41,942 bases of DNA from an uncultured Halieaceae bacterium (GTDB lineage: Bacteria; Pseudomonadota; Gammaproteobacteria; Pseudomonadales; Halieaceae): positions 1 through 41,942 of the forward strand of contig CAJXDE010000006.1 in assembly GCA_913052635.1 (NCBI GenBank), written 5' to 3'. Each line of letters opens with the position of its first letter. Positions within the stretch are counted from its first letter, which is position 1. Positions 1 to 41,942 of this stretch are shown one piece after another. Both the position numbers and the translations under genes were made by a program. Under the pieces are notes generated by a model, which worked only from the letters and a program-made list of their open reading frames with translations, was not told the origin of the DNA and ran no database searches.

Positions 1-3000
1 CGGAATCCGTGGCGTCGATGGCGTGTTGAAGCTCACGGGCGCTGTCCTCTGAACGAGTCAGTACCGTGAGCGCTGCGACATCCTGCCCCACAAAACCATT
101 GCCGATCGCCGCAAGCTCATTGCGCATACTGTCGCCTACCATGACCACACGCTTGCCCTGAAGTTTGTTCAGGTCGGTCTGGCTTGGCGGTAACAGCAGC
201 TCTCCCTCAGTCACGGAACGGTCAAACTTGAGTCCGCCTGAGGGGTGGAAGGTCTCGCCACTGACAATGTCATCAGCGAGGTGAAATACAGTAGACAGCC
301 CAACCTGTTCGTCGGTTGGCATTTTATGCAGGTGAAGCCGGTTCAGGATGCCGGACTCAATCTGTCCAGCCGACTTTTTGGACTCTGCTTTATCAAAGAA
401 GGGATCTGGCGCATCCACAAAGGCTTCCATAAACGCGGTGCGTTGCTCGGCAGTCAGAATGCCGCCATTCACGAGCCGGTCGACCAGCTTACTGGCGATG
501 CCTTCATGCATCAGGAAACGTGATGAGTTGCCCGCGCCGCCGGCATCAATGACCTGACCCACCAAGCGCGACAGCGCTTTGGGCATGTCGTTGCCCGAGG
601 GCAGGTTCGCCACGTCGTTGGCCGCCAATGCCATGATGGTGTCCACGCTGAGGCCTTCCCTGGTGTCACTCAAGATGGCTTTATGCACCTGATTCAGGCG
701 CTTATTCTCCAGTACCAGTCGACCGCGACGGTCAAACAGCCCTGGCGCATCGCCTAGGCCGCGCAGTCGCGCACCATCTACCGGTCCCGGGGCGAGGGCG
801 TTGATTTGGATCTCAGGCCCCAAGTGCCGCGACAGGATCTCTGCCAAGACACGCTGGCCCGCTTTGGAGACGGCATAGTCCCCGCGGTTGGGGTAGGCCA
901 CCGCGACATACTTCTCACCACCGAAGTAGCTCGACACGTTAAGGATGGAACCCTTGCCCTTGTCTTTCATCACCGGGCCGAATTTACGGATCAGTGAGTA
1001 GTTGGAGATTAGGTTGGCTTCCATGGTGCGGTTCCAGTCCGCCAGCGTCATGTCTACCACCATCTCTTCCGCGCCCGAGATACCGGCGTTGTTGATCAGG
1101 AAGTCGACAGTGCCAAAGAGGTCGATGGCGCGGTCATACAGTGCGTCCAATGCCTTGGGGTCGCCCACGTCGATATCGGCCATGATGCTGACCCGCGTCT
1201 CGGCCTGTGGGTAACCAATGCCGCGCAGTTCTTCAACGATTTCGTCCCGCGCTTCTTCCAACTTGGCTGCACTTCGCGCGCTGAGCAGTACTCGACAGCC
1301 GGCAATCGCAAGGTAGCGACCCAACTGCAGACCGATACCCAAGCTGCCTCCCGTAATGACAGCCGTTTTGCCTTTGTGTAAGCCCGGCAATACGCGCATC
1401 AGCGGTGTCGGCATGGACTCCTTACCCGTGGCGCGCTGGATGCTTTTTGGAATCCACAGGTTGATCGGATCCATCTGGCGCACGCGGTTGGTCAGCGTGG
1501 CGGCCCAGTCAGCGGCAAAGGTCAGGTTGTCCTTGTCTTCACTGTCGTAGCGCACCAACTGGTTGGGTCGCACGGCCCATTCCAGCTCGCCTGCGTTGAG
1601 CAGTGTTTCGTCTTCGTGACGCCACCCGCGGATCAGCGCCTCGATGGATGCGCGAATGACTTCATTGAGCAAGTTGCCATGGGTGTCACTGCCATTTGTG
1701 GCGTAGGTGATGGCCGGCGGCTCGCACTTTCCGAACCATCTAGATAGATTGCTGGCCAGCATGCTGGCAAAGGCAACCGGGGCCACAACCTCCTCGCGAA
1801 CAAAGTTCTCGACGTCTTCGTCGGTGGCGCCGCACAGAGAGTGGCCGTAGTGGCCGTTTGGCTTGCGCGGTAACACAATCACACCATCAAGACGCCCAAA
1901 GTGGTCGTCGATGAACTGCATCGTGCGATCGACCGATTCGCGTCGCAGCGGATCAAGGTGTGACAGCTGAATTTCGTCCAGTCCCTTGGTCTGGATCAGT
2001 GAGCGCGCATGGCCAACAGATTCTAGTGAGCGGAAGGCCAGCAGCACATGGGCGCCACTGTTGATCTGACGCTCGGCATAGGTCAAAGCTTGCTCGTAGT
2101 CGGAACCACCCAGAATGAGTACCACGTTGTCGGTGAGGTCTTCGAGGCGCTTATCCGGCCACGACACCAGTTGCGAGCGACTCTGCGCGGGCACTTGCAT
2201 GCCATTTGTCACCTCAACGTGGTGACCTGACACCGCCGCCGACTCCTCAGAGGCCAACCAAACAATGCCGTTGGCGACGTCGGCGGGCGTGGGGTAGCGA
2301 TACTCGAGACCTTCCTCGCCATTGCGTGTGGTAATCATGAGATCACGGAATTCCTGGCTGGTACTGCCAGGGGCGATGTTCTGTAGCTCATCCATCGTGG
2401 CAAAAACGGTATCGATGCGCTCTGACTCGATCGGTCCGGGGAACAGCGTATTCACGCGAATACCGCGCTCCTCACCCAACTCTAGTGCCAATCCCTTACC
2501 CAACGCATTGAGACCCGACTTGGGCACCACGTATGGGATGCGGCCGTAATAGTGGGTGCGCGAGAAAATGGTCGATACATTGACGATGGTGCCGCCGTCA
2601 CTCAGCTGCGCGGCTGCAGCACGCGCCATATTCCAAGGGGCACCTAGTAGATTCATGGCGGAGTCGAACATGGTTTGGTCAGAGCCCGCTGCCCGCATCT
2701 CGACATCCGTGAAAGGAATGTCACGCAGCGTATATTTCGGGCCAGCGGCGCCGGCGTTGTTCACCAGCACGTCGAGCTTGCCAAAGGTGTCCACGGCGCG
2801 CGAGATAATATCGCGACACACCTGCGGATCCGCACAGTCGCCCACAATCGTGGTGATGTTCTCGGCGTCAAAGCCTTCTTCAGAGAGCTCCTCGACAAAG
2901 GCATCCAGCTTGCTCTGGTCGCGGCCGGTCATGGTGACCTTGGCACCTTCCCGGAGCAGGTGGCGTGAGATGTAGCGGCCAATAGAGCCCGCTGCGCCAG

Positions 3001-3085
3001 TCAGAATCACGGATTTGTTCTCGAGCCGGCGCCCCGCGAGAGACTGAGCAATAACAGTGTTGGATAAGTCCGACATATCGTTCAT
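1..3085 (-). CDS. mcr: Malonyl-CoA reductase, bifunctional double-SDR enzyme (3' end outside window)
   Basis: NADPH-dependent two-step reduction of malonyl-CoA to malonate semialdehyde and then 3-hydroxypropionate. I translated the first 1028 codons by hand. The N-terminal SDR domain has TGAAGSIG at about 29-36 and YVVPK at 185-189; the second SDR domain has TGGSLGIG at about 578-585 and YAVSK at 737-741. Stretches such as NVSTIFSR, YYGRIPYV, FPGPIES, NVSSYFGGEK and APGPVDGARLRG match Chloroflexus malonyl-CoA reductase as I remember it, including the spacing of the two domains. The family is about 1200 residues, so roughly 180 are missing at the window edge. The ATG at 3085 was chosen because GGAG lies 7 nt upstream and it overlaps the pcs stop as ATGA; an ATG three codons later is possible. 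In the known enzyme the N-terminal half reduces the semialdehyde and the C-terminal half the thioester. Confidence 0.93.
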   Translation of the reverse strand, partial: MNDMSDLSNTVIAQSLAGRRLENKSVILTGAAGSIGRYISRHLLREGAKVTMTGRDQSKLDAFVEELSEEGFDAENITTIVGDCADPQVCRDIISRAVDTFGKLDVLVNNAGAAGPKYTLRDIPFTDVEMRAAGSDQTMFDSAMNLLGAPWNMARAAAAQLSDGGTIVNVSTIFSRTHYYGRIPYVVPKSGLNALGKGLALELGEERGIRVNTLFPGPIESERIDTVFATMDELQNIAPGSTSQEFRDLMITTRNGEEGLEYRYPTPADVANGIVWLASEESAAVSGHHVEVTNGMQVPAQSRSQLVSWPDKRLEDLTDNVVLILGGSDYEQALTYAERQINSGAHVLLAFRSLESVGHARSLIQTKGLDEIQLSHLDPLRRESVDRTMQFIDDHFGRLDGVIVLPRKPNGHYGHSLCGATDEDVENFVREEVVAPVAFASMLASNLSRWFGKCEPPAITYATNGSDTHGNLLNEVIRASIEALIRGWRHEDETLLNAGELEWAVRPNQLVRYDSEDKDNLTFAADWAATLTNRVRQMDPINLWIPKSIQRATGKESMPTPLMRVLPGLHKGKTAVITGGSLGIGLQLGRYLAIAGCRVLLSARSAAKLEEARDEIVEELRGIGYPQAETRVSIMADIDVGDPKALDALYDRAIDLFGTVDFLINNAGISGAEEMVVDMTLADWNRTMEANLISNYSLIRKFGPVMKDKGKGSILNVSSYFGGEKYVAVAYPNRGDYAVSKAGQRVLAEILSRHLGPEIQINALAPGPVDGARLRGLGDAPGLFDRRGRLVLENKRLNQVHKAILSDTREGLSVDTIMALAANDVANLPSGNDMPKALSRLVGQVIDAGGAGNSSRFLMHEGIASKLVDRLVNGGILTAEQRTAFMEAFVDAPDPFFDKAESKKSAGQIESGILNRLHLHKMPTDEQVGLSTVFHLADDIVSGETFHPSGGLKFDRSVTEGELLLPPSQTDLNKLQGKRVVMVGDSMRNELAAIGNGFVGQDVAALTVLTRSEDSARELQHAIDATDS

Positions 3086-6000
3086 CTAAGCGCTCCGGCT
3101 GATCCAGTTTCGACTTTGGTAATCTCTTCACCGCGTTCGGCTGCGTCACGCAGCGCCCAGGCTCGGTAAAGCTCGTCTTTGGTTTTGAGGCCCATACGCG
3201 GTAGCGCATGGGTCACCACATAATTGGCACCGCCGTGGCGGTTTTCCCACATCGCCTGGTGAATCTCGGCGATGTCTTCGATGGGTCGCGCCAGAGGCGG
3301 CAATACGTCGATCTGCGCGGCGGCGATTCGTTCCTGCATTTCTGCAAATTCACGCGCGGTATTGAGGTGCGTGCCGCGAATCTCCGCGCTGGGCATGATG
3401 ATGCGACGCTGGCGCATCCATACCTGTGGGGCATAGAACGTAAAGCGCTGTCCACTGAGTTCCTCAGCGTAGACCACTTTGCCCACGTTGGGCTTCACCA
3501 GCGAAGTGGCGAGGGCGAGGCCGTCGCGACCCGCACGCTCAAACACCACATCAGGTAAGCCACGCTTGTCGAGGGTGTTGCGCAGGAAGGGCGCGATCGC
3601 CGAACCAATGGGCTTCAAAGTGCGATCCGAGAATAATCGCACGGCTTCCTTAAATGCCTGTGACTCGGTGAACGGGTTGGGCATTTGTGCAAACGGCCCG
3701 GGCGGGTCGTAGTCGTCGCCGAGACGACGCTCAATTTCCTCCAGACTCACCACGCCTTTTACTTGGGCACCAAATCCGAGGGAGTTCACGAACTCACGTT
3801 GTGGGACGGTATCCACGAGAACGGCGATTTGCGCGCCGCGCTGGCAGCCCACTTCGATGGCTTCGATCGCTACCCGGTCCACGATCCCGTCTTCAGCACC
3901 GGGTCCGTAAACAATCAACAGGCTTTGACCCGCACGCAATCCGGCGCGCGTGAACATTTCAGACGGACTCGAGCTCCCTTTCTTACCCATGAACGTAAAG
4001 CGATAACCCGAAGAGGCGCCGTAGAAGGTCAGCACGCCACCTTCGCCCAGTGTCTGGAACGAGCGGGGGAAGGCGGTCTCACCCGCGTGGGACACCACAT
4101 AGTCAACGCTACCGCCTGCTGCGGCTTCTGTGGCTGCGACAAAGCCTTCGCCTTGAGCTTCCCACTTCGCCCACTCTGCGGGGTCATCGGGCACGGGGGT
4201 AAAGGCATCTGACCACTGTGGGGCTTTCCGGTCGACGGCGGCACCGCCGACGGCTTCAACGCGGGCGGCGCGCTCTGCATTAGAGACCATGCCCACTACA
4301 TTGAGGCCACTGCTCACGGCACTGCGCAGGCAGTCATAGCCGGTACCCGTGGAGGCGCCCTCTACGAACAACCGCTTATTCGGCTCGATATCGAGCGTGT
4401 GATAGAGCGCCCGGTGAATCGTGCCCAGCGTCAGCCCATAGGAACCTGCCTCTTCGATACTCAGACTCGGTAGCTTGGGATGCAACTGCGGGCCTTGTAC
4501 CGTCAGGAACTGTGCGTGGCTACCGTCGTTGCGCTCATAGCCTTGAATGCGGAAGTCGGCGGCCATGGGGTCAAGGCCTTGGTCGGGGGAAAGTAGCTCG
4601 CTCTGACCCGAGTAAACGGTGCAGACATCACCGACCGACAAACGGCCCTCGGCAATCAACTCACTGCCGAGACGGACAATCATTGCTGCACCGCCGGAGC
4701 CCGTGACTTGCACATCGGCATCACGCGCATCAAAGGGTGATACCGGAATGCCGGTGATGGCCCAGATGTCATTGAAGTTCATCTCAGAGGCGAGTACATA
4801 CACCAGCGCTTCATTGGGCTCGGGCTCTGGTGTCTCAAAGATTAGCTTGATCTCAGCGTCGACCGGGTCACCGTGAGCGGGTTTGCCGTCTTCGGCAGAC
4901 TTCATTACGCCGTAGCCATATTGATAACGGGGAACGGGTGTGACCCCGGGGAAGAAACTGGCGCCCATGGGCAGCAGTTCACCGGATGCCAGCAACTCAT
5001 CGACCTGTTCACCTGAAGCGGTGGGCGACACCTCAACGAACTGAGTTGGCAGGGGTGCGCTGCGCTTCTCGAGGAAAGCAGTGATCCCGGTTGGGCCAGA
5101 CTCAGGGTCACAGACTGCCTCGGCAAAAAGCTCGGCCTCATGCAGCAGTCCAGCAGCCTGGCCTTTCTCCGCGCCCAAGGCGACGGCATTCAGCACGCGT
5201 GCTACCTGCTTTTCACGGCCGCTGGCGCGAATTTGTGACAGCGCCTGCTGTAATGCCGGCTGCTCAAGGATGGCCTCGGCATAGGGAATGGCCTCATCAC
5301 GTGCGGCGAGCGCCTTCTGGTGCTCCTCCTGTGCCGCGGCCAGCGGGCCTTGTTGGGCAAAGTAGTCGCGGAGCCGCTCCATCGCGATCTCAACGGGCGA
5401 GGCCGCAGCTTCCGTTACGACTTCGTCTACCAAACCACAGTCGATTGCCTCAGCGGTGGAAATATTGCGGCCACTCACCATCAAACGCAGCGCTTCGGCC
5501 ATGCCAGCCTCTCCGCGGCGCCGATGTAGCTTGCGCACCAGACGTTGCGTACCGCCGTAGCCCGGTAGCAGATTCAAATTGATTTCCGGCTGGCCAAACT
5601 GCGCGTGCTCTGCGGCAATCACGTAGGAGCAGGCCAGCACCAGTTCGTTACCGCCACCGAGTGCGGGGCCATTGACCGCCGCGATCACCGGTCTGCCAAG
5701 TTGCTCCAGAGCGGCAAATGCCGCCTGTGCCGCATTGGGCGGGGTGCGGGCTGATTCCAAATCGCCGGCTTCACCCACCTCCAGCAGTTCTTTCACGTCA
5801 GCACCGGCAACAAAGGCACCGCGGGCGCCGGTAATCACCACTGCGTCCACGTCATCCTGATGCTCAAGCTGTTGCACGACGGTGTGAAGTTCATCGAGCG
5901 TGCGCTCATTGAGTGCGTTGACCGGCGGATGGTTGATCACCAACAGCGCGACCTTGTGATTGTCGTCCAAGCGATGGGTTTCGACGCGCAGGTAGCGCCA

Positions 6001-8496
6001 GGTCTGAATGATCTGCCGCGCCTCTGCCAGTCGGCCAAAGTCTCGCCATTGCGCGACGGCGCCCTGAATCTCTTCTACCGACTCGGGGTTTCGGAGCGTA
6101 GACAGATCGCCCAAAGGTTGGTCGAGCAAGATGGCGCGCAACGTGCGACGCATGTACTTGCCCGAGCGGGTCTCGGGGAACGCCGACACCACTAAAAAGT
6201 CTGATGGTACTGCGGTGGCGCCTTTTTCAGTGCGCACCAGATTCTGCAGTCGCGCAAGATCCTCATCTGAGAGCTTGCGGCCTGCTGCAGCTACGAGGAA
6301 CGCAACGGGGGTCTCACCTTTCTCGTCATGGGGCGCGCCCACCACGACCACGTTACCCACCGGGGAATCCTGTCGCAGCGTTTTATCGCGCAGGATCGCA
6401 CCTTCGATTTCCTCAGTGCCAATGCGGTGGCCCGAGACGTTGATCACGTCATCCGAGCGGCCATGCAGCGTGAAGGCGCCTCCATCACCTCGGCGCGCAT
6501 AGTCGCCCTGAGTGTAGGTGAGTTCGCCGTCCCAACGCTTGAAGTACACCTCGGCAAAGCGGTCGATATCGCCCTGCCAGTCAGCGGTACCCAGTGCGTC
6601 ACCCGCGCCCCACAATGTTCTAGCCAGGTAAGGGTAGGGCTGGGTAATCACCAGTTCACCTTTCTCACCGGCTTCGGCTTCTCGCCACTGGCTGACGCTG
6701 CCCGTATCGCTAGTTTGCTCAACGATACGCACCTGCGCCTGAATCCAGGGTAGTGGCCAGGTCTTGGCGTCGGCTTCCAGCGGCTTAAAGTCACCCCATG
6801 GGCAGGAGAATACGATGCCGCCATGCTCGGTGGCCCAGTAGGAGTTGATGTAGTGCGAGCAGATGTTCTCCATCGCAAACTTCTGTACCGCCGGTGACAC
6901 CGGTTCTGCGCAGAAGGTGCCGACTTTAAGTGTCGACATGTCGTAGCGAGACATTTCCTGCGCGCTCGCAGGATCGGTCATGACCGCCTTCAGGAAGGTG
7001 GAGCCGGCCTTGAACAGCGTGACCTGATTGCGCTCGATAATGGAGGCAAAGCGGCCCGCATGGGGGAAGAGGGGGGAGCCCTCGGCAATGACTGTGGACA
7101 TGCCAAATGCCAGTGGCGCCGCGATCAGATACGACTGACCGGTAATCCAACCCGGGTCGCCAATTACATATAGACAGTCATCCTGATTGGCGTTGAACAC
7201 GGTTCGCATGGTGTGGGTAATGCCTGACAGCCAGCCACCGTGAGTGTGAACCACGCCCTTGGGTTTGCCGGTAGAGCCTGAGGTGTAGATGATAAAAAGT
7301 GGCCAGTCGGCCTCGATCGGCACTGCCGGGATGCTGGAGCCAACGGCTTTCCAGAAGGCATTGTCGTCCAGACTATCCAGTGAACCGCGATCCGCCACGC
7401 CGGCGTCCGCCAAAAATGACGCTTCTGCCTCGTAGACCAGATTGTGCGACCAGCGATCACGGCTGTGCTCGACAATGTCGTTACCCGTGTAGCGCACAAC
7501 AATCACGTTGGTCACGGCGTGACTAACGCCGGCCAACTCGCTGGCCACGGTGGTGCGAAGTTCCGCAATAATTTCGGGGGCCGTGCCTCGCTCGCGCTCC
7601 AGCGCCAAACCCAGCTCGCGCATGACATCGGCGCGCTCGAGTGTGATCTCTCCGGCAACGGCCTCGGTCACCTGTGTCTCGAGTCGTTCAGCGACATCGG
7701 CGGGCAGACGGGACTTCAGTGTCTCAGACAGCGCCTGCAGCGCCGCGGGGCGAGGCACATAGTTGTCCAACGCGGGGTCGGTGTAGGTGCTTTTGTAGGG
7801 GACCACCTCGGCATTGCGATAGCCACCATCAGCGGTAATCACTACTTTCGCGCCGGCATCATGAATGCGGTCAGACAATGTTTTCGCAGAGAAGCCGCCG
7901 AAAACGGGGGTGTAAATCACCCCAAGCCGCTGTGCGGCCAAAATGTAAAAAATCTGATCGAGGATGTTGGGCAGGTTCAGCGCAATGCGGTCCCCAGTGC
8001 TGAGATCCAGGCTTTTGAGTACCCGCGCGCGCAGGGCAACTTCAACCAACAATTCCCGGTAAGAGAGGCGCTGCTCGAAAACTGGGCCGCCGCGCCCGTC
8101 ATTTTTGGAGGGATCCCAGCGGTCACCTTCGAAGACGAGCGCCTGGTTTTTGCCGCGGCCAGACAACACGTGACGATCGAGAAGGTTGAAGCAGGCGTTG
8201 GTCTGCCCGTCGACAAACCAGCGATAGAAAGGTGCCGCGTCTGCGTCAAGCGCTGACGACCAAGGGGTCCAGCTCGTGTCAGCAGAGCCCTCCGCGCCGG
8301 ATGCTGCATGCCAGCCCTGCCAAGCGTCGGCACCCGGTTGCGAGACCCACTGCTCACCGTCGGTGTCGTACCAGTGCAGTTCTTTTGCAGCGATGGCTGC
8401 GTGAAAAGCGGCAGGATCGCTTACAGCTTTTGCACGCGCCTGATCTTCGTCTTGCTGGGTGCTCAGAATGCCCCAGTCTCCGTCGTGATGTGTCAC
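3082..8496 (-). CDS. pcs: Propionyl-CoA synthase, trifunctional synthetase-hydratase-reductase fusion
   Basis: Converts 3-hydroxypropionate to propionyl-CoA through 3-hydroxypropionyl-CoA and acryloyl-CoA, using ATP, CoA and NADPH. The 1804 residues hold three modules. An acyl-CoA synthetase (about 1-840) has the P-loop TSGSTGKPKG at 405-414 and the A10 lysine K780 in TRSGKYMRR. A crotonase (about 845-1150) keeps both catalytic glutamates, E951 in GGGNE and E971 in GQPEI. A medium-chain reductase module (about 1170-1804) includes MNFNDIWAITG near 1239. Order and length match Chloroflexus propionyl-CoA synthase (about 1820 residues). The synthetase has an extra helical stretch at about 225-390, before the P-loop. 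The start is GTG with GGAGG 4 nt upstream; no ATG lies nearby. The gene precedes mcr with a 4-nt overlap, so both enzymes are probably made from one message. The translation shows no break. Confidence 0.95.
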   Translation of the reverse strand: MTHHDGDWGILSTQQDEDQARAKAVSDPAAFHAAIAAKELHWYDTDGEQWVSQPGADAWQGWHAASGAEGSADTSWTPWSSALDADAAPFYRWFVDGQTNACFNLLDRHVLSGRGKNQALVFEGDRWDPSKNDGRGGPVFEQRLSYRELLVEVALRARVLKSLDLSTGDRIALNLPNILDQIFYILAAQRLGVIYTPVFGGFSAKTLSDRIHDAGAKVVITADGGYRNAEVVPYKSTYTDPALDNYVPRPAALQALSETLKSRLPADVAERLETQVTEAVAGEITLERADVMRELGLALERERGTAPEIIAELRTTVASELAGVSHAVTNVIVVRYTGNDIVEHSRDRWSHNLVYEAEASFLADAGVADRGSLDSLDDNAFWKAVGSSIPAVPIEADWPLFIIYTSGSTGKPKGVVHTHGGWLSGITHTMRTVFNANQDDCLYVIGDPGWITGQSYLIAAPLAFGMSTVIAEGSPLFPHAGRFASIIERNQVTLFKAGSTFLKAVMTDPASAQEMSRYDMSTLKVGTFCAEPVSPAVQKFAMENICSHYINSYWATEHGGIVFSCPWGDFKPLEADAKTWPLPWIQAQVRIVEQTSDTGSVSQWREAEAGEKGELVITQPYPYLARTLWGAGDALGTADWQGDIDRFAEVYFKRWDGELTYTQGDYARRGDGGAFTLHGRSDDVINVSGHRIGTEEIEGAILRDKTLRQDSPVGNVVVVGAPHDEKGETPVAFLVAAAGRKLSDEDLARLQNLVRTEKGATAVPSDFLVVSAFPETRSGKYMRRTLRAILLDQPLGDLSTLRNPESVEEIQGAVAQWRDFGRLAEARQIIQTWRYLRVETHRLDDNHKVALLVINHPPVNALNERTLDELHTVVQQLEHQDDVDAVVITGARGAFVAGADVKELLEVGEAGDLESARTPPNAAQAAFAALEQLGRPVIAAVNGPALGGGNELVLACSYVIAAEHAQFGQPEINLNLLPGYGGTQRLVRKLHRRRGEAGMAEALRLMVSGRNISTAEAIDCGLVDEVVTEAAASPVEIAMERLRDYFAQQGPLAAAQEEHQKALAARDEAIPYAEAILEQPALQQALSQIRASGREKQVARVLNAVALGAEKGQAAGLLHEAELFAEAVCDPESGPTGITAFLEKRSAPLPTQFVEVSPTASGEQVDELLASGELLPMGASFFPGVTPVPRYQYGYGVMKSAEDGKPAHGDPVDAEIKLIFETPEPEPNEALVYVLASEMNFNDIWAITGIPVSPFDARDADVQVTGSGGAAMIVRLGSELIAEGRLSVGDVCTVYSGQSELLSPDQGLDPMAADFRIQGYERNDGSHAQFLTVQGPQLHPKLPSLSIEEAGSYGLTLGTIHRALYHTLDIEPNKRLFVEGASTGTGYDCLRSAVSSGLNVVGMVSNAERAARVEAVGGAAVDRKAPQWSDAFTPVPDDPAEWAKWEAQGEGFVAATEAAAGGSVDYVVSHAGETAFPRSFQTLGEGGVLTFYGASSGYRFTFMGKKGSSSPSEMFTRAGLRAGQSLLIVYGPGAEDGIVDRVAIEAIEVGCQRGAQIAVLVDTVPQREFVNSLGFGAQVKGVVSLEEIERRLGDDYDPPGPFAQMPNPFTESQAFKEAVRLFSDRTLKPIGSAIAPFLRNTLDKRGLPDVVFERAGRDGLALATSLVKPNVGKVVYAEELSGQRFTFYAPQVWMRQRRIIMPSAEIRGTHLNTAREFAEMQERIAAAQIDVLPPLARPIEDIAEIHQAMWENRHGGANYVVTHALPRMGLKTKDELYRAWALRDAAERGEEITKVETGSAGALR

Positions 8497-8878
8497 AACG
8501 CCTCCTCTCTCTAGAAAAGCGGCGGCTCACAAGTCCCGGAAAGAACCGGTCGCTTGCAGACGCGCACCCCAATGTGTTCCGGGCGATACGGCATTCCCGA
8601 AGCGACAGAGTCATCCCCAGAGTGGCCTTCTTTGCTCATCGCAAGCGGCCTGTAGACACTGACATAACGGTTACGCCAACTATTACCGTCCGGATCACTT
8701 GTTTACGGGCACCGCAACCGTCAGTGGTGTTCGTTGCCTAGGTGATTGGTGTTGATGGCCCGGAGGAGCGGGTAAACGGCCCCGGTTTGATGTTGTGTGG
8801 GCGCTGAAAGCGATTTCATGTGACGACCCGCCGCCCCATGGTTATGCTCTGAACTGCACCGCGCCCAGGGAACACGCA
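8497..8878. other. Intergenic region between divergent pcs and MOSC genes
   Basis: This 382-nt gap lies between two divergently oriented genes and must carry the start signals of both. On the minus strand I see one weak promoter candidate (listed separately). No convincing plus-strand promoter, RNA gene or small gene with a good ribosome binding site is visible; the short frames here look like chance. Confidence 0.6.
8651..8679 (-). promoter_or_regulatory. Weak candidate promoter for pcs-mcr with imperfect inverted repeat
   Basis: On the minus strand TTGGCG (8679-8674) and TCTACA (8656-8651) are separated by 17 nt; they match the sigma-70 boxes at 4/6 and 3/6. An imperfect inverted repeat (CGGTTA, 9 nt, TTACCG; 5 of 6 pairs, 8668-8688) spans the -35 box and resembles the loose dyads bound by LysR-type regulators. 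The leader would be about 150 nt. This is suggestive only. Confidence 0.22.
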
Positions 8879-9376
8879 ATGTCACAACGTAAAAGCTCGC
8901 TCAATAAGTATCTGGGCACGCTGGGTACCGGTACGGTGCAGTGGATTGGTGTACGGCCTCGCAGGCGCGAACCGCTGAAGTGGCTTACCCGGGTGCAGGC
9001 GGTGGCTGATCTCGGCCTTGAGGGGGATCACCGCCTGTCCAAGACACCAGGTTCTGGACGCCAGGTGACGCTCATTTCGCGGGAGTTCATGACCCAGATC
9101 GCTGCGCACCTGGGCGAAGCGGATCTCGACCCGGCCCGCTTGCGCCGGAACATCGTGGTGTCGGGTTTGAATCTCAATGCGCTGCGCAGGCAGCGGTTCT
9201 GGGTCGGTGAAGCGCTACTGGAGGCGACGCAGCTCTGTCACCCTTGTTCGCGTATGGAATCAGAATTGGGCCCCGGTGGTGTCATTGCCATGTTCGGTTA
9301 CGGCGGACTCTGCGCCAAAGTGGTCCAGAGTGGTGCGATTGAATGCGGTGCGCCGGTGCGGCTGGACCAACACTGA
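8879..9376 (+). CDS. MOSC-domain protein
   Basis: A 165-residue protein with a single MOSC domain, the fold found at the C-terminus of molybdenum cofactor sulfurases and in YiiM-type proteins that handle Moco-linked N-hydroxylated substrates. The conserved cysteine is C123 in the segment LCHPCSRME, followed by the family's ELGPGG. The glycine-rich GLEGDHR near residue 46 is also typical. The frame is open further upstream, but the ATG at 8879 has AGGG 8 nt before it and begins where the homology starts. Its stop overlaps the next start as TGATG, which suggests coupling with the TauE/SafE gene. The substrate cannot be read from the sequence. Confidence 0.82.
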   Translation: MSQRKSSLNKYLGTLGTGTVQWIGVRPRRREPLKWLTRVQAVADLGLEGDHRLSKTPGSGRQVTLISREFMTQIAAHLGEADLDPARLRRNIVVSGLNLNALRRQRFWVGEALLEATQLCHPCSRMESELGPGGVIAMFGYGGLCAKVVQSGAIECGAPVRLDQH

Positions 9377-10137
9377 TGGATATCGCTCAGCTGTTCGCTG
9401 TCCCTGCTGAGCAAGCGCTGCTGGTGGCAGCGTCTGTGGGTCTTGCCGCTTTGATCCGGGCCTTTACCGGGTTTGGGTTTGCCATGTTGGTGGTCCCGGC
9501 TTTTTCGTTCTTTTTAACGCCAGGTGATGCTGTGGTCCTCAGCGCGGTATTGGCGCTTCTCTTGGGTCTGCTCTCTTATCGCTCCTGGTGGGGTTTGTTT
9601 CCGGTTGCACCGGCTAAGCCCATGGTCGCCGGTAGTGTCATCGGCACGGCGATCGGGGTTTGGTTTCTGGCATCACTGTCTGTCGCCGAATTTCAGCTCT
9701 GGATCGGCATCTCGGTTGTGATCGCATCGCTGGTGCTGGCACGCTTCGTCCCCAGTGAGCGCGCCGCCTCGAGTCCCGCAGCGCTGGCAACCGGTGTGGC
9801 CTCGGGTTTGATGAACGGTGCATTCGCCATTCCGGGGCCGCCGGTCATTCTCTATGTTGTGGCGACCCTTTCCGAACCCGTGAAGTCCCGGGCTTTCCTC
9901 ATGATGTTCTTTTGGTGTTCGAGTGTGGTGTCGCTGGTCATGTTCGGTGCGGCGGGGTTGATTTCGCCACGACCTTTTCAGTTGTTATGGGTTGCCTTGC
10001 CAGCAATGTGGTTGGGCAACCAGGCTGGCAATTGGGCTTTTGCCCGTTATGCCGGCGCGGCTTACCGACCTTTTGTCATGGGCCTCTGCATTTTGATTGG
10101 CCTGTCTATCTCGGCCAAGGCGCTGATCTGGGGCTGA
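9376..10137 (+). CDS. TauE/SafE-family membrane transporter (sulfite/sulfonate exporter type)
   Basis: A 253-residue inner-membrane protein with about eight hydrophobic segments and the two-fold repeat of the TauE/SafE (DUF81) family. The N-terminal repeat has RAFTGFGFAMLVVP, and the second repeat carries the matching GLMNGAFAIPGPPVILY. Family members export sulfite, sulfoacetate or other small organic acids; the substrate here is unknown. The start at 9376 sits inside the stop of the MOSC gene (TGATG). The frame extends 11 codons further upstream, but that would overlap the MOSC gene more without a better ribosome site. Its 3' end abuts smpB, which points the other way. Pairing with a MOSC protein hints at sulfur or molybdoenzyme metabolism, which is inference. 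Confidence 0.8.
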   Translation: MDIAQLFAVPAEQALLVAASVGLAALIRAFTGFGFAMLVVPAFSFFLTPGDAVVLSAVLALLLGLLSYRSWWGLFPVAPAKPMVAGSVIGTAIGVWFLASLSVAEFQLWIGISVVIASLVLARFVPSERAASSPAALATGVASGLMNGAFAIPGPPVILYVVATLSEPVKSRAFLMMFFWCSSVVSLVMFGAAGLISPRPFQLLWVALPAMWLGNQAGNWAFARYAGAAYRPFVMGLCILIGLSISAKALIWG

Positions 10138-10623
10138 TTACTGCTTGACGTTGTCGCGCACAATGCGCGCCTTCTGTCGCTGCCAGTCGCGATCCTTTTG
10201 ACTTTCACGCTTATCGTGCTGCTTTTTACCCTGTGCAAGCTCGATTCGTGCTTTTACCAGATGTCCTTTCCAGTAGAGCGCGGTGCAAACACAGGTTTGG
10301 CCTTTTTGCGTGACCCCGGCATTGATCTTCGCAAGTTCTTTTTTGTGCAGCAGCAACTTGCGGGTGCGGGTCGGGTCGGTGACGAAATGGGTGGATACTG
10401 TCTCCAATGGAGCAATATTGGCGCCCAACAGAAACGCCTCGCCCTCTTTCATCAGCACATAGGAATCCGTGAGCTCAGCCTTGCCAGCCCTTAGTGCTTT
10501 GACTTCCCATCCCGCCAGCGACACGCCTGCTTCAAATGATTCCAGCAGGTGGTAGTCAAAGCGTGCTCTTTTATTCTGGGCGATGGTATTGTCAGAGGTC
10601 TTGTTGCGTTTGGATTTAGCCAT
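10138..10623 (-). CDS. smpB: SsrA-binding protein SmpB
   Basis: A 161-residue partner of tmRNA in rescue of stalled ribosomes. The beta-barrel core ([20 protein letters not shown], then ELTDSYV and LLLHKKE) is followed by the basic C-terminal tail [21 protein letters not shown] that enters the decoding site. The frame could begin ten codons earlier at a GTG (10653), but MAKSKR is the usual family start, so I chose the ATG at 10623. A perfect TATAAT (10635-10630) lies only 6 nt upstream of this ATG with no -35 box at the right distance, so it is either fortuitous or would give a nearly leaderless transcript. No ssrA gene is visible in the window. Confidence 0.95.
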
Positions 10624-10709
10624 GAACCCATTATACGGGCGCGTGTCGGGCACCGCGTCGGTATTCTTCCGACCTGACCGGCGGCGAAGGCTTTTAGGAT
10701 CGCAACTGC

Positions 10710-12029
10710 GTGCTGGATGACAACATTCCGCAGCCTTGGCGGGCGAGAAGCACGCTGGTACTGACTCTTTCCATGGTGGCCGCGGGCCTAGGCAACCTGC
10801 AGCGTCTTCCTTACCTCATGGGGGAACACGGCGGCGGCGCGTTTTTTGTCAGCTATCTCATCGCCTTGTGTGTACTCAGCGTGCCAGTGCTGATTGCCGA
10901 GGTAGCCATTGGCAGTTTGGGACGGGGCTCCCCCGGGCTGGCCATGCATTGGGCGGCCAGTATCGGCAACGTTGATTCTCGCTGGCGCCATTTGGGTGTT
11001 GCGCAAGCGTTACTGGGATTGATCTTCGCTGCCGTGGCGATTCTAACTGGGGTCTGGTCCGTTCACTGCGTCATGGCGCTTTACTCGGGGCAACTGGCTT
11101 CTGCCAGTGCAATCGACGTCGCTGCCAATTTTTTGTTTTTTGTCGATGATCGCCCCGCACAGTTCACGCAGACGATCATGCTGCTGGTGGCGGCAGGAGG
11201 CGTCTCGGCGCTGGGTATTCGTTTCGGTATGGGGTTTTTGGCCTGGGTGTGTCTGCCGGCGGTAGCGATTACGCTTTTGGGCGTTTTGGATTTCACTTTT
11301 GTGCACACCGACTTGCGACCTGTTCAGGATTTTCTGTTTTCGTATCAGACAGATGATTGGCAAATGAGTCTCTTCTGGCAGGCACTGGGTGCAGCGGGGG
11401 TCACGCTGGGTGCCGGGTTGGGCATCGGCATGGCTTTGGGTGCACAGTCGCCGACCGGGCTCCCGTGGTGCCGCTCGGTGCTGGCTGTTGCGGTAATTGA
11501 TACGAGTTTTCTTGTAGTGACCGCCGTGATCGTCTCGGCGTTGTTATTCGAGTCGAATGTCGCGCCGGTCGAGGGGTTAGCGGGGCTCTTTATAGGGCTG
11601 CCCTATGCCTTTGCCAACCTCCCGTTGGGGGAAACCTATGGCGCCTTGTTTTTTGCCGCGACCGCGCTGCTCGCCTGGGGCGCGGCGGTGGTGTTGCTGG
11701 AGCCGACGGTCCTGCTTCTGGCTAACGAGTGGCAGTTGGGTCGGGTCAGTGGCGCCGTGCTGGGAGCGACGTTGGTGGTGCTCATCATCGCCTCACTGCT
11801 CTTCGGCGGCACGCTACCTCTGCTGCGCGTGGCCACCTGGTCAATGCAGTGGTTACTGCCCTGCAGTGTGTTAGTGACCGCCGGGTTTGTGGGGTGGTTA
11901 ATGCCGCGACCTGTGTTGCGGGGCGAGTTGTACCGCGAACCTAGATGGCTTTTCCCCCTGTGGTGGTTTGTCCTGCGCTGGTTGGTACCGCCGGCGAGCC
12001 TGGTCTGGCTGCTGCAAGCTGCCGTCTAG
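10710..12029 (+). CDS. Neurotransmitter:sodium symporter (NSS/SNF) family transporter
   Basis: A 439-residue membrane protein with about 11-12 hydrophobic helices. TM1 carries the family signature [20 protein letters not shown], the unwound sodium- and substrate-binding region of LeuT-fold transporters, followed by GAFFVSYL and a conserved P-x-x-x-x-E ([10 protein letters not shown]). It is shorter than LeuT (about 510), as many bacterial members are. It probably imports an amino acid or related compound with sodium; the substrate is unknown. The start is GTG at 10710 with AGGA about 10 nt upstream. It diverges from smpB and is followed 40 nt later by ratA. Confidence 0.87.
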
Positions 12030-12069
12030 TGGGTCAGCGTTCTCCAGCGTTGTTGGGTAAACTCACGCT

Positions 12070-12510
12070 ATGACTGTCATAGAGCGAAGCGCACTGCTTC
12101 CACACGCGGCCGAGCAGGTTTTTGACCTTGTGGCTGATATCGAGCGTTATCCAGAGTTTCTGGATGGTTGCGTGGGAGCGGAAATTCACGAGCGCAGCGA
12201 GGAAACCGTCACCGCCACGCTGCGCTTGTCCCGGGCCGGGATAAGTCATGGCTTTACCACCCTCAACAAGATGACGCGGCCAGAAAAAATTGAGTTAGCG
12301 CTGGTAGATGGGCCCTTTGATTCGTTTTCGGGGCAGTGGATGTTTCGCGCTCTCGGTGATGCGGCCTGCAAGACCTCTTTGAGACTTCACTTTGAATTGA
12401 CCAGTGGGCTGGCGAATGTGGCGGCGGGTAAATTATTCGACAAGGTGGCCCTCGATCTTGTCGACGCAGTGGTGCGGCGCGCGACCCAAGAGCTGGGAGC
12501 GGCAACATGA
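12070..12510 (+). CDS. ratA: RatA-type START/polyketide cyclase-like protein
   Basis: A 146-residue START-domain protein of the RatA/Coq10 family. The N-terminus (IERSALLPHAAEQVFDLVAD) and the segment IERYPEFLDGC match the family well. E. coli RatA has been reported as a 50S-binding inhibitor of ribosome association, while the eukaryotic homologue Coq10 binds ubiquinone; both roles are known for the family and neither can be decided here. The stop overlaps the start of ratB by ATGA. The ATG has no strong ribosome site. The grouping smpB, ratA, ratB, bamE is conserved in many gammaproteobacteria. Confidence 0.9.
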   Translation: MTVIERSALLPHAAEQVFDLVADIERYPEFLDGCVGAEIHERSEETVTATLRLSRAGISHGFTTLNKMTRPEKIELALVDGPFDSFSGQWMFRALGDAACKTSLRLHFELTSGLANVAAGKLFDKVALDLVDAVVRRATQELGAAT

Positions 12511-12854
12511 GCGATAGCATTTCGGTCGAAGTCGTCTATGCCTTGCCCGACAAACAGCGGATCGTGAAGCTCGACGTACCGCCGGGCACCACTGCGCTCG
12601 GGGCCGTGACGCTCAGTAAGTTGGACGAGGTGTTCGACGAGCTGGTGATCGGCCCTGACCTCAAGATCGGGGTGTGGGGCAAAGCGACAACCGCGGATCG
12701 CCTGTTGGTTGCGGGGGAGCGAGTGGAGATCTACCGGCCGTTACTGGTCGATCCCAAAGAGGTGCGCAAAGCGCGTGCGGCCAAGGCCAAGGCGGCCCGA
12801 GCTGAGGGTGGTCAGGACGCTTCTGGCGCCTCGGACGCTGACGCCTCAGATTGA
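12507..12854 (+). CDS. ratB: RnfH/RatB ubiquitin-fold protein
   Basis: A 115-residue beta-grasp protein. The core is residues 1-90, with VEVVYALPDKQRIVKL near the N-terminus and VEIYRPLLVDPKEVRKAR at its end, the most conserved part of the family. The role is unknown beyond its regular partnership with ratA. The last ~30 residues are a lysine/alanine stretch followed by an acidic Ala/Ser/Asp tail (GASDADASD). These codons overlap the 3' end of bamE on the opposite strand by 43 nt. The start overlaps the ratA stop by 4 nt. Confidence 0.88.
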   Translation: MSDSISVEVVYALPDKQRIVKLDVPPGTTALGAVTLSKLDEVFDELVIGPDLKIGVWGKATTADRLLVAGERVEIYRPLLVDPKEVRKARAAKAKAARAEGGQDASGASDADASD

Positions 12855-13210
12855 GGCTCATCCCAGCTGGGGGCGTCGGGCCCCTCTACACGCACCAACG
12901 CATCTTCCTCAAACCAGAGGGTCAATTGCGTCTCAGACAGCAGTTCACTGCCGTTGCGCAGCAGATAGAGGTAGTCCCAGCGGTCTTCATGGAAGGAGTC
13001 CTCGATCAGCGGCGTGCCCATGATGTAGCGCACCTGCCGACGATTGAGCCCCGGGCGAAGCTGCTCCACCATCTCCTCGGTCACCACATTGCCCTGTTCG
13101 ACATTGATGCGGTAGACGCCGGGAAACCCGAAATTACTGCCGCAACCAACCAGACCGGCCAGCAAGCAGCCTAACGCGAGGGGCCGGATGAGGGGGATCA
13201 CTTGCGACAC
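12812..13210 (-). CDS. bamE: Outer-membrane assembly lipoprotein BamE
   Basis: A 132-residue small lipoprotein of the Bam complex that inserts beta-barrel proteins in the outer membrane. A signal peptide ends in the lipobox LVGC (LAGLVGC, Cys at about 23). The SmpA/OmlA core follows: INVEQGNVVTEEMVEQLRPG, then RRQVRYIMGTPL and WDYLYLLRNG. I chose GTG at 13210, because GGAAG lies about 5 nt upstream; a TTG four codons earlier keeps the frame but has no ribosome site. The C-terminus is an Ala/Ser/Glu tail (SEASASEAPEAS) overlapping the ratB 3' end. The gene diverges from fur across 70 nt, as in Pseudomonas. Confidence 0.93.
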   Translation of the reverse strand: MSQVIPLIRPLALGCLLAGLVGCGSNFGFPGVYRINVEQGNVVTEEMVEQLRPGLNRRQVRYIMGTPLIEDSFHEDRWDYLYLLRNGSELLSETQLTLWFEEDALVRVEGPDAPSWDEPQSEASASEAPEAS

Positions 13211-13280
13211 ATTATCTTCCAAGGAGCATTCGGGGCTGGCATGATAACGTCAAACTGCGCCTTCCGAGAACCTTTCAAGC

Positions 13281-13700
13281 ATGGCCTCACAAAATAGAGA
13301 GCTTAAAAAAGCGGGTCTTAAAGTCACCGCACCAAGGCTGAAGATCCTAGCCATGTTGAGCGACGCCTCTGAGCAGGGGCATCACCTGAGCGCGGAGGAT
13401 CTGTACCAGCGTCTGCGCGATATCGGTGAAGACATCGGGCTGGCAACGGTCTACCGCGTGCTGACCCAGTTCGAAACCGCAGAACTGATCATTCGACATA
13501 ATTTTGAGGCGGGCTATTCCGTTTTTGAGATGGCGCCCGATGACCACCACGACCATATGGTGGATGTCGATACCAATGAGGTCATTGAGTTTATTGACGA
13601 AGAGATCGAGCGACGCCAGCACATGATTGCTGAGCAGCACGGCTACGAGATTATCGATCACACCCTCGTGCTTCGCGTCCGAAAGAAAGACAGGGCCTAA
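13281..13700 (+). CDS. fur: Ferric uptake regulator Fur
   Basis: A 139-residue iron-responsive repressor. The winged helix is at about 1-80 (LKVTAPRLKIL, then GLATVYRVLTQFE for the recognition helix), and the metal site HHDH is at 89-92. At residue 95, where Pseudomonas Fur has its single cysteine, this protein has aspartate (HHDHMVDVDTNEVIEF), and no cysteine occurs anywhere in the protein, so a CxxC structural zinc site is impossible. Overall similarity to Pseudomonas-type Fur (RKAGLKVT, EVIEF, LVLRVRKK) is high. The stop codon overlaps the stop of recN on the other strand. I could not identify a clear Fur box in the 70-nt fur-bamE interval. Confidence 0.95.
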   Translation: MASQNRELKKAGLKVTAPRLKILAMLSDASEQGHHLSAEDLYQRLRDIGEDIGLATVYRVLTQFETAELIIRHNFEAGYSVFEMAPDDHHDHMVDVDTNEVIEFIDEEIERRQHMIAEQHGYEIIDHTLVLRVRKKDRA

Positions 13701-15346
13701 CTGCTCTCTAACATCTCGCGGGCGTGCGCCAGCGTGCTGTCAGTGAGTTTCGCGCCGCCCAGCATGCGCCCCACCTCCTCAATGCGAGACTCGCCCGCCA
13801 GCAACGTCAGCTTGGAGTGCACGGCATCCTCACCGGTTTTGGTCACTAGGAGGTGCTGATGACCCTTCGCAGCAACCTGGGGCTGATGCGTGACCACCAG
13901 TACCTGACTGCGCTGTCCCAGTGTGCGCAGCAGGTCGCCAACTACTTCGGCAACGCCGCCCCCAATGCCGACATCGACTTCGTCGAACACCATGGTGGGT
14001 GAGGTGGCCGTGTCAGCGGCAACGACCTGCAGCGCCAGACTGATACGAGAAAGCTCGCCGCCAGAGGCGACTTTGTTGAGCGGCCCCGGTGTGGCACCTG
14101 GGTTGGTGGCGATCAAAAACTCGATGTCTTCAGCGCCTCTCGGGTCCGGGTTGTCATCTTTGAAAGGAATCAGTGCGATCTCGAAGACGCACTTGTTCAT
14201 GGCCAGGTCAGTCAGCGTCTCCATGACGCGCTGCGCCAACAGCACAGCTGCCTCCCGACGTCGCTCCGATAGCGCTTTGGCGTGGGTGTGCCAGGCCAGC
14301 GCCGTGTCACCCAGCGCCTCCTCGAGCGACGCCAGCTGCTCAGTCCCGCCCGCCAGCGATTCGAGCTCCGCCTGTAAGGTTGCCAGCAGTTCGTGGAGCG
14401 CGTCGGGCTGGACGCGATGTTTGCGCGCCAGATCGTGGAGGGCGCTCAGTCGGTCCTCAGCTGCTCTCAGCCCTTCGGGGTCGAGTTCCACCGACGCAGC
14501 AAAGCGCGCTGTCTCCGCCTGGGCCTCGTCGAGTTGAATCAGCGCTGATTGCAGCAGTTCGCGGAGATTGTCGGTTGCCGACCCTGTCATGCGATCGTCA
14601 TTGGCCAGTTGCACCAGTCGCGCGAGCTGATCGCGCTGCGCCTCGCACACCGCCGCAATGTCATTGGCGCTATCGATAATGTAGGCGGCATTCGACAACA
14701 GTTTGTGCCGCGCCTCAAGCGCCCCCAGCTCACCCGGCTGCGGGTTCAGGATTTTCAGCTCCTCGATCTGATAGGTGAGCAGAGCTCTGCGCGCATCAGA
14801 CTTCTCGGTCTGACCCGCGAGCCGACAATACTCCTCTTGCAATACCCGCCAGCGTTGCGCGGTCTCGCTCACTTCACCAATTAGCGTTTCGGCGCAGGCG
14901 TAGGTATCGAGCAGGCTCCGTTGGACCGGCCTTCGCAATAGCGACTGATGCGCATGCTGTGAGTGGATATCCACGAGGAGTTGCCCCAGATCAGCGCAGT
15001 CCGACAGCGTGGCAGGAGACCCATTGATGTACGCGCGAGACCGTCCCTCGGCAGTGATGGTGCGGCGCAGGATGCAGTCTCCCGCAGCCTCCAGATCGCG
15101 CTCGGAAAGCCACACTTGAGCACGGGTGTTCTGACTCACATCAAAACAGGCTGCAATGTCCGTGCGCGGGGCGCCGGGGCGGATCGCCCCTGAGGTAGCG
15201 CGATCGCCGATGCAGAGCCCCAGGGCATCTAGCATGATCGATTTGCCCGCGCCTGTTTCACCGGTGATACACGTCATGCCCGCAGCGAGCTCCACCTCAA
15301 GCTGGTCGACGACGGCGTAATCTTGTATCGAGAGATTAATGAGCAT
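13697..15346 (-). CDS. recN: DNA repair protein RecN
   Basis: A 549-residue SMC-like ATPase acting in double-strand break repair. The Walker A motif GETGAGKS is at about 29-36, a long coiled-coil region fills the middle (about 160-370), and the C-terminal half has the signature ASGGELSRISLALQVV and Walker B MVFDEVDVGIGG. E. coli RecN has 553 residues. The ATG at 15346 aligns with the usual start (MLINLSIQDYAVV); an ATG three codons earlier (15355) is also open and neither has a clear ribosome site. A good promoter lies directly upstream. I see no LexA box of the CTGT-N8-ACAG type, so SOS control cannot be claimed. Confidence 0.95.
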   Translation of the reverse strand: MLINLSIQDYAVVDQLEVELAAGMTCITGETGAGKSIMLDALGLCIGDRATSGAIRPGAPRTDIAACFDVSQNTRAQVWLSERDLEAAGDCILRRTITAEGRSRAYINGSPATLSDCADLGQLLVDIHSQHAHQSLLRRPVQRSLLDTYACAETLIGEVSETAQRWRVLQEEYCRLAGQTEKSDARRALLTYQIEELKILNPQPGELGALEARHKLLSNAAYIIDSANDIAAVCEAQRDQLARLVQLANDDRMTGSATDNLRELLQSALIQLDEAQAETARFAASVELDPEGLRAAEDRLSALHDLARKHRVQPDALHELLATLQAELESLAGGTEQLASLEEALGDTALAWHTHAKALSERRREAAVLLAQRVMETLTDLAMNKCVFEIALIPFKDDNPDPRGAEDIEFLIATNPGATPGPLNKVASGGELSRISLALQVVAADTATSPTMVFDEVDVGIGGGVAEVVGDLLRTLGQRSQVLVVTHQPQVAAKGHQHLLVTKTGEDAVHSKLTLLAGESRIEEVGRMLGGAKLTDSTLAHAREMLESS

Positions 15347-15372
15347 GGAGGGCATCGGTGTGCTTTGCGTCA

Positions 15373-15401
15373 GTTATAGCGCAGACCGTCTTGTGAGTGA
15401 A
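15373..15401 (-). promoter_or_regulatory. Candidate sigma-70 promoter of recN
   Basis: On the minus strand TTCACT (15401-15396) and TATAAC (15378-15373) are separated by exactly 17 nt, matching the consensus boxes at 4/6 and 5/6. Transcription would begin near 15366, leaving about 20 nt before the ATG at 15346. Confidence 0.5.
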
Positions 15402-15545
15402 CATCTGATGTGGCTAATGAGGCCGGCGCGGGCCATCAAGAGTGGTTCTCGCGAAGATAATGGGAGTTTCATGGGCCACCCGGTCCTTTTTTGCTGTCTG
15501 AGCCTGTGCTAAAACAAATAAAGACCGCTGCCAGAGACCCTGCCG

Positions 15546-16574
15546 TTGGAAGCTCTTTCACCCCGCGCATCATCGCTGTTGAAGACGCTCGTGGAGATGC
15601 ACATTCGTGAGGGCCAACCTGTGGCGTCCAAAAACCTGCAGGGCGAGAGCGGCCTCTCGGTCAGTTCAGCAACTGTTCGTAATATCATGTCCGAACTGGA
15701 GGACCGGGGTTTCCTAGCCTCGCCGCATACCTCCGCCGGAAGAGTGCCGACTGCACAGGGCTATCGTTTTTTTGTCGACAGCCTGCTGCAAGTGGGACCC
15801 GTAGAGGAGGGTGCCGTCACCGCGCTTAATGCCGGGCTGGATCCCAACCGCAGTTCCGGAGAGCTGGTGCAGACGGCCTCAAATCTGCTGGCCCAGATCA
15901 CTTATCAAACCGGCATCGTGACGGTACCCAAGCCCGCGGCGAGCCAACTCCGACAGATCGAGTTTCTGCCGCTGTCAGGTGACCGGGTGCTCGTGATCCT
16001 GGTCATCAACGAACGCGAGGTACAGAACCGCATTATTCAGATGCAGCGCCCCATGGACGAAGAGCAGCTCAAGGCGGCGGCTGATTTGATAAACCAACGT
16101 TATGCGGGTAATGACCTGTCACAGGTGCAGGGGCACATTGTTAGGGAAATGTCCGAGGCCCGTGCCCGCATTGATAACTATCTGGAGGCGGCGCTGGAAC
16201 TTGCCAATGCGGCCATCGACAGGGAGCAATCGTCTGAAAATGTTGTGGTTGCGGGTGAGGCGAGTTTGCTAAATCAGGCATCCCCTGAGGACATGCAAAA
16301 GCTGCGAGAACTGTTTGATGCCTTTGAGCGCAAGCGCGACCTGCTCGAGCTGATGAAGCGCTGCTCTTGCGCGGATGGGATCCAGATCTTTATCGGTGAA
16401 GAAGCCGGTTTTGACGTTTTCGGCGACTTCAGCATCATCACCGCCCCGTATGCACAGGGCTCCCAATCTTTAGGGGTGCTTGGCGTGATTGGACCCACCC
16501 GGATGGCCTACGAGCGGGTGATCCCGATTGTAGATGTCACCGCCCGGATGCTGAGCGCGGCCTTTTCACGCTAG
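15546..16574 (+). CDS. hrcA: Heat-inducible transcription repressor HrcA
   Basis: A 342-residue winged-helix repressor that in other bacteria binds CIRCE elements ahead of groE and dnaK genes and needs GroEL for folding. The N-terminal HTH has LLKTLVEMHIREGQPVASK and SSATVRNIMSELEDRGFL, followed by the invariant SAGRVPTAQGYRFFVD. The C-terminus has FIGEEAGFDVFGDFSII and GPTRMAYERVIPIVDVTA. An in-frame stop at 15519 limits the start; TTG at 15546 is the best candidate, with only a weak GAGA upstream. It sits between recN and grpE. No CIRCE repeat (TTAGCACTC-N9-GAGTGCTAA) is visible before hrcA, grpE or dnaK. Confidence 0.95.
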   Translation: MEALSPRASSLLKTLVEMHIREGQPVASKNLQGESGLSVSSATVRNIMSELEDRGFLASPHTSAGRVPTAQGYRFFVDSLLQVGPVEEGAVTALNAGLDPNRSSGELVQTASNLLAQITYQTGIVTVPKPAASQLRQIEFLPLSGDRVLVILVINEREVQNRIIQMQRPMDEEQLKAAADLINQRYAGNDLSQVQGHIVREMSEARARIDNYLEAALELANAAIDREQSSENVVVAGEASLLNQASPEDMQKLRELFDAFERKRDLLELMKRCSCADGIQIFIGEEAGFDVFGDFSIITAPYAQGSQSLGVLGVIGPTRMAYERVIPIVDVTARMLSAAFSR

Positions 16575-16834
16575 CCGCAACGCCGGCGCGCTTCTCTGAA
16601 ACTAGAGCCAATATCGATATCTCTGGGGGTTGACGGTGCGGATGCATTGTCCGCTTCCGTCGATTTGCAGTTCATCTCGCGCGAGCTGTCAAAACCAGAA
16701 TCAAGCGGCCAAAAACAAAATGTCGATGCGATCCGAGGTGATCACACAAACTCGAGTGGTCAGGTGTCAGCGATTGCCAGTGCTCCAGTCGCAGGCTGGC
16801 GTCGTACAAACCGCAACGAAAACCCCTCCTACCC

Positions 16835-16864
16835 CTTGAAAACCGGCTTTGGCACCCCACATTT
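16835..16864 (+). promoter_or_regulatory. Sigma-32 (RpoH) heat-shock promoter of grpE
   Basis: CTTGAAA at 16835-16841 is followed after 13 nt by CCCCACATTT at 16855-16864. Both agree closely with the RpoH consensus (CTTGAAA, then CCCCATnT), and the C-rich bases before the -35 element fit too. Transcription would start near 16870, giving a leader of about 85 nt. Confidence 0.8.
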
Positions 16865-16903
16865 CACCGCACAGCGGTGGTTATCGGCCCACTTTCACGT
16901 GGG
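16865..16903 (+). promoter_or_regulatory. Palindrome at the grpE start site and a hairpin in its leader
   Basis: A perfect 6-bp inverted repeat with 3-nt spacer (CACCGC-ACA-GCGGTG, 16865-16879) covers the predicted transcription start, so it may be a protein-binding site. A second stem (CCCAC, loop of 6, GTGGG, 16888-16903) would form in the mRNA leader. Neither resembles CIRCE. Function is unknown. Confidence 0.35.
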
Positions 16904-16954
16904 TAAAAGACCCCAATACCAAGCAAATAGTCAGTCAAAGATTGGAGATCGCCC

Positions 16955-17551
16955 ATGGCGGAAGAGAAACCCGAGGAGCAGACGGCGGCTGAAGGAGACG
17001 CTGTCGATGTCAACCAGACTGATGGAGCAGTGACGGAGGCCGCTGTGGAAGCCGACCCAGGCAACGTCGCTGACGCTGCTGATCCGGATGACGCAACAGT
17101 TGATCTTGAGGCGGAGCTCGAGGCGGCCAAGGATGCCGCACTTAGGGCCCAGGCTGACGCGATGAACGTCCAGCGCCGCGCAGAGCAAGAAGTCGAAAAA
17201 GCGCGCAAATTTGCCTTAGAGCGCTTCTGCGGCGACTTGTTCAGTGTGGTCGACAACCTCGAGCGCGCGCTGGAATCCAGTGGTGATGAGCCCGGCAGTG
17301 CGGAATTGGCTGAGGGCGTGGAATTGACGCGAAAGGGCTTTATGGACGTGCTGGCCAAGTACGGCGTCGAAGTCGTCGACCCTCAAGGTGAGCCATTTGA
17401 TCCGGAGACCGCCCAGGCGATGAGCATGGTGGAGCAGCCCGATGTCGAACCGAACTCGGTGGTCGCTGTGATGCAAAAAGGGTATCTGCTGAACGGTCGG
17501 CTACTGCGCCCGGCGATGGTGATGGTGTCCAAGGCCCCCAGCGGGGAATGA
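16955..17551 (+). CDS. grpE: Nucleotide exchange factor GrpE
   Basis: A 198-residue co-chaperone that releases ADP from DnaK. Residues 1-55 are acidic and low in complexity (rich in Ala, Asp, Glu), then a long coiled coil (about 48-90: [33 protein letters not shown]) and the C-terminal beta domain with [20 protein letters not shown] and [20 protein letters not shown], the family signature. The ATG has GGAG 7 nt upstream. It is driven by its own sigma-32 promoter and followed 109 nt later by dnaK, which has another. Confidence 0.96.
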
Positions 17552-17577
17552 GTCAACGCGTGATCGGTGCGGCGGCA

Positions 17578-17605
17578 CTTGAATTCAGTCCAACCGCCCC
17601 CATAT
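17578..17605 (+). promoter_or_regulatory. Sigma-32 (RpoH) heat-shock promoter of dnaK
   Basis: CTTGAAT at 17578-17584 and CCCCATAT at 17598-17605 are separated by 13 nt, the same spacing as the grpE promoter and close to the RpoH consensus. The start would fall near 17611, about 50 nt before the dnaK ATG. Confidence 0.8.
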
Positions 17606-17660
17606 CTGCAGACAAGCAATTATGCCGGCGCGGAGTCGCTGGCCGATAGGAGAAACAGAC

Positions 17661-19595
17661 ATGGGTAAGATCATTGGCATCGATCTGGGCACCACCAACA
17701 GTTGTGTATCCGTTTTGGAAGGCGGCAAGCCTCGCGTAATTGAAAATGCTGAGGGGGGTCGCACGACACCGTCTATCGTCGCCTACACCGACGACAATGA
17801 AATTCTGGTGGGTCAGTCTGCGAAGCGGCAGGCGGTCACCAATCCAACGAACACGCTGTTTGCTGTGAAGCGGTTGATTGGTCGTCGCTTTGAAGACGAC
17901 GTGGTGCAAAAGGACATCAAGATGGTGCCCTATCAGATCGTCAAGGCAGATAGCGGCGACGCTTGGGTACAAGTTAACGACGACAAGATGGCACCGCCGC
18001 AGGTGTCGGCAGAAGTTCTTCGCAAGATGAAAAAGACGGCCGAGGAGTACCTTGGCGAAGCGGTGACCGAGGCGGTGATCACGGTTCCTGCGTACTTTAA
18101 TGACTCCCAGCGGCAGGCGACCAAGGACGCGGGGCGCATTGCGGGCCTAGAGGTCAAGCGCATCATCAACGAGCCTACCGCTGCAGCATTGGCTTACGGC
18201 ATGGACAAGGCTCAGGGCGACCGCACGGTAGCGGTGTATGACCTCGGTGGCGGCACCTTCGATATCTCGATCATCGAAATCGCAGAGGTCGATGGCGAGC
18301 ACCAGTTTGAAGTGCTGGCCACCAATGGCGATACATTCCTCGGTGGTGAGGACTTTGATCTGCGACTGATCGAGTTCCTCGCGGAAGAATTCAAGAAAGA
18401 GAACAGCATCGATCTGCACAACGATCCGCTGGCCCTGCAGCGCCTAAAGGAAGCGGCAGAGAAAGCTAAGATCGAGTTGTCGAGTTCGCAGCAGACTGAA
18501 GTGAACCTGCCGTACATCACGGCGGACGCCACAGGGCCAAAGCACCTGGTGGTCAAGCTGAGTCGCACCAAGTTGGAGTCGCTGGTGGAGGATCTGGTCA
18601 AGCGCTCACTTGAGCCCGTGAAGATCGCGCTGGATGACGCCGGTTTGTCACCCTCCGAGGTGCAGGATGTGATTCTGGTCGGCGGACAAACCCGAATGCC
18701 CATGGTGCAGCAGACGGTGGCCGATTTCTTCGGCAAGGAAGCGCGTAAAGACGTGAACCCCGACGAGGCCGTGGCAATGGGTGCCTCGATTCAGGGTGCA
18801 GTACTCGCAGGTGATGTGAAGGATGTGCTACTCCTCGACGTCACGCCGCTCACACTGGGTATCGAAACCATGGGTAGCGTCGCGACACCGTTGATCGAGA
18901 AGAACACTACGATCCCGACCAAGAAGTCGCAGGTATTCTCAACGGCTGAGGACAACCAGACCGCGGTGACCATCCATGTGGTACAGGGTGAGCGCAAGCA
19001 GGCGACGCAGAACAAGTCGCTTGGCCGCTTTGACCTCGCTGACATTCCGCCCGCGCCGCGCGGTATGCCGCAGATTGAGGTGACCTTTGACCTTGATGCC
19101 AACGGTATTTTAAACGTGTCCGCGAAAGACAAAGCCACTGGCAAAGAGCAGTCGATTCGCATCACTGCCTCGGGCGGTCTCTCTGATGATGAGATCGAAC
19201 AAATGGTGCAGGATGCCGAGGCCAATGCCGAGGCGGATAAGAAGTTCGAGGAGCTCGTGGCCGCACGCAATACCGCTGATGGTATGGTGCATGCCGCACG
19301 CAAGACCCTTGAAGAGGCGGGTGAGCACGCCACTGATGACGAGCGCGCTGTCATCGAAGCCGCCATCACCGAAGTAGAGGAGGCGATTCAAGGTGATGAT
19401 GCCGCTGCGATGGAGGTCGCCACGACCAAGCTGACCGAGGCGACGGGAGGCGTTGCGCAAAAGATGTACGCGGCGCAGCAGGCCGAAGGTGCGGCTGCCG
19501 CAGCCGAAGGTGCGGAAGCCCAGCCGGAAGAGGCGGATCGGGGCGATGTTGTTGACGCCGAGTTTGAGGAAGTTAAAGAAGACAAGCGCGCGTAA
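17661..19595 (+). CDS. dnaK: Chaperone DnaK (Hsp70)
   Basis: A 644-residue Hsp70. The N-terminal ATPase begins [15 protein letters not shown] and contains [35 protein letters not shown] and [13 protein letters not shown]. The substrate domain has [13 protein letters not shown] and the C-terminus ends in the acidic [17 protein letters not shown], where the EEV-type end contacts co-chaperones. The frame is open for 13 more codons, but the ATG at 17661 has AGGAG 8 nt upstream and is the conserved start. It is transcribed from a sigma-32 promoter at 17578 and followed by an intrinsic terminator. Confidence 0.98.
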
Positions 19596-19666
19596 CGCCG
19601 AGCAAGCGAAGCAGAGCTCGCTCCGGCGAAGCTCCAAAACGCCTCCCTGATGGCAGGCGAACCTGG

Positions 19667-19707
19667 CGCGGGTCATGGCTATCACCATGTCACCCGCGTC
19701 CGTTTTT
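19667..19707 (+). terminator. Intrinsic terminator/attenuator between dnaK and dnaJ
   Basis: A GC-rich stem (CGCGGGT at 19667-19673 with ACCCGCG at 19692-19698; CATGG with CCATG inside, a 2-nt bulge on one side) is followed by TCCG and then five T (19703-19707). It should stop or reduce transcription from dnaK into dnaJ. The U-tract is short, so partial read-through is likely. Confidence 0.75.
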
Positions 19708-19748
19708 AAAGAGGGAGCGAGGCGCTCACGAGATCCTGCGCCGAAATT

Positions 19749-22548
<2,800 letters not shown>

Positions 22549-22753
22549 CCTATTGGGGTGCTGAGTCACTGATCGCTTGGCCCGCTGATGAATGGACATT
22601 GACAGCTTGAATAGTGGCGATTCGGGCCCTTCGGCAGGGTTGCAATACCCCCCCAAGTTGCCTACATTCCCTTTATTCAGAAAACATACTCAAGATTCAA
22701 AAACAGCTTAATCGGCCTCCTCTGATTGGGCGCTATCTGCCGCGAGGTAATTC

Positions 22754-23932
22754 ATGGACACTGCATATTCAACCGAAGATCTTGCGTTTCGCGACGAGGT
22801 TCGCGGGTTTTTCGACGAGGCCTATACGCCTGAGCTCCAGGCGCGGCTGCGTTCTCCCGATTATAAAAATGCCATCGAGGATTGGCAGCGAAAGCTTTAC
22901 GACAAGGGCTGGGTCGCGCCTAATTGGCCGGCCGAATTCGGTGGCACGGACTGGACCGCCACGCAAAAGTACATTTACGAAAGCGAGCGTTCGCTGGCGG
23001 GTATTCCTAACGTCGTGCCATTTGGTCTCGTTATGGTGGCCAACGTCATCATGGCCTACGGCACCGATGAGCAGAAAGAGTACTTCTTGCCGCGCATCCT
23101 GAAGAGTGAAGACTGGTGGTGCCAGGGTTACTCGGAGCCCGGTTCGGGCTCAGATCTTGCGAGCTTGAAGACCAAGGCCGAGCGGGATGGTGACGATTTC
23201 ATCATTAACGGCGCCAAGATCTGGACGACCTACGCCCAGTATGCAGACTGGATTTTCTGTTTGGTGCGCACCGATAACTCAGGCAAAAAACAGGAAGGCA
23301 TCACCTTCATCCTGATTGATATGAAGAGCGAGGGGATCAAGGTCAATCCGATCATCTCGATCGACAATCATCACAGCCTCAATGAGGTGGAATTCAACAA
23401 TGTCCGTGTGCCCGCTAAGAACGTGGTGGGTGAGATCGGCAAGGGCTGGACCGTTGCTAAAGCACTGCTAGCCCACGAGCGCACGGGCATTGCCGGCGTC
23501 GCCGACGTGAAGCGGGCTGTGCGCGTGATCAAAGAGGTCGCTGCCAAGGAAGAAAATGGTGGGCAGCGTTTGATGGATGATCCCGGTTTTCAGCAGCGCC
23601 TCGCCGACATTGAGGTGGAACTGATGGCGCTTGAGTTCACCGAGTTGCGCACCTTGGCCACTCAAGCTGCAGGCGGTTTTCCCGGGCCGGAGTCATCGCT
23701 CCTCAAGATCAAGGGCACCGAGCTCCAGCAGGCCACCCAGGAGCTGCTGATGGAGATCGCGGCCTACTACCAAGGTGTATTGCCTGTTGATCTGGATCCC
23801 GAAGCGCTGGGCCACGAGTTTGCCACGGAGGCGCGCCGCAATTACATGTACGGACGCGCAGCTACAATCTACGGCGGCTCTAATGAGGTACAGAAAAACA
23901 TCATCGCCAAGTACGTACTCGGTCTTGAGTAA
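22754..23932 (+). CDS. Acyl-CoA dehydrogenase, putative catalytic subunit of a pair
   Basis: A 392-residue FAD-dependent acyl-CoA dehydrogenase introducing an alpha-beta double bond. GYSEPGSGSDLASL (about 125-138) and IINGAKIWTTYAQYADWIF are FAD- and substrate-site motifs. The C-terminal loop reads IYGGSNEVQKNIIA, without the glutamate used by MCAD; instead HERTG has a glutamate at 242, at the helix-G position used by isovaleryl-CoA dehydrogenase. This pattern, with a second dehydrogenase gene 14 nt downstream, matches the alpha2beta2 dehydrogenases described for steroid side-chain breakdown (ChsE type). GAGG precedes the ATG. The 205-nt region upstream shows no promoter I would commit to. 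Confidence 0.88.
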   Translation: MDTAYSTEDLAFRDEVRGFFDEAYTPELQARLRSPDYKNAIEDWQRKLYDKGWVAPNWPAEFGGTDWTATQKYIYESERSLAGIPNVVPFGLVMVANVIMAYGTDEQKEYFLPRILKSEDWWCQGYSEPGSGSDLASLKTKAERDGDDFIINGAKIWTTYAQYADWIFCLVRTDNSGKKQEGITFILIDMKSEGIKVNPIISIDNHHSLNEVEFNNVRVPAKNVVGEIGKGWTVAKALLAHERTGIAGVADVKRAVRVIKEVAAKEENGGQRLMDDPGFQQRLADIEVELMALEFTELRTLATQAAGGFPGPESSLLKIKGTELQQATQELLMEIAAYYQGVLPVDLDPEALGHEFATEARRNYMYGRAATIYGGSNEVQKNIIAKYVLGLE

Positions 23933-23946
23933 GGGGAGCGCTAACC

Positions 23947-25086
23947 ATGAATTTTGATTTCTCTGAAGAGCAACAAATGGTCCGCGACTCGATCGCGCGC
24001 TTTGTTCAGGACGACTATGACTGGGATACCCGCAAGGCTATCGTGGCCTCCGATCAGGGTATGAGCCGGGATAATTGGCAACTGTTCGCCGAGTTGGGCT
24101 GGCTGTCGATCCCCTTCGCTGAGGAGCACGGGGGGTTCGGCGGCAATATCGTCGACCTGTCAGTGGTGATGGAAGAGCTGGGCAAGGGCCTGGTGGTCGA
24201 GCCCTATTTCCCGACGGTGGTGTTGTTTGGCGGGCTGATCAAGCGTGCCGGCAGCGAGGCGCAACAGGCTGAATGGCTGCCCCGCATCATTGGTGGCGAG
24301 CTATTGGGTGCGTTTGCTTACGTAGAGCGCCAAAGCCGCTTTGCGCTGAATGATTGTCAGACCAACGCCACCAAGTCTGGCGACGGTTATGTCCTCAACG
24401 GTGAAAAGGTGGTGGTGTTCAATGGCGAGCAGGCGGACCACTTGGTTGCACTGGCCCGCACTTCTGGAGATCAGTCAGACAGCGACGGATTATCGCTGTT
24501 TGTCGTCGATGCGGCGGCTGCCGGCGTCGACAAGATGAGTTATGCCATGATGGACGGCCAGCGCGTGGCAAACATCACTTTCAAGGACGTCTCGCTGAGC
24601 GCGGATGCGCTGCTGGGCGAGGAGGGCGCTGCGCTGTCAGTGGTCGATGCGCTGACAGACGAGGCGATCATTGCACTCTCGGCAGAGGCCGTCGGCATTA
24701 TGGGCGTGCTGAACGCCAAGACCCTCGAGTACACAAAAACCCGCGAGCAGTTTGGTGTGGCGATTGGTTCCTATCAGGCACTGCAGCACCGCATGGTGGA
24801 CACCATGATGGCCTACGAGCAGAGCAAGTCGCTATTGTTTAAGGCACTCTGTGAGTACAAGCAAGATCCGGCGATGGCTGCCGAGACCGTTCATGCGCTC
24901 AAGGTGTTGATCGATCGGAACGGTAAGCATGTGTTTGGTGAGGCGATTCAGATGCACGGCGGTATGGGCATGACCGATGAGCTGGATATTGGCCACTACG
25001 CCAAGCGACTGATGATGATCAATACGACGTTTGGTGATGCGACCTATCATCGAAACCGCTACATCGAGACCGCTTACGCGGCCTGA
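23947..25086 (+). CDS. Acyl-CoA dehydrogenase-like partner lacking recognisable catalytic glutamate
   Basis: A 379-residue acyl-CoA dehydrogenase fold (N-terminal FSEEQQMVRDSIARFV; EYTKTREQFGVAIGSYQALQ; IQMHGGMGMTDE). The C-terminal loop reads FGDATYHRN, with no glutamate, and the helix-G segment is TDEAIIALSAE rather than an ER motif, so neither of the two usual base positions is filled. It is probably the non-catalytic or FAD-contributing subunit of a heteromer with the preceding gene; that is inference from family pattern. GGGGAG lies upstream of the ATG, and the genes are 14 nt apart. Confidence 0.86.
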   Translation: MNFDFSEEQQMVRDSIARFVQDDYDWDTRKAIVASDQGMSRDNWQLFAELGWLSIPFAEEHGGFGGNIVDLSVVMEELGKGLVVEPYFPTVVLFGGLIKRAGSEAQQAEWLPRIIGGELLGAFAYVERQSRFALNDCQTNATKSGDGYVLNGEKVVVFNGEQADHLVALARTSGDQSDSDGLSLFVVDAAAAGVDKMSYAMMDGQRVANITFKDVSLSADALLGEEGAALSVVDALTDEAIIALSAEAVGIMGVLNAKTLEYTKTREQFGVAIGSYQALQHRMVDTMMAYEQSKSLLFKALCEYKQDPAMAAETVHALKVLIDRNGKHVFGEAIQMHGGMGMTDELDIGHYAKRLMMINTTFGDATYHRNRYIETAYAA

Positions 25087-25088
25087 TT

Positions 25089-25880
25089 GTGGAGCTGCGC
25101 GACAAGGTTGTTGTCGTCACAGGCGGTGCCAGTGGTATTGGTATGGGCCTGTGTCGTCGTTTCCATGAGGAGCAGGTTCGCGGCCTGGTGATTGCGGACC
25201 TCAACGGTGAGGCGGCGGGCGCTCTTGCGACCGAGCTCGATGCGAAGAGCGTTGAGCTCGATGTGGGTGACGAGTCGGCCATCGCGGCGATGGTGGCCGA
25301 GGCCGAGGCCGAGTTCGGGCAGATCGATCTCTTTTGTTCCAATGCCGGCGTGCTGGATCTTGATGGGGGTGATTACTGGGCCTCATCGAGTGTCAATGAG
25401 GTATGGCAGCGTAACTGGGAGATCCACGTTATGGCCCATATCTATGCGGCCCGGGCATGCCTGCCCTCAATGATCGAGCGAGGTGTGGGGTACTTTCTGC
25501 ACACGGTGTCCGCTGCAGGGCTCTTAACCCAGCCTTACACCGCTGCCTATGCCACTACCAAGCATGCGGCGATTGGTTTTGCTGAATCGCTGGCCATCAC
25601 CCACGGGGACGACGGCATCAAGGTCAGCTGTTTGTGTCCGCAGGGGGTAGATACCGCGATGCTCGGCGGAACAGACGGTGGCGCCGCCGGACTTGATGGC
25701 ATTCTGAGTCCTGCTCAAGTGGCCGAAGCGGTGGTTCAGGGGCTCAAGGAAGAGTCATTTTTGATTCTGCCCCACGAGCAGGTAGCGCAGTATCATCTGA
25801 ACAAAGCGCAAAATTATGACCGCTGGATTGGCGGCATGCGGAAATTGCGCCGGAGCATGCCCCCACCTACACTGCCCTGA
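25089..25880 (+). CDS. Short-chain dehydrogenase/reductase
   Basis: A 263-residue classical SDR. The cofactor motif VVVTGGASGIGMG is at about 7-19, with IADLNGE after beta-2 (an aspartate there favours NAD). The active site has the serine in TVSAAG and YATTK, giving the YxxxK pair. It starts with GTG 2 nt after the acyl-CoA dehydrogenase stop and has no ribosome site of its own, so translation is likely coupled. A 3-hydroxyacyl-CoA or hydroxysteroid dehydrogenase step fits the neighbours, but the substrate is not determined. Confidence 0.83.
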   Translation: MELRDKVVVVTGGASGIGMGLCRRFHEEQVRGLVIADLNGEAAGALATELDAKSVELDVGDESAIAAMVAEAEAEFGQIDLFCSNAGVLDLDGGDYWASSSVNEVWQRNWEIHVMAHIYAARACLPSMIERGVGYFLHTVSAAGLLTQPYTAAYATTKHAAIGFAESLAITHGDDGIKVSCLCPQGVDTAMLGGTDGGAAGLDGILSPAQVAEAVVQGLKEESFLILPHEQVAQYHLNKAQNYDRWIGGMRKLRRSMPPPTLP

Positions 25881-25900
25881 CCATTTCCCAAGGGTCTCCA

Positions 25901-27640
25901 GTGGATAAACAGCAACGCTTCGCCAGGGTCATCCTGAACGGTTTTTATGCCTATTTCGCGGAGTTTGAAAATATCACCCTGGCCGCGCGCACCCGCTTTG
26001 AGCGGGCGCTGTGGAGGAGCATGCAGGACATCTCGAGCCGGCGTATCGATATCTACAAAGAGACGGTCATGGAGACCCTCGATGTGGCGCGCCACATTGC
26101 CGGGAAAGAGATTGAAGACCTGACCTTTTGGGCGGGCACCCGCAGTCTGTATGCTGAGTTGGTGCGGGGGATGACCAATTTCGAGATTGCCGAGACCTTC
26201 TACAACTCCATTTTCAATTCCCACTTTGGGCATCGATCGATTCGCAATGAGTATGCCTTCGTGTTCTCACCTCAAGGCGACGTGCCGGCAGTCGATATGG
26301 GACGAGTGGTCAATCACTACCCAATCGGGGAGGGCCTTTGTCAGGCATTCACACAGCTCCTCGAAGACTATGCCTTCAACATTCCCTACGAGGACCTCGT
26401 TCGGGACGTCAACAGCATTACCTCGGCGATAGAGCGCCACCTGACTCCCCGCTTTAGCGTTACCCACCCTGATATCGAGTTGCAGGTGCTGGAGCATCAT
26501 TTCTTCCGGAACAAGGCGAGCTACATCGTCGGGCGTCTCTCCGCGGCGGGGGAGCAGATGCCCTTTGTGTTGCCGCTGCTGCACAACGACTCGGATGAGG
26601 CGCCAGCCGTTTATGTGGATGCGTTTCTCTTTGGTCCGGATCAGGTCAGCCTGTTGTTCTCCTTCACGCGCAGCTACTTCATGGTGGATGCGTCGATTCC
26701 GTCCCAGTACGTGCTGTTTCTACAGCAGTTGATGCCCAAGAAAGAGATTTCAGAAATCTACAGTTCGATTGGCCATTTCCGCCACGGAAAAACCTATTTC
26801 TATCGGACGTCGACGCGCCACATCCGCTCCACCGAGGATCAGTTCATCGTCGCGCCGGGAATCAAAGGGATGGTGATGGCGGTATTCACGCTGCCCTCCT
26901 ATGAGTATGTGTTCAAGATCATTAAGGATCGCTTCACACCCCCCAAGGAAGTGACCCATCAGATCGTGAAGGACAAGTACCACCTGGTGAAACGTTGGGA
27001 TCGTGCGGGCCGCATGGCCGACACTCAGGAATTCAATAACCTGGTCTTTGACGCCAGTCGCTTTTCCGATGAGTTGATGGAAGAGCTCTACGCAACCTGC
27101 CCCTCCCAGCTGCGTGTCAATGGTCGCGCACTGATCATCAGGCACTGCTACGTCGAGCGACGCATGAACCCGCTCAATCTCTATTTGCAGGAAGCCTCGG
27201 ACGACGAGGTGAATGAGGTCATGAACGACTATGGCAATGCCATCAAGCAGCTGGCGGCGGCTAATATCTTTCCCGGCGATATGCTACTCAAGAACTTTGG
27301 CGTGACCCGTCACGGGCGAGTGGTGTTTTACGACTACGACGAAATTGAGCCGCTACTCGACTGCAACTTCCGGCGCATACCGCCGCCGCGGGATGAGATG
27401 GACGAGATGTCAGACAAACCCTGGTATTCGGTGGGCCCCAAGGATATTTTTCCCGAGGAATTCCGGCTGTTCTTTTCGGGCAATGCACGGGCCCGCGCCG
27501 CATTTGATGCGCAGCATGCCGATCTTTACGACGCCGACTACTGGACCGGACAGCAGGAGCAGCTCCGCGATGGCGTCGTTGAAGATTTTTACCCCTATCC
27601 ACGGCGAGTCAGGTTCTCGCAAAGACAGCAGGTAGCGTAA
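25901..27640 (+). CDS. aceK: Isocitrate dehydrogenase kinase/phosphatase AceK
   Basis: A 579-residue bifunctional enzyme (E. coli 578) that phosphorylates and dephosphorylates isocitrate dehydrogenase, diverting isocitrate to the glyoxylate bypass. The regulatory domain is about 1-310. The kinase domain begins with the ATP-binding segment APGIKGMVMAVFTLP and VFKIIKDRF, and has VVFYDYDEIEPL near the active site. GTG at 25901 is preceded by AAGGG. In E. coli it is the last gene of aceBAK; here it sits 20 nt after an SDR and 2 nt before a histidine phosphatase, with no aceA or aceB in the window. Confidence 0.95.
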   Translation: MDKQQRFARVILNGFYAYFAEFENITLAARTRFERALWRSMQDISSRRIDIYKETVMETLDVARHIAGKEIEDLTFWAGTRSLYAELVRGMTNFEIAETFYNSIFNSHFGHRSIRNEYAFVFSPQGDVPAVDMGRVVNHYPIGEGLCQAFTQLLEDYAFNIPYEDLVRDVNSITSAIERHLTPRFSVTHPDIELQVLEHHFFRNKASYIVGRLSAAGEQMPFVLPLLHNDSDEAPAVYVDAFLFGPDQVSLLFSFTRSYFMVDASIPSQYVLFLQQLMPKKEISEIYSSIGHFRHGKTYFYRTSTRHIRSTEDQFIVAPGIKGMVMAVFTLPSYEYVFKIIKDRFTPPKEVTHQIVKDKYHLVKRWDRAGRMADTQEFNNLVFDASRFSDELMEELYATCPSQLRVNGRALIIRHCYVERRMNPLNLYLQEASDDEVNEVMNDYGNAIKQLAAANIFPGDMLLKNFGVTRHGRVVFYDYDEIEPLLDCNFRRIPPPRDEMDEMSDKPWYSVGPKDIFPEEFRLFFSGNARARAAFDAQHADLYDADYWTGQQEQLRDGVVEDFYPYPRRVRFSQRQQVA

Positions 27641-27642
27641 TC

Positions 27643-28353
27643 ATGGCCTCTCTTTACCTAATCCGGCACGGTCAGGCGTCTTTTGGTAGCGCTAATTACG
27701 ATCAGCTCTCGCCGCTGGGGCAGCGTCAGGCAGACGTATCGGGTCGCTTTTTCGCTGACATCGGACTCCACTTCGGTCAGGCGGTCAGCGGCGATTTGTC
27801 GCGGCAGCAGGAAACCGGGCAGCGGGTGTTGGCCAGCCAACCGGAGCCCGCAGATCTCAGGATCGATCCGCGTTTGAATGAGGTCGACAACGAGGGCCAG
27901 ATAGCGGCCTTGCTACCGATGTTGTGTGAGCAGGATGAGGCGTTTGCCGAGCGTGTGAAAGCGGGCCGTAGCGATAGCAAGCAGTATCAGAAAGTGATTC
28001 AGGCGGTATTCAATGCGTGGGTGTCTCCCGACTGCCCGTCGCTCGACGTTACGGCGTCGTGGCCAGACTACCTCGCAGGTGTTCGCGGCGCGTTGGAGGA
28101 GGCGATGGAGCAGGCCGAGAGCGGCAGTGACACCGTCATCTTTACCTCGGGCGGCACGATTGCCACGGCGGTGAGCTGGTTACTCGGTGTGCCCCACGAC
28201 CAGATTTACGGATTTTATGAGCCGGTTTTCAATTGTTCGATCACGCGACTGATTTTTTCACGCAGCAGAGTTTCCCTGTCGAACTTCAATGACACCGCGC
28301 ACCTTCAGCTGCTGAGCCAGCAGTTGGGTGAGCCGCTGGTCACTTACCGCTGA
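27643..28353 (+). CDS. Histidine phosphatase-superfamily protein with second catalytic His replaced
   Basis: A 236-residue phosphoglycerate mutase-like protein. The phosphohistidine motif LIRHGQAS opens the protein and SGDLSRQQETGQRVL provides the next arginine. At the second active-site histidine, where the family usually has SHGG, this protein has FTSGGTIATAV, so that histidine is serine. Activity may be altered, or this may be a subfamily variant. The ATG is 2 nt after the aceK stop, and a second family member follows 8 nt downstream. The substrate is unknown. Confidence 0.8.
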   Translation: MASLYLIRHGQASFGSANYDQLSPLGQRQADVSGRFFADIGLHFGQAVSGDLSRQQETGQRVLASQPEPADLRIDPRLNEVDNEGQIAALLPMLCEQDEAFAERVKAGRSDSKQYQKVIQAVFNAWVSPDCPSLDVTASWPDYLAGVRGALEEAMEQAESGSDTVIFTSGGTIATAVSWLLGVPHDQIYGFYEPVFNCSITRLIFSRSRVSLSNFNDTAHLQLLSQQLGEPLVTYR

Positions 28354-28361
28354 GGCGCGGG

Positions 28362-28913
28362 GTGACGGATATCTGGTTGGTGCGTCACGGAGAGGCGGCA
28401 GCATCGTTTGATCAGGATATAGACCCACCGTTATCTGACCTTGGCCGCGAGCAGGCCGCACGCTCTGCTGAGTGTCTGTCGCAATGTGTGCCCGATGACG
28501 CGAAGCTACTGACCAGCCCCAAACTGCGCGCCATACAGACCGGCGAGCCCTTTGCGGCGTTGCGCGAGAGCGCCCTCGATATTGATCGCCGCTTCATTGA
28601 GTTGCCCTCGCCGGGGGCACTCACCGAGCGCAAAGAATGGATTCAGCGGGTGCTGAAGGGCCGGTGGAGTGAGCTACCCGCAACGGTTCACAGCTGGCAG
28701 CGCGATATCCTTGAGGCCATTCAGGGACTGCAAGCACCGACCGTGATCTTCTCGCATTTTCTAGTGATCAATACCGTGGCGGCGCGCATGAGCGGTGAGG
28801 ATGGGGTCCTCCAATGTTTGCCTGCCAACGGATCGGTGCATCATCTTCGGGTGGAAGAAGGCAGTTGGCAGTGGATTGCGCGCGGTGACATGCTCCAGAG
28901 CGTGGTGAACTAA
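28362..28913 (+). CDS. Histidine phosphatase-family protein, SixA-like
   Basis: A 183-residue protein with the RHG motif (WLVRHGEAA) at the N-terminus, LTSPKLRAIQTGEPFA, and an intact second histidine in VIFSHFLVINTVAARM. Size and order resemble SixA and small phosphoglycerate-mutase-like phosphatases. It starts with GTG; GAGG lies 6 nt upstream. Its stop overlaps the stop of tesB on the opposite strand by 4 nt. It is the last gene of the co-directional run from 22754. The target is unknown. Confidence 0.8.
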   Translation: MTDIWLVRHGEAAASFDQDIDPPLSDLGREQAARSAECLSQCVPDDAKLLTSPKLRAIQTGEPFAALRESALDIDRRFIELPSPGALTERKEWIQRVLKGRWSELPATVHSWQRDILEAIQGLQAPTVIFSHFLVINTVAARMSGEDGVLQCLPANGSVHHLRVEEGSWQWIARGDMLQSVVN

Positions 28914-29749
28914 CGCCGTTTGATGCGCATGAGCGATTCTTGGGCGGTGGACGCCAGCAGGGTGCCATCCTGCGACCACAAAAACCCGCGACTGAAGCCT
29001 CTGCCGCCACCGGCTCTCGGTGTATCGCAGTCATAAAGCACCCAGTCATCCATTTTGCCCGGATGATGAAACCAGATCGCGTGATCAAGGCTCGCCGCCA
29101 TGAAGTGCTTGCTGGGGTTGCTGTAAGGATGCGGATAGAACACCGTGCTGAGTAGCGAGTAGTCGGAGATCATGACCAGCGCCGCCTGATGCGTTGCGCA
29201 GTCGTCGGGCAGCGGGCCCACGGCCCGGAACCAGGATCGCCCAAGCGGCGGCTGCTCCTCTGCCAGATACTCCGTCACGCGTTGCCGCTCGATCTGATAA
29301 AGCTCGATCAGATTGGGGTCACCCGGTTTGGTGGTGAATCCCCGAAAGCCTGATAGATCGTCCGCTTCAGAGTGCGGCGTCGGGACCTCCGGCATGGTGA
29401 AGCAGTGGCTCACCCCCTCTTCTTCGCAGTGGTAGCTGATTGAGGTATTGAAAATAGCCTCGCCTTTTTGGCGCGCCACCACGCGGCGGGTAGAAAAGGA
29501 TCGCCCGTCCCGGATGGGGTCGACTTCAAAATCAATCGGTATCGTGGGATCCCCGGCACGGAGAAAGTAGGCATGGAGGCTATGGGCGTTCAGTTCGGGC
29601 CCGACGGTCTGGTTGGCGGCCATCAAACACTGGGCGACGACCTGCCCCCCAAAGATCCGCCGCTGCGGCATCAGACTGTCGCCCGCAAAGGCGAACGCAT
29701 CGGTTTGGCGCGGCGCGATGTGCTCGAGCACTTCGGTAAAGCAGGTCAC
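28910..29749 (-). CDS. tesB: Acyl-CoA thioesterase II (TesB type)
   Basis: A 279-residue double-hotdog thioesterase hydrolysing acyl-CoA to free acid and CoA. Family segments include RRIFGGQVVAQCLMAANQTV, HSLHAYFLRAGDP, VVARQKGEAIFNTSISYH and, in the second hotdog, AASLDHAIWFHHP with the catalytic aspartate, followed by RGFSRGFLWSQDG. Length matches E. coli TesB (286). It begins with GTG, AAGGA lies 6 nt upstream, and it starts 9 nt after the TetR gene, so the two form an operon in which the regulator comes first. Confidence 0.93.
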   Translation of the reverse strand: MTCFTEVLEHIAPRQTDAFAFAGDSLMPQRRIFGGQVVAQCLMAANQTVGPELNAHSLHAYFLRAGDPTIPIDFEVDPIRDGRSFSTRRVVARQKGEAIFNTSISYHCEEEGVSHCFTMPEVPTPHSEADDLSGFRGFTTKPGDPNLIELYQIERQRVTEYLAEEQPPLGRSWFRAVGPLPDDCATHQAALVMISDYSLLSTVFYPHPYSNPSKHFMAASLDHAIWFHHPGKMDDWVLYDCDTPRAGGGRGFSRGFLWSQDGTLLASTAQESLMRIKRR

Positions 29750-29758
29750 GGGAAATCC

Positions 29759-31081
29759 TTACTGGAGACGTGTGGGCGAGGCCAGCCCCGAAAAGAAGAC
29801 GGAGAAGTACTCGCCTGCACTGTGGTTGATGTCGTCGATAGCCTGCCAGGCATCCAGATCCATGGCGGCGTTCAGCGCCCCCGTCAGCAGTTGGATCACG
29901 ATGCCCGGGGGAATATCCCGGAACTGACGCGCCTCGGCCGCCAGCGCGACGTAGTTCTCCAGCGTGGCGTGAACTGAAGCCAATCGTCCGAGCAGGCGCT
30001 GACGCACCTCGGGTGGCAGGGCGGTGATGGCGTTGAAGTGCACCAGCGGGCCCTGATCAGAATTTTGCAGTACGAAGATATGCCGACAGGCTGCCTCGAG
30101 CTTTGCCGCAGGGGGTGCTTCCAGTTGCTCGATGCGTGCGACGACCTGCTCCAGCTGATCCAGCGTGTAGTCAAAACACTGGGTCAGCAGTGCTTCTTTA
30201 TTGGCAAAGTGATAATAGAAAGCACCCTTGGAGACCTGCAGTTGCTCAGCGATTTCATCGAGGGACGTCCCGCTAAAGCCTTTTTGGTTGAAGCAGCGGG
30301 TGCCGGCTTTGAGAAACGCTTCCTGCTTGAGCCGGTTCTGTGCCTCGCGGTCAAAGGCTTCATCCTCAGCAGGGAGCGGCGGGATGGTCGCCGCGTCGCC
30401 GGCCGCCGCCCCATCGGGTGATGACAGGAGCCCGTGGGTGAGCAGATCACGCAATACATTCACTACCCCTCGCGCCTGCTCACGGGGCATTTCATAAAGC
30501 CAATAGAACGACCAGTCCAGGGCACCCACGATGGCGCGAATGGTAACCACCGGGTTGCAGGGCCGGATCTGTCCCGCCTCGATCCCCCGGTTCAGCAGAT
30601 CAATCAGCCGTCGCAGCAGCCGGCGATATTCTTCCTCGAGTACTTCTCGATGCTCGGCTTTCAGTGAGGCCACCTCGAGTGGGGCGGCATAAAAATCGCC
30701 CTCGCCGTCGAGGGAGCGCAGGGTGGTATTGATCTGGCTCTCCAGAAACGCCATCAAACATTCGGTGGCGCCTTGATAAGCCTCCTCGGCCCTGTCGAGT
30801 TGATCATGGGCTTGCCGCATGTTGGCGTCGTAGCACTGGTAGATAAGATCTTCCTTGGTCGCTACGTAGTAATAGAGGCTGGTTTTGGTGAGCCCCAGTC
30901 GGCTGGCCACATCGGCTAATGTAGTGGAGCGTGCCCCTTTGGTATTGAATAGTTTCGCTGCACAGGACAGCACTGCCGCGCGTTTGGTCTCGCGTTGCAG
31001 GCCACGACTGAAGGGGGAGCGATTGGCGGGGATCGAGGTGTCCAAAATATCCTTGAGTAACGCAGGCCCGGGACGGGTCAT
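29759..31081 (-). CDS. Double TetR-family transcriptional regulator (two complete HTH-ligand modules)
   Basis: A 440-residue protein with two TetR modules in tandem. The first HTH is at about 33-80 (AAKLFNTKGARSTTLADVAS, then TKTSLYYYVATKEDLI); the second at about 252-299 (TRCFNQKGFSGTSLDEIAEQ, then SKGAFYYHFANKEALL). Each is followed by a helical region of about 140 residues, and a linker rich in Ala, Pro and Asp (about 222-245) joins them. Ordinary TetR proteins are 190-220 residues and dimerise, so this chain could be a built-in pseudo-dimer. I chose the ATG at 31081; a TTG two codons earlier is possible. It precedes tesB and diverges from a crotonase, which suggests control of acyl-CoA genes. 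Confidence 0.9.
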   Translation of the reverse strand: MTRPGPALLKDILDTSIPANRSPFSRGLQRETKRAAVLSCAAKLFNTKGARSTTLADVASRLGLTKTSLYYYVATKEDLIYQCYDANMRQAHDQLDRAEEAYQGATECLMAFLESQINTTLRSLDGEGDFYAAPLEVASLKAEHREVLEEEYRRLLRRLIDLLNRGIEAGQIRPCNPVVTIRAIVGALDWSFYWLYEMPREQARGVVNVLRDLLTHGLLSSPDGAAAGDAATIPPLPAEDEAFDREAQNRLKQEAFLKAGTRCFNQKGFSGTSLDEIAEQLQVSKGAFYYHFANKEALLTQCFDYTLDQLEQVVARIEQLEAPPAAKLEAACRHIFVLQNSDQGPLVHFNAITALPPEVRQRLLGRLASVHATLENYVALAAEARQFRDIPPGIVIQLLTGALNAAMDLDAWQAIDDINHSAGEYFSVFFSGLASPTRLQ

Positions 31082-31086
31082 TCTCA

Positions 31087-31100
31087 AAATTCGATAATTT
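31087..31100. promoter_or_regulatory. Candidate operator for the double TetR regulator
   Basis: AAATT-CGAT-AATTT is a perfect 5-bp inverted repeat with a 4-nt centre, lying between the predicted promoter and the start codon of the TetR gene and covering the probable transcription start. It is the natural place for autorepression. Binding by this protein is inference. Confidence 0.42.
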
Positions 31101-31108
31101 GAACTTTA

Positions 31109-31137
31109 AGTATTTTTACTGACCCTGTCCATGTGAA
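31109..31137 (-). promoter_or_regulatory. Candidate promoter of the tetR-tesB operon
   Basis: On the minus strand TTCACA (31137-31132, 5/6 to consensus) and AATACT (31114-31109, 4/6) are spaced by 17 nt in a locally AT-rich stretch. The start would be near 31102, just before the palindrome at 31087-31100. Confidence 0.45.
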
Positions 31138-31280
31138 TCCTCAACGCTTCTTGTGAGAACGGGCCAAATATCCTGTGAGTTCGCGATCTGTAAATCCGCA
31201 CCGCGTTGCTATTTCTCTGGGCCTCATCGATGGTCTATGCCACACTCCGCAACCCGATTTTGCCCCTATAAGGCGGTTTC

Positions 31281-32033
31281 GTGGCCGACACTATTTCTTT
31301 TTCAGAACAGCAGGGCATCGCCACATTGTGCTTCGACAATCCATCGCGCCGCAACGCCTTGGGGGCGTCGGAGCTTGACGCAATCGAGCACGCTCTGGGT
31401 TCATTGTCCGTGGAGACGAGGGTGTTGGTAGTGACGTCCTCGGACGATCGTATTTTCTGTGCCGGTGCGGATCTGTCGCAGATTCTCGATGGCACTCTCA
31501 ACGGTGATCGATTCCAGTCAGTCACGAATCAGATTGCCGCGTTGCCGATCCCGACAATCGCGGTACTCACGGGGCATGTGTTCGGTGGTGGCGCGGAATT
31601 GGCATTGAGCTGTGACTTTCGGCTCGCCCGGGAAGGCATCGTATTGCGCATCCCCGCGGCAGCGATCGGGCTCTGTTACCCGGTCGAGGGGATCGAGCGC
31701 CTGACCCGACGGCTTGGACCCCCTCTGGCCCGGCGGGTGTTGGTGGCCGCTGAAACGTTTACCGCAGAGCAAATGCTGTCCCTCAAGATGGTCGATGCGG
31801 TCCATCCTGAAGACACATTGCGAGAGGCCGCCGTCGACTATGCCCAGTCACTGCTCGCGCTGGCGCCGATGGCCGTGGCCAGCATGCTCGAGATTATTGG
31901 CCAGTTGGAGGCAGGTACCTTGGATCGTGATCAGGCGCATGCCTTGGCCGAGGCCTGCAGCGACTCCAAGGATGTTCAGGAAGGCATTACGGCTCAGCGG
32001 GAGAAGCGCACGCCGCGCTTCAACAATCGGTGA
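31281..32033 (+). CDS. Enoyl-CoA hydratase/isomerase-family protein (crotonase fold)
   Basis: A 250-residue crotonase. The oxyanion-hole segments are FCAGADLSQIL and HVFGGGAELALSCDF. The first catalytic glutamate is present (GGGAE), but the residue 20 positions later, normally glutamate in GQPE, is alanine in RIPAAAIGL. Standard hydratases need both, so this may be an isomerase or another crotonase type. GTG at 31281 has AAGG about 7 nt upstream. The gene diverges from the tetR-tesB operon across about 200 nt. Nothing in the sequence fixes the substrate. Confidence 0.85.
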   Translation: MADTISFSEQQGIATLCFDNPSRRNALGASELDAIEHALGSLSVETRVLVVTSSDDRIFCAGADLSQILDGTLNGDRFQSVTNQIAALPIPTIAVLTGHVFGGGAELALSCDFRLAREGIVLRIPAAAIGLCYPVEGIERLTRRLGPPLARRVLVAAETFTAEQMLSLKMVDAVHPEDTLREAAVDYAQSLLALAPMAVASMLEIIGQLEAGTLDRDQAHALAEACSDSKDVQEGITAQREKRTPRFNNR

Positions 32034-32093
32034 TCCAACAGCCATTGCGGTGACTATGCTAGGGTTTATGAAGATTCAGGCGTTCCGGTTTTT

Positions 32094-33149
32094 ATGTCCA
32101 TAGCTCAGGAAAAACTCGAGCAGATCCGTGCACAGGTCCAGTCGCATCTTGATGGCCGACAGTCGACCGAGCTGACCGCAGCGAGAAAAGCTGCGCTCGA
32201 GTCTACGATCCGCGGACATTTAAAGGCCCATAATGCGGTGATCGTGGCGCACTACTACACGGCGCCCGAGATTCAGGCGCTGGCTGAGGCAACCGGTGGC
32301 TGTGTGTCGGACTCCCTCGAGATGGCGCGTTTCGGCAGAGATCATCCGGCGGAGACCCTGATTGTCGCAGGTGTGCGCTTCATGGGGGAGACGGCCAAAA
32401 TCCTGACGCCGGGCAAGCGGGTGCTCATGCCGACGCTGGAGGCGACATGCTCTCTGGATGAGGGTTGTCCGATCGATGAGTTTTCCGCGTTTTGTGACGC
32501 GCACCCCGACCGCGAGGTAGTGGTCTACGCAAACACCTCAGCGGCGGTCAAAGCCCGGGCGGACTGGGTCGTGACATCGAGCATTGCGCTGGATGTGGCC
32601 GAGCATCTGGCCGAGCAGGACAAGGCCATTATCTGGGCACCGGATCGACACCTCGGGGATTACGTGCAGCGCGAGTCGGGGGCCGATGTGTTGTTGTGGG
32701 ATGGCGCCTGCATCGTGCACGAGGAATTCAAAGCCCGCGGCATCCGCGATCTCAAGCAGGTCCATCCGGATGCGGCGGTTTTGGTGCACCCTGAATCACC
32801 GGCCGCCGTGATCGAATTGGCTGATCACGTTGGGTCGACCACGCAAATCATCCGCGCCGCCTGCGAGATGCTGCAGCAGACATTCATTGTCGCGACGGAT
32901 CAGGGGATCTTTTACAAGCTGCAGCAAGCAGCTCCCGACAAGACCTTCATCATTGCACCCACGGCGGGGCAGGGGGCTACCTGCCGTAGCTGCGCCAATT
33001 GCCCCTGGATGGCGATGAACGATCTGGAAGCAATGGCGGCGGTATTCGACCGCGGCGATAACGAAATCGAGGTGCCGGAGGCTTTGGCGACTCAGGCCAT
33101 GAAACCGCTGGAGCGCATGCTGGCCTTCGCCGAGAGCCTCAAGCCCTAG
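32094..33149 (+). CDS. nadA: Quinolinate synthase A
   Basis: A 351-residue [4Fe-4S] enzyme condensing iminoaspartate with dihydroxyacetone phosphate to give quinolinate for NAD synthesis. [19 protein letters not shown] opens the first domain. The cluster ligands are expected to be C119 ([10 protein letters not shown]), C206 ([11 protein letters not shown]) and a cysteine of the C-terminal [10 protein letters not shown] motif (C297, C300, C303). ATG at 32094 fits the homology, although its ribosome site is poor. It is 60 nt after the crotonase gene. The block nadA, bepA, tusA, perM matches the order I recall in Pseudomonas. Confidence 0.96.
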
Positions 33150-33154
33150 GGCTT
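33141..33154. repeat. Palindrome at the nadA stop, between convergent genes
   Basis: A perfect 14-bp palindrome (AAGCCCTAGGGCTT) spans the nadA stop codon, 11 nt before the end of bepA on the other strand. It has no T-tract, so it is at best a weak bidirectional termination element. Confidence 0.3.
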
Positions 33155-33164
33155 GCGCCAGGCT

Positions 33165-34649
33165 TTAGCCGCGGTCCATTTCAGCGCGCATATCCTGAAT
33201 GTCTCTGAGTCGCTCGTTGATCAGCGATGACGTAGTGAAGTCATTGCCGACTAGATTCGCCGCATAGCCGAGCTGTCGCTCGGCGACGTCTAGTGCGTTC
33301 ACCAAAATAAAGTACTCGGCCCGGGAGCGGTGTAGCCCCACAATATTGCCGGCCAATCCCTGAACCTCCGCCAGCAAGTACCACAGCCCCGGATCGTTGC
33401 TCACGCGGCGTGACTGCTCTAGGAGCACCGCCTCGGCCAGATGAGGGGAGCCAGCCTGATGCAGCGCGTTGGCGTAAGACATGGTCAGGGGGTGATTTCC
33501 GGGTGAGAGTTCGAGGCGGCGCTCCAGCGTCGTCACCGCCCGGGCCGTGTTGCCCCGGGCGAGATCGATGTCGGCATCTGCAATCACGTACGCGGTGCGA
33601 TCACTCTTGCCCGACCAGATACTGTCAAGCGCCAGTGCCGCTTCGTCGGCACGGCCCGCAGCCGTGAGCGCCAGCACCAGGCCATAGGTAGTGGCCTCCT
33701 TAGACAGCGACTCGCCCTCCAAGGCGGAGCGGAAGCTTGCCGCCGCTTCCTCAGGGGTTTGCGCGGCCTGGACCGCAACTCGGGCGCGCATAAGTTGGTA
33801 GTCGAGGCTGACTGATCGAATTCGTTTCGGATACTGCATCGCGCGAGCGCGAGTGTCGGCGATACGCTTTTCAGAGAGCGGGTGAGTGCGGAGAAATTCG
33901 GGGATTCGATTGCCCTGACTGTAGCGGGTGGCGGCATACATGCGCTCGAACATCTGCGGCGCCGCGTAGGGGTCCATACCTGCGTTGTACAGCGTGCGGA
34001 GCCCCACCCGGTCTGCTTCCGCTTCATTGGCGCGGCTATAACGAAGTTGCGCATCCTGGGCGAGTCCCTGCGCAGTGGTCATGGCTGCGAGACCCGCGTC
34101 GGTGCCAACAGTGGCGGCTAATAGCACCCCCGCCAATAACCCCGCTAGTTGCATCGGGCCCTGTTCCTGTGCGAGCTCCATACGACGAGAAAAGTGGCGT
34201 TGGCTAAGGTGCGCGATTTCGTGCGCCATGACCGTCGCGAACTCGTCCTCGGTCTCGGCGTATTGGAACAAGCCACTGTGAACACCGATTACTCCACCAG
34301 GCACTGCGAAGGCGTTGATGGTCGGGTTGTCAACGATCACCAGCTCGATGCGGCGATCCTGAAGTTCACTGTGCTGCACCAGCTCGAAAACCAGACTCTC
34401 CAGATAGCTGTGCATGAGAGGGTCGTTGAGTAGCGGTGCTTGTCCCCGGAAGCTCCGCAGCCACATGCGACCTAATTGATATTCGTAGTCTGCAGAGAAC
34501 AAACTGGTGCTGGACTCACCCAGATTGGGGATCTTGAGATCCTCGGTGACGGCCCGGCTGCTCGGCGAGAGCAGTACGCCGCAGATCAGGAGCACGCAGA
34601 TCAGGCTCGAAAAGACTTGGTGCAACAGGGTGGGCAGGCGGTGGTGCAT
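33165..34649 (-). CDS. bepA: BepA-like periplasmic M48 metalloprotease with TPR domain
   Basis: A 494-residue protein with an N-terminal signal peptide (hydrophobic stretch about 11-32). The zinc site HEIAH is at 143-147, the third ligand lies in NEAEADRVG (about 208-216), and the HPLSEKR loop carries the histidine that covers the active site in E. coli BepA. Residues from about 290 form TPR-like helices. BepA promotes LptD assembly and degrades misfolded outer-membrane proteins. E. coli BepA has 487 residues. It converges on nadA and diverges from tusA, as in Pseudomonas. Confidence 0.92.
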   Translation of the reverse strand: MHHRLPTLLHQVFSSLICVLLICGVLLSPSSRAVTEDLKIPNLGESSTSLFSADYEYQLGRMWLRSFRGQAPLLNDPLMHSYLESLVFELVQHSELQDRRIELVIVDNPTINAFAVPGGVIGVHSGLFQYAETEDEFATVMAHEIAHLSQRHFSRRMELAQEQGPMQLAGLLAGVLLAATVGTDAGLAAMTTAQGLAQDAQLRYSRANEAEADRVGLRTLYNAGMDPYAAPQMFERMYAATRYSQGNRIPEFLRTHPLSEKRIADTRARAMQYPKRIRSVSLDYQLMRARVAVQAAQTPEEAAASFRSALEGESLSKEATTYGLVLALTAAGRADEAALALDSIWSGKSDRTAYVIADADIDLARGNTARAVTTLERRLELSPGNHPLTMSYANALHQAGSPHLAEAVLLEQSRRVSNDPGLWYLLAEVQGLAGNIVGLHRSRAEYFILVNALDVAERQLGYAANLVGNDFTTSSLINERLRDIQDMRAEMDRG

Positions 34650-34774
34650 TGAAGCACTCTAGCTTACTTGGGCTGTCGTCGGGAGCTTGGAGTGAGTGTG
34701 AAAATTCGCGCCGCAACCCGCCCTGCGGCAATAAGCGATATACTCCCCGCCCCCTGTTGATCGGGTCCCTGTCC

Positions 34775-35014
34775 ATGTCCAATCACACCCCACCCGACGA
34801 GTCGGTCGACGCGCGGGGGGAGCGATGCCCCATGCCGCTGCTGATGGCCAAGCGTGCGCTTAGTGCACTGCCTTCCGGTGCGGTATTGGAGGTGTTGTCG
34901 ACTGATGCGGGCTCGGAGGGGGACTTTGAGAGTTTTGCGCGTTTGGCGGGTCATGTCGTGGATTGTGAACGGCTCCCCGATGACGTGCTGAGGTTGACCA
35001 TCACCAAGGCCTGA
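34775..35014 (+). CDS. TusA-family sulfur carrier protein
   Basis: A 79-residue protein of the TusA/YhhP/SirA family, with the signature DARGERCPMPLLMAKRAL and the sulfur-accepting cysteine at 18 in CPMP. The open frame runs 42 codons further upstream, but the ATG at 34775 gives the usual family length. The position between bepA and the perM-like gene corresponds to Pseudomonas PA1006, a TusA paralogue linked to molybdenum cofactor function; that assignment is by synteny and memory, so I leave the symbol open. The perM-like gene follows after 16 nt. Confidence 0.88.
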   Translation: MSNHTPPDESVDARGERCPMPLLMAKRALSALPSGAVLEVLSTDAGSEGDFESFARLAGHVVDCERLPDDVLRLTITKA

Positions 35015-35030
35015 ACCAAGGAGTCGCAGC

Positions 35031-36098
35031 GTGAAAGAAGTTCTGACGAGGTGGTACCAGCGTTATCTGAGCGAGGAAGAGGCTGTTATTCTGCTCGTGA
35101 TGTTGATGATGGCCTTTGCGGTCATGCTGTTTTTCGGAGACATTCTCACGCCGGTGCTGGTGGCGATTGTTCTGGCTTATCTCATGCAGGGCGTCGCCAA
35201 TGTCCTCAGACAGCGGGGATTGCCCGGGGAGCTGAGCGTCGCGGTTTCCACGTTCCTGTTCCTTGGTGGATTTTTTGCCGTGCTGTTCGGTCTGGCGCCG
35301 CTGGTCTGGCGACAGCTGGTAGCACTGGTGCGCGAGGCGCCGGCAATGATCGAGGCGGGGCGCAAGGTGCTGGTGACACTGCCGGAGGAGTACCCTGTCT
35401 TCTTTACCCAGCAGCAGGTCAACGAGCTCACAGCTGTGATTCAGGCCGAGATGGCCTCAGTGGGGCAACTGTTGGTGACCAAGGGTCTCAGCTCGATCCC
35501 CAGCGTGCTGGCGGCGGTCGTATACCTCGTTCTGATTCCTTTAATGGTGTTTTTCTTCCTCAAGGACCGCGAGCAACTGGCCGGCTGGTTTACCGGCTTC
35601 TTGCCTGCTCAGAGGCCACTACTCGAGCGCATATGGGTAGAGTTGAATCTGCAATTCGCCAACTATGCCCGGGGGAAGGGCATAGAGGTGCTGATTATCG
35701 GCGGCGCGTCCTATGTGGTCTTTGCGATGTTCTCCCTGAACTATGCGGCGCTGTTGGGGTTGCTGGTCGGTTTTTCTGTCATCGTGCCCTACATCGGCGC
35801 TGCGTTGGTGACCATACCCGTGGTGGTGGTCGCGTATTTTCAATTTGGCGTGACACCAGATTTTTATTGGGTCGTCGGCGCGTATCTGCTGATACAGGTG
35901 CTCGATGGCAATGTGCTGGTACCGCTCCTCTTCTCCGAGGCGGTCAACTTGCATCCGGTCGCGATTGTGATCGCGGTCTTGTTCTTCGGGGGGCTGTGGG
36001 GGTTGTGGGGCGTCTTTTTCGCGATACCTCTGGCAACGCTGGTGAATGCCATTCTGTCAGCCTGGCCCTCCAGTGACTCGCTCGCTATTTCTTCATGA
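35031..36098 (+). CDS. AI-2E/PerM-family transporter
   Basis: A 355-residue membrane protein with seven or eight hydrophobic segments. Conserved family segments include ILTPVLVAIVLAYLMQGV near TM2, VYLVLIPLMVFFFLKDRE, VPYIGAALVTIPVVVVAY, and FFGGLWGLWGVFFAIPLATL at the C-terminus. The family includes TqsA and PerM exporters and several uncharacterised permeases, so the substrate is unknown. The start is GTG with AAGGAG 7 nt upstream. The synteny nadA, bepA, tusA, perM is conserved in Pseudomonas. Confidence 0.88.
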   Translation: MKEVLTRWYQRYLSEEEAVILLVMLMMAFAVMLFFGDILTPVLVAIVLAYLMQGVANVLRQRGLPGELSVAVSTFLFLGGFFAVLFGLAPLVWRQLVALVREAPAMIEAGRKVLVTLPEEYPVFFTQQQVNELTAVIQAEMASVGQLLVTKGLSSIPSVLAAVVYLVLIPLMVFFFLKDREQLAGWFTGFLPAQRPLLERIWVELNLQFANYARGKGIEVLIIGGASYVVFAMFSLNYAALLGLLVGFSVIVPYIGAALVTIPVVVVAYFQFGVTPDFYWVVGAYLLIQVLDGNVLVPLLFSEAVNLHPVAIVIAVLFFGGLWGLWGVFFAIPLATLVNAILSAWPSSDSLAISS

Positions 36099-36120
36099 TT
36101 TAACCAAGAGATCCATATCG

Positions 36121-39066
36121 ATGAGTACATCACTCACGGACGTGTCTACTCTCCATTTGGTGCGATTATTCGCGAAAATTAATTCGGTAAGCGCTTTCCC
36201 GTTTATCCGGTTGGGCGGTGCGCTGCTCCTGAGTGCGGCGCTGGTCGCCTGCGGCCAGTCAGCCGATACACCTGAGACTGCTGAGCCGGCAGTCGTGGTG
36301 AGCCCCAACGATGATCGGGCATATGACCTGATCGAGCTGGCCAACGGCTTAGAAGTCATGCTGGTGTCGGATCCGACTGCGGAGAAATCTGCGGCCGCTT
36401 TAAGCATCGGTTTGGGTGCCGCGTCAGACCCCGAGGATTATCCCGGGATGGCTCACTACCTTGAACACATGCTGTTCATGGGGTCCACGCAGTTTCCCGA
36501 GCCCGATGGCTTTATGGCCTTCACCGCGGAGCACGGCGGCATGACCAATGCCTACACCGGCCTCGATATCACCAATTACATGATGATGGTTGAGAACGAC
36601 GCCCTCCCAGAGGCACTGGACCGCTTCTCGAGTTTTTTCACCGACCCGTTGCTGGACCCCACTTACATCGACAAGGAAAAGAACGCGGTGAATGCCGAGT
36701 GGTCGATGCGCCGCGAGCAGGACTTCCGCATCATCTACCGGCTGGCGCGTCAGCTGTTGGGCGATCACCCAGCCAACCGTTTCCAGATTGGCAATCTCGA
36801 GTCGCTGGCTGATAAAACCGAGGGGGGGCTCCACGCGGCCACAGTGGCATTTTTTGAGCAGTACTACAGCGCCAATCTGATGAAAGCGTCGCTTATCGGC
36901 AACCTGCCGCTACCTGAGCTGCAACAGCTGGCTGAAAGCCATTTTGGCGAGATCCTCAACAAGCAGGCAGTCCGGCCCGAAATGTCGGCGGCGATCGATT
37001 TCGCAGAAGTTGGTGCCAAGCGCGTGCGCTATGCGCCGCAGGATGACACCCGTGAACTCAGGCTCGATTTCATTATCGATAACAACAGTGATCTGTACGA
37101 CACCAAGCCCAGTGAGTACCTGTCCTACATCCTGGGCTCTGAAATGCCCGATACGCCAGCGGTGCGACTGCGGGATCTGGGCTGGGCCAGCGCATTGATC
37201 GTGAGCGCAGACCCTGCGCGGTATGGAAACTATGGGCTATTTACGTTCTCAGTGCAGTTGACGCCCGAGGGCTTGACACATCGGGACGACATTACCGCCA
37301 TGCTACTGGGGTATCTCGATATGCTGCGTGAGCAGGGTGTCGATGACCGCTATGCCGAGGAGTTCGGCACCTCGCTTGCAAATCGTTTTCGTTTTCTCGA
37401 GAAAATGGATGACTTCAGCTATGCCCACGAACTGACCCGGGCGATGCAGACCTACCCCGCGCAATATGCCATTGAGGCACCGTATCGTTTTACCGGGTTC
37501 GACCGGGAAGCGGTGGAGGCAGTGTTGGCACAGTTGGTGCCAGAACGGCTCCATGTCTGGGAAATCGACCAGACGCAGGAGGTGTCAGAACGCCTGTATT
37601 TTTATGAGGGCCAATACGCGGTCGAGCCGCTGGCCGTGCCTGATGAGCAGGCATTGAAAACCCAGACGGCCGAGTATCAGCTCGCGCTGCCGGCACAGAA
37701 CCGCTTGCTGCCCGAGCAGTTTGAGCTGGTGAACACTACCAGTGAGCCCAGAGAGCTCATCAGGGAGCCGGGCCTCAGTGTCTGGTTGCAGGGCAGTGAG
37801 GCGTTTGCCGATTTACCGCGGGGTTACGCACAGGTGTATTTGAATTCGCCGCTTCGTCAGCAAGAGGTGGATGCGGCGGTCATGATGGTGCTGTGGTCAG
37901 ATTTATACGGCCTGCAGCAGACGGCGTTGATCAACGAAGCGAGCATTGCAGGGATGGGTCTTAGCATCGGCCTCGATGAGGGCCTGCGCCTCTCGATCTC
38001 CGGTTTTACCGATAAGCAGCCGGAGCTGCTGACTGCGGCGCTTGCAGGGCTTCGGGTTGACCCGACTCAGCAGGCGTTGGACCAAGCGATTGATCGCTTT
38101 GTCCGCGGGCTCGAGAACCGCAAGCGCGAACTCCCCTTCAGGCAGCTGGGCAGGACCCTGTCCAGGTTGACCCGCACCGGCTTTTATGACGAGGCCTCCC
38201 TACTCTATGCGGTGTCGGAGGTCACACCGGCGCGCTTCAACGCTTTTGTCGAGCGCGTTTTAGATACGGTGCTCGTTCGTGTGTATCTGTTTGGTAACTA
38301 CGATGACGCCTTTGCCATCGACGTGGCGCAAACCCTGCAGAGCGCGCTACCCGAGAACCGAACGGGTGCGACTGAGTATGCGCGTGACGGCGTGTACGCA
38401 CCGGTACGCGGCCAGACGCTGGTCAAAAATACAGATTTGCCGGTGGAGGATCTGGGGATGATGTTGCTCTATGCCGCGCCTGAGGCGACAGTGGCCAATG
38501 AGGCAACAGGACGAGTGCTGGCTAGGCACCTGAGGAACCGGGCTTTCGACACCCTGCGCACCGAGGAGCAGTTGGGTTACGCAGCCGGCGGGTTCACCAC
38601 GACCTTACAGGATCACCCGATGATCGGTTTTTACATTCAGACGCCGGTAAAAGGGCCGGTCGCCATGCTTGAACGGTTTGAGGCATTCGCAGGCGAATAC
38701 GCGCTGATGCTCGACGAGCTGACCGAGGAACAGTTTGCCAATCTGAAGTCAGGTGTGCTCACCCAACTTACGGAGCCGCCCACCAACCTCTCCGATGAGG
38801 CAGGGCCATTTATCGGGGACTGGAACCGCGAGCGGTATAATTTCTCTAGCCGCGCTGAGATGATTGCTGCGGTGGAGGCGGTATCTTTGGAAGCCATACG
38901 GGACTACTATCGCGCGACGGTATTATCGAGTGAACCCAGTCGCATCTTGATTCAGATGCGGGGTAAGCGCTGGCACGCAGAGCCTTTCGCCACGATCGAG
39001 GGTGCGACAGTGATCGAGAGTGTCGAGGCCTTCCACGAGCAGATGCCGCTGCAGCCGCTAGACTGA
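36121..39066 (+). CDS. M16-family zinc metalloprotease, pitrilysin/insulinase type, predicted lipoprotein
   Basis: A 981-residue inverzincin. The inverted zinc motif HYLEH is at 112-116 (MAHYLEHMLFMGS), with the downstream ligand in EKNAVNAEWSMRREQD. The two-half layout of about 950 residues matches pitrilysin (PtrA, 962). The N-terminus has a hydrophobic segment ending in LVAC (Cys 44), a lipobox, so it is probably anchored to a membrane on the periplasmic side. The basic-hydrophobic region before the lipobox is long for a signal peptide, so the true start may be slightly downstream of 36121. The frame also opens 25 codons upstream inside the perM-like gene. It likely degrades short peptides. 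Confidence 0.9.
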   Translation: MSTSLTDVSTLHLVRLFAKINSVSAFPFIRLGGALLLSAALVACGQSADTPETAEPAVVVSPNDDRAYDLIELANGLEVMLVSDPTAEKSAAALSIGLGAASDPEDYPGMAHYLEHMLFMGSTQFPEPDGFMAFTAEHGGMTNAYTGLDITNYMMMVENDALPEALDRFSSFFTDPLLDPTYIDKEKNAVNAEWSMRREQDFRIIYRLARQLLGDHPANRFQIGNLESLADKTEGGLHAATVAFFEQYYSANLMKASLIGNLPLPELQQLAESHFGEILNKQAVRPEMSAAIDFAEVGAKRVRYAPQDDTRELRLDFIIDNNSDLYDTKPSEYLSYILGSEMPDTPAVRLRDLGWASALIVSADPARYGNYGLFTFSVQLTPEGLTHRDDITAMLLGYLDMLREQGVDDRYAEEFGTSLANRFRFLEKMDDFSYAHELTRAMQTYPAQYAIEAPYRFTGFDREAVEAVLAQLVPERLHVWEIDQTQEVSERLYFYEGQYAVEPLAVPDEQALKTQTAEYQLALPAQNRLLPEQFELVNTTSEPRELIREPGLSVWLQGSEAFADLPRGYAQVYLNSPLRQQEVDAAVMMVLWSDLYGLQQTALINEASIAGMGLSIGLDEGLRLSISGFTDKQPELLTAALAGLRVDPTQQALDQAIDRFVRGLENRKRELPFRQLGRTLSRLTRTGFYDEASLLYAVSEVTPARFNAFVERVLDTVLVRVYLFGNYDDAFAIDVAQTLQSALPENRTGATEYARDGVYAPVRGQTLVKNTDLPVEDLGMMLLYAAPEATVANEATGRVLARHLRNRAFDTLRTEEQLGYAAGGFTTTLQDHPMIGFYIQTPVKGPVAMLERFEAFAGEYALMLDELTEEQFANLKSGVLTQLTEPPTNLSDEAGPFIGDWNRERYNFSSRAEMIAAVEAVSLEAIRDYYRATVLSSEPSRILIQMRGKRWHAEPFATIEGATVIESVEAFHEQMPLQPLD

Positions 39067-39088
39067 ACGCATCAGGCCGGAGTAGAAG

Positions 39089-40243
39089 ATGGGGATCACA
39101 CTCTCCGACTGTTACAACACAGCGCAGTTTAGACGACTGGCCAAGGCCCGATTGCCGGGCCCGATCTTCCATTACATCGACGGTGCCGCCGATGACGAAG
39201 TGACTTACCGGCGCAATACCGAAGCGTATGAGGCCTGTGATCTGGTCCCTAACGTGTTGACGGGGGTCGAACACATCGATCTGTCGACAACCGTTATGGG
39301 TATCCCCATGGACATGCCTTTGTTTCTTTCGCCGACTGCGTTGCAGCGACTGTTCCACCATGACGGAGAACGCGCGGTGGGCCGCGCTGCGGAGGCTTTC
39401 AAGACGCTCTTCGGTATTTCTTCTCTGGCCACAGTGAGCATCGAGGAAATTGGCGAGACGATTCGCACCCCCAAGATCTTTCAGCTCTACTATCATAAGG
39501 ACAAAGCGCTCACCTGGGGCATGATCGATCGGTGCCTCGAAGCAGGCTTTGATGCGCTGGCGTTAACGGTCGATACTATCGTTGGTGGCAATCGTGAGCG
39601 CGATCTGTGGACGGGGTTTACCTCGCCACCGCGACTCACCCCCTCCAGCTTGGTAAGTTTCGCCACGCATCCCAACTGGACGCTCAATTACCTGCTCAGG
39701 GAGCCCTTTGAGCTCTCTAATCTGAAGGACCACATTCCCGAGGGCTCCAACGTGAGTATCTCGGTATCCGACTACTTCTCCACCATGCTCGACCAGACCA
39801 TGGACTGGGACGCCGCCGCGGAAGTGCGTAAGCGGTGGGGTAAGGCGTTTTGCTTGAAAGGGATTATGTCGGTGGAGGATGCCACGAAGGCGGTCGACAT
39901 CGGTGCAGATGCGATTATGGTATCCAATCACGGTGGACGCCAACTTGATGGCAGCCGCTCCCCCTTTGATCAGCTGGCGGAAATTGTCGATGCCGTTGGT
40001 GATCAGATTGATGTGATCTGTGATGGCGGCATACAGCGAGGCACCCATGTCCTCAAAGCGCTCTCCGTTGGCGCAAAGGCCTGCTCCGGCGGGCGGTGGT
40101 ATCTGTACGCGCTGGCTGGCGCTGGCCAGGCTGGTGTGGAGCTAGCGCTTACTAACATGCAGAGTGAGCTGGTGCGGGATATGAAGCTGATGGGCGCGAA
40201 AACCATTAGCGACCTGAGCCGGGCGAACCTCCGTTTCCGTTAA
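39089..40243 (+). CDS. FMN-dependent alpha-hydroxyacid dehydrogenase (LldD/glycolate oxidase family)
   Basis: A 384-residue TIM-barrel flavoprotein oxidising an L-2-hydroxyacid to the 2-oxoacid. The FMN region has SPTALQRLFHHDGE and FQLYYHKDK; the active-site SNHGGRQLDGSRSP carries the base H281 and substrate arginine R284; VICDGGIQRGTHVLKAL binds the flavin phosphate. Length fits LldD (396). GGAG lies 7 nt before the ATG. L-lactate is the most common substrate, but mandelate and glycolate enzymes share these motifs. It is followed by aceE, which would use the pyruvate formed from lactate; that link is inference. Confidence 0.88.
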   Translation: MGITLSDCYNTAQFRRLAKARLPGPIFHYIDGAADDEVTYRRNTEAYEACDLVPNVLTGVEHIDLSTTVMGIPMDMPLFLSPTALQRLFHHDGERAVGRAAEAFKTLFGISSLATVSIEEIGETIRTPKIFQLYYHKDKALTWGMIDRCLEAGFDALALTVDTIVGGNRERDLWTGFTSPPRLTPSSLVSFATHPNWTLNYLLREPFELSNLKDHIPEGSNVSISVSDYFSTMLDQTMDWDAAAEVRKRWGKAFCLKGIMSVEDATKAVDIGADAIMVSNHGGRQLDGSRSPFDQLAEIVDAVGDQIDVICDGGIQRGTHVLKALSVGAKACSGGRWYLYALAGAGQAGVELALTNMQSELVRDMKLMGAKTISDLSRANLRFR

Positions 40244-40379
40244 CCTCTGCCTCCAGGCGCCGCGTTTATGATCGCGCTCTCGCGTTCGCAGCGCCAAATC
40301 TCCGAAAAATACCGATTCGTCGCTTTTATTAACATTCCATAATAGAACTTTATTACTTTTTCGGGCGATAATTGATATC

Positions 40380-40408
40380 TTTATGCCTCTCAGCATGCGT
40401 TTTATAGT
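40380..40408 (+). promoter_or_regulatory. Candidate aceE promoter
   Basis: TTTATG at 40380-40385 and TATAGT at 40403-40408 are separated by 17 nt within an AT-rich stretch. The -10 box matches at 5/6 and the -35 box is weak (3/6), which fits a regulated promoter. The leader would be about 120 nt. Confidence 0.42.
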
Positions 40409-40423
40409 TCCAATTAAGAACTA
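40405..40423. promoter_or_regulatory. Perfect inverted repeat overlapping the aceE -10 box
   Basis: TAGTTC-CAATTAA-GAACTA is a 6-bp perfect inverted repeat with a 7-nt spacer, overlapping the predicted -10 element. Its position suits a repressor operator. It is not the PdhR box I know from E. coli, so the regulator is unknown. Confidence 0.45.
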
Positions 40424-40434
40424 ATAAGGGATTG

Positions 40435-40450
40435 CGGCGATATTTCGCCG
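40435..40450 (+). repeat. Stem-loop in the aceE leader
   Basis: CGGCGA-TATT-TCGCCG forms a perfect 6-bp stem with a 4-nt loop. No T-tract follows, so it is not a typical terminator; it may stabilise the leader or be part of a control element. Confidence 0.4.
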
Positions 40451-40535
40451 TATGCAAGCAGCTAGACCGGGTTTGCGATCCTTGATGGGTTTACAGCGTT
40501 TTCTAGATATCAGCGCATGTATATGGGGGTTTAGC

Positions 40536-41588
40536 GTGGAAAAGTTGGATGCCATCGAAGTAGATGAGTGGACCCAATCCCTCGACTCCGTTTTACGCTT
40601 CAACGGGCCTGCTGCGACCAGTCAGTTATTGAGGCATCTCTCCGAGCACGCGCAGTCCTCCCGAGTGCCTTTGCCCAGCGCGATTACCACCCCCTTCCGT
40701 AATACCATCTCCCCGGAAGATGAGCGCCCGATGCCTGGCGATCTGTTCATGGAGCGGCGCATTCGTTCGCTGGTGCGTTGGAATGCGATGGCCATGGTGA
40801 TGCGTGCCAACGACAACGAAGACGGTCTGGGTGGACATATCTCGAGCTTTTCCTCCAGCGCGACGCTGTATGACGTCGGGATGAATCACTTCTTTCGTGG
40901 CACCGCGAACGGGCACCCGGGGGACTTGGTGTATTACCAGGGTCACAGTGCGCCAGGTATGTACGCGCGCTCATTCCTCGAGGGTGTGATCAGTGAAGAC
41001 CAACTGGAGAATTTTCGCCGCGAGGTTGGCGGCGGAGGTCTATCGTCGTACCCGCACCCTTGGCTAATGCCGGATTACTGGCAGTTCCCCACTGTGTCGA
41101 TGGGCCTCGGGCCGATTCAGGCGATTTATCAAGCCCACGTCATGAAGTATCAGAGCAAGCGTGGTCTGGTTGATCATCGCGACCGCAAAATCTGGTGTTT
41201 TCTGGGAGACGGTGAGTGTGACGAGCCCGAGTCGCTCGGTGCCATCGCGCTGGCCGGTCGCGAGCGTCTGGGCAATCTCCACTTCGTGATCAACTGTAAC
41301 CTGCAGCGCCTCGATGGGCCGGTGCGGGGTAATGGCAAGATCATTCAGGAGCTAGAGGGTGTTTTTCGCGGAGCGGGTTGGCAAGTTATCAAGGTGGTGT
41401 GGGGTCGCAAGTGGGACCCCCTGATTGAGCGGGATCAGACAGGCCTGCTGCAGAAAATCATGGACGATGTGTGTGATGGCGAGTTACAGAACTGCAAGTT
41501 CAATGGCGGTGCCTACACCCGGGAGCACTTCTTCGGGAAGTATCCCGAGACGCTGGAGTTGGTAAAAGATCTGAGCGACGACGACTAG
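40536..41588 (+). CDS. aceE: Pyruvate dehydrogenase E1 component AceE, N-terminal 350 codons only
   Basis: The homodimeric E1 of the pyruvate dehydrogenase complex, which decarboxylates pyruvate with thiamine diphosphate. GHISSFSSSATLYDVGMNHF (about 100-119) and the diphosphate motif GDGECDE (224-230) through NCNLQ (253-257) are clear. The complete enzyme has about 890 residues; this frame ends at codon 350, after KDLSDDD, where homologues continue with an IWRLNRGGHDP-like segment. The stop belongs to unrelated sequence beyond about 41585. So the gene is cut by a junction rather than truncated by a simple mutation. GTG at 40536 was chosen: GGGGG lies 6 nt upstream, and the 28 codons upstream look non-coding. 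Confidence 0.9.
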   Translation: MEKLDAIEVDEWTQSLDSVLRFNGPAATSQLLRHLSEHAQSSRVPLPSAITTPFRNTISPEDERPMPGDLFMERRIRSLVRWNAMAMVMRANDNEDGLGGHISSFSSSATLYDVGMNHFFRGTANGHPGDLVYYQGHSAPGMYARSFLEGVISEDQLENFRREVGGGGLSSYPHPWLMPDYWQFPTVSMGLGPIQAIYQAHVMKYQSKRGLVDHRDRKIWCFLGDGECDEPESLGAIALAGRERLGNLHFVINCNLQRLDGPVRGNGKIIQELEGVFRGAGWQVIKVVWGRKWDPLIERDQTGLLQKIMDDVCDGELQNCKFNGGAYTREHFFGKYPETLELVKDLSDDD

Positions 41589-41942
41589 GCACTTGCGGAA
41601 ATTTAACACGAGCTCCCAGTTGCGATACTCGTCTTTGTACTTGAGATAGATGAAACCAAGCGCTTCGTTCTGGTTTGTTGTATGTTCGCTCCCGCCTTCT
41701 TTGTTGACGCCACGGAGGAGGCGGAATAGTAGAGCATTCACTCCGAAAAAGTAAAGGGCAAAGATAATCAACGACCACACCAGCATGGTCCCCCAATTGA
41801 TGTGGTCGAAAGTACAATAGATGTTGGGCTTGATTGATGGTCGACATGCGCCATAAATGTTCGTGGATCGTGGAAGCAAAAACAAACCAAGAGACCAAGT
41901 TAGAGTACACCAAAAGCACTGTCAAGTAAGGCACACAGCAGT
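41586..41942 (-). other. Foreign tail: fragment of a eukaryote-like membrane protein, probably chimeric
   Basis: This end has about 46% GC by my count (a sampled block of adjacent aceE has 57%). On the minus strand one frame reads LVWSLIIFALYFFGVNALLF (a transmembrane helix), then ALGFIYLKYKDEYRNWELVL and NFRKCLVVV. The aromatic GF-Y-x-Y-x-WE-x-RK pattern is what I recall from membrane-domain ends of large protist proteins, not from bacteria. Another frame upstream reads LTVLLVYSNLVSWFVFASTI, a second helix, with the frame change near a run of five T at about 41877, as expected from an indel or an intron edge. No bacterial gene, terminator or repeat is visible. The join lies in a GACGAC repeat that both sides could share. 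Confidence 0.6.

What the first reader, a model, noticed from the sequence alone, without database searches (positions are those of the whole stretch)
1..8496. Malonyl-CoA to propionyl-CoA module of the 3-hydroxypropionate bi-cycle in a gammaproteobacterium
mcr (both SDR active sites seen) and pcs (synthetase lysine, both hydratase glutamates and the reductase module seen) together suffice to turn malonyl-CoA into propionyl-CoA with NADPH and ATP. The full bi-cycle is known from Chloroflexus; I recall these two genes being noted in OM60/NOR5 bacteria and Erythrobacter without the rest of the cycle. The window shows no mesaconyl-CoA, malyl-CoA lyase or propionyl-CoA carboxylase genes. The module may serve mixotrophic CO2 assimilation, storage of excess reductant, or use of 3-hydroxypropionate or acrylate from DMSP breakdown. 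Which one is the open question.
Basis: partly seen in the sequence, partly recalled or inferred. Interest (0 to 1): 0.78.

Follow-up and report, generated by a model that had tools for sequence, protein, structure and literature searches.

The report
Light-linked CO2-assimilating module in Luminiphilus
A common marine light-harvesting bacterium carries two adjacent genes for turning malonyl-CoA into propionyl-CoA, probably a light-fed side route for taking up CO2 while eating organic matter; the gene pair was already known in its relatives.

Summary
Bases 1-8496 encode a complete trifunctional propionyl-CoA synthase (Pcs) and a bifunctional malonyl-CoA reductase (Mcr) cut by the contig end, overlapping by 4 bp, motifs intact, pcs dN/dS about 0.03. 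The genome is a Luminiphilus MAG (OM60/NOR5). It also holds carboxylase-like, epimerase-like, mutase and MeaB genes and two reaction-centre genes; the bi-cycle's mesaconyl-CoA isomerase was not found. Best reading: acetyl-CoA to succinyl-CoA with uptake of two CO2 and NADPH beside photoheterotrophy, not autotrophy. A 2022 paper claims a complete 3-hydroxypropionate/4-hydroxybutyrate cycle in Luminiphilus. Here the true-type dehydratase occurs in one Luminiphilus clade (11 of 13 genomes) and in 0 of 11 of the window's clade (typed mostly by score); the own genome's homologue has two of four ligand positions changed. In 79 Halieaceae genomes Pcs and reaction-centre genes go together (both 23, Pcs only 1, reaction centre only 3, neither 52). 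Of 30 pcs rows with adjacent mcr and known state, 27 have reaction-centre genes; a separate pcs clade, with no mcr beside it in the 8 of 9 rows decided, has none in 7 searched. The module is known; its scope is sharpened. Evolutionary events are too few for a proper test.

The parts
3082..8496 (-). pcs, propionyl-CoA synthase, 1804 aa, GTG start
   Evidence: near full-length match to 6eqo, 1863 bits; 36 of 39 genus genomes hold it; dN/dS 0.029-0.040
6037..8496 (-). Pcs acyl-CoA synthetase part (about aa 1-820); SGSTGKPKG at 7255-7281, TRSGKYM with K780 at 6151-6171
   Evidence: acetate-CoA ligase models; motifs; K780 invariant in 6 rows
5098..5973 (-). Pcs enoyl-CoA hydratase part (about aa 842-1133); E951 (codon within 5644-5658) and E971 (within 5578-5595)
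   Evidence: enoyl-CoA hydratase models; both Glu invariant in 6 rows; motifs
3085..4944 (-). Pcs enoyl-CoA reductase part (about aa 1185-1804); GASTGTG at 4339-4359
   Evidence: crotonyl-CoA reductase model TIGR01751, 176 bits, below its cut-off of 379; 4gi2 match over aa 1185-1503
2..3085 (-). mcr, malonyl-CoA reductase, first 1028 aa, cut by the contig end; ATGA overlap with pcs
   Evidence: 8hi4 836 bits, 8hjw 791 bits; overlap
2186..3031 (-). Mcr N-terminal SDR half (about aa 19-300): TGAAGSIG 2978-3001, YVVPK 2519-2533
2..1390 (-). Mcr C-terminal SDR half (from about aa 566, incomplete): TGGSLGIG 1331-1354, YAVSK 863-877

Best explanation
The pair makes malonyl-CoA -> (malonate semialdehyde) -> 3-hydroxypropionate (Mcr, 2 NADPH), then 3-hydroxypropionate -> 3-hydroxypropionyl-CoA -> acryloyl-CoA -> propionyl-CoA (Pcs, ATP and 1 NADPH; stoichiometry is established knowledge of these enzymes, recalled). 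Malonyl-CoA comes from acetyl-CoA carboxylase (assumed, not searched). Propionyl-CoA then goes through a propionyl-CoA carboxylase, epimerase and mutase to succinyl-CoA. Net: acetyl-CoA plus two inorganic carbons to succinyl-CoA. In this bacterium with reaction-centre genes it works as a light-fed anaplerotic CO2 uptake and electron sink during growth on C2 or reduced substrates, not as a closed autotrophic cycle. Shown from sequence: enzyme identities, intact motifs, purifying selection, presence of carboxylase-like, epimerase-like, mutase, MeaB and reaction-centre genes, no mesaconyl-CoA isomerase over the cut-off, no true-type 4-hydroxybutyryl-CoA dehydratase found in an 84% complete genome. 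Inferred: direction, flux, light dependence, carboxylase substrate. Lack of RuBisCO in Luminiphilus is taken from PMC9802188 (passage), not tested.
For: Homology and motifs. Own genome: two Photo_RC genes on C135 and C143; MCM on C193 beside an epimerase-like gene and MeaB; carboxyltransferase beside a biotin carboxylase/BCCP fusion on C156. In G295 the carboxyltransferase and MCM matches lie 3.4 kb apart. TIGR04253 over its cut-off in 0 of 12 genomes, best 94 of 725 bits. Halieaceae, 79 genomes: both 23, Pcs only 1, Photo_RC only 3, neither 52; Fisher p 1.2e-15, not corrected for kinship; Photo_RC rang in 1 of 14 control genomes, Synechococcus. Photo_RC in 36 of 47 named pcs genomes, of four phyla by record title (the loci come from the best 80 of 203). 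Mcr and Pcs tree distances agree, Spearman 0.92, 33 loci. PMC10674011 (passages): in Porphyrobacter ULC335 genes of the 3-hydroxypropionate bi-cycle (not named in the passages) are up by day, and CO2 co-assimilation is proposed.
Against: In the genus at 80% completeness or more, six genomes with Pcs (G299, G300, G306, G308, G314, G325; 82-88% complete) show no Photo_RC and three with Photo_RC show no Pcs (G313, G318, G320); in the family G348 and G349 also have Photo_RC without Pcs, G343 Pcs without Photo_RC. Three rows of the wide set have mcr but no Photo_RC (L031, L046, L078; the L078 mcr is only 33% identical). The tree has only 3 changes of mcr and 5 of puf; the independent-pairs test cannot reach 0.05. 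No PpsR- or FNR-type motif upstream of pcs in the window; PpsR-type in 3 of 76 loci, about what shuffles give (0.01-0.12 each), FNR-type in 0. pcs and puf are not neighbours: about 34 kb apart in G297, 130 kb in G221, over 200 kb in G294 and G295, 1.5 Mb in G329. An isocitrate lyase (partial, 530 bits to 6g1o) and aceK are present, so acetate assimilation does not need this route. PMC12694420 (passages) reports K14469 (recalled: the KEGG number of Pcs) expressed only at night, at low level, in an estuary, host not given in the passage.
Confidence: 0.66

Rival explanations
1. The pair is part of a complete 3-hydroxypropionate/4-hydroxybutyrate cycle, so Luminiphilus is photoautotrophic (published claim, PMC9802188).
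For: PMC9802188 (passages) reports all enzymes in eight Luminiphilus MAGs. A true-type 4-hydroxybutyryl-CoA dehydratase exists in 11 of 39 genus genomes: the L107 protein has 722 bits to 6vjr and keeps CFQRC and the HRxSYvC segment of that chain.
Against: It is confined to one of three Luminiphilus clades of the Pcs tree (11 of 13; window clade 0 of 11; third clade 0 of 11; G329, apart, without it). The type was settled residue by residue for two proteins only, by sequence identity for nine more, for the rest by PF03241 score (221-242 against 174-191 bits). The window genome's homologue has two of four ligand positions changed (C to Y, C to A; positions recalled) and sits beside CitE-like and MmgE/PrpD-like genes. 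In L108 ten neighbours of the true type were scanned: a Baeyer-Villiger-type monooxygenase, transporters, a carboxyltransferase, an amidase and others, no other cycle enzyme by name. The true type also occurs in G241, which has no Pcs. The own genome is 84% complete, so absence there is not proof.
Confidence: 0.06
2. The pair belongs to a full 3-hydroxypropionate bi-cycle as in Chloroflexus.
For: Both proteins are homologues of the bi-cycle enzymes.
Against: TIGR04253 is over its cut-off in 0 of 12 genomes, G000 among them. Malyl-CoA lyase and mesaconyl-CoA hydratase were not searched.
Confidence: 0.02
3. The pair serves use of 3-hydroxypropionate or acrylate (for example from DMSP), Pcs being the working enzyme.
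For: Pcs takes 3-hydroxypropionate (established). pcs genes without a neighbouring mcr do occur: in L014 with an iron alcohol dehydrogenase, an aldehyde dehydrogenase and an acrylyl-CoA reductase family gene (TIGR02823 over cut-off, AcuI equivalog below); in L139 with an iron alcohol dehydrogenase next door; in L015 with a zinc-type dehydrogenase and an acetate-CoA ligase.
Against: Those pcs genes form another clade (SH-aLRT 100), with Photo_RC in 0 of the 7 of 9 rows searched. The window's pcs overlaps mcr, which such a use would not need. Among the listed models of the window proteins scanned, none over its cut-off is a DMSP or acrylate gene (lists capped at 25, a few ORFs not scanned).
Confidence: 0.12
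4. The pair makes propionyl-CoA as a building block (odd-chain or branched lipids, mixed polyhydroxyalkanoate) and so stores reductant.
For: Propionyl-CoA is the direct product. The legend of a Halieaceae metabolism figure in PMC10100682 names PHB (passage).
Against: A gene set for propionyl-CoA to succinyl-CoA is in the genome. No storage gene was searched here.
Confidence: 0.1

Closest known systems
[quoted passage not shown] solved chains 8hi4, 8hjw, 6eqo; their source organisms are recalled)
   Same: domain order, catalytic motifs, 47-53% Pcs identity to the Chloroflexota and Alphaproteobacteria loci
   Different: no mesaconyl-CoA isomerase over cut-off; the two genes are adjacent, whereas no mcr lies in the fetched flanks of the three Chloroflexus-type loci L060, L063, L066
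Partial 3-hydroxypropionate route of Erythrobacter NAP1 / Porphyrobacter (PMC10674011, passages)
   Same: key enzymes in an aerobic anoxygenic phototroph, CO2 co-assimilation proposed
   Different: another Pcs clade than the window's; gammaproteobacterial host here
Luminiphilus HP/HB cycle claim (PMC9802188, passages)
   Same: same genus, same mcr and pcs step
   Different: the defining dehydratase was not found in the window's clade
Kentron partial bi-cycle (PMC6593406, passages)
   Same: incomplete bi-cycle in Gammaproteobacteria proposed for assimilation
   Different: the reverse set: Kentron lacks mcr and pcs and keeps most of the rest

Membership tests
Propionyl-CoA synthase | synthetase, hydratase and reductase domains in one chain, colinear with a solved Pcs | tested here: met
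Propionyl-CoA synthase | synthetase-motif lysine, two crotonase glutamates, NADPH-site glycine motif | tested here: met
   (roles of the residues recalled)
Propionyl-CoA synthase | 3-hydroxypropionate-, ATP-, CoA- and NADPH-dependent activity | not testable with these tools
   needs an assay
Bifunctional malonyl-CoA reductase | tandem SDR halves colinear with solved Mcr, both YxxxK motifs | tested here: met
Bifunctional malonyl-CoA reductase | complete C-terminus | tested here: inconclusive
   cut by the contig end at 1028 aa; complete at 1217 aa in L016, L018, L022
Complete 3-hydroxypropionate bi-cycle | mesaconyl-CoA C1-C4 isomerase (TIGR04253) | tested here: not met
   0 of 12 over cut-off, own genome best 85 of 725 bits; own MAG 84% complete
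HP/HB cycle | true 4-hydroxybutyryl-CoA dehydratase with cluster ligands | tested here: not met
   own homologue has two of four ligand positions changed; window clade 0 of 11 by score; own MAG 84% complete
HP/HB cycle | succinyl-CoA reductase and 4-hydroxybutyryl-CoA synthetase | not tested
   no genome searches left; not among ten neighbours scanned beside the dehydratase in L108
Acetyl-CoA to succinyl-CoA CO2-uptake route | propionyl-CoA carboxylase, epimerase, mutase | tested here: met
   genes of these families present, carboxylase substrate not settled by sequence
Aerobic anoxygenic phototroph | type II reaction-centre L and M genes | tested here: met
   two Photo_RC genes in G000; bacteriochlorophyll genes not searched

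The most novel reading that the evidence does not exclude
mcr-pcs is a self-contained two-gene cassette that spread among photoheterotrophs of Pseudomonadota, Gemmatimonadota and Myxococcota as a RuBisCO-free light-driven CO2 sink, functionally apart from a second Pcs lineage without a neighbouring mcr that serves 3-hydroxypropionate or diol use in non-phototrophs; one Luminiphilus clade later added 4-hydroxybutyryl-CoA dehydratase.
Probability: 0.4. Interest if true: 0.7.

Novelty: new member of a known kind. Interest (0 to 1): 0.45.

Why it matters
OM60/NOR5 bacteria are named among the dominant marine aerobic anoxygenic photoheterotrophs (abstract of PMC3666943 in the listing). Whether they only save carbon in light or also take up CO2 changes how they count in carbon budgets. 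The results predict a limited, light-fed anaplerotic CO2 uptake rather than autotrophy, suggest that a published autotrophy claim applies to at most one clade, and give a test that named culturable relatives can answer.

Tried and rejected
PpsR- and FNR-type motif scan upstream of pcs: none in the window; 3 of the 76 loci listed had a PpsR-type match (shuffle expectation 0.01-0.12 each, so not above chance), 0 an FNR-type match. No shared third gene: among 27 loci, pcs in 27, mcr in 26 as an ORF, next best gene in 8. The first Pcs tree held three wrong-frame rows (L064, L088, L091) with branches of 8-10; they were dropped and the tree rebuilt. Rows without a decided mcr state (pcs near a contig end: L033, L034, L061, L085, L089) were left out of the mcr count, and nine rows without a Photo_RC state out of the puf count; 44 of 58 rows bear both. 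'No mcr' means none in the fetched flanks (up to 10 kb); mcr elsewhere in those genomes was not searched. The family-wide Pcs search was run at too loose an E-value (78 of 79 genomes hit); most hits were acetyl-CoA synthetases matching only within model positions 347-834, so I counted only matches outside that stretch: 24 of 79, of which G317 rests on a fragment of positions 1-308. One search was given 47 of the 80 named loci; the 33 left out are mostly Halieaceae; the 80 are themselves the best of 203. Independent-pairs test: inconclusive. No structure was predicted. Proteorhodopsin, RuBisCO, malyl-CoA lyase, accA-D and PHA synthase were not searched (12 of 12 genome searches used).

Full report
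What is there. One search places the window at the start of contig C6 of a 2.39 Mb MAG (84% complete, 0.47% contamination, 214 contigs). On the minus strand lie pcs (3082-8496, 1804 aa) and mcr (2-3085, 1028 aa seen), overlapping by ATGA. Pcs aligns over residues 18-1783 with the solved chain 6eqo (1863 bits), Mcr with 8hi4 and 8hjw (836 and 791 bits). Active-site motifs are intact, and K780, E951 and E971 of Pcs are invariant in six rows. Against five relatives dN/dS of pcs is 0.029-0.040; mcr shows dN 0.013-0.030 at dS 0.57-1.73 against three.

Whose genome. The named scan (best 80 of 203 kept) puts the nearest Pcs in Luminiphilus/Halieaceae MAGs (90-97% identity in the best segment; L016-L024). 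In the genus, at 80% completeness or more, Pcs is in 36 of 39 genomes (missing G313, G318, G320). Of the other window proteins scanned many are housekeeping: smpB, fur, recN, hrcA-grpE-dnaKJ, dapB, aceK, nadA. The last ORFs (39089-41588) and some small ones were not scanned.

Route downstream. The genome holds methylmalonyl-CoA mutase with an epimerase-like (glyoxalase-fold) gene and MeaB on C193, and a carboxyltransferase (best solved matches 1x0u, 310 bits, and propionyl-CoA carboxylase beta chains, 298 bits and less) next to a biotin carboxylase/BCCP fusion on C156. In G295 the carboxyltransferase and mutase matches lie 3.4 kb apart, with ORFs of 924 and 136 aa between them (those ORFs were not scanned). 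Mutase is in 48 of 49 genomes searched. So acetyl-CoA can become succinyl-CoA with two carboxylations; acetyl-CoA carboxylase is assumed. A partial isocitrate lyase is also present (530 bits to 6g1o), so the route is not needed for acetate assimilation as such.

What it is not. The bi-cycle's mesaconyl-CoA isomerase model (TIGR04253) is over cut-off in 0 of 12 genomes, own best 85 of 725 bits. [quoted passage not shown] PMC10100682 (section 12 read) finds none of six canonical pathways complete in six Halieaceae isolates. I tested the defining dehydratase. PF03241 matches 29 of 49 genomes, as two kinds of protein. One (221-242 bits; 11 genus genomes and G241) is represented by L107, which has 722 bits to 6vjr (recalled as the Nitrosopumilus enzyme) and keeps its CFQRC and HRxSYvC segments. 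The other (174-191 bits; 17 genomes, the window's among them) is represented by the own protein, 299 bits, with two of four ligand positions changed (ligand positions recalled from the Clostridium enzyme and read off the alignments). Besides these two, nine proteins were placed by identity and the rest by score. On a Pcs tree the true type is in 11 of 13 genomes of one clade (the two without it, G300 and G306, are 86 and 83% complete and also lack Photo_RC), 0 of 11 of the window's clade and 0 of 11 of the third; G329 stands apart without it. Ten neighbours scanned in L108 include a Baeyer-Villiger-type monooxygenase, transporters and a carboxyltransferase, and no other cycle enzyme by name; the monooxygenase is kept in L102, L103, L107 and L115. 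So the cycle claim should not be carried over to the window's clade, and even in the other clade the gene's setting looks catabolic. Succinyl-CoA reductase was not searched.

Link to phototrophy. In 79 Halieaceae genomes (90% complete or more, plus the own one): both Pcs and Photo_RC 23, Pcs only 1 (G343), Photo_RC only 3 (G313, G348, G349), neither 52; Fisher p 1.2e-15 without correction for kinship. Photo_RC rang in 1 of 14 control genomes, Synechococcus. Against it: in the genus at 80% completeness, six genomes with Pcs have no Photo_RC match (G299, G300, G306, G308, G314, G325; 82-88% complete). Of 47 named pcs genomes given (of 80), 36 have Photo_RC; those without are L031, L046, L078, L082, L086, L087, L088, L089, L092, L093, L095. 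Adjacent mcr was scored by tblastn in the fetched flanks. Of 44 rows with both states known: mcr and Photo_RC 27, Photo_RC without adjacent mcr 7 (all Chloroflexota), neither 7, mcr without Photo_RC 3. Without Chloroflexota rows it is 26, 0, 7 and 3.

Two kinds of Pcs. The cleaned tree (58 rows) has a clade of OM60 bacteria and MAGs labelled Woeseiaceae, Lysobacterales, Myxococcota and Longimicrobiales (SH-aLRT 100) that holds the window; a clade of nine rows (L087 and L093 Azospirillum, L086, L089, L092, L095, G343, G127, G099; SH-aLRT 100) with no mcr in the flanks of the eight decided rows (L089 undecided) and Photo_RC in 0 of 7 searched (G127 and G099 not searched); and a Chloroflexota/Sphingomonadales/Gemmatimonas/Rhodopila group (86). 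One row of the window's clade, L082, also has neither adjacent mcr nor Photo_RC. In the second clade three loci were looked at: L014 has an iron alcohol dehydrogenase, an aldehyde dehydrogenase and an acrylyl-CoA reductase family gene near pcs, L015 (the L095 organism) a zinc-type dehydrogenase and an acetate-CoA ligase, L139 an iron alcohol dehydrogenase next to it. This fits 3-hydroxypropionate or diol use but is not uniform. G343, the one Halieaceae genome of the 79 with Pcs but no Photo_RC, is of this clade. Mcr and Pcs tree distances agree (Spearman 0.92 over 33 loci; 0.73 in the window's clade alone), so the two mostly travel together, and no third gene is shared widely.

Limits. The tree needs only 3 changes of mcr and 5 of puf, so the independent-pairs test cannot reach significance. 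Most genomes are MAGs. No photosynthesis-type regulator motif stood out, and pcs and puf are not neighbours. Function, direction and light dependence are inferred. PMC10674011 (passages) supports the reading in a relative with the same key enzymes (day-time rise of bi-cycle genes, not named there); PMC12694420 (passages) speaks against it: K14469 (recalled as the Pcs number) expressed only at night, at low level, host not given in the passage.

Verdict. The finding is real and its reading holds, but the module is known in this clade and in Erythrobacter relatives (recalled, and PMC10674011, PMC9802188). What is added is its near-fixed presence in Luminiphilus, the split of Pcs into two settings, and a sharper limit on the claim of photoautotrophy. 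I did not meet these three points in print in the searches (an open-licence library; most listed papers were seen as listings only).

Noticed in passing
L106:9116-10678 (own genome G000:C10): A 4-hydroxybutyryl-CoA dehydratase paralogue with two cluster-ligand positions changed, in a run with CitE-like, MmgE/PrpD-like and GntR genes; by score also in 16 other genus genomes; function unknown.
   Followed up: partly
L107, L108, L115: A true-looking 4-hydroxybutyryl-CoA dehydratase beside a Baeyer-Villiger-type monooxygenase in one Luminiphilus clade; L107 has 722 bits to 6vjr.
   Followed up: partly
L037-L039, L041, L042, L044-L046, L062: MAGs labelled Woeseiaceae, Lysobacterales, Myxococcota, Longimicrobiales and Pseudomonadales carry Pcs 64-68% identical to the window's with adjacent mcr; 8 of these 9 have reaction-centre genes (not L046). 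Bin purity was not checked.
   Followed up: partly
window 29759-31087 (-): A 442-aa protein with two TetR-type regulator stretches in one chain, next to a tesB-like gene.
   Followed up: no
window 22754-25086 (+): Two acyl-CoA dehydrogenases resembling the pimeloyl-CoA dehydrogenase large and small subunits (below cut-off), followed by an SDR gene and aceK.
   Followed up: no
L014, L015, L139: pcs genes without a neighbouring mcr, beside iron alcohol dehydrogenase genes in L014 and L139 and a zinc-type dehydrogenase in L015: a likely separate use of Pcs.
   Followed up: partly
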